In this document: piece by piece, positions 1 through 64,000 of the stretch | Layout of the letters: the number at the start of each line of letters is the position of its first letter | Numbering within the stretch: the stretch's first letter is position 1 | From: Haloarcula taiwanensis | GTDB lineage: Archaea; Halobacteriota; Halobacteria; Halobacteriales; Haloarculaceae | Reading direction: 5' to 3' | Length of the DNA stretch: 64,000 nt | NCBI GenBank assembly: GCA_002844335.1 | Contig: CP019154.1 | Coordinates: forward strand, 124,001-188,000 | Made by a program: the position numbers and the translations under genes | The notes under the pieces: generated by a model | Told to the model about the DNA's origin: nothing | The model's database searches: none | The model's input: the letters and a program-made list of their open reading frames with translations, nothing else

Positions 1-1
1 C

Positions 2-166
2 GACGGTATCGAGGCAAAGGGGCTGGAGGACGGCGAACTGCGCGTCGAGCGCTCGCCGGTCAAGGGCAAGCTCGCCCGCTCGACGCCGGAGCTCATCGTT
101 GAGAAGCTCGCCGACGACGGAACCAAGGATGGCTTCTACGGCGACCTGCTCGAAAAGTTCGAGTAG
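2..166 (+). CDS. C-terminal fragment of an unidentified protein
   Basis: An open frame enters from the left edge and stops with TAG at 164-166, giving 54 residues rich in Glu, Asp and Lys and ending LLEKFE. The codon usage is GC-rich at third positions like the rest of the window, so it is probably the real end of a gene. I do not recognise the family. Only 84 bp separate it from the following Orc1/Cdc6 gene. Confidence 0.6.
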   Translation, partial: DGIEAKGLEDGELRVERSPVKGKLARSTPELIVEKLADDGTKDGFYGDLLEKFE

Positions 167-250
167 CGACGGCCGGCGAAACCGCGCCCCTCGCGCACCT
201 GTCACTGCTCGTGAAGCTGTGGCAAATGGTTAAGTGCGCCGCGAAGCTCG

Positions 251-1387
251 GTGAAAGTGATGAGCGACGACCCCGAGGACCGGATGCTCGGCTGGGACGA
301 GTCCGTCTTTCGGGACGAACACGTCTTCGAAATCGACTGGCTCCCGGAGACGTTCAAACACCGGGACACACAGATGGAGACGCTGAAGTACGCGCTCCGG
401 CCGGCCGTCCGGGGGTCGCGCCCGCTCAACGTCATCGCCCGCGGGCCGCCGGGGACGGGGAAGACGACGGCCGTCCAGATTCTGTTCGACGAACTCACCG
501 CACAGACGGACGTGAAAACCGTCCGGGTGAACTGCCAGATGGACTCGACGCGCTACGCCGTCTTCTCGCGGCTGTTCGCCGAGATATTCGACTACGAGCC
601 GCCGTCCTCTGGAATATCGTTCAAGAAATTGTTCTCACAGATCACCAACAAACTGGTCGAGGAAGACGAGGTGCTCGTCGTCGCCCTTGACGACGTGAAC
701 TACCTATTCTACGAGAGCGAGGCCAGCGACACGCTGTACTCGCTGTTGCGCGCCCACGAAGCCCACTCGGGCGCGAAAATCGGCGTCATCTGCGTCTCCT
801 CTGATCTCGAGCTCGACGTCATCGACGCGCTCGATACCCGCGTCCAGTCCGTGTTCCGGCCCGAGGAGGTGTATTTCAACCCTTACGGACAGGCCGAAAT
901 CGCAGATATCCTGGGCGAGCGCGCCGACCGGGGGTTCAACGAAGGCGTCGTCGGTCCCACGGTGCTCGACCGCGTCGCCGAACTGACCGAGGAACAGGGC
1001 GGCGACCTCCGGGTCGGTATCGACCTCCTGCGCCGGGCCGGAATGAACGCCGAACGGCGCGCCTCCCGCTCCGTCGAGACCGAGGACGTCGAGGCGGCGT
1101 ACGACAAGTCTAAATACGTTCACCTGTCCCGCCGGCTGCGGGAACTGTCCGACTCCGAGACTGCGCTCGTGGAGGTCATCGCCGCCCACGACGGCCAGCA
1201 GGCCGGCGACATCTACGACGCCTTCTCCGAGCAGACGGACCTGGGGTACACCCGCTACTCTGAGATAATCAACAAGCTCGACCAGCTTGACATCATCGAT
1301 GCCGAGTACACCGATGTCGAGGGCCGGGGCCGCTCGCGGGAGCTGACGCTCAACTACGACGCCGACGCGGTGCTAGAGCGGCTGTAA
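251..1387 (+). CDS. Orc1/Cdc6 family replication initiator-like AAA+ ATPase
   Basis: A 378-residue protein with Walker A GPPGTGKT near residue 65, Walker B VVALDDVN near 143, and a C-terminal winged-helix region, the layout of archaeal Orc1/Cdc6 proteins that bind replication origins and help load MCM. The length is normal for the family. The start is GTG at 251; ATG at 260 (MSDDPED) is equally possible. Haloarchaea carry many Orc1/Cdc6 paralogues and not all sit beside an origin. I saw no convincing origin recognition boxes in the flanking spacers (167-250, 1388-1555), so this may be a paralogue that acts elsewhere. Confidence 0.92.
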   Translation: MKVMSDDPEDRMLGWDESVFRDEHVFEIDWLPETFKHRDTQMETLKYALRPAVRGSRPLNVIARGPPGTGKTTAVQILFDELTAQTDVKTVRVNCQMDSTRYAVFSRLFAEIFDYEPPSSGISFKKLFSQITNKLVEEDEVLVVALDDVNYLFYESEASDTLYSLLRAHEAHSGAKIGVICVSSDLELDVIDALDTRVQSVFRPEEVYFNPYGQAEIADILGERADRGFNEGVVGPTVLDRVAELTEEQGGDLRVGIDLLRRAGMNAERRASRSVETEDVEAAYDKSKYVHLSRRLRELSDSETALVEVIAAHDGQQAGDIYDAFSEQTDLGYTRYSEIINKLDQLDIIDAEYTDVEGRGRSRELTLNYDADAVLERL

Positions 1388-1555
1388 GACACTGTATTGG
1401 TTTGTTTACGTCGGTGGAAAATCCGCCCCCTGTCTGGAGACAACAGATAGCTTTCCGGACTCTGTCTGGGGTTATGACTGCTATAGATTCTTTGCTAGGA
1501 GTTAGAGGCACTATTCCGAAAGATAATTTAATATCTAACTATATATTTTGAATAG

Positions 1556-2413
1556 ATGAAGCGGCGAAATTATATTGCCAGCTTGGGGAGCGGTCTCACG
1601 CTGCTGGCCGGGTGTGCTACGGGAGAAGGGAGCGGTGAGGGCGAGACGAACTCGACAGCGACGGAGACGGAAACCGCCACCGAAACGCCGACACCGACGC
1701 CGACACCGGAGCCTGACCCGAAAGCAGTCATCACCGATGCAGGGTTGATCCGAGAACGGGGCCGGTACACCGATCTGGCACGGAGTATTAGTGGCGTTGG
1801 CCTTGGCGGCGAGGCTATTGTCGGGATAGAATACAAGCTCCCGGTCAAAGACGGTGCCGTATCGGCTATTACCCAGGCAACGGTGTACGACGACGAGGGT
1901 ACCCAGCTTACCCAGTCGTCGATGGATACCGACAAAGTTGTACAGGACGAATCGGAGTTCATCTCACGACAAGGGTGGTTCGCGGTCGAAACAGATGACT
2001 GGACCACCGGGAGCCACACGATAGAACTGGTCATCAACGCCACAAACTACGGGACAACCAGTGACCCAATGTCCGTCGAGTTTGATGTCGTTAAGCCACT
2101 GGGTCCCGAGGATGTCGAACTTGAACTGGTCGAGAAACCGACGACCATCAGGGTAAACAAGGAGTTTGACCTGACGTACAACATCCGGAATGTGAGTGAC
2201 AGGGACTCGAGCCTCGTCGTGGACACAGTATTCATCGATCATCAAGAGCTAGAAGGAATTGAACTCGAACGGGACATCACTGGGAACATCCCGAAGGGTG
2301 GCCGGGAGCAGTTCGACGAAGCGGACCTCTCATTCAGAGTGGCCGGCGAGTTCACATACCAGATTCCGGAACTCGACGTAGAGTTCCCGTTCACGATTAA
2401 ACCGCCGAAATAG
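1556..2413 (+). CDS. Tat-exported haloarchaeal lipoprotein
   Basis: 285 residues. The N-terminus has a twin-arginine start (MKRRNY), a hydrophobic stretch and a lipobox LAGC with the lipidated Cys at residue 20. A low-complexity Thr/Glu/Pro linker follows (about 22-55), a common stalk in haloarchaeal surface lipoproteins. The rest is beta-rich and acidic and resembles immunoglobulin-like extracellular domains, but I cannot assign a function. The preceding 170 bp are AT-rich, with TATA-like sequence about 30 nt before the ATG, which fits a leaderless transcript. Confidence 0.8.
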   Translation: MKRRNYIASLGSGLTLLAGCATGEGSGEGETNSTATETETATETPTPTPTPEPDPKAVITDAGLIRERGRYTDLARSISGVGLGGEAIVGIEYKLPVKDGAVSAITQATVYDDEGTQLTQSSMDTDKVVQDESEFISRQGWFAVETDDWTTGSHTIELVINATNYGTTSDPMSVEFDVVKPLGPEDVELELVEKPTTIRVNKEFDLTYNIRNVSDRDSSLVVDTVFIDHQELEGIELERDITGNIPKGGREQFDEADLSFRVAGEFTYQIPELDVEFPFTIKPPK

Positions 2414-2419
2414 CACGCC

Positions 2420-3205
2420 TCACTCCATCTTCTCGAACGTCGTCTCGGCCCACTGGACGGCGTAGTCAGCGCCGTACTCCAGATAGGCATCTGTGTCGAG
2501 CGCGGCAAACGGCGCGGGCAGATCGAGTCCGTGCTTGACGCCGCTGCAAGCGAGTTCGGCGGCCGCGGCGAACTCCGTCTGCCCCTGCGCGATCTCGCTG
2601 GGGAGGTCGTCGAGGCGGGGCTGCAGGCGCTCGCCGGCGTCGTCCCACGCCGCGTACAGATCCGGATAGTCGTCGGCCCAGTCGGCGAACTCCGCGCGGG
2701 TCTGGAGCCCGAGGTACGCCGTGTACACCGCCGCTGCGAGCTGATACCGGGCGTTCGCATCGAGGTAATCCTCGGTAGCGGTCACGAAATCCGGATAGCG
2801 CTCGCCGAAGAAGCCAAGGAAATGTTCCGGCTCGTCGAGACTGACCTCGACGAGCGCCTCGGCGATGAGAAACGAGACGAAGTCATCGGGCGACGTCTCC
2901 AGCCGCGGCTTGACGAACACGCAGGGCGGGACCGTCTGGCGCGTCCAGGCGACGCCGCCGTCGCCGGGCATCCCGATGGTGAGGCTGTTACCGATGTACT
3001 CCTGTAGCACCTCTGGCGCTGTGGTCGGAAGCCACGCACCGTCGTAGGAGATCTGATCGAGGCTGTCGGTCACCAGCAGGAGTTCTTCGGCGACTGCGGG
3101 GTCCAGTGTCTCGAAGTCGCGGTCGCAGTTCAGTACGAGCGCCTCCGGGGCGTAGGCCTCACGTACTGCCGGCAATTCGCCGGTCAGTGAACGCTCGGTG
3201 AACAT
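2420..3205 (-). CDS. conserved haloarchaeal protein of unknown function
   Basis: 261 residues, acidic, with no signal peptide and no obvious membrane segment. It is predicted mostly helical, with a conserved-looking central stretch (FVKPRLE, LDEPEHFLGFFGERYP). I believe it belongs to a haloarchaea-only family that Pfam calls DUF7089, but that is from memory. It ends 7 nt from the convergent lipoprotein gene. The 31-residue membrane protein gene lies directly upstream on the same strand, so the two are probably co-transcribed. No function can be stated. Confidence 0.75.
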   Translation of the reverse strand: MFTERSLTGELPAVREAYAPEALVLNCDRDFETLDPAVAEELLLVTDSLDQISYDGAWLPTTAPEVLQEYIGNSLTIGMPGDGGVAWTRQTVPPCVFVKPRLETSPDDFVSFLIAEALVEVSLDEPEHFLGFFGERYPDFVTATEDYLDANARYQLAAAVYTAYLGLQTRAEFADWADDYPDLYAAWDDAGERLQPRLDDLPSEIAQGQTEFAAAAELACSGVKHGLDLPAPFAALDTDAYLEYGADYAVQWAETTFEKME

Positions 3206-3301
3206 CTACGCCGAGAACAGGACGAGGTTGATGACGATGCCGATCGACAGCAGTGCTGACACGCCGATTGTTCCGAGGACGATTTTCGTGGCCTTGCTCA
3301 T
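3206..3301 (-). CDS. 31-residue single-pass membrane microprotein
   Basis: A very short frame encodes a basic N-terminus (MSKATK) followed by one hydrophobic segment that fills the rest of the peptide and ends LVLFSA. It lies directly upstream of the gene at 2420-3205, with no spacer between its stop codon and that gene's start. Small proteins of this design are frequent in haloarchaea. The support is the clean transmembrane profile and the tight spacing. The role is unknown. Confidence 0.55.
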   Translation of the reverse strand: MSKATKIVLGTIGVSALLSIGIVINLVLFSA

Positions 3302-3372
3302 GTCAATGAGTATCCCGGGCCAGACATTAAAACTTGAGAAACGATTTTCTGGGTCCACAGCGTTCGTCGAGT

Positions 3373-3759
3373 ATGCGCCGCGAACGCACCTCGACAGGCA
3401 CTGCCTGGGAGCAGCAGGTCGGGTACTCGCGGGCGATACGTGCGGGTGACACTGTTCGTGTTGCCGGCACCATCGCCACGGACGACGACGGCGAGGTCGT
3501 CGCGCCGGGTGACCCGTACGAACAGACGAAACACGCCTTCGGTATCGTCGCGGATGCACTGACGACTCTCGACGCCGACATCGAGGACGTCGTCCAGACC
3601 CGAATGTACGTCACTGACATCGACGATCAGGAACAGGTCGGCGAGGCCCACAGCGAATTCTTCGGCGACGTCCGTCCCGTGGCGACGATGGTCGAGGTGA
3701 GTGGGCTGGCAACACCAGAGGCCGCCGTCGAGGTCGAAGCCGTCGCGCAGGTCGAGTGA
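3373..3759 (+). CDS. RidA/YjgF/YER057c-family protein
   Basis: 128 residues from the ATG at 3373 (MRRERTS); the frame is open further upstream, but those codons look non-coding. The features fit the Rid family: AGTIATD early, a GDPYEQTKHAFGIV segment, the TRMYVTDI strand and the C-terminal stretch VEVSGLATPEAAVEVEAVAQ. RidA proteins are trimers that hydrolyse reactive enamines and imines formed by PLP enzymes. The canonical Arg in the TRMYVTD strand, which binds carboxylates in active deaminases, is present, so activity is plausible. Confidence 0.9.
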   Translation: MRRERTSTGTAWEQQVGYSRAIRAGDTVRVAGTIATDDDGEVVAPGDPYEQTKHAFGIVADALTTLDADIEDVVQTRMYVTDIDDQEQVGEAHSEFFGDVRPVATMVEVSGLATPEAAVEVEAVAQVE

Positions 3760-3783
3760 TGCTGGGCCGGGGTGCCGTCTTGA

Positions 3784-5313
3784 TTACTTGTCAGTCCTGC
3801 CGACACCCGCACGGTGGGCGACGGCACGCCACTTTCCGGAGCGGAACCGACCCACATTGACAGCGGCTTTCAAATAGAAATCCCCGATTAGCGCGGCGAA
3901 GATAGCCGGAAGGCCGAGTCCCAGTCCCGGGGAGAACGAAACGCCAGTCACGGGGATTGCTATGACGAACGCCGTCGGTAACGCGAGCGCTGCGACCGGC
4001 AGGCGGTAACAGTAGCTTCCGAGTACCGTTCCGTACAGCGGCCACCGGGTGTCACCAGCACCGCGAAGGCTTCCGCGCATCGTCCGCGAGACGGAGAAGC
4101 CGGCGACGAGCAGCCCGAAGACGCGGACAAACGTCGCCGCCAGGTCCGGGTAGGCGGTCCCGAACAGAGCAACGATCGGCCGGGCGAACACCACGAGAAG
4201 TAGTGCGACAGTGAGCTGGACCGCGAGTGCAACCCCGAGCGACTGCCAGCCGTACGCCGTCGCCTCTTTCGGGTCATCTGCGCCCAGCGACTGCCCAACC
4301 AGTGTCGACGCGGCGGTCGCATAGCCCCACGCTGGCATCAGCGCGAGTAGCATGACCCGGCGACCGATGGCGTACGCCGCGAGTGTCGGGGTGCCGAGTA
4401 CGCCGAGAATGAACAGAAACGGAAACCGGCCAAAGGTCTGGAGCAGGCGCATTCCCGACAGCGGAAGTGCGACACGGACGAGTTCGGCGAGTAGTCCGAG
4501 GTCGAACTGTTTGCCACCGAGCGGCAGCGCCGTCGCGTACCGACCGGAGGCCAACAGCACGAAAAAGATGACTGCAGCGAGCGTGTTCGCTGCGACAGTC
4601 CCCCAGGCGGCTCCCGCGATTCCCATCGGTGCAACCGGCCCCAGGCCGAATATCAGCACACCGTTGAGCCCGACGTTGGTCGGCACAGTCAGCAACCGGA
4701 CGTACATCGGCGTCCGCGTGTCGGCGCTCCCCGCGAGGGCGCGTGCGGCGACCATACTCCAGAACCGCGGCACCATCGACAGCATCACAATTGCGAGATA
4801 CGTCGCGCCGTACTGGATCGCGGCCGGGTCATTGGAGAGACTATCGAGCAGTGCAGTCGGATACACCCACGCGATAGCAGTCAGTGGCAACGATAGCACG
4901 ATTGCGAGCCACAGCGACTGCTTGACAGCCAGATTTGCTCGCTCCGGCTCGCCGCTCCCCTGCAGGCGAGAGACGACGCTTATTGTCCCGGAGGAGACAG
5001 CGAGCGCAAGTCCGAATCCCACGAAGTAGTACTGAAACCCCAGCTCGAGACCGGCCAGTGCGGCGTCACCCAGCGCCAGACCGACCATCAGAAAGTCCGC
5101 AAGCCGCAACAGGATTCGCAGACCTCCGGTGACCATCACCGGCGCGGCCAGGTCTGTCGCCTCGATGGCCCGGTCCCGGTCGACAGCATCCAATCTGGAG
5201 AGCGCGACTGGGACGGTGCGTACCAGCCGGCGGAGGGCGTCGCCGAGCACAGTTGTGTCACGGCGGGCAGGCAAACGTAGCTTACGACTCCGTGCCCCTG
5301 TAGAGTTGCACAC
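3784..5313 (-). CDS. MATE family efflux transporter
   Basis: Up to 509 residues with about 12 hydrophobic segments in two similar halves, as in MATE/DinF-type cation-coupled drug and metabolite exporters. Typical pieces are DFLMVGLALGDAALAGLELG in the first half and the matching IGRRVMLLALMPAWGYA region in the second. The start is uncertain: ATG at 5313 gives a basic N-terminal extension, and GTG at 5250 gives 488 residues, closer to family length. It is divergent from the ABC importer that starts at 5347, leaving almost no room for separate promoters if the longer start is used. Confidence 0.88.
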   Translation of the reverse strand: MCNSTGARSRKLRLPARRDTTVLGDALRRLVRTVPVALSRLDAVDRDRAIEATDLAAPVMVTGGLRILLRLADFLMVGLALGDAALAGLELGFQYYFVGFGLALAVSSGTISVVSRLQGSGEPERANLAVKQSLWLAIVLSLPLTAIAWVYPTALLDSLSNDPAAIQYGATYLAIVMLSMVPRFWSMVAARALAGSADTRTPMYVRLLTVPTNVGLNGVLIFGLGPVAPMGIAGAAWGTVAANTLAAVIFFVLLASGRYATALPLGGKQFDLGLLAELVRVALPLSGMRLLQTFGRFPFLFILGVLGTPTLAAYAIGRRVMLLALMPAWGYATAASTLVGQSLGADDPKEATAYGWQSLGVALAVQLTVALLLVVFARPIVALFGTAYPDLAATFVRVFGLLVAGFSVSRTMRGSLRGAGDTRWPLYGTVLGSYCYRLPVAALALPTAFVIAIPVTGVSFSPGLGLGLPAIFAALIGDFYLKAAVNVGRFRSGKWRAVAHRAGVGRTDK

Positions 5314-5346
5314 AGCGCTTATCTATGCAAATCCCTACCTGTAGAT

Positions 5347-6414
5347 ATGGATCAAATACCCTCTAGGCGGTCGTTTTTGGCCGGCGCTGGGGCTGCTGCC
5401 ACCGCTGGGATTGCTGGGTGTACTGGCCTCGGGATCGGGGACCAGACGCTAACGATGATTGACTGGGGGTACGTCTACAGTAACGGCGTCATCGAAGCCT
5501 TCGAGGAGCGCCACGGGGTAACGGTGGAGCGACAGGCCGCACAGGGATCGGCCGAAACCCTCGCGCAGCTGCGGGCCGGTCGCGCCGATTACGACCTGGT
5601 GCCGCTTGGCAACTACGCGGTGACGCCGGCGATGGAAGAGGGCTATCTCCAGCCGCTCGACCTCGATCAGGTCCCGGCATACGACGACGTGTTCGACTTC
5701 CTGAAAGCGGAGTACTTCGAACAGGACGGCGAGGTGTACGGGATTCCACGGAGCTTTGGGCAGACGCCGCTCGCCGTCAATACCGACATCGTTGAGCAGG
5801 ATGTCACCGCGCTGGCTGACCTCTGGACCGAACCACTGGCCGGTGTCGTCGGCGGTCGCGACGACGCGCGCCTGCAGGTCCTGTACCGAAACGCGGCGAA
5901 AGGCGAGCCACTCAACCCGGCAAGTGCCGACGACGTGGACTTCGACTCGCTCCGTGCCGACCTTATCGACCGGCTGGAACTCACCGCCGGTCTCTGGAAC
6001 AACGGGGGCGAGTCAGAGCAACTCCTCCGCAGTGAGGAGGTCGGCGTCCAGCCGGTCTGGAACTACGTCATCCAGTCGATGCAGTCGGATGGTCTCCCCG
6101 TCGAGCGAGTCTACCCCTCCGAAGGAACGAAAGCGTGGTTCATCCAGCACTGTATCCGGGACGGTGCGGAGAACCCAGAACTGGCACACACCTTCATTCA
6201 GGAGTGGCACACGCAGATGGGCTACAAGTCGCTGATGAAACCGAGCAACATCGCCGTCCCGAACGAGCAGGTGTTCTCCGAACACGATGTCGAGATGGCG
6301 GCGTACGGACTCGACGACCCGGACCAGTTCATCTACGAGGAACCGAAGCCACAGTCGCTCATCGAGCAGTACACCGAGACGTGGAACCGGGCAAAGACGG
6401 AGGCTGATCTGTAG
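5347..6414 (+). CDS. polyamine-type ABC transporter substrate-binding lipoprotein (PotD-like)
   Basis: 355 residues. A Tat signal (SRRSFLAG, Arg 7-8) runs into a lipobox GIAGC with Cys 25, so it should be anchored outside the membrane. The mature part has the periplasmic-binding fold of spermidine/putrescine-type proteins, for example YGIPRSFGQTPLAVN, and PSNIAVPNEQVF near the C-terminus. It is the first gene of a complete importer operon, and its stop overlaps the GTG of the ATPase by 1 nt. The substrate class (polyamine, thiamine or another small cation) is inferred from family resemblance only. Confidence 0.88.
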   Translation: MDQIPSRRSFLAGAGAAATAGIAGCTGLGIGDQTLTMIDWGYVYSNGVIEAFEERHGVTVERQAAQGSAETLAQLRAGRADYDLVPLGNYAVTPAMEEGYLQPLDLDQVPAYDDVFDFLKAEYFEQDGEVYGIPRSFGQTPLAVNTDIVEQDVTALADLWTEPLAGVVGGRDDARLQVLYRNAAKGEPLNPASADDVDFDSLRADLIDRLELTAGLWNNGGESEQLLRSEEVGVQPVWNYVIQSMQSDGLPVERVYPSEGTKAWFIQHCIRDGAENPELAHTFIQEWHTQMGYKSLMKPSNIAVPNEQVFSEHDVEMAAYGLDDPDQFIYEEPKPQSLIEQYTETWNRAKTEADL

Positions 6415-7505
6415 TGAATGCGCTCGCTGTCGACGGTCTCACGAAGACCTTCGACGGAGCGCCTGCTGTCGACGATGTCTCGCTGACTGTCGAGCAGGGG
6501 GAGTTCTTCTCGCTCATCGGACCGTCCGGCTGCGGCAAGACGACGACGCTCCGAATGCTCGCCGGCCTCCTCACGCCGGATTCAGGGCGGGTGCTGCTCA
6601 ACGGGCAGGACGTGACGGACCGGCCCGCCCGCGAGCGGGCGACGAACATGGTGTTTCAGGACCTCGTGTTGTTCCCCCACATGAACGTCGCGGAGAACGT
6701 CGGCTACGGGCTGGCTCGAAGTGGTGTTACAGAGCCGGAGCGCGGACAGCGCGTTGAGGACGCTCTGGCACTGGTCAATCTGGCGGGATTCGGCGACCGT
6801 GACCCGTCTGACCTCTCTGGCGGCCAGCGCCAGCGGGTCGCACTGGCCCGGGCGCTGGTCAACGACCCGGCGATACTGCTGCTTGACGAACCGCTTGCGT
6901 CGCTCGACCGGGCACTCCGAGAGGAGATGCAGGCGGAGTTCCGACGGATTCAGCGCGACAGCGACACGACCTTCCTGTACGTCACACACGACCAAGAGAG
7001 CGCACTGAGTATGTCTGACAGAGTCGCCGTGATGCGGGACGGGCGCATCGTCAACGTCGGCCCCCCTCGCCAGTTGTACACGGACCCGCAGACCCGGTTT
7101 GTCGCGTCGTTTCTCGGCGACGCCACGCTGCTTGAGGGCGACGTCATCAGGCGCGAGGGTGCCGATGTCGTAGTCCAGACCGGCGCTGGTCCGCTTCGGG
7201 CCAACGCAGACGCAACGAGCGACGCCGTGGGCGATGCGGTGACGGTCGCAGTCCGGCCGGAAGCCGTCACCCTCGGCGGCGACCTGACTGGCACCGTCAC
7301 TGATGTCGCGTACAAGGGGTTCTACGAGGAAGCGACCGTCGACTGCGGCGGCGCGGAACTCGTCGTCCGACGCGAACGCAACACGGTGGCGGCCCCGGAC
7401 AACGCGACATCCGCCGACGGCGGTACAGCCCTCCCGTTCCGCGTCGGAGAGACCGTCGAACTGGGCGTCAACCGGGCCGTCCTCGTCAGGGATGAGCGTC
7501 GCTAA
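6414..7505 (+). CDS. ABC transporter ATP-binding protein (PotA-like)
   Basis: 363 residues from a GTG start that shares one base with the upstream stop codon. Walker A GPSGCGKT is at residues 36-43, followed by a Q-loop (VFQDLVLFPHMN), the signature LSGGQRQR, Walker B ILLLDEPLASLD and the switch His in YVTHDQESA. The C-terminal 110 residues form a TOBE-type domain, as in PotA, CysA and MalK ATPases. It energises the importer encoded by 5347-9134. Confidence 0.95.
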   Translation: MNALAVDGLTKTFDGAPAVDDVSLTVEQGEFFSLIGPSGCGKTTTLRMLAGLLTPDSGRVLLNGQDVTDRPARERATNMVFQDLVLFPHMNVAENVGYGLARSGVTEPERGQRVEDALALVNLAGFGDRDPSDLSGGQRQRVALARALVNDPAILLLDEPLASLDRALREEMQAEFRRIQRDSDTTFLYVTHDQESALSMSDRVAVMRDGRIVNVGPPRQLYTDPQTRFVASFLGDATLLEGDVIRREGADVVVQTGAGPLRANADATSDAVGDAVTVAVRPEAVTLGGDLTGTVTDVAYKGFYEEATVDCGGAELVVRRERNTVAAPDNATSADGGTALPFRVGETVELGVNRAVLVRDERR

Positions 7506-8334
7506 CGCACCCGGTCGGCTCCGGGACTGGCTGGTCGCCGGCAGCCCACTCTTGCTGGCACTGGCCCTAGGCGTGTTTCCGCTCCTGACACTGTTCGTCG
7601 AGAGCATTGGTCCCGGCCTTGGCAGCGAGAATTACGCGGAAGTGCTGTCGCCCCTATACCGCGGCGCACTGCTGTACTCTATCGGCGTCGGTGTCGGCGT
7701 CACTGCCATCTGTCTCGCCGTCGCGTATCCGATTACGTACTGGATTGCCCACCGGTGTCCGGACCGGTACCGGCTCGTCGCGCTGGTCTCGGTGACGTTG
7801 CCGCTGTGGCTCAATTACGTGGTGCTCAACTACGCCTGGGTGTGGATTCTGGCCCGGGGCGGCGTGGTGAACCGAATCCTCGTCGGGACGGGTCTCCTCG
7901 ATTCGTCGCTTGACCTCCTGTACAACAACATCTCGATGACCATCGGGTTCGTGTACATCTACCTGCCCTACGTCGTGTTGACGATGTACGTCTCGATGGA
8001 GCGATTCGATTACCAGCTCATCGAGGCCGCGCGGGACCTCGGTGCGAGTGACATTCGAGTGTTTCTCGACGTCGTGCTCCCGCGAACACTTCCCGGCGCG
8101 GCGGCGGCGACACTCATCGTCTACGCACGCATCGCCGGCGCGTTTGCAACTCCTGAAATCCTCGGCAGTCCCGGGAACGTCATGATCGCACGGCTCGTCG
8201 TGCAGGCGTTCCGGCAGTACACGAACTACGGGTTCGCGGCGGCGCTGTCGTTCGTGTTCCTGCTGCTGGTGCTTGGAACGCTCGGACTCGGAGCGCTTTC
8301 GCCGCGGGTCAGACAGGAGTTACGACAATGGTGA
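7492..8334 (+). CDS. ABC transporter permease (PotB-like)
   Basis: 280 residues with about six membrane segments. The ATG at 7492 overlaps the ATPase gene by 14 nt and was chosen because the preceding in-frame codons lie inside that gene. The cytoplasmic EAA coupling loop is clear (IEAARDLGASDIRVFLDVVL). The N-terminal half contains PLLTLFVESI and a periplasmic loop before the core. It pairs with the second permease as the membrane heterodimer of the importer. Confidence 0.93.
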   Translation: MSVANAPGRLRDWLVAGSPLLLALALGVFPLLTLFVESIGPGLGSENYAEVLSPLYRGALLYSIGVGVGVTAICLAVAYPITYWIAHRCPDRYRLVALVSVTLPLWLNYVVLNYAWVWILARGGVVNRILVGTGLLDSSLDLLYNNISMTIGFVYIYLPYVVLTMYVSMERFDYQLIEAARDLGASDIRVFLDVVLPRTLPGAAAATLIVYARIAGAFATPEILGSPGNVMIARLVVQAFRQYTNYGFAAALSFVFLLLVLGTLGLGALSPRVRQELRQW

Positions 8335-9134
8335 GCCGCGTCACGCGGCTGGCCGAACGCGGTGCCGGGCGGCTCCCGGGCATCGTTGTCGCGCTGGCGC
8401 TCGTGTTCCTGTACACTCCCGTTCTCGTCATCGGGTACCTGTCGCTCTCACCCGCTGGCCAGCCGACGATTCCCATCGACGGGTTCTCGCTCCGGTGGTA
8501 CACCGCGGTCCTGACTGATACCCGGTTTATCCGTGCGCTACTGACGAGTCTCGGCATCGGCGTCGTCACAGCCGTTGTCGGTACTGCGCTGGGGCTGGCC
8601 GGCGCATACGTGATTGTTCGGAGCCAACTCTCCCAGATTGCCCGTCGAACCATCGCCGTGATTATCGCCCTGCCGCTGTTCGTTCCGACGGTCGTCGTCG
8701 CCTTCGGTATCGGACGCGCTAGCGCGCTCGTCGGCCTCGGCTACGGGTACCTTCCGGTCGTTCTCGGCCACTTGTTCTGGGTACTCCCGTTCACTACGTT
8801 CCTCATTGCTGCCCGCTACGCGGAGCTCGACGACCGCCTCTCGGCTGCGGCCCGCGACCTCGGTGCCGATGACCGGACTGTGTTCAGGACGATCACGGTG
8901 CCGTTGCTGTGGCCGGCACTGACGGCGAGTGTGTTGTTCGCGTTCGCGCTCTCGTTCAACGAGTTTCTCATCACCTTCTTCCTCGCCGGGTCGAGCGTGA
9001 CGACGGTCCCGCTGGAAATATTCGGCAAGGTCAGAATCGGTGCCACGGCCTTCCTGAATGCGGCGAGTGTGCTCGTCATCGTTGTCAGCGCTGTGGCGGC
9101 CGGTGTGGCTTCGACACTGCGCCGTCCTGTGTGA
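8328..9134 (+). CDS. ABC transporter permease (PotC-like)
   Basis: 268 residues with six predicted membrane helices and an EAA loop (SAAARDLGADDRTVFRTIT). The LSFNEFLITFFLAG segment is typical of PotC-type permeases. It overlaps the first permease by 7 nt, and the four transporter genes form one tightly coupled operon. The SBP-ATPase-permease-permease order and the TOBE-type ATPase support a spermidine/putrescine-like family. No polyamine-metabolism gene lies alongside to confirm the substrate. Confidence 0.93.
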   Translation: MVSRVTRLAERGAGRLPGIVVALALVFLYTPVLVIGYLSLSPAGQPTIPIDGFSLRWYTAVLTDTRFIRALLTSLGIGVVTAVVGTALGLAGAYVIVRSQLSQIARRTIAVIIALPLFVPTVVVAFGIGRASALVGLGYGYLPVVLGHLFWVLPFTTFLIAARYAELDDRLSAAARDLGADDRTVFRTITVPLLWPALTASVLFAFALSFNEFLITFFLAGSSVTTVPLEIFGKVRIGATAFLNAASVLVIVVSAVAAGVASTLRRPV

Positions 9135-9206
9135 GTGGTTCCAGCCGCCAATCTGCTCTGCGACCCAGCGGCACGCTTTTGTGACCGAGCGGCGAGCGAC
9201 GTAGTG

Positions 9207-9653
9207 ATGCCAGACATTGAAGTCGGTGAGACGTTCACCGAAACCCGAACGTTCCAGCCCGACGATGTCGACCAGTTCGCCGCCCTCTCTGGAGACGACC
9301 AGCCCCGCCACACAGAGCCTGATGGGGACGGTCGGCAGATGGTCCAGGGGTTGCTCACCGCGTCGCTGCTAACCAGCATTGGCGGCGACCTCGAAGTGCT
9401 CGCCTCGCGGATGGAACTCCAGTTCCAGCGCCCGGTGTACACCGGTGAGACGCTGGTCTGTGAACTGACAGTCGTGAGTACCGACCCGGATGCCGACGGC
9501 GGCGTCGCTGTTGTCGGCGATGTGGCTGTCCGACGGATCAATCGCGGCGATGAGTCCACTCAGGCCGACACAGCCGCCGCGAACCCGGCCGACGGAGGCA
9601 CCGCTGGAACCGTCGTGCTTGAAGCGACCGTCGAGGGACTAATCAGGGAATGA
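9207..9653 (+). CDS. MaoC-like hot-dog fold protein
   Basis: 148 residues from ATG 9207 (MPDIEVGETF); upstream in-frame codons look non-coding. The hydratase motif of MaoC/PhaJ proteins is recognisable (FAALSGDDQPRHTEP), but the usual D-x-N-P-[LI]-H is altered to DDQPRH, so catalytic activity is uncertain. LQFQRPVYTGETL matches the later strand of the fold. The C-terminal third is Ala/Thr-rich. It could be an enoyl-CoA hydratase or a thioesterase-like protein. It converges on the ferredoxin gene with an 11-nt overlap. Confidence 0.75.
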   Translation: MPDIEVGETFTETRTFQPDDVDQFAALSGDDQPRHTEPDGDGRQMVQGLLTASLLTSIGGDLEVLASRMELQFQRPVYTGETLVCELTVVSTDPDADGGVAVVGDVAVRRINRGDESTQADTAAANPADGGTAGTVVLEATVEGLIRE

Positions 9654-9888
9654 GCTGTTCGCCGTCGTCGTCGTAGAGTGTGATGGCGTCGACCGGACAG
9701 GACCGGGCGGCGAACTTCGCGTCCAGTTCGGCGTCGTCCGGGACCTCCCGCACGAACACGTCCGAATCGGTTTCCTCGCTGTCCGCCAGCACCGCTTTGC
9801 CGGCGTCCTCGTCGCGCTCGAAGGCGTCCCACTCCGCGACACACTGGAACATCCCGATACAGGTGTCGTAGTCGTACTCGACTCGCAT
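9643..9888 (-). CDS. small 3-cysteine ferredoxin, probably [3Fe-4S]
   Basis: 81 residues, highly acidic. Only three cysteines occur in cluster-binding positions: Cys10 and Cys16 (DTCIGMFQC) and a late SCPVDAI. A bacterial-type ferredoxin would have CxxCxxC plus CP; loss of the middle ligand usually means a [3Fe-4S] cluster. It is probably a soluble electron carrier. It ends inside the end of the convergent MaoC-like gene. Confidence 0.8.
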   Translation of the reverse strand: MRVEYDYDTCIGMFQCVAEWDAFERDEDAGKAVLADSEETDSDVFVREVPDDAELDAKFAARSCPVDAITLYDDDGEQLIP

Positions 9889-9986
9889 ACCTCGTGTTGG
9901 CCGCTCGCGGGCAAAGGCGTTCCCCTCGCCGCCGTCGCGGGTGTAGTGCGACAGTTTAAATCGGGGCAGGACCCAAGCGGGGTGTA

Positions 9987-12383
9987 ATGGACGTTGCGGA
10001 CCTGCCGGGCGTGCCCGAGTGGCTCCCGGACCACCTGCGCGACGACGGCATCGAGGAGCTGTATCCGCCCCAGGCCGAGGCCGTCGAGGCCGGCGTCACC
10101 GAGGGGAAGAACCTGGTCGCGTCGATTCCGACGGCCAGCGGGAAGACCCTCATCGCCGAGCTAGCGATGCTTTCATCGGTCGCTCGCGGCGGTAAGGCAC
10201 TGTACATCGTTCCGCTGCGGGCGTTGGCCAGCGAGAAACAGGCTGACTTCGAGGAGTTCGAGCAGTACGGCCTCGACATCGGTGTCTCGACGGGCAACTA
10301 CGAGTCCGAAGGCGGGTGGCTCGCGGACAAGGACATCGTCGTCGCCACCAGCGAGAAGGTCGACTCACTCGTGCGCAACGACGCCCCCTGGATAGAGGAC
10401 CTCACCTGCGTCGTCACCGACGAGGTCCACCTCGTCGACGACGGCGAACGAGGGCCGACTCTGGAGGTGACACTGGCGAAACTCCGTCGGCTCAACCCCG
10501 ACCTGCAGACCGTCGCGCTGTCGGCGACCATCGGCAACGCGGAGGCGCTGGCGACGTGGCTCGACGCGGGCCTCGTCGATTCGGACTGGCGGCCAATCGA
10601 CCTCCAGAAGGGGGTCCACTACGGGCAGGCGCTACACCTCGAAGACGGGAGCCAGCAGCGGCTCTCGGTGCAGAACAACGAGAAACAGACGGCGGCTATC
10701 GTCCGCGATACGCTCGAAGACGACGGGTCGACGCTGGTGTTCGTCAACTCCCGGCGCAACGCCGAGGCGGCCGCGGGCCGGCTGGCCAACACCGTCCGGC
10801 CACACCTCAGCGACGAGGAGCGCGGGCGGCTGGCCGACATCGCGGAGGAGATCCGTGACGTGAGCGACACGGAGACGAGCGACGACCTCGCGGACGCCGT
10901 CGCAGACGGGGCGGCGTTCCACCACGCCGGCCTCTCGCGCGGCCACCGCGAACTCGTCGAGGACGCCTTCCGGGACCGGCTGGTGAAGGTCGTCTGTGCG
11001 ACGCCGACGCTCGCGGCCGGCGTCAACACGCCCTCGCGGCGCGTCGTCGTCCGCGACTGGCGGCGCTACGACGGCTCAGCGGGTGGGATGGCCCCGCTGT
11101 CGGTACTTGAGGTCCACCAGATGATGGGACGAGCCGGCCGGCCGGGGCTCGACCCCTACGGCGAGGCGGTCCTCATCGCCAACAGCCACGACGAAGTGGA
11201 CGAACTGTTCGAGCGCTACGTCTGGGCCGACCCCGAGCCCGTCCGGTCGAAACTGGCCGCCGAGCCAGCCCTGCGGACACATATCCTCGCGACGGTTGCC
11301 TCCGGATTCGCTCGGTCGCGTGAGGGCCTGCTGGAGTTCCTCGAACAGACGCTGTACGCCAGCCAGACCGACGAGGGCGGCCAACTGGAACGCGTCGTCG
11401 ACGACGTACTCACCTACCTCCAGCGCAACGGCTTCCTTGAAATAGAAGCCGGCGAACTCGATGCTACCTCGCTGGGCCACACCGTCTCGCGGCTCTATCT
11501 GGACCCGATGAGCGCCGCCGAAATCGTCGACGGCCTCCGGGACTGGGAGCGAGGAGCCAGCGATAGCACCTCGGCAAGCGGGTCGCCGGCTGACCCGCAA
11601 GCGGAACCGCCGGCTGACAGCGGCTTCACAACCGCAAGCGAGCTGGCTGAGAATGCCGCCGGGAGCGACGATGATAGGGACCCGGACGACATCTCCGCAC
11701 TGGGCCTGTACCATCTCGTCTCGCGCACGCCGGACATGTACCAGCTGTACCTCCGCTCGGGCGACCGCGAGGAGTACGAGATGGAGTTGTTCGAGCGCGA
11801 GGAAGAGTTGCTCGGCCCGACCCCCTCGGAGTTCGAGGAGGGCCGATTCGAGGACTGGCTCTCGGCGCTGAAGACCGCCCGCCTGCTCGAAGACTGGGCG
11901 ACGGAGGTCGACGAGGCGACCATCACGGAGCGCTACGGCGTCGGTCCGGGTGACATCCGCGGGAAAGTCGAAACCGCCCAGTGGCTGCTGGGAGCGGCGG
12001 AGTCGCTGGCCAGCGAGGTCGACCTGGACGCCGCGCGGGCCATCAGCGAGGCGCGCATCCGCGTCGAACACGGCGTCCGGGAGGAACTGGTCGACCTGGC
12101 CGGCGTCCGCGGCGTCGGCCGCAAGCGTGCCCGGCGGCTGTTCCAGGCTGGCATCACCGACCGCGCACAACTCCGGGACGCGGACAAAGCCGTCGTGCTG
12201 GCGGCGCTCCGAGGCCGCCGGAAGACGGCCGAGAACGTGCTGGAGAACGCTGGCCACCGGGACCCGTCCATGGAGGGCGTCGAGCCCGCACCCGACGTAT
12301 CCGTCGACCTCGACGACGGCGACACGGACACGAACGGGGACGTTACGGCCGACGACGACCAGTCCAGTCTGGGTGATTTCTGA
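9987..12383 (+). CDS. hel308: ATP-dependent DNA helicase Hel308
   Basis: 798 residues, normal for haloarchaeal Hel308, a Ski2-type SF2 3'-5' helicase that acts at stalled forks. Motifs in order: Q-motif YPPQ at 27-30, Walker [11 protein letters not shown] (45-54), DEVH (145-148), SAT (179-181), motif [14 protein letters not shown], then winged-helix and ratchet domains. A C-terminal helix-hairpin-helix ([13 protein letters not shown]) ends the protein. An acidic, low-complexity insert lies around 525-565. A TATA-like GTTTAAAT about 30 nt upstream suggests a leaderless transcript. It overlaps cgi121 by 1 nt. Confidence 0.95.
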
Positions 12384-12910
12384 TGGAGGTTGTCGAAGGA
12401 ACTGCTGAAATCGACGACGTGGGGTCGTTCGTGGAGACGCTCGGCGCAATCGGCGACCGCCACGGCGTCATAGTACAGGCATTCGACGCTCGCTACGTCG
12501 TGGACCGCGCCCATCTCGAACTGGCTGTCGAACTCGCAACCCGGGCCCACCGTCGGGGTGACGCTATCGCCGAGGACTTCGGCGTCGAGATACTGCTGTA
12601 CGCAGCCGGTCGCCGCCAGATAAACCGCGCGCTGACGATGGGCGTCGGCGAGGGCTCCTGTCCCGTCGTAGCCGTCGTCGTCGACCCCGAAAAGGTTAGT
12701 TCCCACAAAGGTAATGACGAGCCGCGGGACATCGGCGCAGCCGCCGACGAGGTGCGTGACGCCCTCACGCCCGCGTCGACGCTCGGCGAGTACGACGCGG
12801 AGCGCGTCCGGTCGTTTTTCGACGTGACCGACGCCGAACTCGCCGCGACGGCCGGTGGCCTTCCCGACGCCGTCCGGGAGCGCGTCGCGCTGTTGCCGGT
12901 CGAGAAGTAG
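12383..12910 (+). CDS. cgi121: KEOPS complex subunit Cgi121
   Basis: 175 residues. Cgi121 binds Bud32 in the KEOPS complex that makes the tRNA t6A37 modification. Matching features are the central ELATRAHRRGDAIAEDFGVEI helix-strand region, LLYAAGRRQINRAL, and the glycine-rich MGVGEG segment. The ATG shares the A of the hel308 TGA stop, so translation is probably coupled. The hel308-cgi121 linkage is, as I recall, common in haloarchaea and other Euryarchaeota. Confidence 0.88.
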   Translation: MEVVEGTAEIDDVGSFVETLGAIGDRHGVIVQAFDARYVVDRAHLELAVELATRAHRRGDAIAEDFGVEILLYAAGRRQINRALTMGVGEGSCPVVAVVVDPEKVSSHKGNDEPRDIGAAADEVRDALTPASTLGEYDAERVRSFFDVTDAELAATAGGLPDAVRERVALLPVEK

Positions 12911-12948
12911 CGACAGTATTTTTGACGATGGCCGTGTTATCGTCACAC

Positions 12949-13236
12949 ATGGACCCACAGCGGACGGCACGGCAGCGGGCCAGCGAGCGTGCCCGCCGGG
13001 TCGAAGCGACGGTCGACCGCACCACCGGCGGGGCCGCGTACCCGGTCCGCGTGGAGGAGCTGGCAGACGAATACGGCAGCGCCGACCCGCCTGCCGAGGA
13101 CCTCTCGGCCGCGATCGAACGCAGTACCGACGGCGAGTTCGACTCGCCGACGGAGGTCCGGGCGGCCATCCAGCAGGTGACAGCGCAGAACAGCGCCCGC
13201 ACCGAGGCGACGTTCGACGAGCGCGAGCAGTCGTGA
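12949..13236 (+). CDS. small haloarchaeal protein, DUF5789-like
   Basis: 95 residues from ATG 12949 (MDPQRTARQ); earlier starts at 12928 (ATG) and 12922 (TTG) are possible. The N-terminus is basic and helical; then comes a segment with YPVRVEELADEYGS and a C-terminal DSPTEVRAAIQQV. This pattern resembles the haloarchaeal DUF5789 family, which is also represented at 41556-41843. The function is unknown. Its TGA overlaps the GTG start of the flavin oxidoreductase. Confidence 0.65.
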   Translation: MDPQRTARQRASERARRVEATVDRTTGGAAYPVRVEELADEYGSADPPAEDLSAAIERSTDGEFDSPTEVRAAIQQVTAQNSARTEATFDEREQS

Positions 13237-14537
13237 CTGCGCTGGAGACGCCGCTGTCTATCGGCGGCGTCGAAGTCCCCAACCGACTGTATCGCGCACC
13301 GGTACTGGAGTGTGCCGGCAACGGCGAGGCTGCTGTCGACACGCTTGTCGACGAACTCGAACCGACGGCGGCCTCCGGCGTCGGCCTCATCTTTCAAGGC
13401 GCGAGCATCGTCACCGACCGCGGCGGCTGCGCCGCGCCGAACATGACGCGGGTCCACGACCCGGCCTTCGTCGAGCGGCTCGCCCGGCTCACCGGCGCGG
13501 TCCACGACCACGGCGGCCGAATCTTCCTGCAACTGGCCCACGGCGGTCTCCGGAGCATGGCGACCTGGCACGCCGAGTACCGTCGGCGGCACCCAGACCA
13601 GCGCCAGCTGGCCGTCAGCCGCCCGCCCTGGCAGCTCCGGGCGCTCGACTGCGCCGGCCTGATTTCGCTGCGGCCGGACGTGCTCTCGACCGCGGAGGTG
13701 TGGGACCTGGCCGAGCAGTTTGGTCGGTGTGCCGGCTACGCCGTCGACGCCGGCTACGACGGCATCCACCTCTCGGCGGCGAACATGAGCCTGATCCAGC
13801 AGTTCCTCTCCCCGTTCTACAATCACCGGGACGACGAGTTCGGCGACGGCATCCGCTTCCTCAAAGCGGTCCACGACGCTGTCCGGGACCACGCCGGCGA
13901 CGTGCCGCTGGTCACGAAGGTCCCCGCCGAGACCGCTGCGCCCAGCTTCGTTCGAAGGTATCTCACCCAGACGGACGGCGTGAACATCGCTGAACGGGCG
14001 GCAGCCATCGGCTACGACGGGCTCGTCCCGGTCGCGGTGTCGCCGTTCTGGGACATGAGCATCGTTCGCGGCGCGTTCCCCGACCGGGCCTGGGACGCGA
14101 GCGACCTGCAGGACGACTACGCGGCGGTCTTTGGCGGTCGACTCCGGGCGCGTGCCGTCCGGCTGCTCAACAGCCTGCAGGCCCGCCGGTTCGGCCACGA
14201 CCCGGGCTGGAACGCCGACTTCTGTCGAGCGGTCCGCGAGCGCGTGGACGTGCCGGTCCTGCTGGAGGGCGGGCTGCGGACGCGTGCCGACTGCGACCGG
14301 TATCTCGGCGCGGACGGGGCCGCGCCCGCTGCCGATGCGGTCGGGATGGCTCGGCCGTTCTACGCGGAGCCGCGGCTCGGCGCGCGCCTGCTCGACGGCG
14401 CGGACGCGCTGTGTGAGAGCTGTAACAACTGTACTGTTCCGCAAGTCACCGGCGAACCGGGCCGCTGTCGAACGCCCGCGATCGTCCGCGAACAGGCTCG
14501 GCTCCGGCGGGATGGTGCCTACGAGCGAACCGAGTAA
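13233..14537 (+). CDS. old yellow enzyme-like NADH:flavin oxidoreductase with Fe-S cysteine cluster
   Basis: 434 residues from GTG 13233. It is a TIM-barrel FMN oxidoreductase: the N-terminal GVEVPNRLYRAPVLEC, FQGASIV, LQLAHGG and GYDGIHLSAANMSLIQQFLSP segments are in the expected order. Near the C-terminus CESCNNC plus a fourth Cys 12 residues later matches the [4Fe-4S] ligands of 2,4-dienoyl-CoA reductase-type members. The FAD/NAD domains that normally follow in those larger enzymes (about 670 residues) are absent, so electrons must come from a separate partner. Confidence 0.85.
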   Translation: MTALETPLSIGGVEVPNRLYRAPVLECAGNGEAAVDTLVDELEPTAASGVGLIFQGASIVTDRGGCAAPNMTRVHDPAFVERLARLTGAVHDHGGRIFLQLAHGGLRSMATWHAEYRRRHPDQRQLAVSRPPWQLRALDCAGLISLRPDVLSTAEVWDLAEQFGRCAGYAVDAGYDGIHLSAANMSLIQQFLSPFYNHRDDEFGDGIRFLKAVHDAVRDHAGDVPLVTKVPAETAAPSFVRRYLTQTDGVNIAERAAAIGYDGLVPVAVSPFWDMSIVRGAFPDRAWDASDLQDDYAAVFGGRLRARAVRLLNSLQARRFGHDPGWNADFCRAVRERVDVPVLLEGGLRTRADCDRYLGADGAAPAADAVGMARPFYAEPRLGARLLDGADALCESCNNCTVPQVTGEPGRCRTPAIVREQARLRRDGAYERTE

Positions 14538-14613
14538 CGGGCTTCGGATACTGCCACCGCCACAACTGGGCAGATACAAAGGCTCATACGCGCTCGGTCC
14601 CGAACAGACGCCG

Positions 14614-15456
14614 ATGACGACAGGGATTTCGTCCGAACGCGTCGAGCTGTCCGTCGACGGCGAAGACGTCGATATTCACTACCGGACCGGCGGCGAGGGG
14701 CCGCCGATGGTGTTTCTCCACGGTATCGGGCTGGACGCCGCGACCGTCTCGTGGCGACACGCACTGCCCGCACTCGCGCCAGAGCGGACGGTGTATGCGC
14801 TCGATTTGCCGGGCCACGGCGACAGTGACAAGCCCGACCGTGCGTACACGACCGAGTACTACCTCGAGACCCTGTCCGAGTTCATCGACGCGCTCGATAT
14901 CGAGGAACCCGCACTCGCCGGCCTTTCGATGGGGGGTGCCATCGCACTCGGCCACGCGCTCGATGGCGGCCCCGTCGAGCGGCTGGTGCTGGTCGACAGC
15001 TACGGGCTGGGAGCTGACGCCTACTGGCGGACAGCGGCCAGCAGCGTCCTGCAGACGCCGATACTCGGAAACATGCTCTGGCAGGGCGTGGGGTCGTCCC
15101 GGCCGGCAATCCGGAACAGCCTCCGCAGCATGGGTCCTGGAGAGCCGCCCCAACAACTGGTCGAGGACGTGAATAGCGCTGTCGACCGACAGACGGTCCG
15201 GGCGATGCGGCGCTGGCAGCGTAGCGAGTTTCAGTGGTGCGGGTTTCGAACCGACTACTCCGATCGGTTAGCGGAAATAGATGTGCCGACGATGCTGATT
15301 CATGGAGCTGTCGACCCGCTGCTCCCCCGTCGGTGGTCCGAGCAGGCGGCTGGAATGGTCACTGATAGCACGCTGAAGATTTTCGAGAACTGCGGGCACT
15401 GTCCACCGCGGGAACACCCCGACCGGTTCAACCGGGCCGTTCGAGCGTTCTGCTGA
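14614..15456 (+). CDS. alpha/beta hydrolase
   Basis: 280 residues from ATG 14614. Oxyanion-hole HGIG (36-39), the DLPGHGDSDKP loop, nucleophile elbow GLSMGG with Ser105, catalytic Asp in HGAVDPLLP and His in CGHCPPREHP give a full catalytic triad. The length and cap region fit esterase/haloalkane dehalogenase-like hydrolases. The substrate is unknown. It lies next to the PHA cluster, so a lipid or ester substrate is possible, but no link is shown. Confidence 0.88.
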   Translation: MTTGISSERVELSVDGEDVDIHYRTGGEGPPMVFLHGIGLDAATVSWRHALPALAPERTVYALDLPGHGDSDKPDRAYTTEYYLETLSEFIDALDIEEPALAGLSMGGAIALGHALDGGPVERLVLVDSYGLGADAYWRTAASSVLQTPILGNMLWQGVGSSRPAIRNSLRSMGPGEPPQQLVEDVNSAVDRQTVRAMRRWQRSEFQWCGFRTDYSDRLAEIDVPTMLIHGAVDPLLPRRWSEQAAGMVTDSTLKIFENCGHCPPREHPDRFNRAVRAFC

Positions 15457-15457
15457 G

Positions 15458-16063
15458 TTATTCCGGCAGTTCGTCGATGAGGACGACCGCTTCGCCATCG
15501 ATGACGACATCGTCGTCAGCAAGGACGCGCGTGGTCAGCCGGTACTGTTCGTCGCCGAGGTCCTCGACGATTTCACATTCGGCAGTGAGCCGGTCACCAA
15601 TACGGACCGGGTTGTGGAACTCCAGGTCCTGCGAGAGATAGATAGTCAGCCCCGGCAGCCGTGCCAGCGCCGCGCTGATGAGACTCCCGACGAGCGTCCC
15701 GTGGGCGATTCGGCCGCGGAAGCGTGTCTGCTCCGCGAACTCGTCGTCGAGGTGAAGCGGATTCGTGTCGCCGCTCGCGGCGGCGAACTGTTGCACGTCG
15801 TTTTCCGAGATCGTCTTTGTGAAATCGACGTGGTCGCCGACGCCGAGGCGGCCCGGATGGTCTTCGGAGATCGAGACGTGCCATTCGGGGAGATCTTCGT
15901 CCGGTTCGATACGGTCTGCGGGCGTTACGCCGTCTTCGTCCTCCTGCTGGACGCCGAACGCGGCGAACGCTGCCCGGTTAGCTGCGACGACGCTGTTGAA
16001 CATATGTGACGATGTTTCAGTCCATGTGTCTAACAGCGGGTTTCGTGGCGATTCAGAACTCAT
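15458..16063 (-). CDS. maoC: MaoC-family (R)-specific enoyl-CoA hydratase of the PHA cluster (PhaJ-like)
   Basis: 201 residues from ATG 16063 (MSSESPRNPLL); the longer frame upstream is non-coding in character. An N-terminal extension with NPLLDTWTETSSHMFNSV is followed by a hot-dog domain carrying the intact hydratase motif FAAASGDTNPLHLDDEFA and GRIAHGTLVGSLIS. Such hydratases turn enoyl-CoA into (R)-3-hydroxyacyl-CoA for PHA synthesis. It is divergent from phaR, the order described for Haloarcula. A TTTAATA box lies about 30 nt upstream. Confidence 0.88.
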   Translation of the reverse strand: MSSESPRNPLLDTWTETSSHMFNSVVAANRAAFAAFGVQQEDEDGVTPADRIEPDEDLPEWHVSISEDHPGRLGVGDHVDFTKTISENDVQQFAAASGDTNPLHLDDEFAEQTRFRGRIAHGTLVGSLISAALARLPGLTIYLSQDLEFHNPVRIGDRLTAECEIVEDLGDEQYRLTTRVLADDDVVIDGEAVVLIDELPE

Positions 16064-16222
16064 CTGTTCTGGTAGTTTATTGGTCGGAGTATTAAACCTT
16101 GGTGTTGGTTTCGTCTCAGCTGTCGGTAAACGCCGTCTAACGGGCGTCAGACGGGTGTTTGGGGGTGCCGTTATCGGCGCTGCAGGGCGTAGCACTTCCC
16201 TCGACGCCGCTGAACCACTAAT

Positions 16223-16255
16223 ACCATTCTCTACCATTCAATGGTAATCAATGGT
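16223..16255. promoter_or_regulatory. 33-bp perfect nested dyad, candidate PhaR operator
   Basis: Four half-sites lie on a common centre at 16239: ACCATT at 16223 and 16233, and AATGGT at 16240 and 16250. The inner pair forms TACCATTCAATGGTA (16232-16246), and the outer pair is displaced by exactly 10 bp, about one helical turn. It lies 12 bp upstream of the phaR TATA box. Haloarchaeal PhaR is an AbrB-type repressor known to bind pha promoters, so two dimers on one face is the natural reading. Operator identity is inferred. Confidence 0.7.
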
Positions 16256-16267
16256 TTTCAGCGGAAG

Positions 16268-16276
16268 ATTTATATT
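16268..16276 (+). promoter_or_regulatory. TATA box of the phaR-phaP-phaE-phaC operon
   Basis: ATTTATATT is centred near 16272. An archaeal start site about 26 nt downstream would fall near 16298, giving phaR a leader of only about 5 nt. The operator-like dyad ends just upstream, so a bound repressor would block TFB/TBP access. Confidence 0.65.
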
Positions 16277-16303
16277 GTTGAGGAGAGTACATGTAGTTGA
16301 CCG

Positions 16304-16603
16304 ATGGCCGACGAGGATGATGGCCTGCTGTGGCCTCCGATGTTCAAGGGGATGCAACAGGCGAGCGAGAACGCGATGGAACAGCAACAGCAGCTGATGA
16401 AACAGATGTTCGCCAGCGGTGGCATGCCGAGTTTCGATATGAATCAGCTCGGTGCCATGAGCCAGATGGCGACGTTCAAGACCCGCGTGCAAAGCGGGGG
16501 TCGGATCAGCATTCCTGATGCGGAGCGAGAGGCGCTGGGCATCGACGAAGGCGACATCGTGCAAGCCGTCGTCCTCCCGGTCACTAACAACAACAGCGAG
16601 TAA
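16304..16603 (+). CDS. phaR: PHA-cluster transcriptional regulator PhaR (AbrB/SpoVT-type)
   Basis: 99 residues. The N-terminal 55 are Met/Gln-rich and helical (MQQASENAMEQQQQ) and probably bind granules or multimerise. The C-terminal part is a swapped-hairpin AbrB domain (TRVQSGGRISIPDAEREALG, then DIVQAVVLP). In Haloferax mediterranei PhaR is reported to repress pha genes and sit on PHA granules. It starts the operon here, with the dyad at 16223-16255 just upstream, which suggests autoregulation. Confidence 0.92.
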   Translation: MADEDDGLLWPPMFKGMQQASENAMEQQQQLMKQMFASGGMPSFDMNQLGAMSQMATFKTRVQSGGRISIPDAEREALGIDEGDIVQAVVLPVTNNNSE

Positions 16604-16610
16604 TCCAACA

Positions 16611-17168
16611 ATGGTAGACTACACAACCCCCGTCACGACAGCGTTCGAGATGCAGCGTGCGACGATCGAGCAGAGCCAGAAGGCGCTCGAACAGAGTGTT
16701 TCCTTCCAGCAGAACGTTAACAACGCGGTTATCGACAGCCTCGACACGCAGGAGTCGGCACAGCGCCGCGGTGTCGAGCTCCAGCAGACTGCGTTCCACA
16801 GCTACCTCGACGCGATGGCGTCGACCATGCCCGGCATGACCGAAACCGTCGAGCAGATCCGTGAGACCGTCGACGAGCAGTTCGACTTCTTGCTCGAGAA
16901 CCACGCCGAACTGTTCGACAATATGGAAACCGAGCTCGAAGAAGGCGTTGACACCTACGACGAGATGACCGACGAGTACGTCACGGCCGTCAACGACCAG
17001 GTCGACATGCTCGTCGAGGCCCACGAGGAACTCGAAGCGCAGTCCGTCGAGGCCGCCGAGCAGTTCGGCGAGCAGCTCGAAGAAGTGCAGGAGCAGGTCG
17101 AGGAGATTCAGGAGCAGGTCGAGGAAGTGCAGGCCGAAGCCGCCGACGCTGTCGACGTCGAAGCGTAA
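16611..17168 (+). CDS. phaP: haloarchaeal phasin PhaP
   Basis: 185 residues from ATG 16611, 7 nt after the phaR stop. It is almost wholly helical and acidic, with long amphipathic heptads; the C-terminus carries repeated EEVQEQ/EEIQEQ units that form a coiled coil (about 155-180). Phasins coat polyhydroxyalkanoate granules and control their size. The position between phaR and phaE matches the haloarchaeal cluster. Confidence 0.92.
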   Translation: MVDYTTPVTTAFEMQRATIEQSQKALEQSVSFQQNVNNAVIDSLDTQESAQRRGVELQQTAFHSYLDAMASTMPGMTETVEQIRETVDEQFDFLLENHAELFDNMETELEEGVDTYDEMTDEYVTAVNDQVDMLVEAHEELEAQSVEAAEQFGEQLEEVQEQVEEIQEQVEEVQAEAADAVDVEA

Positions 17169-17213
17169 CGACGACAGTCGGTTTTTTTGTGCGCCCGCCG
17201 CCGAGGTACTATT

Positions 17214-17759
17214 ATGAGTAACACAAACGACATTCAGGAGGAATGGACGGAGATGGTTGAGGAGATGAACAACGCGGTCGCCGACTCGATGGAGCAGAAC
17301 ATGAAGGCCCAGGCGGCCTTCGTGGAGTCGTGGGCCGATGCTGTCGAGGATACAATCCCGGAGCAGGAGGACCTTGCTGACGGGATGGACGGCTACAACC
17401 GCGCCTACGAGGAGTGGATGGACGCCGCCGAGCAGATGGTCGAACGCTCTACCGACGCCGCTCGGGGCGAGGATGTCGACCCCGCCGAGTTCCGTGACAT
17501 CTGGCTGCAGTCCGCCAATGAGGCATTCAAACACGTCATGGGTACCTCGGCCTTTGCGGCCGCCAACGGCCAGCTCGTCGAGTCGATGATGGAGATGCAG
17601 CAGGAAGCGGACGACCTGAGCCAGGACACGCTGGAACAGCTCGGCTTCCCGACGCGAGACGATGTCGACGAGGTCGGCGAGCGGCTCATTGAACTGGAGC
17701 GCCGCCAGCACGCGGTCGAACAGAAGCTCGACCGCGTGCTTGAACACTTGGAAGAGTAA
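17214..17759 (+). CDS. phaE: class III PHA synthase subunit PhaE
   Basis: 181 residues from ATG 17214, preceded by a Shine-Dalgarno-like GAGGT 6 nt upstream. It is helical and acidic, with [20 protein letters not shown] matching the conserved core of PhaE and a C-terminal coiled coil ([20 protein letters not shown]). Haloarchaeal PhaE is much shorter than bacterial PhaE, and this length fits. It partners PhaC, which starts 2 nt downstream. Confidence 0.92.
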
Positions 17760-17761
17760 TC

Positions 17762-19189
17762 ATGTCAAGCAACCCCTTCAATCCGTTCGAAGCCGCGCTC
17801 AACTGGCAGCGCAAGACACTGGAGAACATGACCGACGCCGCCGAGACCAGTCAGATCGCCGACGAGCGGCTGGAACTGCTGGAGTCCGTCGAAGTCGGTC
17901 AGACGCCGAGCAACGTCGTGTACGAGGAGAACAAGCTCGAACTCCTCCATTACGACGCCGAGGCTGCCGGTATCGAGGTACCGGACGAGGAGACGGAAGA
18001 TATCCCGATTCTCATCGTCTACGCCCTTATCAACCGGCCGTACATCCTCGACCTGCAGGAGGAGCGGTCGGTCGTCCGACGGTTGCTCGAGGCGGGCCAC
18101 GACGTGTACCTCATCGACTGGAACGAGCCCTCGCGGCTCGACCAGCACCTCACGCTCGACGACTACGTCAACCGTTACATGGACAACTGCGTCGACGTGG
18201 TCCGCGACCGCTCCGGCCAAGACGCCATCAACATCCTCGGCTACTGCATGGGCGGGACCATGTCGGTGATGTACACTGCGCTCCACAAGGAGAAGGTCAA
18301 CGCTCTCGGGCTGATGGCGGCAGGACTGTGTTTCGACCACACTGGTGGCGTCCTCGAAGAGTGGGGCTCCGACGAGTACTACGAACCGAGCGACGTGACC
18401 GAGACGTTCGGCAACGTCCCCGCGGACATGCTCGACATCGGGTTCGCGCTGATGGACCCCGTCGAGAACTACGTCACGAAGTACATCCGGTTCGCGGAGA
18501 ACATGGAGAACGAGGGCTTCGTCGAGAACTTCGGCCGGATGGAGAAATGGCTCGGCGACGGTATCGACGTGGCCGGCGAGGCCTATGTTCAGTTCCTCGA
18601 AGACGTGTATCAGGACAACAAGCTCTACAGGAACGAGCTGGAACTCAACGGCAAGCACGTCGACCTGGACAACATCGACATGCCGGTCCTCCAGCTCATG
18701 GGCGAGTACGACCACCTCATCCCGCCAGAGGCCTCCAAGCCGTTCAACGACGTCATCGCTAGCGACGACACGCGCACGATCGAGTTCTCGACGGGCCACA
18801 TCGGCCTCTCCGTCTCGTCGTCGACCCACGCCGACCTCTGGCCCGAGGTCGCCGAGTGGTATTCTGAGCGCAACAAGGGAAGCGGCGAAGTCGACATCGA
18901 GGTCGAATCTCCCGACGAGGCTGACGACGACCCGGTAGACCAGTCGGAACCTACTGACATCGACGTTGACGCGACGACCGATGTCGATGCCACCGAGGAC
19001 GAAGACGATGCGACCGACGAACCCGCGGACGTCGATAGCGTCTCCGGTATCGGCCCGACCTACGCCGACCGTCTCCACGGCGCTGGCATCCACAGCGTTG
19101 CGGACTTGGCTGAATACGATGCGGCCGAACTGGCCGACATCGCTGAGACTACCGAGTCCCGCGCGCAGGACTGGCTCGACCAGCTGTAA
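17762..19189 (+). CDS. phaC: class III poly(3-hydroxyalkanoate) synthase subunit PhaC with C-terminal HhH extension
   Basis: 475 residues, the length of Haloarcula PhaC. The lipase-like box GYCMGG puts the catalytic Cys at 162; Asp317 (GEYDH) and His346 (STGHIG) complete the triad. The enzyme polymerises 3-hydroxyacyl-CoA into PHA with PhaE. After an acidic linker (about 378-424) the last 50 residues form a helix-hairpin-helix domain ([17 protein letters not shown]), part of the long haloarchaeal C-terminal extension. It ends the phaR-P-E-C operon. Confidence 0.95.
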
Positions 19190-19228
19190 TCCGGCGCTGT
19201 TTTTCTGTTTCGCGCTGCACGAGTAGCC

Positions 19229-19681
19229 ATGCGCGTCTCGGTCATCGGCGGCTCGACAGTTACCGACGAACAGTATCAGCAGGCACGCGAGGTCGGACGA
19301 CAACTCGGTGAGCACGGCCACGACATCGTCTGTGGCGGCCTCACCGGTGTAATGGAGGCAGCCTGTCACGGCGCGAGCGAGGCCGGCGGCCACACTATCG
19401 GCATCCTGCCCAGTGAGCGCCGGGCCGCCGCAAACGACTACGTCGAGACGGCCATCGCCACGGGACTCGGAAACGCCCGCAACGTCCTCGTCGTGATGAA
19501 CGGCGCGGCAGTCGTCGCCGTCGACGGCGGCCCCGGGACGCTCTCGGAACTCGGCCACGCGCTTGATATGGGTCGACCGGTCGCCGGGCTCGGAACCCAC
19601 CGCCTCGACGGCGGCGACGCAATCGAACACGTCGACACGCCCGCCGAAGCCGTCGAGTACGTCGAGTCGGCCGTGCAGTAG
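19229..19681 (+). CDS. TIGR00725-type LOG/YvdD-like Rossmann protein
   Basis: 150 residues. Start MRVSVIGGS, then VCGGLTGVMEAACHGASEAGG and DGGPGTLSELGHAL, the last matching the PGGxGTxxE nucleotide-phosphate motif of LOG and lysine-decarboxylase-like proteins. Members of the related LOG family release cytokinins or act on nucleotide monophosphates; the TIGR00725 group has no firm function. It lies 40 bp after phaC, probably under its own control. Confidence 0.85.
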   Translation: MRVSVIGGSTVTDEQYQQAREVGRQLGEHGHDIVCGGLTGVMEAACHGASEAGGHTIGILPSERRAAANDYVETAIATGLGNARNVLVVMNGAAVVAVDGGPGTLSELGHALDMGRPVAGLGTHRLDGGDAIEHVDTPAEAVEYVESAVQ

Positions 19682-19684
19682 CTT

Positions 19685-19909
19685 TCACTCCAACAGCCGC
19701 TTGAGAGCCGCCGCGATTGCGAGAAACGCGACGCTGAGCAGCCTGACCCGCCGACGGGACCTCTCTTGTGGCGTGAACTCCACCGCCAGCACCCGGCGAT
19801 AGCCCAGCCGTGCCGACGACAACAACAGCCCCGGAACGAGCAGATGAACCACGCCCGCCAGCGCCGTTCCGGTCCACAGCAACCGCCGTTCGGTCCGTGT
19901 CAGGTCCAT
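19685..19909 (-). CDS. small haloarchaeal membrane protein
   Basis: 74 residues with a hydrophobic segment near the N-terminus (LLWTGTALAGVVHLLVPGL), a basic middle (QERSRRRVR) and a second hydrophobic stretch (LLSVAFLAIAAAL). This suggests a two-pass inner-membrane protein. Its stop lies 4 nt from that of the convergent TIGR00725 gene. No function is known to me. Confidence 0.6.
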   Translation of the reverse strand: MDLTRTERRLLWTGTALAGVVHLLVPGLLLSSARLGYRRVLAVEFTPQERSRRRVRLLSVAFLAIAAALKRLLE

Positions 19910-20074
19910 ACCGGCTCAAGGGGACGCGTCGGTTTGACCGTGGCGTCTGCTTGCGAAGTGCGTACTGCCCGACACTCTTGCAGAATCGAAACAGCGCCGT
20001 GGCTCACTCAGACTGAAGACAGAAAATGTAGAACCGCAACGATTCTTCGCGGGGTCGACGGGCGAGGCAGGCAT

Positions 20075-20254
20075 CCGCGGCCGAAGGCCGCGGTTCTCGG
20101 AATCGCCGCAGTGCGGCGATTCCGCCTTTTTCGCCAATGTGGCTTGCCTCGCGGGTCACTTCGTCGTCGGGCGGCGATGCCGCCCGACTGCCTGCGGGAC
20201 CTTCGGTCCCGCTCTGTTCCCCGCTCGGCGTGCCGAGGTTTCTTCGAAACCTCG
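20075..20254 (-). terminator. array of five perfect triloop hairpins downstream of thermosome gene
   Basis: Five perfect stems with 3-nt loops follow the thermosome stop. On + coordinates: 20234-20254 (9-bp stem, loop TTC), 20194-20212 (8 bp, TTC), 20167-20187 (9 bp, GAT), 20099-20123 (11 bp, AGT) and 20075-20093 (8 bp, GAA). The 11-bp stem is followed on the + strand by a T5 run. They probably end or protect the highly expressed chaperonin mRNA. The rest of the 346-bp gap (19910-20074) shows nothing I can name. Confidence 0.65.
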
Positions 20255-20255
20255 C

Positions 20256-21953
20256 TTACATCATGCCGCCCATGCCGCCGCCCATGCCGCCCATGCCGCC
20301 GCCCATGCCGCCGGGCGCGCCGCCGGGGCCGCCGGGTCCGCCTTCGTCCTCGTCGTCGTCGCCCTGGCCACCCTTGAGGTCGCCAGCGGCGATGACGTCG
20401 TCGATGCGGAGGATCATGACGGCTGCTTCCGTTGCGCTTTCGACTGCCTGGGTCTTGACACGGAGGGGCTCGACGACGCCGTCCTCTTCCATGTCGACGA
20501 CCTCACCGGTGTAGGCGTCGAGGCCGGACGTGACCGCGCCGCCGTCGTGCTTGCTGCGGAGGTCGACCAGCGAGTCGATCGGGTCGAGACCGGCGTTCTC
20601 CGCGAGGGTGCGCGGGATGACGTCGATGGCGTCGGCGAACGCTTCGACGGCGAGCTGTTCGCGCCCACCGACGGAGTCGGCGTAGTCACGCAGGCCGAGC
20701 GCGAGCTGGGTCTCGGGGGCACCGCCGCCGGGCAGGACCTTGCCGTCCTCCAGCGTGGCGGCGACGACGCCGAGCGAGTCCTCGATGGCGCGCTCGACTT
20801 CGTCGACGACGTGTTCGGTGCCGCCGCGGAGAATCATCGTGACGGCGCGGGCGTCCTCGACGTCCTCGACGAAGATGCGCTCGTCGCCAGCGATGTCCTT
20901 CTGGGCGACGGAGCCGGCGAAGCCGAGGTCGTCGGCTTCGATGTCGTCGATGTTCGAGATGATGCGCGCGCCGGTCGAGCGCGAGAGCGCTTCGATGTCG
21001 GACTTCTTGGCGCGGCGGACGGCCAGAATACCTTCCTGAGCGAGGTAGTGCTGGGCCATGTCGTCGATGCCCTTCTGGCAGAAGACGACGTCAGCACCGG
21101 CCTCGGCGAGCTTGTCGACCATCTCCTTGAGCTGTTCCTCTTCCTGGTCGAGGAACTGCTGGAGCTGGTCGGGGTCGGTGACGTTGACCTCGGTGTCGAG
21201 CTCCGTTTCCGGAACCTCGATGGCCGTGTCGAGCAGGGCAACGTCGGCGTCCTCGACGGCGAACGGCATGTTGTCGTGGACGCGCTCCTTGTCGACGATG
21301 ACGCCTTCGACGAGTTCGGACTCGTCGGTTGCGCCGCCGACGACGGTTTCGATCTGGATGTTGTCGGTGTCGACGCTGCCGTCGTCGTCGACGACGGACT
21401 GTGCGGCGCGGACGACGAGTTCGGCGAGGACGTCCTTGGAGGATTCGGCGCCCTTGCCGGTCATCGCGGTCGCGGCGACCTTTTCGAGGGTCTCCGTGTC
21501 GTCGGCGTCGACGTCGATGGCGTTGTCTTCGAGAATCTCCTTGGCTTTCTCGGCGGCCTGGCGGTACCCCTGGGCCAGGATGCTGGCGTGGATGTCCTGG
21601 TCGAGGAGTTCCTCGGCCTTCGAGAGGAGTTCGCCGGCCATGACGACCGCCGTCGTGGTGCCGTCGCCCACTTCGTCTTCCTGGGTCTGGGCGACCTCGA
21701 CGATCATGTTGGCGGCGGGGTGTTCGATGTCCATCTCGTCGAGGATGGTGACGCCGTCGTTCGTGACGACGACCGAGCCCGAGTTGTCGACGAGCATCTT
21801 GTCCATGCCCTTCGGACCCAGTGTCGTCCGAACGGCCTCGGCGACGGCCGTCCCGGCCGTGATGTTCATCGACTGCGCGTCCTTTCCGGATGTCCGCTGG
21901 GACTCCTCGGAAAGTACAATCATGGGCTGGTTGCCCATCTGCTGTTGAGCCAT
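20256..21953 (-). CDS. ths: thermosome subunit (group II chaperonin)
   Basis: 565 residues from ATG 21953 (MAQQQMGNQ); a TTG two codons upstream is less likely. Diagnostic chaperonin motifs are [25 protein letters not shown] and [15 protein letters not shown] (ATP-binding core), then the apical and intermediate domains, and a C-terminal GGM-rich tail pointing into the cavity. It assembles into the double-ring thermosome that folds proteins using ATP. A second subunit is at 54443-56122 with a nearly identical promoter, so hetero-oligomers are expected. Confidence 0.97.
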
Positions 21954-21989
21954 AGTCAAACGATGATTGAATGTGATTCTATATAAAAG
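21954..21989 (-). promoter_or_regulatory. thermosome promoter A, 36-bp block shared with thermosome promoter B
   Basis: Reading on the minus strand, the 36 bp immediately before the ATG contain TTTTATATA (21988-21980), centred about 30 nt upstream of the start, then CACATTCAATC. Aligned to the ATG, 31 of 36 positions match the block before the second thermosome gene (54407-54442). Upstream of this block similarity stops abruptly. The transcript should have almost no leader. Haloferax cct genes are known to be heat-inducible from similar TATA-adjacent elements. Confidence 0.75.
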
Positions 21990-22002
21990 CTTTGGTCACG
22001 GC

Positions 22003-22072
22003 CGGTATATCGCCCCACTGCATGCCACACTCGACGGTGTGATACTACCTAACGTGGGTGGTTTATATACCG
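22003..22072. repeat. imperfect 70-bp inverted repeat between AAA ATPase and thermosome genes
   Basis: Outer arms CGGTATAT (22003-22010) and ATATACCG (22065-22072) pair perfectly, CCCAC (22014-22018) pairs with GTGGG (22054-22058), and an inner hairpin CACAC/GTGTG closes at 22026-22041. It follows the stop of the AAA ATPase gene on the minus strand and lies just upstream of the thermosome promoter. It may be a terminator that insulates the chaperonin gene, or a regulator site. Confidence 0.45.
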
Positions 22073-22084
22073 ACGCAGGGGCGC

Positions 22085-23140
22085 TCAGCGACCCATTCCG
22101 AACCGCCGGTGGCGCAACTCGGGCGTAATCTGGATGCGGGAGATGTCCTGTCCGGTCCGGTACCAGACGAACGCCGCCCTGGTGAACAGTTCCCGGCACT
22201 CGATGCGGACTTCCCGGGGGTTGCCCTCCGTCCGCTCGTGGATATCCTCGATTGCGGCCCGAGTGAACAGGTCCGGGGCCTGGCCCTCGTAGGGCTCGTC
22301 CCGGAAGTACGCCAGCGAGCGGGCGGTGTACTCGGCCACATCGTCCGGCGAGAACGGGTCGATGCCCTCGTAGTACCGCAGCCGGGAGTCCAGCGTCCCG
22401 CGAATCTCGGCAACGCGGCGCTTCCCTTCCGGTGTCCCGGTGAGGAACAGCCGAACGCCGGCGTCGCCGGCCACCTGCAGCGGCGACAGCAGGTCCGCCT
22501 CCAGCACCTCGATTTCGTCGACGACCAGCAACAGTGTCCTGTCGTCCTCGCGCACGCGACGGACGATTTCGTGGACGGCGTCTTTCGCCTCCGCGGTCGC
22601 CCACGGAATCCCGTCCCGGACCTGCGAGTAGTTGCGCTGGTCGATGGAGTACCCCGCCGCGTAGGCGGCGGTCAGCACCGTCTGGTACAGTTTCCGGGGC
22701 GTCGTCTCGCGCGGATTGTCCAGATGCGTGATGACAAACCCCTCGTGTTTCGAGAGGTCCCGAAGGACGATTTCGCGGAACGCCGTCTTCCCGGTCCCAT
22801 AGGGACTCACCAGCCCGATGTGCTGGTCCTGGAGGAGCCACGACGTGACCTGATTCAGCATTTCGGTGTCGTGACGAACGTAGAGCGGCTCGGGCATGTG
22901 GTCCAGCCCGGCCTCCTCGGTGAACGGGAGGTCCGTCACGGTCTCGGCCGTGCCGCCCAGCGCCTCGCCGAAGGCCAGCAGGCGCTGTTCGACCTCTTTC
23001 AGCTGGTCCAGCAGGACGCCGGCGGTAGCGCTCTCGGCGCGCTCCGCCTCCTCAGACCGGAGCGACTCGAGCCGGTCCATCACCTCAGAGACGGACTGTC
23101 CCGAACCGCTGGTCTTCGGTTGCTCTGTGTCGTCTACCAC
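22085..23140 (-). CDS. AAA/STAND-like ATPase of unknown role, paired with a nuclease-fold protein
   Basis: 351 residues. An N-terminal helical segment (about 15-65, coiled-coil-like LLDQLKEVEQRLLAFGEAL) precedes an ATPase domain with Walker A SPYGTGKT (112-119), Walker B LLLVVDEIEV (203-212) and sensor FLTGTPEG. The fold resembles ExeA or Orc-type AAA ATPases, and PYGTGKT is unusual for a replication initiator. It is preceded by TATA-like sequence at about 23172-23180 and lies 72 bp downstream of the DUF5784 gene. Function not known to me. Confidence 0.8.
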   Translation of the reverse strand: MVDDTEQPKTSGSGQSVSEVMDRLESLRSEEAERAESATAGVLLDQLKEVEQRLLAFGEALGGTAETVTDLPFTEEAGLDHMPEPLYVRHDTEMLNQVTSWLLQDQHIGLVSPYGTGKTAFREIVLRDLSKHEGFVITHLDNPRETTPRKLYQTVLTAAYAAGYSIDQRNYSQVRDGIPWATAEAKDAVHEIVRRVREDDRTLLLVVDEIEVLEADLLSPLQVAGDAGVRLFLTGTPEGKRRVAEIRGTLDSRLRYYEGIDPFSPDDVAEYTARSLAYFRDEPYEGQAPDLFTRAAIEDIHERTEGNPREVRIECRELFTRAAFVWYRTGQDISRIQITPELRHRRFGMGR

Positions 23141-23212
23141 GGCTATCTCTCTCAGCCTTGCTGGTCCGGCGCGTTATATGTTACGCCCCGAATTTTGGGG
23201 AAGATACCGCGG

Positions 23213-24187
23213 TCAAAACGGCAGCGGGAACGGAACCGAGCCGTAGGCATACCCTTCCATGCCACTCTCGGGCCGGGCGCGGAACACGACGGTCGGCGAG
23301 TAGCCCACGTCGGGCTGTTCGCCGTACACCCGCCGCCAGTCGTCGTCCGGGAAGGAACTGCAGTCGACGACGAGGACGGCCCCCGGGTGGGCCGCCAACT
23401 GGTCGCGGGTCTTCGCGTCGCCGGAGGCTTTCACCGCGGCGACGGCCGTGTCGACCTGTCGCCGGGACGGCGGCCGCGGCCGGGTGACCTCGACGAGCGT
23501 GTCCTCGACTCGGAAGTCGACGGAGTGGCCCGAGTCCAGTTCGACCTCGGGTCTGATGTCGTTGCCCGCGTCGACGAGCAGCTTGGCGACGTTGAACTCG
23601 CCCATCGTCGCCCGCATCCGCGAGAGGTCAAAGCCCTCGCTGGTCCCGAGTTTGCTCGCCATCGTGTAGCGGTAGTCGTCGAGTTCGCCGGTCGCGAGGA
23701 AGTCATCGTAGAATGCCAGCCCGTCCGCCCGGTCGGCGTCCGGGAAGCCGCCGGCGTGGTCTCGGAAGAACGTCCGTGTCGACTCGCGGCCGTCCTTCGA
23801 CAGAAACACAGGGAGGAAGAAGTGCGCCAGCGCCTCGTACTCGGTGAGCCACGGGTCTTCCACCTCTAGCTGTGCGAACAGTTCACGCTGGACCCACTCG
23901 CTGATGGCGTCGGGCACCTCGTCGAACGTGTATTTCTCTGTCCGCCACAGCGTCTCCGGCGTCTCCGTGTTTCCGACCCAGTAGGCGCGCTGACCGTTCC
24001 AGCAAAACAGCGCCAGATCACCGTTGTCCATCTCCAGTCGGCGCGCGGCCCACCCTTCCGGCGGGGCGAACCACGGGCCGTTCATCGCCGCACCGAAAGT
24101 GTTCTGCAGCGGTGTCAGCAGGTCGTTCCGGACCCGATTTTCGCTCCATCGCTCGTTCGACTGTCGCAGACGTAAGGGACCAGCCAC
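23213..24187 (-). CDS. DUF5784-type protein with PD-(D/E)XK-like nuclease core
   Basis: 324 residues. The C-terminal part reads as a restriction-endonuclease-like core: helix GEFNVAKLLVDAGND with Glu197, strand SVDFRVED with Asp224, strand TLVEVTRP with Glu233 and Thr235 where the catalytic Lys is expected, then strand GAVLVVDCSSF. The N-terminal half (DLLTPLQNTFGAAMNG, WFAPPEGW) is unrelated to nucleases I know. I believe it is Pfam DUF5784, haloarchaea-only. Nuclease function is inferred, and the Lys-to-Thr change leaves activity open. Confidence 0.65.
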   Translation of the reverse strand: MAGPLRLRQSNERWSENRVRNDLLTPLQNTFGAAMNGPWFAPPEGWAARRLEMDNGDLALFCWNGQRAYWVGNTETPETLWRTEKYTFDEVPDAISEWVQRELFAQLEVEDPWLTEYEALAHFFLPVFLSKDGRESTRTFFRDHAGGFPDADRADGLAFYDDFLATGELDDYRYTMASKLGTSEGFDLSRMRATMGEFNVAKLLVDAGNDIRPEVELDSGHSVDFRVEDTLVEVTRPRPPSRRQVDTAVAAVKASGDAKTRDQLAAHPGAVLVVDCSSFPDDDWRRVYGEQPDVGYSPTVVFRARPESGMEGYAYGSVPFPLPF

Positions 24188-24341
24188 ACGGTCGTGTAGA
24201 CGGTCAGTGGTCTTGGGCGTTCCGCCCTGCCGAAACGCCGCCGCTCGGACTGCTTGATGCCTCTACCGCCCGTGTGGGACGGTTTCTGGCACCACCGTTA
24301 CATTGATAGTCACTAGCAGCCAAGTTTCACTGTGGTAACCT

Positions 24342-24515
24342 ATGTCGATGGGAGCGTACGACGACGACGAACACGAACGCCGTGAACGCAAGAACAGCGA
24401 GGTCGACCTGTCGGAAGACGACGACCGCAGTACATACCACGGGAGCGTCGATTACGACGGTGACGAGTCGACAGAAGAGTTGCTCGACCAGTTCAAGCAG
24501 ATCAACTCCGACTGA
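24342..24515 (+). CDS. DUF5786 family small acidic protein
   Basis: 57 residues from ATG 24342: it starts MSMGAYDDDEHERRERK, has a STYHGSVDYDGDES centre and ends LLDQFKQINSD. This matches the haloarchaeal DUF5786 pattern as I remember it. It is very acidic, without Cys or membrane segments. The role is unknown. Its last 14 bases overlap the end of the convergent membrane protein gene. Confidence 0.85.
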   Translation: MSMGAYDDDEHERRERKNSEVDLSEDDDRSTYHGSVDYDGDESTEELLDQFKQINSD

Positions 24516-25236
24516 CTGCGGCCGTTCTCGACCGATAGCGCAATAGTCCGACAGAGACGGTCGTCACGGCTGTGACGGCTAGCACGTGGCCGACTAGCGC
24601 CGCGAGCAGCACCGGCTGATCAAGCACGAATGGCACGAGCACGAGCTGGAGAACGCCAAAGCCCCAAATCTCTAAGTCGGCCCGCATGAACACCCGCGCT
24701 GTCTCGGGGTCGAACCGGTAGCGAGCCGACCGCCACAGGCCTGTGACGCTGGCCCACCACCCGGTCCCGATGCGGTAACTCACATCCCAGAGGATGAGCA
24801 GCGTCAGATACACGACCAGTACCGGCGGCTCCGACCCGAACAGCCGGTTCAGCAGCGGCATCGAACTGACCTGCGGGTCGAACACGAACAGATGGGTGAG
24901 CAATGCGATGTACGCAAGGACGGACAACACGACTTCGACGTTCGAGGCGAACAGCAGCGCACGGTAGGTCGGTGGCACGTCGATACGCCGGATGAGCGTG
25001 CTGATCCGGAGCATTTCTGCGCTTCCGATGGTGGCGACGAACACGACGACCGTTCCAGCGATTGCGGCGCTCCAGACCTCGTAGTACCACGACAGGGCGA
25101 TGATGGCAACCTCGAAGACGAGGAGCTGAATCGCCATCGCTGCCCACGTCGGGAGGCGAATCCCCGGCAGCGCGCCGATGATGCTCTCATACACCCACGT
25201 TTCGCCGTACTCGGGGCGGGCGCTGTCGCCGCTCAT
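24502..25236 (-). CDS. multi-pass haloarchaeal membrane protein
   Basis: 244 residues with six or so hydrophobic segments, beginning after a GETWVYESIIGALPG stretch. A cytoplasmic loop (RSARYRFDPETARVFMRADLE) lies in the second half. No transporter or enzyme signature is visible. The start overlaps the stop of the SDR gene upstream by 4 nt, so the two are translationally coupled. Confidence 0.75.
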   Translation of the reverse strand: MSGDSARPEYGETWVYESIIGALPGIRLPTWAAMAIQLLVFEVAIIALSWYYEVWSAAIAGTVVVFVATIGSAEMLRISTLIRRIDVPPTYRALLFASNVEVVLSVLAYIALLTHLFVFDPQVSSMPLLNRLFGSEPPVLVVYLTLLILWDVSYRIGTGWWASVTGLWRSARYRFDPETARVFMRADLEIWGFGVLQLVLVPFVLDQPVLLAALVGHVLAVTAVTTVSVGLLRYRSRTAAVSRS

Positions 25237-26171
25237 CTACCAGCACCACCCGTGGCCGCGGCCGCCCGTGCCGCGTCTCGACTCCGCGACTCGCTGAGGG
25301 CTAGCCTGACCGCATCCGCGAACGATGTCGGGTCCACGGCGAACTGTGCCTGTGCAGCCTCGGTGTCTGCGACCACCGGCGTTTTCAGCCCGTGGATGAG
25401 CGGGCGGGCGACGCTCGATGGCACGTCGGTCATGAGGGCGACCCAGTACGCTGATAGTTTCGGCGTCAACACCGGTATCGGAACGATTGTCGGCGCACCG
25501 GTCCCCATGAGTCGGCCCGTCTGTTCCAGAATCTCAGCGTATGTCAGCACCTCCGGCCCGCCGATTTCGTAGGTTTCACCCGCCGTTTCCGGCTTGTCGA
25601 GCACGTCGACCAGGTACGAGACGACGTCATCGATAGCGATGGGGTGGCAGTCCGTCCGTACCCAGCGCGGTGTCAGCATCACGGGCAGTCGCGTCGTTAG
25701 CTCGCGTATCATCCGGAAGCTCGCCGAACCCGCGCCGATGATGATGGCCGCCCGGAACGTCGTCAGGTCGTATTCGCCGTCCCGGAGAATGAACTCGACC
25801 TCCCGGCGCGACCGGAGGTGTTTCGACAGCGTCTCGTCGTCCTCTCCGAGGCCGCCGAGGTAGACGACGCGGTTGACGCCGGCTTCGTCGGCTGCCCGAC
25901 GGAAGTTCCGTGCCGCCCGTCGGTCTCGCTCGGCGTAGTCGCTCCCGGCACGCATCGAATGGACCAAATAGTACGCGACATCGACGCCGTCGAGGCCGGC
26001 ATCGAAACTGCCTGCGTTGAGCAGGTCACCTGTCACCACGTCAACGCCGTCTGGTGGAGTGTACTCGCTCGGGTCGCGAACGAGCGCGCGGACGCTGTGA
26101 CCGGCCGCGAGGAGCGCCGGGACGAGATGGCTCCCGACAAACCCCGTTGCACCGGTCACGAGCACATGCAT
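25233..26171 (-). CDS. NAD(P)H-binding atypical SDR (NmrA/YbjT-like)
   Basis: 312 residues with an N-terminal Rossmann motif VTGATGFVGSHL, DVVTGDLLN and VAYYLVHSM. The catalytic YxxxK of classical SDRs is missing; VVYLGGLGE and FRAAIIIGAGSASF match the atypical complex-I-39-kDa/NmrA-like group. Members act as quinone or lipid reductases or as redox sensors. TATA-like TTTTAA lies 20-30 nt upstream of the ATG. It is coupled to the membrane protein gene downstream. Confidence 0.85.
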   Translation of the reverse strand: MHVLVTGATGFVGSHLVPALLAAGHSVRALVRDPSEYTPPDGVDVVTGDLLNAGSFDAGLDGVDVAYYLVHSMRAGSDYAERDRRAARNFRRAADEAGVNRVVYLGGLGEDDETLSKHLRSRREVEFILRDGEYDLTTFRAAIIIGAGSASFRMIRELTTRLPVMLTPRWVRTDCHPIAIDDVVSYLVDVLDKPETAGETYEIGGPEVLTYAEILEQTGRLMGTGAPTIVPIPVLTPKLSAYWVALMTDVPSSVARPLIHGLKTPVVADTEAAQAQFAVDPTSFADAVRLALSESRSRDAARAAAATGGAGR

Positions 26172-26244
26172 ACCCTTCCTGCAGGACGGGACGAGGTTAA
26201 AACCGTGGCCTGTTCGGTTGCCGTCGTGTCAGACTGCCTTCGAT

Positions 26245-27231
26245 TCAGGACTGCCGAACGAGCGGCTCGTACCAGTCGCGGTTGTCCCGATACCAGTCGA
26301 TGAACTTCTCGACGCCCTCCCGGATGGTGTGGTCCGGGTCGTAGCCCAGCAGTTCCTCGGCACGGTCGGTCGCGGCGTGGGTGTGTTCGGCGTCGGCGTC
26401 GTGGCGTTCTTCATAGACTAGCTCGAGGTCCGGGTCGATCTGGTCGCGGATCTCCGTCGCGAGCGTCTTGATCTCGATGTTGTCCGTCGACCCGATGTTC
26501 ACGGCCTTACCGTCGGCGGCGTCTTCGTGTAGCAGCGTCATGTTCGCGTCGATGACATCCTCGATATAGGTGAAATCACGCGTTTGCGTGCCGTCACCGT
26601 AGATGACCGGCGGTTCGCCGTTGTGACACCGCGAGACGAAGTTCGAGATTGCCATGTTCGGGCGCATCCGCGGGCCGTAGACGGTGAAATAGCGGAGGGC
26701 AACGGTGGGGAGGTCGTACACTTCGCTGTAGGCACAGGCGTAGCGCTCGGCGGCGAGCTTCGACGCGCCGTAGGGCGAGACCGGTGTCGTCGGATGCTCC
26801 TCGTCGTAGGGCAGGTACTGCGGCTTCCCGTAGACGGAGGAAGAAGAGGCCATCACGAACCGTTCGATGCCTTCGTCGCGGCAGGCGTCGAGGAGGTTCA
26901 GCGTGCCGTCGACGTTGACCTCGTCGTACTTTCGGGGGTTCTGCACGCTCGGGCGGACGCCGGCCTGTGCGGCCTGATGGTAGACGTAGTCGGCGTCGGC
27001 GACGAGGTCCCTCACCAGCTCCGCGTCACGCACGTCGCCCTCGATGAACTCGTAGCTTCCGCCGCTGTTCCGGGCGGCTTCCCGCCCCGCTTCGACGTTA
27101 TGCTGCTTGATATCCAGATCGTAAAACGGGTCGCGGTTGTCAAGTACGACCACGTCGTGGCTGTCGGCGGCGAACCGCTCTGCTAGATGACCACCGATGA
27201 ACCCGGCACCGCCTGTGACCAGTATTTGCAT
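26245..27231 (-). CDS. NAD-dependent nucleotide-sugar epimerase/dehydratase (GalE-like)
   Basis: 328 residues from ATG 27231 (MQILVTGGAGFIGGHLAE). The extended-SDR features are complete: GxxGxxG, D at the end of the second strand (VVLDNRD), SSSSVYG and the active-site YGASK, then ALRYFTVYGPRMRP. The family includes UDP-glucose/glucuronate 4-epimerases, and the RYFTVYGPRMRPNM segment favours the UDP-glucuronate epimerase branch. It probably supplies sugars for surface glycans or N-glycosylation. No glycosyltransferase lies alongside. Confidence 0.9.
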   Translation of the reverse strand: MQILVTGGAGFIGGHLAERFAADSHDVVVLDNRDPFYDLDIKQHNVEAGREAARNSGGSYEFIEGDVRDAELVRDLVADADYVYHQAAQAGVRPSVQNPRKYDEVNVDGTLNLLDACRDEGIERFVMASSSSVYGKPQYLPYDEEHPTTPVSPYGASKLAAERYACAYSEVYDLPTVALRYFTVYGPRMRPNMAISNFVSRCHNGEPPVIYGDGTQTRDFTYIEDVIDANMTLLHEDAADGKAVNIGSTDNIEIKTLATEIRDQIDPDLELVYEERHDADAEHTHAATDRAEELLGYDPDHTIREGVEKFIDWYRDNRDWYEPLVRQS

Positions 27232-27341
27232 TATCCGGATGCTGTCCATCGGACGACAAAAGTATGTCGAGAGTTAACCACACTGAACTGTCCGAAGGAG
27301 CCAGCTACCTTAAAGTGTATACAGTACATAAAAACCGGACA

Positions 27342-27563
27342 GTGGCCTCCAGAGCCTGCGATGGGTGCGATACGAACGTTTCGATAGCTGGCGGCATCGC
27401 CAACATCTGGTCGCAGGAGTCCAGACCGACCGAGGGCATCGTCCTCGAACTCGCCGATGACACAGAGCATTTCCTCTGTTATGACTGCATCGACCGGCTA
27501 CCGGACGATCAAGAAGTGACTGCGGCAGATGTGGCCGCTCTCTCTGCACAGACTGACGACTGA
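27342..27563 (+). CDS. zinc-ribbon haloarchaeal protein, DUF7561-like
   Basis: 73 residues if translation starts at GTG 27342; the frame is also open from ATG 27264. The shorter start is preferred because the conserved part begins at once (CDGCDTNVSIAGGIANIW) and CTTAAAGTG lies about 28 nt upstream, as for a leaderless gene. The two Cys pairs CDGC and CYDC suggest a zinc-binding fold. I recall this as DUF7561. Function unknown. Confidence 0.7.
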   Translation: MASRACDGCDTNVSIAGGIANIWSQESRPTEGIVLELADDTEHFLCYDCIDRLPDDQEVTAADVAALSAQTDD

Positions 27564-27641
27564 TCGTTAGTTCTTGTCTGGATTACTGCGAACCGGCGCT
27601 GTCGCTTTTCGAGTAGTTCGATAAGAACAAGTGTCAGATGT

Positions 27642-27659
27642 GGTCGCCCGAAGGCGACC
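27642..27659 (-). terminator. hairpin downstream of cspA
   Basis: GGTCGCC (27642-27648) pairs with GGCGACC (27653-27659) around a 4-nt loop, 11 nt after the cspA stop on the minus strand. No T-run follows on that strand, so it may act on mRNA stability rather than as an intrinsic terminator. Confidence 0.5.
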
Positions 27660-27670
27660 GAAAATCTGCC

Positions 27671-27865
27671 TTAGTTGCGGACGACGTTCGTCGCGCGGGG
27701 GCCCTTGTCGGCCTGTTCGATGTCAAATTCGATCTCCTCGCCTTCTTCGAGGTCAGGGCCGCCAACGTCTTCCATGTGGAAGAAAACGTCATCGTCCGCG
27801 TCCTCAGTCGAGATGAAACCGTAACCGCCTGTGTCGTTGAAGAAATCAACCTTACCGTTTGCCAT
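27671..27865 (-). CDS. cspA: cold-shock domain protein CspA
   Basis: 64 residues, a complete OB-fold cold-shock domain. The nucleic-acid-binding motifs are GGYGFIST (RNP1-like, usually KGFGFI) and DVFFHMED (RNP2). It is strongly acidic on the non-binding face, as usual in haloarchaea. It probably acts as an RNA or single-strand DNA chaperone. AT-rich TATACATATA sequence lies 25-35 nt upstream of the ATG. Confidence 0.95.
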   Translation of the reverse strand: MANGKVDFFNDTGGYGFISTEDADDDVFFHMEDVGGPDLEEGEEIEFDIEQADKGPRATNVVRN

Positions 27866-28025
27866 TGCAAATATACGTACAGGGGGTATATGTATAAGAG
27901 TTCCGAGAGTACCAGTACCACGACCGTGTGCCTGTGAACACGACCCACGCTCTCATCTCGGGTAACTGCTGACGCACACTCGGCGACAGGAAAGGTTTAG
28001 GCCGCCTCGTCCGTTCCCTTCTCGC

Positions 28026-29753
28026 GTGTACCCCGCGCGGATCACCGACGAGTTCCCGGCCCCGTCGTACCGGGGCAACCAGAAACAGGCCCTGGCTGAT
28101 ATCCGCGCGGCCTTCGAGCGCGGCAAGGACGTTGTGCTCGTCCGCGCGCCGACCGGCAGCGGGAAATCGCTCCTCGCCCGGGCTATCGCCGGGTGTGCCC
28201 GGACCGCTGGCGAAGCTGCCGCCGAGCAGGTCATCGACGCCTACTACACCACACCACAGGTCTCGCAACTGGACGATGTGGCCGAAGATGCCCTGCTGGA
28301 GGACCTCTGTGTCATCCGCGGGAAGAACAACTACGACTGTATCCTCCCCGGCGAGACGGACACGCCGGTGAACCAGGCTCCATGCGTGCGCGAACGGAAG
28401 TTCGACTGCCAGGTCAAACACCGCTGTCCGTACTTTTCGGACCGCGCTATCGCCTCAAACCGCCGAATCGCCGCGATGACGCTCGCCTATTTCATGCAGA
28501 CTGCCGGTAGCGACGTGTTCGGGAAACGCGACGTGGTTGTCATCGACGAAGCTCACGGCCTCGGCGAGTGGGCGGAGATGTACGCCACTATCGACCTCTC
28601 GCCGGGGACCATCCCGATGTGGAACGATATCGACGTGCCCGAAATTGACGGGCTGGACGAGGCTGTCGCGTTCACGGAGCGCGTCGAACACCTCGCCGAG
28701 CGCCGCGTGAAGGAACTACGAAAGAAGGCGGAACTCACCGGCGAGGAGGTGGCCGAGCGCGACTCGCTGAACACGCTCCGGCAGGACCTCGGGTGGTTCC
28801 GCGAGGACTACACGGACGCCGAGAGCGCGACGACGTGGGTCGTCGATCAGGCCGACGGCGAGAACGCTCCGGTGACTATCAAGCCGATGAACCCAGAGCG
28901 GTACCTCAAACATACCGTCTGGGAGCGTGGCAATCGCTTCGCCTTGCTGTCGGCGACCATCCTCAACAAGGAGGCGTTCTGCGCCAACGTCGGTCTCGAC
29001 CCCGAGAACGTCGCGCTCGTGGAGGTCGGCCACACCTTCCCCGTCGAGAACCGGCCGCTGTACGATGTGACACAGGGGAAAATGACATACGAGTACCGCG
29101 ACGACACGCTACCGGACATCGCCCGGACCATCGTTCGTATCATGGCTCAGCACACGGACGAGAAGGGGCTGGTCCACTGCCACTCCTACGCTATCCAGGA
29201 GCAACTGAACGAACTCTTAGACGATTTCGGCGTCGGCGCGCGCGTCCGCACCCACGACAAGGATGGCCGGGACGGGGCGCTCGCGGCCTGGAAGCGAAGC
29301 GACAACCCCGACGTATTCCTCTCGGTGAAGATGGAGGAGGCCCTGGACTTGGAGGGGGACCTCTGTCGCTGGCAGGTGCTGTGCAAGGCCCCGTACCCGA
29401 ACACGCGGGACTCCCGCGTCGCCCGACGGCTCGAAGACGACCAATGGGGCTGGTACTACCGGACCGCGCTGCGGACGGTCATCCAGGCCTGTGGCCGCGT
29501 CGTCCGCGCGCCCGACGACTACGGCGCGACCTACCTCGCGGACTCGTCGCTACTGGACCTGTTTGACCGCGCCGAACACGACATGCCCGACTGGTTCCGT
29601 GCACAGGTCGACCGGCTCTCCCGGCCCGACCTGCCGCGGTTCGCGCCGGACCGGGCGCTGTCGGCGGTCAGTTCGGGCACGAAACGCCGGCACAATCGCT
29701 CACGGTCTCGGTCTGGGGACGAAAATCACCCGCTTTCGGACGTGTGGGACTAA
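28026..29753 (+). CDS. XPD/DinG-like SF2 DNA helicase with Fe-S cysteines
   Basis: 575 residues from GTG 28026. Walker A APTGSGKS (41-48), DEAH (174-177) and the C-terminal motifs (SATIL, HCHSYAIQEQL, QACGRVVRAPDDYG) define an XPD/Rad3-family 5'-3' helicase. Four cysteines between motifs Ia and II (Cys105, 120, 128, 134) match the [4Fe-4S] ligands. It is shorter than classical XPD, and haloarchaea carry several such paralogues in repair. Its last 4 nt overlap a convergent microprotein gene. Confidence 0.9.
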   Translation: MYPARITDEFPAPSYRGNQKQALADIRAAFERGKDVVLVRAPTGSGKSLLARAIAGCARTAGEAAAEQVIDAYYTTPQVSQLDDVAEDALLEDLCVIRGKNNYDCILPGETDTPVNQAPCVRERKFDCQVKHRCPYFSDRAIASNRRIAAMTLAYFMQTAGSDVFGKRDVVVIDEAHGLGEWAEMYATIDLSPGTIPMWNDIDVPEIDGLDEAVAFTERVEHLAERRVKELRKKAELTGEEVAERDSLNTLRQDLGWFREDYTDAESATTWVVDQADGENAPVTIKPMNPERYLKHTVWERGNRFALLSATILNKEAFCANVGLDPENVALVEVGHTFPVENRPLYDVTQGKMTYEYRDDTLPDIARTIVRIMAQHTDEKGLVHCHSYAIQEQLNELLDDFGVGARVRTHDKDGRDGALAAWKRSDNPDVFLSVKMEEALDLEGDLCRWQVLCKAPYPNTRDSRVARRLEDDQWGWYYRTALRTVIQACGRVVRAPDDYGATYLADSSLLDLFDRAEHDMPDWFRAQVDRLSRPDLPRFAPDRALSAVSSGTKRRHNRSRSRSGDENHPLSDVWD

Positions 29754-29839
29754 AAGAAGGCGAAGGCTAATCCGTAAACCACTGACGACCCGACCATCAG
29801 GCCGACCAGAATGATGGCGATAATCTGCTGTCTATCCAT
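29750..29839 (-). CDS. 29-residue transmembrane microprotein
   Basis: A complete frame from ATG 29839 to TAG: MDRQQ followed by a single hydrophobic helix with GLMVGSSVVYG and ending AFAFF. I recall very similar tiny proteins in other haloarchaea, which supports it being real. It ends inside the last codons of the helicase gene. Role unknown. Confidence 0.6.
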   Translation of the reverse strand: MDRQQIIAIILVGLMVGSSVVYGLAFAFF

Positions 29840-29908
29840 ACCTCTCCTTGACCGCTGGCGCAATTAGGCGTTACGACCGCCCGTTCGACGCGCCCCGTTA
29901 CGGACGAC

Positions 29909-30949
29909 CTACTCTACCCGAGCGTCGACAACGACGTGGGCGACGCCCTCGCTGTACTCCTTGACGCGCCGGGTGTCCAGTACCTCGACCGCCCGGTCGG
30001 CCTCGGCGGCGGCTGCCTCCAGGCGCTCTATTGGGCGGTCGAACACGAGCGCGTCCGGCGTCGCCTCGTGCATGTGGAGGACGCCGCCGGGCGCGAGCGC
30101 ATCGAGCGCGCTGCCGAGGTACTCGTGTGCTTCGTAGTAGCCCATCACCACGCGGTCGGCGCGCCCCTCCTCGGCGAAGCCCGGAATGACCTCCCGACAA
30201 TCAGCCCGATACGGGTGAACCCGCTCGTCTACGTCGTTTAGCATGACGTTCTCGACCAGAAAGCGAAACGCTGTGGGATTGCGCTCGACGGCGGTGACGT
30301 TCGCGCCGGCGCGGGCCATCGGGAGGGTGAAGTAGCCGATGCCGGCGAACATATCCAGCACGCGCTCATCTGCCGCAACGACATCGCCCATCCGTGCCCG
30401 CTCGGCCTTGTTGCCGGGTGAGAACATCACTTCGGCAAGGTCCATCGCGTACCGGGTCCCGTGTTCGGTGTGGATCGTCTCGGTATCACCGTCACCGGCG
30501 ATGACCTCGACGCTGGGTTCGCGGTGCTCGCCGGAGATGCCGTGGCGGGCCAGCACCGTCTCTGCCTCGCCGTGGAGCGCCAGTAGCGCCTCGCCGACCT
30601 CGGACGGCCGGGGACTGTCGCCGATGTCGACCAGCACGACGGAGCCCAGTACGGCCCAGGAACCGGGTGCGGCGGCGATTTCTGCGTCGGTCCAGCCGCG
30701 CTCCCGAAGGTGGTCATCGAGCGTTCGGAGGCGGCGTTCGCCGACCTGGCGGACGACCTCCCGGAACTGCGTCTCCTGTGGCGGTGCCGTCACCGGAACG
30801 GCAACGCTGTCGGCGGTCCACTCGGTGATGCTTCTGGTGTCGTCGTAGACGCCCTCGGCCTGCAGGGACTTGATAGCGGCCTGCGAGCGTGGTTTGGCGA
30901 CGACGGCGGCGAGCCGCTGGTCGCCATGCCCTCCCGCGTCGTCACTCAT
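29909..30949 (-). CDS. taw2: Trm5/Taw2-family tRNA-Phe position-37 enzyme, probably Taw2
   Basis: 346 residues: an N-terminal Trm5-type region, then a SAM-binding domain with VLDMFAGIGYFTLPMA and NVTAVERNP. Where Trm5 m1G methylases have a catalytic N-[LP]-P motif after the fifth strand, this protein has RVVMGYYEAHEYL, the pattern I associate with Taw2, which transfers the aminocarboxypropyl group from SAM to wyosine precursors. An acid-rich C-terminus ends VAHVVVDARVE. It overlaps nmd3 by 8 nt, linking tRNA modification with ribosome biogenesis. Confidence 0.75.
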   Translation of the reverse strand: MSDDAGGHGDQRLAAVVAKPRSQAAIKSLQAEGVYDDTRSITEWTADSVAVPVTAPPQETQFREVVRQVGERRLRTLDDHLRERGWTDAEIAAAPGSWAVLGSVVLVDIGDSPRPSEVGEALLALHGEAETVLARHGISGEHREPSVEVIAGDGDTETIHTEHGTRYAMDLAEVMFSPGNKAERARMGDVVAADERVLDMFAGIGYFTLPMARAGANVTAVERNPTAFRFLVENVMLNDVDERVHPYRADCREVIPGFAEEGRADRVVMGYYEAHEYLGSALDALAPGGVLHMHEATPDALVFDRPIERLEAAAAEADRAVEVLDTRRVKEYSEGVAHVVVDARVE

Positions 30950-32078
30950 CGGCGTCCGTCTCGGCCGGGAGGACGTGCAACCCGGCGTGGCTTTTCAGCA
31001 CCGGCACTTCGTCGGCGTCGGTGTCGAGGTAATCCGGTCGCGGGACGGTCTTGCTCTCGAAGGTTTCGGGGTCGAGGACCTGCACGGCCCGCTCGTCCTC
31101 GACAGCGACGAGCGTGGTCGTCTGGGCATCATCGCGGAACCCCAGCCGCTGAGCGTCTGGTGTCTCACCCTCTTCGAAACTCGCCTCGTAGTCCTCGCCG
31201 GTCGCCAGCCGGACCCCCTTGAGGTTCCCCTGGACCGACCGGACCAGCACCGGCCCGTCGCCGTCCTCCGGGTCGATAATTTCGCCCTGGCGGTAGCGGG
31301 GCAGGCGGACGGCGTAGGTCATCCGATACAGCTCTTGGCCGTCCTCGTCCTCGGAGATGAGACGCCGCGAGTCGGAGTAGGAGCCGCCGAGCTGGGCGGT
31401 GATGCGCTTGGCGATGCCAAGCCCCATCTGGTTCGTCGATATCTTCATGTCCAGCCCGTCGTCGACGGACTTGGTCTCGGTGATGAAGGCGTTGCGGTCG
31501 CCGGTCTCCTCGCGGGCGGCGATGTACTCCTGAGCTATCTCTTCGGCCCGCTCCCGCTCCTCGTCGGTCGGGTCGCGCCCGCTGGCCCGCACCTGAACGA
31601 TGCTGGCGAAGGAGCCGCCGGCGATTTTCCCGCAGCGCTTGCACGTCTGCCGGGAGATACGGACGGGGACGGTGACCTCCTCAGTGACCGGCGTCCCGCG
31701 GATGACGCCGGAGAACTCGGCGTGCATTCGGATGTTGTTCTTGTCGAGTTGCTCGGGAGCGACCTGCCAGGCGACCGACTGGGCGTCGACGTGAATTCCC
31801 AGGGCCTCGCTGACCTGTTCGACGGCGATGTCGGTGTAGTCCTCCGCGCCGATGTCGACCCAGCGGTTCCCCTTGTGGACTGCGCCACACCGCGAACAGA
31901 CCCGCACCTGAATGGTGTCAGGGGCGTCCACCAGGTCGAACTCCTCGAAGTAGCAGGCGTCACAGAGGACGTGCTCGGAGTTGCGCTGGCCGCCGGCACC
32001 CGAAAGCTCCGGGCGCTCGTCGGTGCCCTCCGGTATCTCGTCACCGCAGCGTGGACAGAACTCTCCCGACCGGCTCAT
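30942..32078 (-). CDS. nmd3: NMD3-family ribosome biogenesis protein
   Basis: 378 residues. Zinc-binding CxxC knuckles FCPRCGDEIPEG, LCDACYF, VCSRCGAVH and CKRCGKIAGG are in the order of archaeal/eukaryotic Nmd3. TNQMGLGIAKRI and YAVRLPRYRQGEII fall in the conserved core. Eukaryotic Nmd3 exports 60S subunits; the archaeal role is thought to be late 50S maturation. The archaeal protein lacks the export-signal tail, and this one ends soon after the core. Confidence 0.92.
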   Translation of the reverse strand: MSRSGEFCPRCGDEIPEGTDERPELSGAGGQRNSEHVLCDACYFEEFDLVDAPDTIQVRVCSRCGAVHKGNRWVDIGAEDYTDIAVEQVSEALGIHVDAQSVAWQVAPEQLDKNNIRMHAEFSGVIRGTPVTEEVTVPVRISRQTCKRCGKIAGGSFASIVQVRASGRDPTDEERERAEEIAQEYIAAREETGDRNAFITETKSVDDGLDMKISTNQMGLGIAKRITAQLGGSYSDSRRLISEDEDGQELYRMTYAVRLPRYRQGEIIDPEDGDGPVLVRSVQGNLKGVRLATGEDYEASFEEGETPDAQRLGFRDDAQTTTLVAVEDERAVQVLDPETFESKTVPRPDYLDTDADEVPVLKSHAGLHVLPAETDADE

Positions 32079-32162
32079 TACCGGTCCTACTGTACTGAAC
32101 CGCTTAAGCCGTGTGTTCCGCCATCGAGATGACGCCGCTGGCAGGCCCGATACCGCCCTCGC

Positions 32163-33056
32163 CTACTCACCCGTGAGTGTCGGCGCGGTAACGTCGGCGT
32201 CGGCGGCCTCACGCCATTCGTGTTCGGGCACCCAGTCCAACAGCCCCTGTGCTTTCGCGGTCGAGAGCGCCGACTGGTCGCCGTCGAGCTTGCACTCCGC
32301 GGGAAGCTCGCCCCACTGCTCCTCCACGAGGTCGGCCGTTGGCCGTCCGACGTAGTTCTCGGCGGCGGCGACGTTGAACGCTTCGTGCCCGCCGATGTCG
32401 GCATCGAGCGCCGCCGCGACGGCCGTCGCTACGTCACGGACATCGACGTAGGACCAGCAGTTACCCGCACCGTCGGCGAGGTCGCCTGCGGCCACGTCCC
32501 GGCAGTTGTACTCGCCGGGGTACTGAATCCACGACGGCCGTATCGAGGCCACGTCCACGTCGTCGCGCCGGACGACCATCTTTGCGATCTCTTCGCCGGC
32601 GACCTTCGACGTGCCGTACGGGTCCTCCGGCGCGGTCGGATGTGATTCATCTATCGGGAGATACGCCGGCAGCGGCGTCTCGTCGGCGAAGGCCAGCCCG
32701 TAGGCGCTTTCGGAGGACGCCCAGACGACATCTGCGCCGGCGCGACCTGCGGCGTCGATGACGTTGTACGTCGCCGAGACGTTAGTGTCGAACACTCGCG
32801 TGCCCGCGTGCCGCTCCGGCGCTGGCAACGCAGCCCAGTGGACGACGGCGTCCGGATCGACCTCGCTGAAGAGGTCCCGAACTTCCACCCCCTCGGTCAC
32901 GTCGACAGCTTTGAAATCTATGCGCTCTCGCGTCGGAATCTCCCAGCCGGGGTGGTCTAGGTCCACGCAGACGACGTGGTACTCGCCGGCGAGGTGGTCG
33001 CAGATCCAGCGCCCGGAGCGCCCGCGCCCGCCAGTGACGGCGACTGTGTCGGTCAT
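32163..33056 (-). CDS. NAD-dependent epimerase/dehydratase family protein
   Basis: 297 residues from ATG 33056 (MTDTVAVTGGRGRSG). Rossmann GGRGRSGRWI, DLDHPGW for the ribose-binding Asp, SSESAYGLAF, and catalytic YGTSK with upstream Ser fit an extended SDR. It resembles haloarchaeal sugar dehydrogenases/epimerases annotated only generically. The substrate cannot be deduced. It lies alone between nmd3 and htpX. Confidence 0.85.
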   Translation of the reverse strand: MTDTVAVTGGRGRSGRWICDHLAGEYHVVCVDLDHPGWEIPTRERIDFKAVDVTEGVEVRDLFSEVDPDAVVHWAALPAPERHAGTRVFDTNVSATYNVIDAAGRAGADVVWASSESAYGLAFADETPLPAYLPIDESHPTAPEDPYGTSKVAGEEIAKMVVRRDDVDVASIRPSWIQYPGEYNCRDVAAGDLADGAGNCWSYVDVRDVATAVAAALDADIGGHEAFNVAAAENYVGRPTADLVEEQWGELPAECKLDGDQSALSTAKAQGLLDWVPEHEWREAADADVTAPTLTGE

Positions 33057-33184
33057 GTATCCGATTGTTGCCCGGAGAGTAAATGTGTGTGGACAGCTGC
33101 CCCGTTGACGGTCCACTGGCCCGTGCCGTGTGGCGCTTTCCCACGATAGCGAGGTTTTAGAGTGTCGACCGTCTATCAGTGGGT

Positions 33185-34063
33185 ATGGAGTGGCAAACAG
33201 ACTGGGGGCTCCGTGGCCGGATGGCTCTGACGATGTTCCTGCTGTTCGCGCTGTACATCGTCTTCCTTGGAGCGCTCACGCTGTATTTCAGCAATCTCGC
33301 CCTTATCGTGGTCGTCATGGGACTGTTCCTCGGCGCGCAGTTCTTCTTCAGCGACAAGCTCGCCCTGTATTCGATGGGAGCCCGGACGGTCGAACCGGAG
33401 GAGTATCCGGAACTCCACCGGACCGTCGACCGCCTGGCCCAGCAGGCCGACCTCCCGAAGCCGAAGGTCGCCGTCGCCGACTCTCGGGTGCCCAACGCCT
33501 TCGCCACCGGCCGGTCGAAGAGTAGCTCGGCCGTCTGCGTGACGACGGGCATCATGAATACGCTGGACCAGGACGAACTGGAGGGCGTCATCGCGCACGA
33601 ACTGGCCCACATCAAGAACCGCGACGTGATGGTGATGACCATCGCCTCGTTCCTCTCGACGATTGCCTTCCTCATCGTCCGATGGGGCTGGCTGTTCAGC
33701 GGCGGCCGCGAACGCGGCGGCCAGCAGGTCCCGGTTATTGTCGCCATACTCATCTCGCTGGTCGTCTGGGTCGTTTCCTTCCTCTTGATCCGGACGCTCA
33801 GCCGCTACCGCGAGTACGCCGCTGACCGCGGCGGCGCGATGATTACCGGCAAGCCTGCCGCCCTTGCGAACGCACTGATGAAAATCGATGGTCGGATGGA
33901 CAAGGTGCCAAAGGAGGATATGCGCGATCAGGCCGAAATGAACGCGTTTTTCATCATCCCGATTGACGTCGGGTGGATCGGCCGTCTGGCCAGCACTCAC
34001 CCCTCGACGGAGAAACGCATCGACCGCCTGCAGGACCTCGAACGCGAACTCGAAAGTCGGTAA
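33185..34063 (+). CDS. htpX: HtpX-type membrane zinc metalloprotease (M48)
   Basis: 292 residues from ATG 33185 (MEWQTDWG); a GTG two codons upstream is possible. Two hydrophobic segments precede the catalytic HELAH (138-142), two more follow, and the third zinc ligand Glu lies in YREYAADRGGAM. HtpX degrades damaged membrane proteins. The next gene is pspAB, a pairing I recall as conserved in haloarchaea and one that suggests a membrane-stress unit. Confidence 0.93.
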   Translation: MEWQTDWGLRGRMALTMFLLFALYIVFLGALTLYFSNLALIVVVMGLFLGAQFFFSDKLALYSMGARTVEPEEYPELHRTVDRLAQQADLPKPKVAVADSRVPNAFATGRSKSSSAVCVTTGIMNTLDQDELEGVIAHELAHIKNRDVMVMTIASFLSTIAFLIVRWGWLFSGGRERGGQQVPVIVAILISLVVWVVSFLLIRTLSRYREYAADRGGAMITGKPAALANALMKIDGRMDKVPKEDMRDQAEMNAFFIIPIDVGWIGRLASTHPSTEKRIDRLQDLERELESR

Positions 34064-34165
34064 TTTCCGCTGGCTGTCTGGCTGTTCGAATACGCGTCAC
34101 CGAACACAGACACCGACTGGTCGAGACGCAAACCACCTTGGTCTCCGGCCCGTAGGGGCTCGCAT

Positions 34166-34783
34166 ATGGGACTGCTCGACGGACTCAAGAGCGTCCTCGG
34201 GGTGAAAGCCGAGGCCGACGCGACGCGGGACGCCGACCCGGACGACCTGTTCGGGATGAGTACCGCCTACATCACGATGGAAGCCGACTTGGGGTACGAG
34301 TCGACCGGCGAGGCAGCGCTGTGTTTCGCCGACGTGGATAGCACGGACTTTCAGGACGCCGTCGACGAGGTCGAATCCATCCTCGACGCCGGAATGGTCG
34401 AGACGGGCACGCGGGCGACGTTTGAGACCGACGACCACGGCTACCAGTGGGTTGTGCTCCACGACAACGACTTCGAGGATTTGCTCACGTCGATCCACTT
34501 CGCAGCGGACACGCTCGTCGAGCGGCGCTACGGGTCGCGCCTGCTCGCGGCGCTGTTCGCGTTCGAACACACGCGTGACGACCAGACCGTCTACTGGGTG
34601 TACTCCTTCCGCCGGGGCGCGTACTACCCGTTTGCTCCGGACCCTCACAACAGCCACGAGCGCAACACGTCCGCGGAGTTCAAACTGGACAGCAACCTCA
34701 GCGACGAGATCACTGTCGAGGGCGACAAGGAGTATTGGTATCCACTGTGGCCCGACCGTCCCGGCTACCACCCCTGGGAGTAA
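34166..34783 (+). CDS. pspAB: PspA-associated protein PspAB
   Basis: 205 residues, starting MGLLDGLKSVLGVK with an amphipathic N-terminal helix, followed by DLFGMSTAYITMEADLG and ending WPDRPGYHPWE. This pattern is the one named PspAB in archaeal and actinobacterial genomes, where it accompanies HtpX and PspA-type stress proteins. It has no membrane segment and its biochemical role is unknown. It follows htpX by 102 bp, possibly with its own promoter. Confidence 0.88.
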   Translation: MGLLDGLKSVLGVKAEADATRDADPDDLFGMSTAYITMEADLGYESTGEAALCFADVDSTDFQDAVDEVESILDAGMVETGTRATFETDDHGYQWVVLHDNDFEDLLTSIHFAADTLVERRYGSRLLAALFAFEHTRDDQTVYWVYSFRRGAYYPFAPDPHNSHERNTSAEFKLDSNLSDEITVEGDKEYWYPLWPDRPGYHPWE

Positions 34784-34915
34784 GACGGCTCGCTCTTTCC
34801 CTTTCACATCTAAAACTCCCGATTCCATTCCGTATTATCCCGCTGCCGTCCTACACTTTCACTTTCACTCTGGTGTTAACGAGGCTTTATACCCACGGAC
34901 GCACAAGCCACGTCT

Positions 34916-35965
34916 ATGTCCGCAAGTGAGGACCTCGAAGAGCTGCCGGGTGTCGGTCCGGCGACAGCAGAGAAACTCGAAGACAACGGCTACGACTCCT
35001 ACCAGGGAATTGCGGTTGCCTCTCCCGGCGAACTGTCGAACACGGCCGACATCGGCGAATCGTCGGCAGCCGATATCATCCAGGCAGCTCGTGAAGCGGC
35101 CGATATCGGTGGTTTCGAGACTGGATCGACGGTACTCGAACGCCGCGAACAGATCGGGAAGCTCTCCTGGGGCGTCGACGAGGTCGACGACCTGCTCGGC
35201 GGCGGCGTCGAGACCCAGTCCATCACCGAGGTGTACGGCGAGTTCGGGGCCGGTAAGTCTCAGGTAACGCACCAGCTCGCCGTCAACGTCCAGCTCCCCG
35301 CCGAACACGGCGGGCTGGAGGGAAGCGCCATTTTCGTCGACTCCGAGGACACGTTCCGCCCCGAGCGTATCGAACAGATGGTCAAGGGCCTCGATGACGA
35401 GGTTCTGGCCGACACGCTGGTCCTCCACGGCGTCGTTGAGGAAGCAGACGACGCTGACCCCACCGACGACGACCAGCTCGACGCCCTCGTCTCTTCCGTG
35501 CTGGAGAAGATTCACGTCGCGAAGGCGTTCAACTCCAACCACCAGATCCTTCTCGCCGAGAAGGCACAGGAAATCGCCAGCGAGAGTCAGGACGAGGAGT
35601 TCCCCGTCCGCCTGCTCGCCGTCGACTCGCTGACTGCTCACTTCCGCGCCGAGTACGTCGGGCGTGGCGAACTCGCCGACCGGCAGCAGAAGCTCAACAA
35701 GCACCTCCACGACCTGATGCGCGTCGGTGACCTCAACAACACTGCTGTCGTCGTCACGAACCAGGTCGCCTCGAACCCGGACTCCTTTTTCGGCGATCCG
35801 ACCCAGCCCATCGGTGGCAACATCCTCGGCCACACTTCCACGTTCCGGATGTACCTCCGCAAGTCCAAGGGGAACAAGCGCATCGTCAAGCTCGTCGACG
35901 CGCCGAACCTCCCGGACGGCGAGGGTGTCATGCGCGTCGAAGAGGACGGCCTGCTGAACGAGTAG
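34916..35965 (+). CDS. radA: DNA repair and recombination protein RadA
   Basis: 349 residues. N-terminal helix-hairpin-helix domain ([17 protein letters not shown]), the polymerisation region, Walker A GEFGAGKS (108-115), Walker [10 protein letters not shown] and L2 loop [18 protein letters not shown]. It is the archaeal Rad51/RecA-like strand-exchange recombinase at normal length with no intein. Promoter: GGCTTTATACCC lies about 28 nt upstream of the ATG, fitting a leaderless or near-leaderless mRNA. Confidence 0.97.
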
Positions 35966-36386
35966 TCCAGATCCGGCAGTCACGGCTCGCCGACTCGATC
36001 GACTGCAGAGCGTTTTCTCCAGCGGCCTTTGACACCTCCGACAGCTTTTTCCCGGACTAGTATGTGGACTGGTCCCGCGACTCGAACCCCTTCGTTTCAT
36101 CTCGAACCGACTCCCGTCTGGCGTCTTGCGGCTGTCAGACGCACCGTGGTGAATGTGAAACTTCAACACCCTAACCGCAGGACGGCGATACATCTCCTGT
36201 TGAAACAGGGGGGTCGTAGCCGGGAATCAGCAGACGGCTGTCCGGTCGTCGATGTTTGCAGAGGGTACACCGTCGACTGGAGATTTCAGTGCCCGCTCCT
36301 CGGTGGTCGGACGATGTGGAAATCAGGTGCGCAGCGTCAAATCAGTCGCACGTCTGCCCGTGCGTCGGCGCTCCACCGCCTCGCCG
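35966..36386. other. 421-bp non-coding spacer after radA
   Basis: No convincing gene on either strand: the open frames here have random-looking translations and atypical codon use. T-rich stretches follow radA (GTTTTC near 36012, CTTTTT near 36045) and may terminate its transcript. The middle (36140-36220) contains short imperfect inverted repeats but no tRNA, RNase P or SRP hallmark that I recognise. It could hold an unrecognised small RNA. Confidence 0.45.
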
Positions 36387-37439
36387 TCAGTCCCCGGCAG
36401 ATTTCATGCCGGTGTCTTCGAGGTCCGCACCGCCGACCGACGAGCGTAGAGCGTCCATCCCGTCGTCGCGGTCGATGCCGAAGTTGTCCCGGTACAGGTC
36501 CTGCACGCGGTCGTACTCCTCGTCGCTGAGCGGCGGCGTGTCAGGCGCACCGGCCCACTCGTCGATGTCGGCGTTCGTCCGGAACGTTGGGGTGACCGAC
36601 GCCACCTCGTCGTTGTACAGGAGCCACTGGATGGCGGCCTGTCCCATTGTCCGCTCGCCGTCCCGCTCTAGGAAGCGGATTTCCTCGACTTTCTCCCAGC
36701 CGGTCTCGTACCACTCGCTGGGTCGGTGCGAGCGGTGGTCGCCCTTGCCGAGTTCCGTCTCGGGGGTCACCTGCTCGTTCAGCAGGCCCGAGGAGTGCGG
36801 GACACGAGCGAGTACCGACGTATCGGCGTTCTGCTCGCGGATAGTGTCGATGAAGTGCTGGCCGGGAGTCTGCTCGAAGAGGTTGAAGACGGTCTGGAGC
36901 GCGTCGAACTCGTTTGCGACCGCGGCGTCGCCCTCGGCGAGCCAGCCGATGGAGGGGCCAAGCGCCCAGCCGATGGCCTCGACTTTGCCTTCCTCGCGGA
37001 GTTCGTCTAGCGCTTCCAGTACGTCCTCGTCGACCTCGTCGACGTTGGCGTTGTGAAGCATCAGGAGTTCGACGTGGTCCATGCCGAGGCGGTCGAGCGA
37101 GCGGTCGACGGCGGTGTGGACCCACTCGGGCGTAATCTTCTTCGGGAGTTCGCCGTGGCCTGCCTGTGGGTTGTTGTAGAAGTCGTAGCCGATTTTCGTC
37201 GAGACCGTCACCTCGTCGCGGTGTTCCGCCAGCGCTTCGCCGATTATCTCCTCGCTGTCGCCGTGGCCGTACACGTCGCCGGTGTCGAAGAAGGTCACGT
37301 CCTCTTCGAGCGCGTGCTGGACCATCTCGACGGCGTCCTCGCGGGTGCGGTCGCCCCACCAGTCCGTCCCGACGACCCAGGCACCGAACCCGACTTCCGA
37401 GACCTCGACGCCGGAGTTTCCGAGTGTCGCGTATTCCAT
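36387..37439 (-). CDS. aldo/keto reductase
   Basis: 350 residues from ATG 37439 (MEYATLGNSGVEVS). AKR features: FFDTGDVYGHGDSEEIIGEAL with the catalytic Asp and Tyr, STKIGYD with Lys, and LLMLHNANVD with His completing the tetrad; the C-terminal NADPH-site segment is TPTFRTNADIDEW. It resembles the AKR11/YajO-type branch. The physiological substrate is unknown. A second, distinct AKR is at 44861-45700. Confidence 0.9.
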   Translation of the reverse strand: MEYATLGNSGVEVSEVGFGAWVVGTDWWGDRTREDAVEMVQHALEEDVTFFDTGDVYGHGDSEEIIGEALAEHRDEVTVSTKIGYDFYNNPQAGHGELPKKITPEWVHTAVDRSLDRLGMDHVELLMLHNANVDEVDEDVLEALDELREEGKVEAIGWALGPSIGWLAEGDAAVANEFDALQTVFNLFEQTPGQHFIDTIREQNADTSVLARVPHSSGLLNEQVTPETELGKGDHRSHRPSEWYETGWEKVEEIRFLERDGERTMGQAAIQWLLYNDEVASVTPTFRTNADIDEWAGAPDTPPLSDEEYDRVQDLYRDNFGIDRDDGMDALRSSVGGADLEDTGMKSAGD

Positions 37440-37463
37440 ACCCGACGTAGCGGCGCTGTCCAC

Positions 37464-38477
37464 TTAGCCGTCTTGGTTTGCCGTGTCGGACCGCGTTCGA
37501 ACCCGGAGCTGTGGGGTCGCAATGTCGTCAAGCAACTCGACCGCGCCGTACTCGCGGTGGACCCACCAGTACAGCGCGGCCCCGCCAACGCCGAGCAGTG
37601 GAATGGCGATGAGTCCCCCTTCGGGACCGAACCCGCCGCCGGTCACGAGCGCGGGGCCGGTTGCGGTCGTCGAGAGCATGGCGACGCCCATCCGGAGGCC
37701 GCTGACTGGGAAGCCAAGCAGTGCCAGCGTGTAGTTCCAGGCGACGTGGAAGCCGCTGGCGACTCCGAGCCGCCCGGTCAGGACGTAACACGCACCGAGC
37801 AGGAAGCCGTAGAGAGTAATGTTGGCCACACTGAGCAGCGACGCGCTGGGGTTTGTCCAGTGGAGGACACCGAACAGTGCGCCCGTCAGCCCTGTCGCCG
37901 CGATGATCGCGCCTCGCTTACCGACCCACCCGGCGAGCCCCTCAGCCGTGTTTGTCAGGAGATATCCACGGACGAGCACCTCCTCGGCAGTTGCTTGGAC
38001 GAGGAAGAACGCCCCCAGAAGGATGACGGCGACCGGTGGCCCGAACGCAGTCAGCGGAAGCGGTCCGCTGTCGACGGTTGCGAGGGCGACGCTGACCTCG
38101 GCGAACCCGACGGCCACCTCGACGAGGAGGACGAGCGTGGGCAGCCCCGCCCCGAGCGCGAGGCCGAACGCCGCGTCGCGCCACCACTGCCCGTCGAACC
38201 CTAGGCCGTAGTCCCGGAGTGTCCGCCGGTCGAGCAGATAGCCGATTACAACAGCGATGCCGGTTCCGGCAGCGAAGAGCGCAATCTGGCGCGTGACTGC
38301 GACCGCCGGCGTCATGCGCACTACCGACGACACCACCGCGACCACCCCTGAGAGGAGTACGAGGCCGAATCCGGCGAGAAACAGCCACACCGTCACCCGC
38401 CACGGCGCTCGCAGCCGGCGCTCGGCGGGATTGACAATGTAGCGCCGTATCTCCATGATGAAATCCGACCTGACCAT
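37464..38477 (-). CDS. CPBP-family intramembrane metalloprotease (CAAX protease-like)
   Basis: 337 residues, about eight hydrophobic segments. The abortive-infection/CPBP signature is complete: EEVLVRGYLL (motif 1, two Glu and Arg), FGVLHWTNP (motif 2 His) and FHVAWNYTLAL (motif 3 His/Asn). Such proteins cleave within membranes or process prenylated or bacteriocin-type peptides; haloarchaeal substrates are not known. It lies 24 bp upstream of the aldo/keto reductase on the same strand. Confidence 0.9.
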   Translation of the reverse strand: MVRSDFIMEIRRYIVNPAERRLRAPWRVTVWLFLAGFGLVLLSGVVAVVSSVVRMTPAVAVTRQIALFAAGTGIAVVIGYLLDRRTLRDYGLGFDGQWWRDAAFGLALGAGLPTLVLLVEVAVGFAEVSVALATVDSGPLPLTAFGPPVAVILLGAFFLVQATAEEVLVRGYLLTNTAEGLAGWVGKRGAIIAATGLTGALFGVLHWTNPSASLLSVANITLYGFLLGACYVLTGRLGVASGFHVAWNYTLALLGFPVSGLRMGVAMLSTTATGPALVTGGGFGPEGGLIAIPLLGVGGAALYWWVHREYGAVELLDDIATPQLRVRTRSDTANQDG

Positions 38478-38608
38478 GCCGTCGTCTGGGACGGCGTTGT
38501 CTTAACTGTGGCTTGCTCGCTGTGCCACTTGGTGCCGTGACACGGATGTTACTGGGTAGGTTTCACGTAACGGAAACCCCTATCTGCCCGCGAAGCCACG
38601 TACTCGAC

Positions 38609-39514
38609 ATGACGAAGCGTCACGTGTCGCTGCCACCGCTCGCCGAAGAGGGGCTCAGGGCGTTCATCGACGAGGTCGACGAACGCCTCTCTGGTGACGA
38701 GGACACCTGCGACGTTGTCACTGACGTGCTCATCGACCTCCACGGCGACCGAGAGGCCTACGAGCGCTGGCAGGACGGCGCGGATATCTCCCCGGCCGAG
38801 CGGGTCCGGCTCCAAGGGTATGACCCCTGTAACACGACCCTCGAGAGCGAGTACTACGCGGAAAAAGACGAGGAACGGTTCAAACGCTCGAAGCACCTCC
38901 AGTGGCTCTGGCGGCAGTTCGACGCGACGCCGATGGCGGACAACGTTGAGTTCGCGCTCCGGTTCCGGCGGATGCTCGCCGACCACCTCTTTGAGTCCTG
39001 TGGTGAGGGCTGTCGATTTTTCAAGGGTATCTCCTTTACCTACGGCCACAACATCGAGATCGGTGACAACGTCGTTGTCCATGACGACGTTCATCTGGAT
39101 GACCGTGGGAAGCTCACTATCGGCGACCGCGTCTCCATCTCCGATGACACCCACGTCTACAGCCACGACCACGACGCCGTCGACCAGACCCACGTCGACA
39201 ACTACCACACCATCATCGAAGACGACGTGCGCCTGACCTACGACTCGATGGTCCGGGCCGGCGTGAAGGTCGGGGAAAACGCCATCCTTGCAGCAAAGTC
39301 TATCGCCGGGAAGGACATCCCCGCCCACCACATCGCTGCCGGCACGCCGGCGAAATCCCTGACAGTCAAGGACGGCTGGGAGTCCGTTGCGGAGCCAATC
39401 GAAGGGGCGAACGTCGACCGCCGTGCCGAGCGGCAGTTGTCGTACGACCTCCCCGACGACCTCGACAAGTTCGACGAGTTCCAGCGGACTCTCTCGCCGC
39501 CGGACCGAGAGTAG
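38609..39514 (+). CDS. acyltransferase with left-handed beta-helix (maltose/galactoside acetyltransferase-like)
   Basis: 301 residues from ATG 38609 (MTKRHVSLPPL). An N-terminal helical part of about 110 residues precedes the hexapeptide-repeat domain: GHNIEIGDNVVVHDDVHLDD, LTIGDRVSISDDTHVYSHDH (with the likely catalytic His) and AGVKVGENAILAAKS. The closing GTPAKSL loop is typical of the Maa/NodL group. It probably acetylates a sugar or similar small molecule. The long N-terminus is unusual for the group. Confidence 0.85.
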   Translation: MTKRHVSLPPLAEEGLRAFIDEVDERLSGDEDTCDVVTDVLIDLHGDREAYERWQDGADISPAERVRLQGYDPCNTTLESEYYAEKDEERFKRSKHLQWLWRQFDATPMADNVEFALRFRRMLADHLFESCGEGCRFFKGISFTYGHNIEIGDNVVVHDDVHLDDRGKLTIGDRVSISDDTHVYSHDHDAVDQTHVDNYHTIIEDDVRLTYDSMVRAGVKVGENAILAAKSIAGKDIPAHHIAAGTPAKSLTVKDGWESVAEPIEGANVDRRAERQLSYDLPDDLDKFDEFQRTLSPPDRE

Positions 39515-39564
39515 GTGTCAGCACGCGCCGTCATCCCTTTTGTTACACCCGACGACGGTTACGT

Positions 39565-40272
39565 ATGCGCAGCGTCGCCATCAACGTCGGAGCTAACACG
39601 AACGAACCCGGCTTCCGAGGACCGCTGTTTCCCGACGGCTCCTTCGAATACGTCCCGATTCCCGAGTCGGAGCCGACCAGCGAGCCAGTGCCGACTTACG
39701 CCGACCTCGACCTGGGGACTGACGTCTCCGCGGTGGCCGACCGGCCGGTCCACTTCGACCCGGAGTTCCCCGAGGCCGGCGGCGAGCGCTACACCTACGG
39801 CGACGAACACGGCGTGAAGGCCGGCCCGCTCTCGGGGCTGTCGGCCGGCGATTACCTCTTTTTTTACGCGACGCTCTCGACCGTCGGCGACGCGCCGGCC
39901 TGGGCTCCGCCAGAATGGGGCGCGTATGTCATCGGCCACTTCCGCCTCGTCCGCGACGCGGTGACCGGCGACGAGTACCGCGACCTCTCGCCCGAGGACC
40001 GGGCCCAGTTCGCCTCGAACGCCCACGTGAAACGGGACCCGTTCGACGCTCGCGTTCTCATCCGCGGCAATGCCGCCGAGTCACAACTGTACAACACAGT
40101 GGTCCCGCTGTCGGCCCCGAGCGGCGGCACCGACGCGAACGAACTGGTCACCGAACTGTCGTCCGACTCGGGGAAGGGGCCGTGGTGGCGACGGCCGATG
40201 CGGTTCGACGAGGCCGGCACGGAGCGACTGCTCGAACTGGCCGATAGCAACACCAGCGCTATCGAACGCTGA
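39565..40272 (+). CDS. Nmad3-like protein (nucleotide-modification-associated domain)
   Basis: 235 residues, no membrane segments. The layout INVGANTN, GFRGPLFPDGSFEYVPIPE (17-34), YADL, HFDPEF (63-68), then HGVKAGPLSGLSAGDYLFFYATL (about 82-104) parallels the pattern I associate with Pfam Nmad3 (SRKGFDS, PSPILPDGTLLSLPIP, HLDP, GDLFLFFG). That domain has been linked by genomic context to modified nucleotides, but its chemistry is not established. The gene stands alone; the assignment is from memory and should be tested. Confidence 0.6.
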   Translation: MRSVAINVGANTNEPGFRGPLFPDGSFEYVPIPESEPTSEPVPTYADLDLGTDVSAVADRPVHFDPEFPEAGGERYTYGDEHGVKAGPLSGLSAGDYLFFYATLSTVGDAPAWAPPEWGAYVIGHFRLVRDAVTGDEYRDLSPEDRAQFASNAHVKRDPFDARVLIRGNAAESQLYNTVVPLSAPSGGTDANELVTELSSDSGKGPWWRRPMRFDEAGTERLLELADSNTSAIER

Positions 40273-40318
40273 CGCAGCCGAATGAGTTATCACCGGTGAA
40301 AATAGAATGTGAAAGCAT

Positions 40319-41032
40319 ATGTCCAGACGGACTCAGATAGCTGATATGCGTCTCTCTAGTGGGGTCCCCGGATTCGATGAACTCATTGAGGGGGGCTTAC
40401 TTCCGAACCGTCTCTACGTGGTCAGCGGCCCGCCGGGCAGCGGGAAGACAACGTTTTGCTCACAGTTCATTACACAGGGCGTCAAGGAGGGTGAGACGTG
40501 CCTGTACGTGACGATGCACGAAACCAAGTCGGAGTTGATGCAGGACATGGCCGGCTACGACTTCGGTTTCGACCGGGCCATGCAATCTGACGCCATCCAG
40601 TTCCTCAACCTCGTCACCGAGAGCGGGAAACGAACTATCACGCAGTTCGGCAGCGAAGGCGGTCTGACGAACCGACTCGTCGCCTATATCAGACAGAACG
40701 ATATCCAGCGGGTCGTTATCGACTCGACGATGCTGTTGCAGCACTTTATGAACGACGTCGAGGACGAGATCACGGGCTTTCTCTCCGCGCTGAAACAGAC
40801 GGACGCGACGACGCTCCTTATCTCCGAGATGACCGACCCGTCCTCCTACAGTGACGAGCACTATCTCGCCCACGGCGTCGTCTTCTTCCACAATTTCCTC
40901 GAAAACGGAAGCATGACCCGCGGCGTTCAGGTTATCAAGATGCGGGGGACAGCTATCGACTGTGACATCCGTGAAATCTCCTTTTCTGACGCCGGACTTC
41001 GGGTCAACCCTGATCGGAAAGTGGAGACATGA
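40319..41032 (+). CDS. KaiC/RadA-like RecA-superfamily ATPase (HTR-like)
   Basis: 237 residues with one RecA-fold domain: SSGVPGFDELIEGGLLPNRL at the start, Walker A GPPGSGKTT (about 40-48), a Walker B-like VVIDSTMLL and FHNFLENG late in the fold. Such single-domain KaiC relatives are common in haloarchaea and have been proposed to work in signal transduction, with no demonstrated function. It overlaps the following gene by 4 nt. Confidence 0.85.
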   Translation: MSRRTQIADMRLSSGVPGFDELIEGGLLPNRLYVVSGPPGSGKTTFCSQFITQGVKEGETCLYVTMHETKSELMQDMAGYDFGFDRAMQSDAIQFLNLVTESGKRTITQFGSEGGLTNRLVAYIRQNDIQRVVIDSTMLLQHFMNDVEDEITGFLSALKQTDATTLLISEMTDPSSYSDEHYLAHGVVFFHNFLENGSMTRGVQVIKMRGTAIDCDIREISFSDAGLRVNPDRKVET

Positions 41033-41439
41033 GCCGCTACGAGCGCGAGTTTGGCACCGACTGGGACACTCTCGACAAGGACGAGGCCACCGACAGGGCA
41101 TACGCTATCGGCGTCGCCGAGCGCCTCGGGGAGTTCAATCGCGACGAACTCGAAGCCATCTACGCCGAGATGAACTCGGCGTACCACAAGAGCATGGTCG
41201 AACTCGCGTACGACGAAGGTCGCAACGAAGCGAAGGAAGCGGCGGAGGCGACCAGCGCCGACCGGGACGCCGTCTGGGCCGACCTGATCAACGGCGAGAA
41301 GACGTACATCGACGAGGCGGACGTGCCGACTGGCGGCCGCGATGGCCTGCCGTCGGCGCTCGATTCGTCGGAACTGCTGGACAGGCAGTCAATCGACAGC
41401 ACTGACGCCGTCGACAAACCGGACTTTCTCGACCGATAG
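41029..41439 (+). CDS. conserved acidic haloarchaeal protein
   Basis: 136 residues, predicted helical for the first two thirds (YEREFGTDWDTLDKDEATDRAYAIG and AYHKSMVELAYDEGRNEAKEAA), with a disordered acidic tail ending DKPDFLDR. The ATGA overlap with the KaiC-like gene indicates coupled translation, so it may be a partner or regulator of that ATPase. I do not recognise the family. Confidence 0.65.
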   Translation: MSRYEREFGTDWDTLDKDEATDRAYAIGVAERLGEFNRDELEAIYAEMNSAYHKSMVELAYDEGRNEAKEAAEATSADRDAVWADLINGEKTYIDEADVPTGGRDGLPSALDSSELLDRQSIDSTDAVDKPDFLDR

Positions 41440-41505
41440 CCGTTCTATGGTGCGCGCGGCGACTGTCCGAATAGTGCTGCCGCTCGCCTGTGTAAAACCG
41501 AAGGA

Positions 41506-41520
41506 GACGGAAAATCCGTC
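41506..41520. terminator. short hairpin between convergent genes
   Basis: GACGGA and TCCGTC pair around an AAA loop in the spacer between the convergent genes ending at 41439 and 41556. It could mark either transcript end; no long T-run follows. Confidence 0.35.
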
Positions 41521-41555
41521 CAGAGCTGGGGATGACTGCAGGCCGTTCCAGGCCG

Positions 41556-41843
41556 TTAGAAGGAGACCTGGTCCGGTCCGTCTTCGCCCATGCAGATCGG
41601 GTCGCGGTCGGAGTAGCCCTTCCGGCCGATGGCCTTGCTCGACACACCCGAGAACGCTGCGAACTCAGCGTCTTCCGCGCTTTCGAAGGTTTCCGGGGCC
41701 GATCGGCTGAGTGCGTCGCCCAGCCGTTCGGTGCCGTTTGGCAGTTCCAGTTCCATGTCGCCGTCGCTCTCGATGATTTCCTCCGCGGAAATCGGGTAGT
41801 CGTACGATTGGAAGGCGTCCGTCGCGTTGCTTAGCATTCGCAT
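41556..41843 (-). CDS. DUF5789 family protein
   Basis: 95 residues from ATG 41843. The DUF5789 pattern is clear: YDYPISAEEIIE, LPNGTERLGDALSRS, TFESAEDAEFAAFSGVSSKAIGRKGYSDRDP. It is small and acidic, of unknown function, and typically present in several copies per haloarchaeal genome. A TTTATTA box centred 26 nt upstream of position 41844 makes a leaderless mRNA starting at this ATG likely, and so favours it over ATG 41837. Confidence 0.85.
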   Translation of the reverse strand: MRMLSNATDAFQSYDYPISAEEIIESDGDMELELPNGTERLGDALSRSAPETFESAEDAEFAAFSGVSSKAIGRKGYSDRDPICMGEDGPDQVSF

Positions 41844-41860
41844 ATCTACCGAAAGTTCAT

Positions 41861-41920
41861 GGTTCCTAATAAACCTTCACTATAGATAATCATAATATCC
41901 CTTAATGCGTATAAGGAACC
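41861..41920. promoter_or_regulatory. divergent promoters with the same AGGAACC element beside each TATA box
   Basis: On the minus strand TTTATT is followed directly by AGGAACC (41867-41861); on the plus strand GTATA is followed by AGGAACC (41914-41920). The arms form an inverted repeat with centres 53 bp apart in an AT-rich spacer. The minus promoter serves the DUF5789 gene (leaderless) and the plus promoter the PHP gene (leader about 50 nt). A shared factor could bind both. Confidence 0.5.
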
Positions 41921-41989
41921 CACGTTTCGTGTGGTCACGACACATGGTCTAATCAGAAGCGGCTTGCTGTTGGGAGGTGTGGACGTGGT

Positions 41990-42766
41990 ATGGTCGTCGC
42001 TGACTTGCACGTACACACGACTCGCTCCGACGGGACGCTCACGCTCGATTCGGTCCCGGCCGCCGCGAGACAAGCGGGTGTCGAGGTTGTCGCCGTTACG
42101 GACCACGACCGCCTCCAGCCTGCTCTCGACGGTCCCGTCACCGAACGGGACGGTGTGACGCTGCTCCACGGTATCGAACTCCGCGTCGAAAGCGAGATAC
42201 AGCGACTGGACCTGCTGGGCTACGGTGTCGACCCGACCGACGAACTCCGGGTCGAGTGTGCGCGCATCCAGCGGAACCGCCGCGAGCGCGGCGCGCGCAT
42301 CATCGAGTGTGTCGAGGACCGCCTGGGCGTCTCGCTCCCCGTCGAGCCGCGTGACGGCCTCGGTCGTCCCCACATCGCCAGCGCTATCGCCGAGGTGTCG
42401 GACCACACCTTTCAGTCCGCGTTCGACGACCTCATCGGCGATGACTGCCCCTGTTATGTCGCCCGGGAGGTCCCGTCGTTCGAGCGCGGCTGTGCGTTGC
42501 TCTCGGACGCGTGCGGGCTGGTCGGCCTCGCGCACCCGTTCCGCTACCGGGACACTGCGGCCGCGCTGTCCACGTGTGCGTCGCTCGATGCCGTCGAACG
42601 GTGGTATCCGTACGGCCGAGCGGTCGACAACGGTCTCGTCGACGACGCCATCGAGCGGCACGGACTGATTCCGACCGGCGGCAGCGACGCCCACGGAGAG
42701 ACACTGGGCGACACTGGTCTGGGCGCGGCCGCCTGGGACCGGGTCGAAACAGCCCTCGGTGTCTGA
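41990..42766 (+). CDS. PHP-domain metal-dependent phosphoesterase
   Basis: 258 residues. The metal-binding motifs are in place: DLHVHTTRSDG (5-15), VTDHD, GIELRVE and the late GGSDAHGE. The family (TrpH/YciV-like) includes 3',5'-nucleotide bisphosphate phosphatases and 5'-3' exoribonuclease RNase AM. The substrate is not defined here. A strong Shine-Dalgarno GGAGGTG (41973-41979) lies 10 nt before the ATG, and the predicted TATA box at about 41910 implies a leadered transcript. Confidence 0.88.
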   Translation: MVVADLHVHTTRSDGTLTLDSVPAAARQAGVEVVAVTDHDRLQPALDGPVTERDGVTLLHGIELRVESEIQRLDLLGYGVDPTDELRVECARIQRNRRERGARIIECVEDRLGVSLPVEPRDGLGRPHIASAIAEVSDHTFQSAFDDLIGDDCPCYVAREVPSFERGCALLSDACGLVGLAHPFRYRDTAAALSTCASLDAVERWYPYGRAVDNGLVDDAIERHGLIPTGGSDAHGETLGDTGLGAAAWDRVETALGV

Positions 42767-42820
42767 CAACCGGCAGACGGAACCCGAGGGTTCAATGTCG
42801 TGCGGGACTACTATTCGAGT

Positions 42821-42985
42821 ATGCAGTGTCACTACTGCGACCGTGAAGCCGACATCGCCGTCGAGAACGACGGCGTCAAGGTCGGTGTCTGCAAGACGCA
42901 CTTCCGTGAACAGATGGCGGAGCTGGAAGACGCCGACTGGCTCGAAGACCTCGACGAGGAACTCGACATCGACCGACGCGAGTGA
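42821..42985 (+). CDS. DUF6757 small zinc-finger-like protein
   Basis: 54 residues from ATG 42821. It begins MQCHYCDREADIAVEND, giving one CxxC pair, with a third Cys and a His in VGVCKTHFREQM that can complete a zinc site, and ends in an acidic helix. I recall this as haloarchaeal DUF6757. No function is known. It lies between the PHP and cupin genes on the same strand. Confidence 0.8.
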   Translation: MQCHYCDREADIAVENDGVKVGVCKTHFREQMAELEDADWLEDLDEELDIDRRE

Positions 42986-43073
42986 CCGACGCTCCGTTTT
43001 GCTGCTTCTGCTGTGTCCCCCGCGTCTCCGCTGTGACCCACTCTGACTAACCGTTAAGGACTGTCCCCCGTAC

Positions 43074-43550
43074 ATGGCAACTATGGAGAAAGTCAGTATC
43101 GACGCCGTCGAATCGCGGATGGGGCCGGCGTCGGTCAAGCGGGCGCTCGCTGGTCCACTTGGCACCGACAATATCGCGTTGAATCACTACGAACTGGCAC
43201 CCGGCGAATCCTTCGGCTTCGGCTACCACCGCCACCCGGAACAGGAGGAAGTATTTATCATCCAGTCGGGCACGGCGACGTTCGAAACGGAGGACGGTGA
43301 TGTCCGCGTCGCAGCCGGAGAGGCGATCCGCTTTGCGCCCGGTGAGTGGCAACGCGGCCACAACGAGGGCGAGGAGCGTGTCGTCGCGCTTGCGCTCGGC
43401 GCACCACAGGAGATGGGCGATACGGATATGCTTCGACACTGCGAGGAGTGTGGCGGTCGCACGCACAACTACGTCGAGATGACGGCCGACCGGGACGCGC
43501 TCGTGACACGCTGTGCGGAATGTGACGCAGAAACCGGCCGGTTCTCGTAG
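43074..43550 (+). CDS. cupin protein with C-terminal zinc ribbon
   Basis: 158 residues; ATG 43074 or 43083. The cupin core has FGYHRHPEQEEVFIIQSG (two His and Glu as metal ligands) and GEAIRFAPGEWQRGHNEG (third His). After residue 118 a separate CEECGG...CAEC pair of knuckles forms a zinc ribbon. The fusion is uncommon among single-domain cupins. It is probably a metal-dependent sugar-phosphate or small-molecule-binding enzyme, but the substrate is unknown. Confidence 0.85.
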   Translation: MATMEKVSIDAVESRMGPASVKRALAGPLGTDNIALNHYELAPGESFGFGYHRHPEQEEVFIIQSGTATFETEDGDVRVAAGEAIRFAPGEWQRGHNEGEERVVALALGAPQEMGDTDMLRHCEECGGRTHNYVEMTADRDALVTRCAECDAETGRFS

Positions 43551-43574
43551 CGCCACTGCGGCGAAGCCGGTCGG

Positions 43575-44291
43575 TTAGTCGTCGGCAGCGGTGGTAGCGC
43601 CGGTCACGTCACCCGCGTAACGCGCAGCGAACTCGGTGAAGTTGTCGAACAGCTGCTTGGCCTCGCAGGCGGCGCGATAGTTCGCCTCGGTGACGCCGTC
43701 CAGTACCGCTTCGATGCGCTCGTCGGCGAGCTGGTCGTCCTTGCCCTTCGTCACTGTCTCGGCCGTCTCGGGGTCGTACTCGGGGTGGAACTGCACCGAG
43801 AAGACGTTCTCCTTCCGGAACCCGTGAATGCCGTAGTCGTTCTCGGCGAACGTGGTCGCGCCCGGTGGCACCTCGGCGACGCGGTCCGAGTGCGTCGTAA
43901 AGACAGTGAACGACTCGTCGACGCCGGCGAGCAGTTCGTTCTCGCCGTCGTGGTCGACCGTCCGGTAGCCGATTTCGTACTCGTCCATCGGCTCGACGGT
44001 GCCGCCGAGCGCATGTGCGAGCAACTGGTGGCCGAAACAGACGCCCAGGAACGCGATGTTACGGTCGACTGCGTCCGTGACCCAGGATTCGAGTTCACGG
44101 ATCCATGGTTCGTCCCAGTAGACGGACGCGCGGCTGCCCGTGACCAGACAGCCGTCGAACGCGAAGGTGTCGGGCAGTTCGCGCTCGGTCACGTCGTATT
44201 CCACGAGGTCGGCGTCGAGTTCCCGCCGAAAGTTCCGGCGGTTGTCGCCGCCGTCGTGGGCTGCGTTCAGCAGGGCGATTCGTGGCCTCAT
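43575..44291 (-). CDS. type 1 glutamine amidotransferase (GuaA-N-like)
   Basis: 238 residues from ATG 44291 (MRPRIALLNA). The triad is complete: Cys85 in GVCFGHQ, His169 and Glu171 in QFHPEYD. It resembles stand-alone GMP-synthase-type amidotransferases that liberate ammonia from glutamine or hydrolyse gamma-glutamyl amides. No synthase partner is adjacent. It is convergent with the cupin gene, 24 bp apart. Confidence 0.9.
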   Translation of the reverse strand: MRPRIALLNAAHDGGDNRRNFRRELDADLVEYDVTERELPDTFAFDGCLVTGSRASVYWDEPWIRELESWVTDAVDRNIAFLGVCFGHQLLAHALGGTVEPMDEYEIGYRTVDHDGENELLAGVDESFTVFTTHSDRVAEVPPGATTFAENDYGIHGFRKENVFSVQFHPEYDPETAETVTKGKDDQLADERIEAVLDGVTEANYRAACEAKQLFDNFTEFAARYAGDVTGATTAADD

Positions 44292-44456
44292 TACCAGTAC
44301 GGAGCGGTTCGAATCGTAAAAACGTGCGTACCGACGGCAGTGATTGCCGCTCACAGTGACGGGACACCGGGTCGAAGCGCCCGCTGGCACAGCGGCTATC
44401 AGGAACAGCTGCCCACTCAGAATCGTCCCGCTACGGGGCGACGACTGCGATACGTG

Positions 44457-44594
44457 TTACGTCTGGTCCGCTTCCGGGTTGTTCGTCCGCCGATAGGAGC
44501 CGACCATCTTCCACAGCGTGTCGTTGAAGTCGTCGTTGTTGGCCTCGCTCTCGATCTGCCGGTACAGGTTTTCCGAGACTTCGATACGGGGCAT
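44457..44594 (-). CDS. DUF7557-like small protein (possible antitoxin-type fold)
   Basis: 45 residues from ATG 44594: MPRIEVSENLYRQIESE at the start, then NDTLWKMVGSYR. It has the look of a ribbon-helix-helix N-terminus such as small DNA-binding antitoxins, and I recall it as DUF7557. No toxin gene sits beside it. A TATA-like ATTTATTTA stretch lies 16-24 nt upstream. Confidence 0.65.
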   Translation of the reverse strand: MPRIEVSENLYRQIESEANNDDFNDTLWKMVGSYRRTNNPEADQT

Positions 44595-44668
44595 CAAGCG
44601 TGTATAGAGAGCGGGAGTAAATAAATCTCCGCTGACACGGAATCGAGTAAAAGCTTCAACGCACCCCT

Positions 44669-44854
44669 CTAGGGGCCGTATAACCATTTGGCACCGAAAG
44701 AGACGAACCAGGCCATCCAGATGCAAAAGACGATCAGCCACGTCCCGTACTGGATCGTCGGGTCGGGAATCAGCACGTACGCCACGACAAGCAAAACGGC
44801 GATGCTTGCCGCGGCCGTGGCGTCCCAGCGGTCCAGTGCGGGCGGTTCGACCAT
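44669..44854 (-). CDS. small two-pass membrane protein
   Basis: 61 residues, with two hydrophobic segments: AASIAVLLVVAYVLI and YGTWLIVFCIWMAWFVSF, ending KWLYGP. It lies 6 nt downstream of the aldo/keto reductase on the same strand and may be co-transcribed. I do not know a function. Confidence 0.65.
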   Translation of the reverse strand: MVEPPALDRWDATAAASIAVLLVVAYVLIPDPTIQYGTWLIVFCIWMAWFVSFGAKWLYGP

Positions 44855-44860
44855 CGGAAC

Positions 44861-45700
44861 CTATTGCGAGATACCGTAGGTGTCGTTGTCCCAGTCGTAG
44901 ACACCGGTATCGTAGACTGCCTGCTCGCGTTCGATGGCATCGATGCGCTCGTGGTCGGCGGCGTCGAGGTCCCAGTCGAACAGGTCGCAGTTCTGGCGGA
45001 CGTGCTCGGGCGAGGAGGACTTCGGCAGGACGACCACCTCGTTCTCGACCGCCCACTTCAGGACAATCTGAGCCGGCGACCTGTCGTATTTCTCTGCCAG
45101 GTCCTGAATGACATCGTCCGCGAACACTTCCGTTCGACCCAGTGGCGCGGCGGCCTCAACGACAGTGTCGGTGTCGCGACAGAACTCGACCACCTGGTCC
45201 TGCGTGTTCCAGGGATGGTACTCGATCTGATTGACAGCGATAGGCACGTCGGCGACATGCTGGGCGGCCCCGAGCTGGTACGCGCTGAAGTTCGAGACGC
45301 CGACGTTGCGGATCTTCCCCTGATCGCGGAGTGTGGCCATCGCGTTCATCGTCTCCCGGATGGAGGTTGCGGGGTTGGGCCAGTGGACGAGATACAGGTC
45401 GAGGTAATCAGTCCCAAGTCGGTCCAGCGACGCCTCACAGGCCTCGATGACCGACTCGTAGTCGAGATGCTTTGGCAGCACTTTTGATGTGAGGAACACG
45501 TCCTCGCGGTCGTAGTCGGCGAGGGCCGCGCCGATTTCGCCCTCGTTCTCGTACCCTTCGGCCGTGTCCACGTGGCCGTAGCCCGCGTCGAGTCCGGCTC
45601 GAACGGACTGCTGAACGGTGTCGCCGTCGATGTCCCACGTCCCGACGCCGACCATCGGCAGTTCGTCGCCACTCGGGAGTGTCGCTGTTGGGGGTGTCAC
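44861..45700 (-). CDS. aldo/keto reductase (AKR5-type, 2,5-diketogluconate reductase-like)
   Basis: 279 residues from GTG 45700 (TPPTATLPSGDELP); a TTG at 45727 is possible but weaker. Catalytic tetrad: HVDTAEGYENEGEIG (Asp, Tyr), TSKVLP (Lys) and YLVHWPNP (His). NVGVSNFSAYQL and VVVLPKSSSPEHVRQN fit the cofactor site. It is closer to bacterial AKR5 enzymes than the larger AKR at 36387-37439. The substrate is unknown. Confidence 0.9.
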   Translation of the reverse strand: MTPPTATLPSGDELPMVGVGTWDIDGDTVQQSVRAGLDAGYGHVDTAEGYENEGEIGAALADYDREDVFLTSKVLPKHLDYESVIEACEASLDRLGTDYLDLYLVHWPNPATSIRETMNAMATLRDQGKIRNVGVSNFSAYQLGAAQHVADVPIAVNQIEYHPWNTQDQVVEFCRDTDTVVEAAAPLGRTEVFADDVIQDLAEKYDRSPAQIVLKWAVENEVVVLPKSSSPEHVRQNCDLFDWDLDAADHERIDAIEREQAVYDTGVYDWDNDTYGISQ

Positions 45701-45772
45701 AGTACGTGCCTCACCCGCGGCAGTCAAAACCGTTTCGCGCTCGCCGCATTACAGTACACACCCGGTCGCCTC

Positions 45773-46756
45773 TCACTCGGGACTGGCGACGTGGACCGGT
45801 TCGCCGGTGTCCGCGCTTCTGGCCAGCGCATCTATGGCGCGCATATTCCCCAGTGTTTCGGCCCGGTCGATGGGCGGTGTCTCCCCGCTCTCGATAGCGT
45901 CTGCGAACGCCTCGACCTGCAACTGGTAGTGGTCGACCGGATCGAACGTTTCGGTGACCTCGCGGCCGTCGACGCTGTAGGTCAGCGAGACGGACTGGTC
46001 GTGGTCCGGGCCGAAGCAGTTCGGCGCTTCGAGCCAGCCGTCGTCCGTTTCGACTCGGTAGTACTCCCGTCTCGGTCCGTCAAACCCACAGGAAATCGAG
46101 GCGACCCGCCCGTCGTCGTACGACAGGACGCCGCTGAGGTTCGTGTCCACGCCACTGTTCTGGGAGTCCCGGGCATGCGCAAACGCTTGGCTTGGCTCGC
46201 CGAGGAAGCCCCGGACCGCGCTGACGGCGTAACAGCCTACGTCCATCAGGCTCCCACCGGCCAGCTCCGGGTCCAGACGGATATCGTCGGGGTCTGTGAG
46301 CGAGAATTTGAACGATGCGTCGACGGTGTGTACCTCGCCCAGTTCGGTTTCGACGATTTCCCTGGCCCGCTGGGTCCGCGGGTGGAACTGATACATGAAC
46401 GCTTCCATCAGCGTGACGCCCTGCTCGGCACAGTAATCGAAGAGGTCCACTGCCTCAGCGGTGTCGACGGTCAGTGGCTTCTCACAGAGCACGTCGAGGC
46501 CGTGATCGGCGGCCCGCTGGCTCCACTTGGCGTGGAGCGCGTTCGGAAGCGGGTTGTACACCGCGTCGATGTCCGCCTCGGCGAACATCGTCTCGTAGTC
46601 GCCGAAGGCACTGTCGATACCGAGGTCGTCGGCTACCTCGCTGGCACGGTCTTGGGTTCTGGAGCTGATGGCCGCGACCGTGTGAGCAGACTTCTGGATA
46701 CCCGGAATCACGTCCTTGCGCGCGATTCCTGCCGTCGAAATAATTCCAAAGCGCAT
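45773..46756 (-). CDS. Gfo/Idh/MocA family oxidoreductase
   Basis: 327 residues from ATG 46756 (MRFGIISTAGIARK). N-terminal Rossmann domain, the signature CEKPLTV (with the catalytic Lys), MEAFMYQFHPRT and GGSLMDVGCYAV in the C-terminal substrate domain. It is similar in length to sugar dehydrogenases and to the trans-dihydrodiol/xylose dehydrogenase branch. The sugar substrate cannot be read from the sequence. Confidence 0.9.
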   Translation of the reverse strand: MRFGIISTAGIARKDVIPGIQKSAHTVAAISSRTQDRASEVADDLGIDSAFGDYETMFAEADIDAVYNPLPNALHAKWSQRAADHGLDVLCEKPLTVDTAEAVDLFDYCAEQGVTLMEAFMYQFHPRTQRAREIVETELGEVHTVDASFKFSLTDPDDIRLDPELAGGSLMDVGCYAVSAVRGFLGEPSQAFAHARDSQNSGVDTNLSGVLSYDDGRVASISCGFDGPRREYYRVETDDGWLEAPNCFGPDHDQSVSLTYSVDGREVTETFDPVDHYQLQVEAFADAIESGETPPIDRAETLGNMRAIDALARSADTGEPVHVASPE

Positions 46757-46786
46757 ACCGATACCCGGCTCCGCGGTGATAAACAA

Positions 46787-48079
46787 TTACCGACCTTTCG
46801 GCTCCGCCTCGACGCTGACGCCCTGTTCGGACACGGCGGCTAGTTCGTCCGTCGCCGACCCGCGTCTGTCCGGCACGAGTTCGGCGGCAACTTCGCGTGC
46901 GCGCTCGAAGTGTATCGTCGCGCTGTCACACGCGGTCTCGGACGCCGCTCTTTTTGACTCGCCAGCTTCCCCAAGCGCCTGTCGCCCCGCCTCACGATGT
47001 GCATCGACTAGTTTGACAGCGATGTCCGCGAGCGCCTGTCGGAGCGACGCCCGGTCGCCGTCGAAGCGACGGTCACGACCCCAGTCAAGTTCGTACGCCG
47101 TCCGGTAGCGGTCGAGAGCGTCTTCCCAGTGTCTCGCTCGCTCTGCTGGGTCTGTCGTGGCTCTGGCCGCGCTTGCAGCCACCTGCGCCGCGTCGACTGG
47201 GGCTGACCGGAGTTCGGTGTACTCCGCTTCGACCGCGTTTCGAGCATCCGTGATGGCTTCTGTGGGCGGCTCCGATGCCGTTACGGCCAGCGCTCGCTCG
47301 TACTCGACGCCGGCCTGTGCGTATGCATCTGCGGCCCGTTCGTACGACCGGTTCTCCCATGCGCGGCGGGCCGTGTCGCGGTACTCATCGCCCGCGCTGA
47401 CGTGGCGTCGGCGCTGGCAGGTGTTGATGCGTGCTTGCGCTGACTGGAGTCGTCCATCGACGGCCGCTCTCGCCCCCTCGCCCAGTGCTTCGACCCGCTT
47501 TCGCCCGTTGTCGAGCGCTTCCTGTGCGGCCGTGATATGCGTGGCTGCTGTCTCGAAATCTGTTGCTTCGAGTGCTGTCACAGCGGCCTCGACCTGGGAC
47601 TCTGCCCGATCAAGCTCGGTGAGCGTGCGCGTCCAGACCTGTGTGGCTTCGTCGATGAACGACCGAACTGGCGCTAGATCGCCCTTGCATTCGAACGCCC
47701 AGCGGTCTTCGTCGACGGTGACGATTTCGAGCGTCGACGTGCGGAGTCCCGACGAACAGTGCACGGCAACGATGCCTTCGTGGGGAAGCGAGATGGTCCG
47801 GTCGCGGTCGTCGTCGCCGACGACGAACAGGACTCGAACGGTCGTGGCGAGCAGATACGCGCGGTAGTCGCCGGCCGGCGTGAGCGACTCGCTGTTCCCC
47901 CGGGCAGCGACGACGCCGGACTGGTCGTTGTACGCGAGATAGCTCGGTGTCTCTGCCCGCTGTAGATACTGCTCCAGCGGCTGCTGCAGGCGGCGCTTGC
48001 GTCCGAACAGCCCGTCGGTGTTCGCCCGGTCGAATACCGCTGGTCGACCCGCGGAACGTACGTCGATAACAGTTTCCAC
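46787..48079 (-). CDS. large helical haloarchaeal protein with PH-like N-terminus
   Basis: 430 residues. The first 150 contain beta-rich sequence (LLATTVRVLFVVGDDDRD, HEGIVAVHCSSG, LEIVTVDEDRWAFECKG) like the bacterial PH or phage-type PH domains found in membrane-associated proteins. The rest is Ala/Glu-rich helix with TPR-like spacing (ATDFETAATHITAAQEAL; NRSYERAADAYAQAG). No catalytic motif. An adaptor or sensor role is plausible but not shown. Confidence 0.7.
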   Translation of the reverse strand: METVIDVRSAGRPAVFDRANTDGLFGRKRRLQQPLEQYLQRAETPSYLAYNDQSGVVAARGNSESLTPAGDYRAYLLATTVRVLFVVGDDDRDRTISLPHEGIVAVHCSSGLRTSTLEIVTVDEDRWAFECKGDLAPVRSFIDEATQVWTRTLTELDRAESQVEAAVTALEATDFETAATHITAAQEALDNGRKRVEALGEGARAAVDGRLQSAQARINTCQRRRHVSAGDEYRDTARRAWENRSYERAADAYAQAGVEYERALAVTASEPPTEAITDARNAVEAEYTELRSAPVDAAQVAASAARATTDPAERARHWEDALDRYRTAYELDWGRDRRFDGDRASLRQALADIAVKLVDAHREAGRQALGEAGESKRAASETACDSATIHFERAREVAAELVPDRRGSATDELAAVSEQGVSVEAEPKGR

Positions 48080-48188
48080 AGTTCACCCCTGTTCGTGACA
48101 GTATATTCAAATATATTGTCGTAGAAATAAATCCTTTGGCCGATAGCAGCGCTCAAACTGGTCGTTTCGACCCTCCCTTGCAACGCTC

Positions 48189-48476
48189 TCAGTACGGCTG
48201 GCTTCGGTCCGTCGGCTGGCGCTGCGGGCTTCCGCTGGTCAGGTCGGCGACGCACTGCCGGCAGAACTGGTAGTCCTGCTCGTTCCTCGCCCCGCAGTGG
48301 GGACAGTCGATGGATTCAGTGCTGTCGTCGGTGGCGCTGCCACGGCGCCCTTCGGCCTCGCCCTGCCCAGTCGCACCGGCTGGGTCACCCCGGTGCCGGT
48401 ACGCGTACAGCATGGTCAGGACGTGGAGCCCCACGAGAAGCGCGATTGCGCCGTAGAGCCACTCGCTCACCATCAT
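48189..48476 (-). CDS. membrane-anchored zinc-ribbon protein
   Basis: 95 residues. One N-terminal transmembrane helix (LYGAIALLVGLHVLTMLYA) is followed by a flexible linker and a zinc ribbon CPHCGARNEQDYQFCRQC. I recall the ribbon as DUF7577. It is on the same strand as the PH-like gene, 109 bp apart. The role is unknown; such ribbons often mediate protein contacts. Confidence 0.75.
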   Translation of the reverse strand: MMVSEWLYGAIALLVGLHVLTMLYAYRHRGDPAGATGQGEAEGRRGSATDDSTESIDCPHCGARNEQDYQFCRQCVADLTSGSPQRQPTDRSQPY

Positions 48477-48630
48477 ATGTGACGGTACGTGAACGTACTA
48501 CTTGAGGGTTGTGCCGAGTTACCAATGGTCGGCGATTTCGACGGGTCTGGCACTGTCTCCCGTACCGAGCAGGCATCGGAGGTGTCCTGTGGGCCAGCGT
48601 TCAAATAGGACCACGCAGCCAGGGGTACGC

Positions 48631-48660
48631 ATGCCCGTTGACACGCTCGGAGGTCCCTGA
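48631..48660 (+). promoter_or_regulatory. nine-codon leader ORF with internal Shine-Dalgarno
   Basis: ATG at 48631 opens a 9-codon frame (MPVDTLGGP) ending in TGA that shares its A with the ATG of the next gene. GGAGGT (48649-48654) lies inside it, 5 nt before that ATG. TTCAAATA (48600-48607) is centred 27 nt upstream of 48631, so the mRNA could begin at the leader's own ATG. Translation of the leader may control the downstream gene. Confidence 0.45.
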
Positions 48661-49097
48661 TGGGCCGTCGCACGCTCGTCGCTGTCGCTCGCCCCGACGG
48701 CCGCTACGACTGCCGCGTCGCACACTGGGGCGTCGACGCCGACCCCATCGCTCAGTCTCGACCGCTCGGGACTGGCCTGACAGCGTCGGCTGCCCTCAGT
48801 GCCATCGATGCCACCTACGAGCAGTTTGTCGTGCTCGACCGCTCGGTCCGGACCTACGCCGTCTGCTGGCTCGACCCGACACTGTCGGCTCCCGACGACA
48901 TCGTCCTCGCCCGCACTGCCGACCCTGAGTCGTTCCGGACGTGGTGGGTCGATCGGAAGGACAAGGCCTGTCGCGCCCTCGACAGCGAAGGCCGTGACCC
49001 GGCGACCGTTCGGCGTGCCCTGCTCGCGTCGCTCCGTGACCGTGCTTCGTCCGTCCACTGCCCCGACGACGCGTCCTTTTTACGCGGGGACCGCTAA
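48660..49097 (+). CDS. DUF6735 family protein
   Basis: 145 residues, starting MGRRTLVAVARPDGRYD, with HWGVDADPIAQSRPLG and TWWVDRKDKACRALDSEG in the centre. I recognise this as haloarchaeal DUF6735; there is no biochemical information. The ATG has a strong Shine-Dalgarno (48649-48654) 5 nt upstream. The next gene, nucS, starts 9 nt after its stop and is probably co-transcribed. Confidence 0.8.
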   Translation: MGRRTLVAVARPDGRYDCRVAHWGVDADPIAQSRPLGTGLTASAALSAIDATYEQFVVLDRSVRTYAVCWLDPTLSAPDDIVLARTADPESFRTWWVDRKDKACRALDSEGRDPATVRRALLASLRDRASSVHCPDDASFLRGDR

Positions 49098-49106
49098 CCG
49101 CCATCC

Positions 49107-49826
49107 GTGACCGCCGTCGAAACGCTGACGTACCCTGACCCCGCCGACGCGCTGGACCTCGCGTCGCGTGCCACTGACCGCGGCGCGCTAGTGACGCTTG
49201 TCGGCACCTGTGCGGTCGAGTACGAGGGGCGAGCGGCCAGTTCGCTGGGGCTTGGCGACCGCCACGTGATGCTCAAGCCCGACGGGGCCGCACTGGTCCA
49301 CACCGATGAGGGCCAACAGCCGGTGAACTGGCAGCCGCCGGGCTGTGAACACAGCATCAGCGTCGACGACGATTCGCTGGTCGTCCGCTCCACGCGGTCG
49401 ACCCCCGAGGAGTCGCTGGAGGTCGCGTTCGAGACAGTCGCCCACGCCGCCGCCTTCGACGTGACGGACTCCAAAGACCTCACACTCACCGGGACGGAAG
49501 CCGACCTGAAAGACCGCATCCTCGCCGAGCCGGCGCTGGTCGAGTCAGGGTTTACGCCGCTGGCGACCGAACGCGAGACCCCCGCCGGAGCGGTCGACGT
49601 TTACGGCGAGGACGCCGACGGTCGGACGACGATACTCGAACTCAAGCGCCGCCGCGTGGGTCCCGACGCTGTCGGCCAGCTTGGTCGGTACGTCGATGCT
49701 CTGGGACGCGACTTACACGCTGACACCGAGGTCCGGGGGATTCTTGTCGCACCGTCCGTGACGGATCGGGCTCGGCAGTTGCTTGCCGAGAACGGTCTGG
49801 AGTTCGTCTCGCTGGAGCCGCCGTAA
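49107..49826 (+). CDS. nucS: mismatch-specific endonuclease NucS/EndoMS
   Basis: 239 residues from GTG 49107. The N-terminal beta-rich dimerisation domain is followed by a RecB-like nuclease domain with ILELKRRRVG (Glu-x-Lys), preceded by AVDVYGED with the catalytic Asp, and a C-terminal VAPSVTDRARQLL region. NucS cuts both strands at mismatches and provides mismatch repair in actinobacteria and many archaea. It lies 1.1 kb from mutS in this window. Confidence 0.93.
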   Translation: MTAVETLTYPDPADALDLASRATDRGALVTLVGTCAVEYEGRAASSLGLGDRHVMLKPDGAALVHTDEGQQPVNWQPPGCEHSISVDDDSLVVRSTRSTPEESLEVAFETVAHAAAFDVTDSKDLTLTGTEADLKDRILAEPALVESGFTPLATERETPAGAVDVYGEDADGRTTILELKRRRVGPDAVGQLGRYVDALGRDLHADTEVRGILVAPSVTDRARQLLAENGLEFVSLEPP

Positions 49827-49841
49827 CGCCCGTGTCGGCTC

Positions 49842-50090
49842 CTAGTCCACGGTGACCGTTCCGTCGGTGTCGACGACCACGCGGTGGCCGCTGTAGTCGA
49901 ACGCGACGTGACCGGTAGTGTTCGAATCCGCGATACACGTCGTCAGTGCATCTGGATTGATACTGTCGGCCAGCGGCGGGAGCGTCTTGACCGGCCGTCT
50001 CTCCGCGGTCGCGACAGCGCGAACGACTGCCGTGACGATAGACTGGTCAGGGCCGTGAGCTTCGATAACGGTTGGTGATGTTCCAGACAC
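49842..50090 (-). CDS. stand-alone HalOD1 output-domain protein
   Basis: 82 residues making up a single HalOD1 domain: SIVTAVVRAVATAERRPVKTLPPLADSINPDAL compacted in the first half, then FDYSGHRVVVDTDGTVTVD. This domain is usually the output end of haloarchaeal receiver or PAS proteins. Here it stands alone, divergent from the HTH regulator at 50210. The target is unknown. Confidence 0.85.
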   Translation of the reverse strand: MSGTSPTVIEAHGPDQSIVTAVVRAVATAERRPVKTLPPLADSINPDALTTCIADSNTTGHVAFDYSGHRVVVDTDGTVTVD

Positions 50091-50209
50091 GGTTCTCTGC
50101 CCTCATGCTGGATTCACTCTGTAGTGTAAAGTTCAGTATGGCTAGTATAGTAAACGCCGAACCACGACCCATGCCAACATTCTTCACGACGTGCCGACTG
50201 CACTTATTC

Positions 50210-50926
50210 ATGTCCCAACAGCCTGGTAACGGCCGGGCGGTAACCCGTGTGGAATTTGCCCTGTCTGATGGCTCGTACCCCTTCGTATCCGTGTCTGCAG
50301 CCGAATCGTGTTCAGTGATTCTCGAGAAATGCCTGCCACAGACGGACGACACGTATGCGGAGTTTTTTTCGGTCGAAGACACGCCCCCTGAGCGGCTTGT
50401 TGAGCGAATCAGTGACGACACCCGTGGTAAGGCGCGGGTACTTGAGCGCACCGACGACGGCGGCCTCGTCGAGATCACCGTACAGGACAACTGTCCCGTT
50501 GTCTCGCTTGCGGACGCCGGGGCGGTACCACGGACCGCCCGGAGTGTCGACGGACAGGGGACTATCGTAGCCGATGTTCCAAGGCAGACCGAGACGGCTT
50601 CGGTTATCGAATCGTTCCTGACGGCCCATTCAGAGGCCGAACTCGCAGCGAAAAAGCAGCACGAGTCCATCGCCCCGCTGTTCGGGTTCCAGAACTACGC
50701 GTCCCACACCGAATCACTGACCGACCGCCAGCGGGAGGCTCTCGTGACGGCCCACGAAGCGGGGTACTACAGCTGGCCCCGCGAAGCGACAGCTGCGGAC
50801 CTCGCTTCGCTTCTCAATATTTCGGAGCCAACGCTTCACAAGCATCTGCGGGCTGCCGAACAGAAACTCGTCGCGACCATGTTCGCCTGCCCGCACGACG
50901 ACCTGGCTGCTGAGGGTGATAGCTGA
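50210..50926 (+). CDS. Bat-type HTH transcriptional regulator
   Basis: 238 residues from ATG 50210 (MSQQPGNGR); ATG 50171 is an alternative. The N-terminal 150 form a bacterioopsin-activator-like sensor region with VEFALSDGSYPFVSVSA. The C-terminal HTH-10 domain is canonical: LTDRQREALVTAHEAGYY, then PREATAADLASLLNIS and HLRAAEQKLV. Such proteins activate or repress haloarchaeal metabolic genes. It is divergent from the HalOD1 gene and convergent with mutS. Confidence 0.9.
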   Translation: MSQQPGNGRAVTRVEFALSDGSYPFVSVSAAESCSVILEKCLPQTDDTYAEFFSVEDTPPERLVERISDDTRGKARVLERTDDGGLVEITVQDNCPVVSLADAGAVPRTARSVDGQGTIVADVPRQTETASVIESFLTAHSEAELAAKKQHESIAPLFGFQNYASHTESLTDRQREALVTAHEAGYYSWPREATAADLASLLNISEPTLHKHLRAAEQKLVATMFACPHDDLAAEGDS

Positions 50927-50935
50927 CCGGCGCTG

Positions 50936-53764
50936 TCATTCGAGTCTGTCCTGCAAGTCCGCGAGCGCGTTCATCGCCTCTATCGGCGTCATCGTCGCGA
51001 CGTCCAGCGACGCTAACTGCTGTGCCACTGACTCTGGCAACTCGCCCTCGGCGGCTCCGTTCGCCCGAAGCATCCCTTGTCTGTGGTCGTCTGCTGGAGC
51101 CTCATCGGCCGCCGCCACCGCTGGTCCGTTCTCCGTCGCTCTAGTCGTCGCCGTGGGGGCGGAACCCGTATCGGAGTCACCCATCGTTTTGCCCTCGGAT
51201 TCTGCCCCACTCGACCCTTCGACGCCCGAATCGGTCGCTTCGGCCTCCGCCAGAAGGGCCCGTGACCGATCGACGACGGATTCGGGGACGCCGGCCATGC
51301 TCGCCACTTCGACGCCGTAGGAGGCCGCCGCGGGACCGGGCGCGAGTTCGTGGTCGAAGCGCACGTCGTCGTCCTTGCGGCTGGTCTCGAAGTGGCGGTT
51401 GGTCGCGCCGGGCAGCGCCGCGGCGACGGCCGTCAGGTCGTGGTGGTGGGTCGCAAACAGCGTGTACGCGCCCACCTCGTCGTGGAGATGCTCGGTGACG
51501 GCGCGGGCGATAGCCAGCCCGTCGGCCGTCGACGTGCCGCGGCCGACCTCGTCCAGCAGGACCAGCGAGTCTCCGGTCGCCGCGTCCAGAATCGTCGCCA
51601 GTTCGGTCATCTCTATCATGAACGTCGAGCGGCCGCCGGCGATGTCGTCGCTGGCCCCGACGCGGGTGAACACCCGGTCGAGAATCGGGAGGTCCGCCGC
51701 CTTCGCGGGGACGAAACTCCCCGCCTGCGCGAGCAGGCATATCAGCGCGACCTGGCGCATGTACGTCGACTTCCCGCTCATGTTCGGTCCCGTGACGACC
51801 GCGAGGAAGGGCTGTCTGTCGTCCGCGGCGTCGCCGTCGCCGCTCCCGTCCGTTTTGTCCCCGACCGGCCCGCCGCCCAGCCCCGTGTCGTTGGGGACGA
51901 AGGCGTCTTCGGTGCGTTCGACGACCGGGTGGCGGCCGGCGGTGATGTCGATACCGTCGCTTCCGACGGTGGGCCGGCAGTAGTCGTACTGCGCCGCGAC
52001 CTCGGCAAAAGAGACCAGCACGTCGAGGCGAGCCAGCCGCTCGGCCAGGGCTTGCACGCGCTCGGCCCCGTCGGCCACCTCGTCCCGGACCGCACAGAAC
52101 AGGTCGTACTCCAGGTCGTCGGCCGCGCTCTCGGCTCGCAGAATCTCCTCTTCGCGCTCCTTGAGTTCCGGCGTGTAGTAGCGCTCGCTGTTTTTCAGCG
52201 TTTGACGGCGCTGGTAGTCCTCGGGGACGGAATCGAGATTGGCGTTGGTCACCTCGATGTAGTAGCCGTGGACAGAGTTGTGGCCGACCTTCAGCGAGTC
52301 GATGCCGGTGCGCTCGCGCTCGCTCGCTTCCAGTTCGTCTATCCACTCTTTGCCGGACTGCTCGGTCGAACGCAGTCGGTCCAGTTCATCGTCGTAGCCC
52401 TCGCGGATGACGCCGCCTTCGGTCACCTGCTGTGGCGGGTCCGGGCGAATGGCCGCCTCGATTTCTTCGCGGGTTTCAGTTAGCGGGTCCAGCGTCGCGT
52501 GCAGGTCCGCGAGCAGGCGGGCATCGGCGTCGGCCAGCTCCTCTCGGACCTCGGGCACGACAGATAGCGTGGCGGCCAGCGACCGGAGGTCACGGGCGTT
52601 CGCCCGACCCCGAGAGACGCGAGAAATGAGCCGTTCGAGGTCGTACACGTCCGCGAGCAGGTCAGACAGGGCTTCTCTGGTCACGGGGTCGCGCTGAAGT
52701 TCTGCGACCGCGCCGTGGCGGGCTTCGATGCGCTCGGCGTCGAGCAGCGGGCGGCGGAGCCAGTCGGTCAGCTTCCGCCGGCCCAGCGCACACGCCGTCT
52801 CGTCGACCGTGTCAACGAGCGTGCGGTTCTCGTGGCCCCGCACCGACCGCCGCTCGAACAGTTCGAGGCTCTCGACGGCGACGGCGTCGAGCAGCATGTA
52901 CTCCCGCGGGTCGTACCGCGTGAGGTGATTGAGGTAATCGAGCGTGCCGGCGGGGTCCACGTCGGGGTCGACCGGTTCGCCGTCGGGGCCGACCGCGCCC
53001 GCGCTGCCGCGGGTGTACTCCGCGTAGGCCAGCAGGCCGCCGCAGGCCCGAATCTCCGCGTCGCCGGCGAGCAGGCGCTCCGGCGGGCCGAAGTACTGGG
53101 ACACGCGGTCCTCGGCGCGCTCCCGGGCGAAGGCGTCCGCGTCGTAGCGCGTCACCAGACAGGCCGGGCCGAAGACGGCGTCCCGGTCCACGTCGACATC
53201 CGGCCCGACGATTGCCTCGGCGGGGCCGAACCGGCTGAGTTCGTCGGCGACGGCGGCCTCCGAGCCGACGCTCGTGGCGTAGCAGTCGCCGGTCGACACG
53301 TCCAGCAGCGCCAGCCCGTACCGTTCGCCTTCGGTCAAAGCAGCGACGTAGTTGTTGTCCGCGCCGCCGAGCAGTTCGCTCTCGGTGAGCGTCCCCGGCG
53401 TGACGATGCGGGTGACCGCCCGCTTGACCACGCCGCTGACCTCGTCGGGGTCCTCGACCTGGTCGGCGATAGCGACCCGGTAGCCAGCGTCCAGCAGCGT
53501 CTCGACGTAGGACTCGGCGTTGTCGATGGGGATACCGGCCATCGGGTACTCGCCGGTCGAGTCCTCGCGCTGGGTCAGCGTAATCTCACACAGTCGGGCG
53601 ACCCGTTTCGCGGCCGCACAGAAGGCCTCGTAGAAGTCCCCGACCTGAAAGAGGACCAGGGCGTCGTCGTACTGGCGGCACAGCTCGTAGTACTGTGCCA
53701 TCATCGGCGTCAGGTCCCCCTCGAGCTCGGCCATCTGCTCGGGCGGGCCAAGCGCAGCGTCCAT
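50936..53764 (-). CDS. mutS: DNA mismatch repair protein MutS (MutS1)
   Basis: 942 residues from ATG 53764 ([10 protein letters not shown]). The mismatch-binding Phe-x-Glu is present (DFYEAF, about 43-48). Connector, lever and clamp domains follow, then Walker [21 protein letters not shown] and THHHDL. A long Ala/Glu/Asp-rich spacer (about 830-905) precedes a final helical motif. The usual mutL partner is not adjacent in this window. It faces the Bat-type regulator tail to tail. Confidence 0.95.
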
Positions 53765-53878
53765 ACCCGGTGGCAACAGCCGACTCCCCATAGGCGCTCC
53801 GCTCTCCGCCGTAGCGTGACCGCTAGGTATCGCCGACCCGGCCTCTGATTTTTATACCGCCCGAGAGACGTAGGCTGT

Positions 53879-54268
53879 ATGTCACGTCGCGCCAACTACG
53901 CGCTCTGTCAGTTCCAGCAACACCTCGGCCCGTCGGCGGACTCGCTCGACGTTCCGTGGGCCGAGTACAGCGGTGATTCGACCGACCCGGTTTCCGTCGA
54001 CATCCCCACCTCGTCACCAGCAGACCCGTACGTGCAGATGCAGGTCTACGACGTCGAGGACTTCGACCACGAAATCGTGGTCAACGGGGACCCGCTGTCG
54101 GGGTTCGACATCGCGCCGGGCGAGGGGTGGCAGCTCTGGATGGACACGATTGCGCCCGAGCGACTGCACCGCGGCGAGAACACGATTCAGTTCCGACGGG
54201 ACACTGACTCGAAGGACGCATTCGTCGTCGGGTCGGTCACGGTCCACTGGACGGAACCCGTCGAGTGA
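53879..54268 (+). CDS. conserved haloarchaeal protein (DUF7383-like)
   Basis: 129 residues, predicted beta-sandwich: YALCQFQQHLGPSADS, VQMQVYDVEDFDHEIVVNG, GFDIAPGEGWQLWMD and FVVGSVTVHWTE. I recall similar proteins under DUF7383. No signal peptide. A TTTTTATA box lies about 30 nt upstream of the ATG, consistent with a leaderless message. Function unknown. Confidence 0.75.
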   Translation: MSRRANYALCQFQQHLGPSADSLDVPWAEYSGDSTDPVSVDIPTSSPADPYVQMQVYDVEDFDHEIVVNGDPLSGFDIAPGEGWQLWMDTIAPERLHRGENTIQFRRDTDSKDAFVVGSVTVHWTEPVE

Positions 54269-54406
54269 ATATATAAACAGCCCGGCACCGTCCTGATGGG
54301 GCGTGCCAACAGCTACCACTGTTGACGGACAGTACCACCTCAGTCGGGTGATTTCACCTGTTCCGGTCGTGTCGGCGGGCGGCCGGTGAGCATCCTATAA
54401 CCCCTA

Positions 54407-54442
54407 CTTTTATATAGAACCACATGCAATCTTCGCTTGATT
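54407..54442 (+). promoter_or_regulatory. thermosome promoter B, 36-bp block shared with promoter A
   Basis: TTTTATATA (54408-54416) and CACATGCAATC lie immediately before the ATG at 54443. The 36-bp block matches the minus-strand block at 21954-21989 in 31 of 36 positions with identical spacing to the start codon, although the genes are 32 kb apart and the sequences further upstream differ. Confidence 0.75.
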
Positions 54443-56122
54443 ATGAGCCAACGCCAGATGCAGGGCCAGCCGATGATCATCCTGGGAGAGGACTCCCAGC
54501 GGATGAAGGACAAGTCTGCACAGGAACACAACATCTCGGCCGCTCGCGCGGTCGCCGAGTCAGTACGCTCGACGCTCGGCCCGAAGGGGATGGACAAGAT
54601 GCTCGTCTCCTCGATGGGCGACGTGACCGTCACGAACGACGGCGTCACCATCCTCTCGGAGATGGATATCGACAACCCGACAGCGTCGATGATCGTCGAG
54701 GTTGCCGAGACACAGGAAGACGAGGCCGGTGACGGCACCACCTCCGCCGTCGCCATCGCAGGCGAACTCCTCAAGAACGCCGAGGACCTCCTCGAACAGG
54801 ACATCCACCCGACGGCCATCATCAAGGGCTTCAACATGGCCGCCACGCAGGCCAAGGATGAGCTCGCGGACATCGCCACGGAAGTCGACCCCGACGACGA
54901 GGAACTCCTGAAGAAGGTCGCCGAAACCTCGATGACGGGCAAGGGCGCGGAGCTCAACAAGGAGCTGCTCGCCCAGCTCATCGTCGACGCGGTCAACGCC
55001 GTGACCGTCGAGGCCGATGACGGCTCCGTCGTTGCCGACCTCGAATACCTCAACATTGAGACCCAGACCGGCAGCTCCGCCGGCAACTCCGAGCTGCTGG
55101 AAGGCGCGGTCATCGACAAAGACCCGGTCCACGAGGAGATGCCGACCGAAGTCGACGGCGCCGATGTCTTGCTCGTCGACACGGCCATCGAACTCGACGA
55201 GACCGAAGTCGACGCCCAGCTCTCCGTCGACGACCCGAGCCAGCTCCAGAACTTCCTCGACAAGGAAGAGGAGCAGCTCAAGCAGATGGTCGACCAGATC
55301 GCGGACACCGGCGCCGATGTCGTCTTCTGTCAGAAGGGTATCGACGACATGGCCCAGCACTACCTCGCCGAGAAGGGTATTCTGGCCGTCCGCCGCGCCA
55401 AGAAGTCCGACATCGAGTTCCTCAAGGAAGTCCTCGGCGCTCGCATCGTCTCGGACCTCGACTCCGCGACCGCGGAGGACCTCGGCCACGGCTCCGTCAC
55501 CCGCGACGACGCCGAAGGCCTGTTCTACGTCGAGGGCAGCGGCGACGAGGCTCACGGCGTCACCCTCCTGCTCCGTGGGTCGACCGACCACGTCGTCGAT
55601 GAACTCGAACGTGGCGTCACGGACGCGCTCGACGTCGTCGCGTCCACCGTTGCCAACGGCAGCGTTCTCGGTGGCGGCGGCGCACCCGAAGTCGAAGTCG
55701 CCCGCCGTCTCCGCGACTACGCCGACGGCGTCGAAGGCCGCGAGCAGCTCGCCATCGAGTCCTTCGCCGACGCGCTGGAAATCATCCCGCGCACTCTCGC
55801 CGAGAACGCCGGTCTCGACAGCATCGACACGCTGGTCGACCTGCGCGCCGCCCACGAGGACGGCGATGTCAGCGCCGGCCTGAACGTCTTCTCCGGTGAT
55901 GTCGAGAACACGCTCGATACCGGCGTCGTCGAGCCAGCCCACGCCAAGCGACAGGCGATTTCCTCGGCTGCCGAGGCCGCGAACCTGGTCCTCAAGATCG
56001 ACGACATCATCGCTGCCGGCGAACTCTCGACTTCCGGCGGCGACGAAGACGGCCCCGGCGGCCCCGGTGGCGCCCCTGGCGGCATGGGTGGCATGGGCGG
56101 CGGCATGGGCGGCATGATGTAA
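54443..56122 (+). CDS. ths: thermosome subunit (second paralogue)
   Basis: 559 residues from ATG 54443 (MSQRQMQGQPMII). Chaperonin motifs: [42 protein letters not shown] and a C-terminal GGM-rich tail. It is paralogous to the subunit at 20256-21953 throughout but clearly divergent in the apical domain. The two subunits probably form a mixed ring. Downstream hairpins begin 1 nt after the stop, as for the first subunit. Confidence 0.97.
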   Translation: MSQRQMQGQPMIILGEDSQRMKDKSAQEHNISAARAVAESVRSTLGPKGMDKMLVSSMGDVTVTNDGVTILSEMDIDNPTASMIVEVAETQEDEAGDGTTSAVAIAGELLKNAEDLLEQDIHPTAIIKGFNMAATQAKDELADIATEVDPDDEELLKKVAETSMTGKGAELNKELLAQLIVDAVNAVTVEADDGSVVADLEYLNIETQTGSSAGNSELLEGAVIDKDPVHEEMPTEVDGADVLLVDTAIELDETEVDAQLSVDDPSQLQNFLDKEEEQLKQMVDQIADTGADVVFCQKGIDDMAQHYLAEKGILAVRRAKKSDIEFLKEVLGARIVSDLDSATAEDLGHGSVTRDDAEGLFYVEGSGDEAHGVTLLLRGSTDHVVDELERGVTDALDVVASTVANGSVLGGGGAPEVEVARRLRDYADGVEGREQLAIESFADALEIIPRTLAENAGLDSIDTLVDLRAAHEDGDVSAGLNVFSGDVENTLDTGVVEPAHAKRQAISSAAEAANLVLKIDDIIAAGELSTSGGDEDGPGGPGGAPGGMGGMGGGMGGMM

Positions 56123-56123
56123 G

Positions 56124-56233
56124 CGAGGTTCCGTCGGAACCTCGGATAGACAACGGGCCATCGGCCCGTGAGTCAGCAGTCGACCGGAGAGACCTCCGAA
56201 CGAGCGAATCGCCGCTTGCGATTCGGTTTTTTT
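56124..56233 (+). terminator. hairpin series and T7 terminator after thermosome gene B
   Basis: CGAGGTTCC/GGAACCTCG (56124-56144, loop GTC), ACGGGCC/GGCCCGT (56153-56169, loop ATC), a weaker 5-bp stem at 56185-56198, and CGAATCGC/GCGATTCG (56205-56225) followed by seven T residues. The first stem is the counterpart of the one directly after thermosome gene A. The rest of the 296-bp gap to 56418 shows nothing else I can support. Confidence 0.75.
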
Positions 56234-56418
56234 GCGGTTCTGTAACGCGCCGAGTCATCCCAGCGTGTATATCGAGACGTGAAACTGGAGGAACAGTTAG
56301 GTATCTCTCTACGAAGTATCGACTGTCCCGGTCCGTTTGGTGGGACGGACTGGTGACAGTGGGTGGGGGCCTCTCTCCGTTTTGGCGCTCCCGTGACAGT
56401 GTCCAGCCGTCCCTCGCA

Positions 56419-57282
56419 TCAGTCGGGTCCTGTTGTTCGGTTTCGCTGGTGTCGGTCTTCGAACACCACGTCCGTCGTCCCGAGGTCGCTGTAGCGGAGG
56501 ATCTCAGTCACTCGGTGGGTAGCCGTTCCGTTGACGGCCGTGTACTGGAGCGCGTAGCTCCGAACGATGCCGTTAGGCGTCACGGTTGCCGAGAGGGAGA
56601 CATTGCTCACACGGTCGACGGGGCGGGTGGCAATCGCGCTGTCGTCGATTGTGCCGGTTCCTTTGACGCGATACAGCGACACTCCGTACAGTTGCTTGAT
56701 GACCTCATCGCCGGGGCGGATGGCTGTGCTGTTGGTGGCGGAAAACAACGCCATGAGACGCGCATTGAACGTTGGCTCGAAGAACAGCGCGGCCCGAGGA
56801 GAGCGCGGCGGGCCACCGATACCCCGACTGTCCGCCACCACCTTCGCCGATGTCGAGCCGTTGACGGTCGTCCGCCTGAGCGCACGGCCGTCCCGCCAGG
56901 TGCTGTGGACCGCACGCGCTGTCACACCCTGTCCGGATATCGTTCGAGTGGCCGTGTACGACTCGTAGCCCGCGCTGATACTGGCACGGGTCCGGACGCG
57001 CTTGTGCAAGCCGCTGCCGTTCATGACGGTTCTGGTGTGGTGGACTCGATAGGAGGTGTTCGAGAGCTGGCTGACGTGGGCGCGGCCGAGCGCGGTAGCG
57101 TTGACGACGCGGTCGCCGACGACGCCCGGGGCACGCTGTACCGGACCCGTCGGTGCGTCTGCAGTCGGGACTGGGGCTGGCGTCACCGTCTCTCTGGCAG
57201 CCGCGTCGTCCCCCAACAGACCGGTACACCCGGCGCTCAGCAGACAGAGACAGACCGCGGCAATTGCCACCCCGCGACGCAT
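56419..57282 (-). CDS. DUF7537-like exported lipoprotein
   Basis: 287 residues with a Sec-type signal (MRRGVAIAAVCLCLLSAGC) and lipobox SAGC, Cys 19. The mature part is rich in Asn-x-Ser/Thr sequons, as expected for an outside-facing haloarchaeal glycoprotein, with repeated beta strands (SYRVHHTRTVMNGSG, ESYTATRTISGQG). I recall this pattern as DUF7537. The predicted TATA box (57304-57310) places transcription at the ATG itself. Role unknown. Confidence 0.78.
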   Translation of the reverse strand: MRRGVAIAAVCLCLLSAGCTGLLGDDAAARETVTPAPVPTADAPTGPVQRAPGVVGDRVVNATALGRAHVSQLSNTSYRVHHTRTVMNGSGLHKRVRTRASISAGYESYTATRTISGQGVTARAVHSTWRDGRALRRTTVNGSTSAKVVADSRGIGGPPRSPRAALFFEPTFNARLMALFSATNSTAIRPGDEVIKQLYGVSLYRVKGTGTIDDSAIATRPVDRVSNVSLSATVTPNGIVRSYALQYTAVNGTATHRVTEILRYSDLGTTDVVFEDRHQRNRTTGPD

Positions 57283-57303
57283 ACCGATGCCTGGTCGCGT
57301 GGT

Positions 57304-57333
57304 AATATAACCCCTGTGACAGCGGGGGTATAA
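57304..57333. promoter_or_regulatory. compact back-to-back TATA boxes
   Basis: Minus-strand TTATATT (57304-57310) and plus-strand GTATAA (57328-57333) have centres 24 bp apart. Each lies about 26 nt from its own start codon (57282 on minus, 57359 on plus), so both messages should be leaderless. The GC block between them must serve as TFB recognition element for both. Confidence 0.6.
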
Positions 57334-57358
57334 GTGCTACCGAGTGCCAATATTTCGT

Positions 57359-58354
57359 ATGCAGACGCTGCTTCTCGGCGCGGACGCGGTCGAGGACCAC
57401 GCGACGATGCCAGCAGTTATCGACGCGGTTGCCGCGGCCTTTGCCGCCGATGCCAGAGACAACACCATCATGCCGGCCAAGTCCTACATCGACCTGCCGC
57501 AGTACAACGGCGATTTCAGGTCGATGCCGGCCTACGTCAACGCGGAGACGTGGGACGCTGCCGCGGTCAAGTGGGTCAACGTCCATCTGGACAACCCCCG
57601 CGACCACGACCTACCGACCGTCCTCGGGACGCTCATCTACTCGGACCCTGAGACGGCGTTCCCGCTGGCCGTGATGGACGGCACCGTCCTGACCCGCCTG
57701 CGGACCGGGGCGGCGGCCGCCGTCGCCACCGACCACCTTGCCGTCGACGACGCGGCCTCGCTCGGACTGGTCGGGGCTGGCACGCAGGCCTACACGCAAC
57801 TGGAAGCCATCTCGTCGGTGCGGGACATTGAGACGGTGGTCGTCGCCGACCGAGACGCGGAGAAACAGCAGGCGTTCGTCGACGCGTTCGCCGACCGATT
57901 CGACGTGCAGGCGGGTCCCATCGAGGACGCCGCCGGCTGTGACGTGCTGTCGACGATTACGCCCGTCGAGTCCCCCATCGTCGAGCGGGCGTGGCTCGAC
58001 GAGCACACCCATATCAACGCCATCGGGGCTGACGCCGCCGGCAAGCAGGAACACGACGAACGCACGCTGCTCGACGCGAAACTCGTCATCGACAACTACA
58101 AGCAGTGTACCCACTCCGGCGAGATTAACGTCCCTTGGGGTGAGGGCGTCCTGACCGACACCGACCTCCACGGGGAGCTCGGCGACATCGTCGCGGGCAC
58201 CCTCTCGGGGCGGACTGACGACGACGGCATCACGCTCTTTGACTCGACTGGGCTGGCTATTCAGGATGTCGCGGCCGCACACGTCGTCTACGAGAACGCG
58301 AGCGCCGAGGGCGACGGGACGGCGTTCCCGCTCGTCGACACCGACGCGACCTGA
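57359..58354 (+). CDS. ornithine cyclodeaminase/mu-crystallin family protein
   Basis: 331 residues from ATG 57359 (MQTLLLGADAVE). The N-terminal substrate domain contains MPAKSYIDLP and RLRTGAAAAVATDHLA; the NAD domain has LGLVGAGTQAYTQLEAI and VVVADRD. Members are ornithine cyclodeaminases, alanine dehydrogenases (as in Archaeoglobus) or imine reductases. Which reaction applies is not decidable by eye. It is divergent from the lipoprotein gene. Confidence 0.88.
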   Translation: MQTLLLGADAVEDHATMPAVIDAVAAAFAADARDNTIMPAKSYIDLPQYNGDFRSMPAYVNAETWDAAAVKWVNVHLDNPRDHDLPTVLGTLIYSDPETAFPLAVMDGTVLTRLRTGAAAAVATDHLAVDDAASLGLVGAGTQAYTQLEAISSVRDIETVVVADRDAEKQQAFVDAFADRFDVQAGPIEDAAGCDVLSTITPVESPIVERAWLDEHTHINAIGADAAGKQEHDERTLLDAKLVIDNYKQCTHSGEINVPWGEGVLTDTDLHGELGDIVAGTLSGRTDDDGITLFDSTGLAIQDVAAAHVVYENASAEGDGTAFPLVDTDAT

Positions 58355-58570
58355 CTAGGTCGGCGTGAGGGCGTCCGTGACCTTCGAGATGCCCCAGACG
58401 ATGACGATGAACGGCAGGAGCGGGAAGAGCAAAACGAGCAGGCCGACGAGCATGCCCCAGCCGATCATATCCATCCCCTCGTTGGGACGGCTCCGCGTCC
58501 CCGGCGTGACCGACCGGAGCGCCGCCGGCAGTCGTCCGCTGTCGTCCGTGTCGTCAGGTGATTCTGCCAT
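58355..58570 (-). CDS. DUF7535-like small membrane protein
   Basis: 71 residues: an acidic, disordered N-terminal half ending RSRPNEGMDMIGW and one long hydrophobic segment (GMLVGLLVLLFPLLPFIVIVWGIS). I recall this as haloarchaeal DUF7535. It ends directly against the convergent cyclodeaminase-family gene. Function unknown. Confidence 0.75.
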   Translation of the reverse strand: MAESPDDTDDSGRLPAALRSVTPGTRSRPNEGMDMIGWGMLVGLLVLLFPLLPFIVIVWGISKVTDALTPT

Positions 58571-58613
58571 ACGCTCTCTTGCGCTGATACGTGTATAAGC
58601 CTAGCCCCGGCGA

Positions 58614-58781
58614 CTACATCGCGCCGGCGACGCCGCTGCCGATGGCGGCCCCGCACTCGCCACAGGCGACGAGGTAGAACCGCTTCGAGGCCGTGAAGAA
58701 ACCGGTCGTCGAGTCCATATCGAGGAACTCAACGTCGTCCTGGTCGGCCATCTCCGCGTCGCACTCGGGACAGTGGACCAT
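58614..58781 (-). CDS. zinc-ribbon microprotein, second copy of a tandem pair
   Basis: 55 residues from ATG 58781 ending in TAG at 58614. MVHCPECDAEM begins a ribbon with CxxC pairs at 4/7 and 40/43 (CGEC); TGFFTASKRFY and GSGVAGAM are shared with the upstream copy. Its ATG overlaps the previous stop by one base (TGATG), so the two are translationally coupled. Function unknown. Confidence 0.75.
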   Translation of the reverse strand: MVHCPECDAEMADQDDVEFLDMDSTTGFFTASKRFYLVACGECGAAIGSGVAGAM

Positions 58782-58966
58782 CAGGCCGCACCCCCGTTGG
58801 ACTTCGCGCCGGCGACGCCGCTACCGATAGTCACGCCGCACGCTGCGCAGTTTGCGGTGTAAAATCGCTTGGAGGCTTTGATGAACCCGGTCACAGCATC
58901 CACTTCGACGAACTCGATGTCGTCGGCCGTTTCGAGCGAGGTCTCACAGTCAGGGCAGTGTACCAT
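58781..58966 (-). CDS. zinc-ribbon microprotein, first copy of a tandem pair
   Basis: 61 residues: MVHCPDCETSLE, TGFIKASKRFYTANCAACG and GSGVAGAK. The spacing between the two CxxC pairs is the same as in the downstream copy, and about half of the aligned residues match, so this is an old tandem duplication. It probably binds one zinc ion. No known partner. Confidence 0.75.
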   Translation of the reverse strand: MVHCPDCETSLETADDIEFVEVDAVTGFIKASKRFYTANCAACGVTIGSGVAGAKSNGGAA

Positions 58967-59073
58967 ACGTCTGTGACACCTGTTGAGTCCGGCAAAAATC
59001 TTGTGTGGGTTCCCGACCGTCGACCGGGGTCTGGCGGCCTCGTACCGCGGCCGCCGGTGGGTCGCCGACTCGA

Positions 59074-59871
59074 CTACGACGGCGTCTCGTCGTCCCCAGC
59101 GATGTCGGTGACGTCGGTGTACACCGCGAAGGCCGAACAGACCCCGCCCGTCTCGTCGGGGTCTATCGGCACCGCCTGGAGCTGGAACGTCCGGGGACCG
59201 TCGACCGTCTGGCGCGTGACCTCGGTCGTCGTCACGTCCCCCGTCTCGGCGCGTCTCGTGATGCGTTCGGCCTGTTCCCGCTGGGCGTCGGTCGCCGTGA
59301 TGACCCGGTCCAGGTTCCGGCCGACGACGTCCGTTCCCGGCGGGACGAACGTCGCCTCGAACGCGGGGTTGACCGACTGGATTATCGGGGCCCCGTTTCG
59401 CAGTTCGACCGAGGCAATCGCGTTGGTCGTGTGCGTAAACAGCGTCTCGTAGCGCTGTGTGGTTTCGAGCGCCCGCTGCTGGGCCCGGTTCTGCGCGACG
59501 GCGTTCGTGACCCGGTTCGCCAGGAGTTCGTACCGCTCGACGTCGCTGCCCTTCTGGAGGTAGTCGGTGACACCGGCGGAGATGGCCTCGCTGGCGATCT
59601 CCTCGCTCCCCTTCCCGGTAAACAGGATAAACGGGAGGTCGGGATACTGCTCGCGTATCGCCTGCAGGAACTCGATGCCGTTCAGGCGCGGCATGTCGTA
59701 GTCGGAGACGACACAGTCGACGGGCCGCTCCGCCAGCAGTGCCTGGCCGTCGCTGGCGCTGTCTGCCCGGACCACGGTGAGGCGGTCGTCCTGCCGCTCC
59801 AGGAGGCTCGCCGCAAACTCGGCGAAGTCGGGGTCGTCGTCGACGTGGAGAACGGCGATTGCTTCGGGCAC
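59074..59871 (-). CDS. response-regulator receiver plus PAS domain protein
   Basis: 265 residues from GTG 59871 (PEAIAVLHVDDDPDF); TTTTAT about 30 nt upstream supports this start over ATG 59907, which overlaps that box. The receiver has the acidic pair VDDD, phosphoacceptor Asp in SDYDMPRLNG, and the Lys in YLQKGSD. A PAS domain follows (RYETLFTHTTNAIASVELRNG, then VGRNLDRVITATDAQ). There is no kinase or DNA-binding output, so it must signal through a partner. Confidence 0.88.
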   Translation of the reverse strand: MPEAIAVLHVDDDPDFAEFAASLLERQDDRLTVVRADSASDGQALLAERPVDCVVSDYDMPRLNGIEFLQAIREQYPDLPFILFTGKGSEEIASEAISAGVTDYLQKGSDVERYELLANRVTNAVAQNRAQQRALETTQRYETLFTHTTNAIASVELRNGAPIIQSVNPAFEATFVPPGTDVVGRNLDRVITATDAQREQAERITRRAETGDVTTTEVTRQTVDGPRTFQLQAVPIDPDETGGVCSAFAVYTDVTDIAGDDETPS

Positions 59872-60018
59872 GCTGCAGTAACCACCGTTCCCAGCCGATA
59901 AAAGCATCTCGGCGAAACTGGTCGATACACAGACAGGCCCGCTCGCGTCGCCCGTGGCGGCCGTCCGGTCTCCCGAAGGGAAAGGTATAGCACCGTCGCT
60001 ATCGGATGTTCCGATATC

Positions 60019-62694
60019 ATGACCACGACCGGCGAGGAACGCGAGCGGGGCTTTGACCACACCGAGGTCGAGCCCCGGTGGCAGCGCACGTGGGACGAGG
60101 CCGACGTGTTCCGCATCGACGACGACGAGACCGACCCGGAGTACGTCCTGGCGATGTTCCCCTACACCTCCGGCGAGCTACACATGGGTCACGTCCGGAA
60201 CTACACCATCACGGACGCCTACGCCCGCTTCGAGCGGATGCGCGGCGAGAGCGTCCTCCACCCGATGGGGTGGGACTCCTTCGGCCTGCCCGCCGAGAAC
60301 GCCGCCGAGGAACGGGACACCAACCCCCGTGACTGGACGATGCAGTGCATCGACTCGATGCGCGAGCAACTCACGGAGATGGGCTTTGGCTACGACTGGG
60401 AGCGCGAACTCGCCACCTGCGAGCCCGAGTACTACCAGTGGAACCAGTGGTTGTTCAAGCAGTTCCGCGAGGAAGGGCTCGTCGAGCGACAGGCCGCTGA
60501 ACTGAACTGGTGTCCCTCCTGTGAGACCGTCCTCGCGGACGAGCAGGTCGAGGGCGAGGACGAGCTCTGCTGGCGGTGTGACACCCCCATCGAGGCCCGC
60601 GAGATGGACCAGTGGTTCTTCACCATCACCGACTACGCCGAGGAACTGCTGGAAGACTTAGACGATCTGGACGGCTGGCCGAACAACGTCCGGGAGATGC
60701 AGCGCAACTGGATCGGCAAACAGGAGGGCGCGAGCGTCGCCTTCGAGGTCGGCGACTACGGCGACGTGGACATCTTCACCACGCGGCTGGACACCATCCA
60801 CGGGGCGACCTTCTTCTCGCTTGCCCCTGGCCACCCCGTCGCTCAGGAAATCGCCGCGGACAACGAGGAAGTCGCCGAGTACATCGAGATGGCCGAGGAC
60901 GCAGACGAGGACGACCTCGACGTGACCTCCGGCGTGTTCACCGGCGAGTACGCGACCAATCCCGCCACCAGCGAGGAGATTCCCGTCTACGTCGCCGACT
61001 ACGTCCTGACCGACGTTGGGACGGGCGCGCTGTACGCCGTGCCGGCCCACGACGAGCGCGACCACGAGTTCGCCGAGGCTCACGACATCGACATCGTGCA
61101 GGTCGTCGAGCCGACCGAAGACGCGGACGCCGACCCTGACGACATCGACGTGCAGGAAGCGGCCTACACCGAGGACGGCGTCCTCGTCAACAGCGGCGAG
61201 TTCGACGGCCTCACCAGCGAGGAGGCGCGCGACCGCTTCGTCTCCGAGTTCGACGGTGAGCACCGCACGGAGTACAACCTCAGAGACTGGGGCATCTCGC
61301 GCCAGCGGTACTGGGGCACGCCCATCCCGATGATTCACTGCGACGACTGCGGCTACGTCGAGGTCCCCGACGAGGACCTGCCCGTCGAACTGCCGGAGTT
61401 CGTCCACACCACCGGCAATCCGCTCGACGCCGCCGAGGAGTGGAAGCAGGTCGACTGCCCCGACTGTGGGGCCGACGCGGTGCGGGAGACGGACACGATG
61501 GACACGTTCGTCGACTCCTCGTGGTACTTCCTGCGCTACACCTCGCCGGACCTCGACGACGCGCCCTTCGACGCCGAGCGGGCGAGCGACTGGATGCCCG
61601 TCGACCAGTACGTTGGCGGCATCGAACACGCCGTCATGCACCTGCTGTACGCCCGCTTCTTCACGAAGGTGCTCGACGATCTCGACATGGTCGACGGCGT
61701 CCGCGAGCCCTTTACGAACCTCACGAACCAGGGGATGGTGCTGGGCGAGGACGGCAACAAGATGTCAAAGAGCCTCGGCAACGGCGTCTCGCCACAGCGC
61801 ATCATCGAGGAGTACGGGGCCGATACGGCCCGGTTGTTCATCATGGAGGCCGCCCAGCCCGAGAAGGAGTTCGCCTGGAGCCCCGAGGGCGTCCAGTCGG
61901 CCCACAGTTTCCTCCAGAACGTGTACACGCTGGTCTCGGAGTATTCTGAGGGCGAGGTTGACACAGGCGACGCCGGCGACATCGCCGACTACGTCGCCCG
62001 TGAAATCGACGCCACCGCCGCGAACGCGACGGCGGAGTTCGAGGACTTCCGGTTCAACCACGCGCTCCAGGCGGTGCGGGAACTGGTGTCGCTGCTGCGC
62101 CGGTACCAGGAGGCGACCGACCCCGACGCCGACACCTTCGAGCGCGGGCTGGCGACGGCGGCGAAACTGCTCGCCCCGGTCGCCCCCCACGCCGCCGAGG
62201 AGATGTGGGCGGAACTGGACCGCGACGGCCTCATCGCCGAGGCCGAGTGGCCGGCGGCCGAGGCCCCCGACGGCTACGAGACGGAGCGGCAACTGGTCGA
62301 GAACACCCGCGAGGACGTCCGCGACATCGTTGACACCGTCGGCATCGAGGACCCCCAGACCATCACGCTCGCGGTCGCACCGCAGTGGAAACACCGCGTG
62401 CTCGACCTCGCCCGCAATGCCGACGGCAACGTTGTCGGAACGGTCATGCAGGACGAGGAACTGCGCGAACAGGGCGAGGCGGCCGCGGACTTCGCCAAGG
62501 AAATCGCAGGCCGGGCGCAGTCGCTTGACGAGCAACTGCCGCCCGAGCGTGAACAGACGGCGCTCGAACGGGCTGCGTGGCTCGTCGAACGGGAGTTCGG
62601 AGCCGAGGTCGTCGTTCAGGGCCCCGAGGAGGCCGCCTCGGACCTCGTCGGCAAAGCCGGTCCTGGCCGCCCGGCCATCGACATCGAAGAGTAG
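60019..62694 (+). CDS. leuS: leucyl-tRNA synthetase
   Basis: 891 residues. Class I signatures HMGH (55-58) and KMSKS (581-585) are present; CPSCETVL and CWRCDTP give a zinc site, and the editing domain contains the T-rich TSGVFTGEYATNPATSEE region. DSSWYFLRY and WMPVDQYVGGIEHA are typical of LeuRS. The sequence resembles the bacterial-type LeuRS used by haloarchaea as I recall, rather than the eukaryote-like form. Confidence 0.95.
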   Translation: MTTTGEERERGFDHTEVEPRWQRTWDEADVFRIDDDETDPEYVLAMFPYTSGELHMGHVRNYTITDAYARFERMRGESVLHPMGWDSFGLPAENAAEERDTNPRDWTMQCIDSMREQLTEMGFGYDWERELATCEPEYYQWNQWLFKQFREEGLVERQAAELNWCPSCETVLADEQVEGEDELCWRCDTPIEAREMDQWFFTITDYAEELLEDLDDLDGWPNNVREMQRNWIGKQEGASVAFEVGDYGDVDIFTTRLDTIHGATFFSLAPGHPVAQEIAADNEEVAEYIEMAEDADEDDLDVTSGVFTGEYATNPATSEEIPVYVADYVLTDVGTGALYAVPAHDERDHEFAEAHDIDIVQVVEPTEDADADPDDIDVQEAAYTEDGVLVNSGEFDGLTSEEARDRFVSEFDGEHRTEYNLRDWGISRQRYWGTPIPMIHCDDCGYVEVPDEDLPVELPEFVHTTGNPLDAAEEWKQVDCPDCGADAVRETDTMDTFVDSSWYFLRYTSPDLDDAPFDAERASDWMPVDQYVGGIEHAVMHLLYARFFTKVLDDLDMVDGVREPFTNLTNQGMVLGEDGNKMSKSLGNGVSPQRIIEEYGADTARLFIMEAAQPEKEFAWSPEGVQSAHSFLQNVYTLVSEYSEGEVDTGDAGDIADYVAREIDATAANATAEFEDFRFNHALQAVRELVSLLRRYQEATDPDADTFERGLATAAKLLAPVAPHAAEEMWAELDRDGLIAEAEWPAAEAPDGYETERQLVENTREDVRDIVDTVGIEDPQTITLAVAPQWKHRVLDLARNADGNVVGTVMQDEELREQGEAAADFAKEIAGRAQSLDEQLPPEREQTALERAAWLVEREFGAEVVVQGPEEAASDLVGKAGPGRPAIDIEE

Positions 62695-62726
62695 CCTGCG
62701 GCCGGCCGATTTTCGCCTGCCGCGGC

Positions 62727-63179
62727 TTACTCGGCCCTGACAAGCCCGGTATCGACGAGGTCTTCGAAAACGCTCGCCGCGTGCCCGTCGGGGCCGACCC
62801 GCTCGTAGACGGCGACGACCTGTTCCCGCGCGATGACGTACGTCGTCCGCTGTGCTCGGCCGTCGACGAGCGGCACGTCGAACGCTTCGGACAGTCGTCC
62901 ATCGGGGTCCGCCAGCAGGTCGAAACTGATGTCGGTGGCTTCAGCAAAGTCACGGTGGCTCTCGACGCTGTCCGTCGAGACGCCGTACAGCTCGACGCCG
63001 GCCTCGATAAACCGCTCCGCGTGCGCCTCGAACTGATTTGCTTCTGTCGTGCAGCCGGGGGTGTTGTCGGCCGGGTAAAAATACAGCACCGTCGGCTCCT
63101 CGAAGCCCGGCTGGACCGCGTCGCCGTGCTGGTTCGTCGCTCTAATCGTCGGCACGTCCGTGCCGGGGTCGAGCACCAT
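62727..63179 (-). CDS. bcp: peroxiredoxin of the BCP/AhpC-TSA type
   Basis: 150 residues. Peroxidatic Cys43 lies in YPADNTPGCTTEANQF; a resolving Cys at the usual BCP +5 position is absent, pointing to a 1-Cys mechanism. VSTDSVESHRDFAEATDISFDLLAD and the RTTYVIAREQ segment complete the thioredoxin fold. It reduces peroxides. It lies 2 nt downstream of the Hsp20 gene on the same strand, a stress-response pairing. Confidence 0.93.
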   Translation of the reverse strand: MVLDPGTDVPTIRATNQHGDAVQPGFEEPTVLYFYPADNTPGCTTEANQFEAHAERFIEAGVELYGVSTDSVESHRDFAEATDISFDLLADPDGRLSEAFDVPLVDGRAQRTTYVIAREQVVAVYERVGPDGHAASVFEDLVDTGLVRAE

Positions 63180-63181
63180 CG

Positions 63182-63589
63182 TCAGTTTACCGGGATATCC
63201 GTTCCGTCGTCGTCCTCGCTGTGGACGACCTTCGCCAGCCGTACCGTGAGGACGCCGTTGTCGTAGCTCGCAGTGGTCTCCTCGTCGTCGACGGCTTCGG
63301 GGAGGTGAACCGACCGGCTCAGCGACTGCTGGCGGCGTTCGCGCTGGACGTACTGGCCGTCGGTCGACTCCCGTTCCTGACTCGACGTGGCGCTGATGGT
63401 GAGCTTCCGGTCTTCGACGAGTTGGACCTCAATGTCCGCACTGTCGAAGCCGGGGAGGTCTGCACTGACGACGAAGGCGTCGCCCTCGTCGAGAACGTCG
63501 ACCGGGACAGCGCCCATGTCGACGCCGAACTGCTCGCCGAGCATATCGAACGCGCGCTCAATCTCACTGAACGGATCGCGATCAGACAT
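63182..63589 (-). CDS. hsp20: Hsp20/alpha-crystallin small heat-shock protein
   Basis: 135 residues from ATG 63589 (MSDRDPFSEIERAF). The alpha-crystallin domain spans about 32-120 with AFVVSADLPGFDSADIEVQL, ERRQQSLSRSVHLPEAVD and the closing YDNGVLTVRLAK. An ATP-independent holdase. The C-terminal IPVN carries the I-x-[IV]-type anchoring motif. It probably shares a transcript with the peroxiredoxin gene. Confidence 0.95.
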   Translation of the reverse strand: MSDRDPFSEIERAFDMLGEQFGVDMGAVPVDVLDEGDAFVVSADLPGFDSADIEVQLVEDRKLTISATSSQERESTDGQYVQRERRQQSLSRSVHLPEAVDDEETTASYDNGVLTVRLAKVVHSEDDDGTDIPVN

Positions 63590-63651
63590 ACGTGGGGGTA
63601 CACAGCCCCGGGACTTAACCCTTGAAGCGGGGCTGGTGGATGACTGGTGGC

Positions 63652-64000
63652 TCAGTTGACGACCGTCTTGGAGTCGTAGGACCCGAGCCGGCGGACCCAC
63701 CCCTTCTCGGCGATGGCCTCGATGTCGGCGAGGGCATCCTGGGTGCGCTGCTCGTAGAGCCCGGCCGAGATGTCGATGTGGAAGACGTAATCGCCCAGCC
63801 GCTCGCCGCTGGGGCGGGACTCGACGCGGGTGAGGTTGATATCGCGGTCGGCGAACGGCTCCAGCAGCTCGAGCAATAGGCCGGGGTAGTCGACGTCGGG
63901 ATAGACAATGAAGGAACTCTTGCCGCCGGCCTCGCTGCGCTCGCTTTTCGGGGCGACGACGACGAAGCGGGTCGCGTTCGACGATCGGTCCTGAATGTCT
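63652..64000 (-). CDS. pheA: prephenate dehydratase, C-terminal part (cut by window edge)
   Basis: The last 115 codons are visible. IQDRSSNATRFVVVAP carries the TRF motif of prephenate dehydratase, and the ACT regulatory domain follows (LLELLEPFADRDINLTRVESRPS, GDYVFHIDI). The enzyme makes phenylpyruvate in phenylalanine synthesis, and the ACT domain usually gives feedback inhibition by phenylalanine. The N-terminal catalytic domain lies outside the window. Confidence 0.93.
   Translation of the reverse strand, partial: DIQDRSSNATRFVVVAPKSERSEAGGKSSFIVYPDVDYPGLLLELLEPFADRDINLTRVESRPSGERLGDYVFHIDISAGLYEQRTQDALADIEAIAEKGWVRRLGSYDSKTVVN

Follow-up and report, generated by a model that had tools for sequence, protein, structure and literature searches.

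The 33-bp element at 16223-16255 in front of the phaR gene of Haloarcula taiwanensis is very probably the PhaR operator of phaRP(EC), an array of four phased TGGT boxes, each one helical turn from the next, on which PhaR would bind and block the promoter until polyhydroxyalkanoate (PHA) granules relieve the block. The array has a fixed phase, a fixed polarity and a fixed position relative to the promoter, it is conserved, and it is also present before other phasin genes. The DNA analysed was a stretch of 64 kb, referred to below as the window, and all coordinates are those of the window.

The element upstream of phaR and its gene neighborhood

From position 16223 the element reads ACCATT, CTCT, ACCATT, C, AATGGT, AATC and AATGGT, which corresponds to the half-site pattern ACCATT-N4-ACCATT-N-AATGGT-N4-AATGGT with a dyad axis at C16239. 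The first-pass annotation had described two dyads of ACCATT and AATGGT with a 10-bp offset, and the half-sites are indeed exact, the outer ones being displaced from the inner ones by exactly 10 bp. The symmetry is limited to the half-sites, and the 4-bp spacers (CTCT and AATC) are asymmetric. Boxes 1 (16223-16228) and 2 (16233-16238) are ACCATT on the minus strand (R type), and boxes 3 (16240-16245) and 4 (16250-16255) are AATGGT on the plus strand (F type). Their centres at 16224, 16234, 16244 and 16254 lie 45, 35, 25 and 15 bp, respectively, before the start of the TATA box. Boxes 2 and 3 form the orientation switch ACCATTCAATGGT (16233-16245, without strand), the sole unit of the array that has GGT-type half-sites on both sides.

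The BRE-like sequence CGGAAGA and the phaR TATA box TTTATATT (16269-16276) together span 16262-16276 on the plus strand, as assigned from the consensus and from the profile conserved in 110 phaR promoters. The last box is separated by 6 bp from the BRE-like sequence, a position that matches the Haloferax mediterranei-type site directly upstream of BRE, and by 13 bp from the TATA box, a gap that confirms the earlier placement of the element just upstream of that box. The phaR gene itself (16304-16603, plus strand, with the ATG at 16304) encodes a protein of 99 amino acids, of which approximately residues 56-92 form an AbrB-like DNA-binding domain. It is followed on the same strand by phaP, which encodes a haloarchaeal phasin (16611-17168), by phaE, which encodes a subunit of the class III PHA synthase (17214-17759), and by phaC (17762-19189), whose product is the class III PHA synthase and ends in a helix-hairpin-helix domain (Pfam HHH_5). 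The phaP gene is probably co-transcribed with phaR, and co-transcription of the two genes has been reported as demonstrated in Haloferax mediterranei (PMC7137286). On the minus strand, the divergent maoC/phaJ gene (15458-16063) starts 159 bp from box 1, and no box was found in its own promoter. The gene order maoC-phaR-phaP-phaE-phaC is that of a cluster reported from haloarchaea (PMC7137286). A helix-hairpin-helix-like C-terminal end, judged by eye, was also seen in some stand-alone phasins (L188 and L190), and such ends of PhaC and of some phasins might tether the granule to DNA.

An inverted repeat of this kind may also be read as an RNA hairpin or a terminator, as self-pairing is possible over the half-sites. 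However, the element precedes the TATA box of phaR on one side and the start of the divergent maoC gene on the other, and it should therefore be absent from the transcripts of both genes; moreover, homologous arrays in which all boxes point in one direction are unable to form a hairpin. We consider this explanation highly improbable.

With up to 3 mismatches allowed, the full pattern had one match in the window and no match in any of 100 dinucleotide shuffles, and the window had one in-phase array of at least 3 boxes, compared with an average of 0.02 in a shuffled window. The three-box pattern was found at this single place in the 3.72-Mb genome, with one match per strand because the element is symmetric. 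The two-box patterns, direct and inverted, each occurred here and at one other place in the genome, with no excess over controls. That the element is a chance or relict sequence without function has its small size and nothing else in its favor; it is refuted by the shuffles together with the conservation of the boxes in Haloarcula (0.94 for the box bases against 0.82 for the spacers and 0.81 for the upstream flank), and we give it practically no weight.

A phased array in haloarchaeal phaR promoters

The promoter sample consisted of 80 named haloarchaeal phaR loci together with 60 promoters from other families and 2 plasmid loci, and after removal of near duplicates 110 phaR promoters were analysed. 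Exact boxes were defined as RTGGT (F) and ACCAY (R). The distances between exact F boxes were 10 (86 pairs) and 20 (24 pairs), those between exact R boxes were 10 (33), 20 (14) and 30 (5), and those from R to F were 8 (22), 18 (40) and 28 (20), with a shuffle expectation of about 0.1 for each. Exact F-to-R pairs had no preferred distance in the 110 promoters. With the middle letter of GGT or ACC taken as the box centre, every distance became a multiple of ten. Thus, the boxes form a phased array, and a box can be reversed without leaving the phase. An alternative in which each TGGTATCA box contains the centre of a self-dyad was considered and dropped, as it would shift the R-to-F switch 3 bp out of phase. 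Judged from the promoter sequences, the conserved feature is an array of usually two to four exact boxes in strict 10-bp phase and not a nested dyad.

The array is built of units in which a seven-base core of about ATYNRAT, identical to its reverse complement, stands between GGT or ACC linkers. The linker centres are at -15, -25, -35 and -45 relative to the TATA box, with an uncertainty of one base in the assigned TATA position, and the four centres in the window, with the TATA start at 16269, are exactly on this class-wide grid. The array is also polar. F boxes outnumbered R boxes by 70 to 6 at -15/-16, and R boxes outnumbered F boxes by 25 to 4 at -45/-46, that is, the upstream boxes are of the ACC type and the downstream ones of the GGT type, and the place of the single switch point varies from species to species. 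Among the 134 pairs of adjacent exact boxes in phaR promoters, 80 were FF, 33 RR and 21 RF, and none was FR; with one-mismatch boxes included, FR pairs numbered 6, against 23 ± 3 when the directions were permuted within positions. The rule of no F-to-R neighbors in phaR promoters is strong but not proven, its counts being inflated by the relatedness of the species. As a universal law it was rejected, since it is broken by one group of stand-alone phasin promoters and by L216. In the related phasin promoters L235, L238, L241 and L242 (family f3), an F-to-R pair was seen in which an ATGGT-type box is followed by ACCATTTAGGGG.

The first-pass annotation had taken the two concentric dyads for a functional design that predicts two regulator dimers. 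The exact half-sites in the window speak for an operator made of the nested symmetry itself, as does the RRFF order, which is common to many Haloarcula species. In contrast, three loci of the same genus (L094, L102 and L107) have RFFF on the same grid, and the orders found across the class, which include RFFF, FFFF and RRRR, keep the 10-bp phase without nested dyads. RR, FF and RF neighbors were all found across the class, with F-to-R alone missing, and four boxes at 10-bp steps give three inner units, not two. Because the relatives keep the phase without nested dyads, the overall symmetry is not the conserved feature and sets no number of dimers, and we regard a two-dimer design of this kind as improbable. 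The two concentric dyads in the window are the appearance of an RRFF array with the switch in its middle.

Conservation of the half-sites before phaR in other haloarchaea, on which the first-pass annotation had staked its proposal, was found across the 110 promoters. The array is also specific for these promoters: in the 82 named loci, 45 arrays of at least 3 boxes were found in phaR promoters, and none elsewhere in 488 kb. PhaR identity with the named Haloarcula relatives is 97-99%. Some phaR promoters depart from the pattern, most clearly those of Halovenus (L052, L054, L055 and L058), in which no box array was found, while the DNA-binding domain of PhaR is intact, and phaR control may be lost or altered in this genus. 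The N-terminal WPP motif of Halovenus PhaR is changed to GPQDF. Haloarchaeal phaR with box-like upstream sequences was also seen on contigs labelled as bacterial MAGs (L019, L042 and L063; labels Salinivenus, Bradymonadaceae and Ectothiorhodospiraceae), and these contigs are probably misbinned.

The array accompanies phaR and also precedes some phasin genes

Of 292 genomes, 46 had the strict two-box pattern, with a total of 54 sites, while the reversed pattern gave 5. The phaR gene was present in 45 of these 46 genomes, and the pattern occurred in 1 of the 126 genomes without phaR. Among the sites away from phaR, seven precede phasin genes (L184, L186, L187, L188, L189, L190 and L203), several of them with the same spacing to BRE and the TATA box as at phaR, and one adjoins a phaJ gene (L183). 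As a safeguard against circularity, phasin-like genes were picked by protein profile search, and their 38 upstream regions, all previously unseen, were analysed; 4 of these regions belong to phaR operons, and there are close relatives among the others. At least two in-phase boxes were found in 15 of the 38 regions, against 1.2% of shuffles, and three in-phase boxes in 7 of the 38, against none in shuffles. The arrays before stand-alone phasin genes tie the element to granule control and to PhaR, and in other species PhaR appears to have a small granule regulon. In genome G285, an array of three to four boxes was seen before a polyprenyl synthase-like gene (L182, about position 1491 of the reverse complement), which is a possible PhaR target beyond the PHA genes.

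In Haloarcula taiwanensis, pattern searches of the whole genome revealed no further perfect array that could be a second target. The regulon search proposed in the first-pass annotation was therefore negative for this genome, and it is in relatives, before stand-alone phasin genes, that further arrays were found. Relaxed two-box searches of the genome gave about 1.8 to 2 times as many matches as the controls with the reversed pattern, and their number and scatter were too great for any one site to stand out. The other exact direct pair (L085) was rejected as a second target: it is located at a predicted gene start, and the promoter layout is absent. Since this genome has one recognisable phasin gene, within the pha cluster, and no second full array, the element in this organism looks like a single-target autoregulatory operator.

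The same distribution bears on the idea that the array is bound not by PhaR but by another regulator, such as PspR or an activator. Archaeal activators often bind just upstream of BRE, which counts against the repressor reading. In Haloferax mediterranei, PspR is reported to bind in the region of the phaRP promoter (PMC10948481). However, its authors call this binding weak, and their list of haloarchaea with PspR has 13 entries (PMC10948481), whereas the arrays track phaR and phasin genes and are nearly missing from genomes without phaR. Furthermore, the box fits the consensus of bacterial AbrB, and PhaR itself resembles AbrB. Binding by another regulator is thus an unlikely explanation of the array.

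Comparison with known operators

In Haloferax mediterranei, the activity of the phaRP promoter was reported to be about fourfold higher when phaR was deleted and about twofold lower when PHA synthesis was lost (PMC7137286). The negative element of this promoter is described as semi-palindromic and immediately upstream of BRE (PMC6085418), and the promoter as having four tandem repeats that are probably the PhaR site (PMC9049629). The window element shares with it the gene, the regulator family, the site and the four semi-palindromic repeats, PhaR repression being published for Haloferax mediterranei; the four boxes of the window in 10-bp steps are likewise tandem and semi-palindromic. The RRFF array of the window, with its central switch, was compared with the Haloferax mediterranei element by its description in citing papers and not base by base. 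In Haloferax larsenii (L178), the nearest named relative used for this comparison, the boxes CCCAT, ACCAT, GCCAT and ATGGT stand in 10-bp phase. By its sequence, the window element is a further instance of the operator type already known from Haloferax mediterranei. The earlier proposal of an operator for PhaR autorepression with relief by granules agrees, by analogy, with the published picture in that species. In the open-access literature searched, we found no description of the 10-bp unit with a moving switch point, of the phasin regulon or of the match to the bacterial AbrB consensus TGGNA-N5-TGGNA.

Bacterial AbrB sites are described as bipartite, with TGGNA motifs 4-5 bp apart (PMC8552724), the consensus is written TGGNA-N5-TGGNA (PMC11497800), and AbrB is reported to bind cooperatively on long sites (PMC4022651). 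Among the 86 FF pairs, an A follows GGT in 86%, which gives TGGTA-N5-TGGT and hence the two TGGNA boxes of an AbrB site. The haloarchaeal FF units, TGGTA-N5-TGGT(A), have the same box and the same spacing as the AbrB operators of Bacillus subtilis and Geotalea; in the window, boxes 3 and 4 read TGGTA-ATCAA-TGGTT, the second box being without the final A. Bacterial AbrB sites are degenerate and occur at many genes, while the haloarchaeal boxes are strict, come in fixed-phase runs of up to four or more, and belong mainly to PHA granule genes. Bacterial PhaR, in Cupriavidus and others, is reported to repress the phasin gene and itself, as archaeal PhaR does (PMC9049629). Unlike haloarchaeal phaRP, bacterial phaP and phaR have separate promoters according to the same source (PMC9049629), and the likeness to bacterial PhaR noted here is one of function.

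PhaR has an AbrB-type signature (GR-x-x-IP ... R-x-x-LGI) in its C-terminal half. It matched TIGR01439 with an E value of 4e-5, under the curated cut-off, and PDB 2glw in a profile comparison with an E value of 1.3e-7; its AbrB matches are below the Pfam and NCBIfam cut-offs. In 32 diverse homologues, 28 columns are invariant, nearly all of them within the AbrB-like domain, and R61, R67 and R75 are invariant. A local match to B. subtilis AbrB was also obtained, and in this alignment R67 and R75 of PhaR correspond to R15 and R23 of AbrB, with AbrB R24 replaced by E76. AbrB R15 and R23 belong to a set of four arginines proposed to contact DNA (PMC4022651). AbrB and PhaR would have the swapped-hairpin AbrB domain in common, as predicted on the PhaR side, with PhaR retaining some of the four AbrB arginines, and R61, R67 and R75 may be candidate GGT readers on GGTATCAGATGGT. 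The AlphaFold model of the PhaR monomer had a mean pLDDT of 65 and gave no usable fold.

Proposed mechanism and significance

The assignment of the element as the PhaR operator is supported by the 10-bp phase, the position relative to the TATA box and BRE, the specificity of the array, the co-occurrence with phaR, and the sites before phasin genes. PhaR, as an AbrB-like swapped-hairpin dimer, would most likely occupy neighboring boxes of the array in a cooperative manner, with the dimers aligned on one face of the DNA at 10-bp intervals. The promoter-proximal box would set PhaR against TFB/TBP, so that the initiation complex could not assemble. On formation of PHA granules, the regulator would relocate to the granule surface, the array would be emptied, and phaR and phaP would be expressed.

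More tentatively, as a reading less likely than not to be right, we suggest that PhaR reads TGGNA-N5-TGGNA as bacterial AbrB does, that its operators are strings of self-complementary 10-bp units with one-sided linkers in which each dimer requires at least one good half-site, and that the phased string nucleates a row of dimers, which granules titrate from phaR and from all phasin genes. If each GGT or ACC linker strengthens just one of its two neighbors, the lone movable switch of the phaR promoters would be a vestige of this rule. The resemblance between the PhaR and AbrB boxes may reflect either a shared code or a chance agreement of short motifs.

The array gives a precise definition of the operator for a PHA storage regulator across a whole archaeal class, which allows the regulon to be sought in sequence data and the promoter to be tuned for bioplastic strains. 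It also offers a simple test of whether one recognition code serves the archaeal and bacterial branches of the AbrB fold, and a test of the granule as a sink for a repressor on a phased array.
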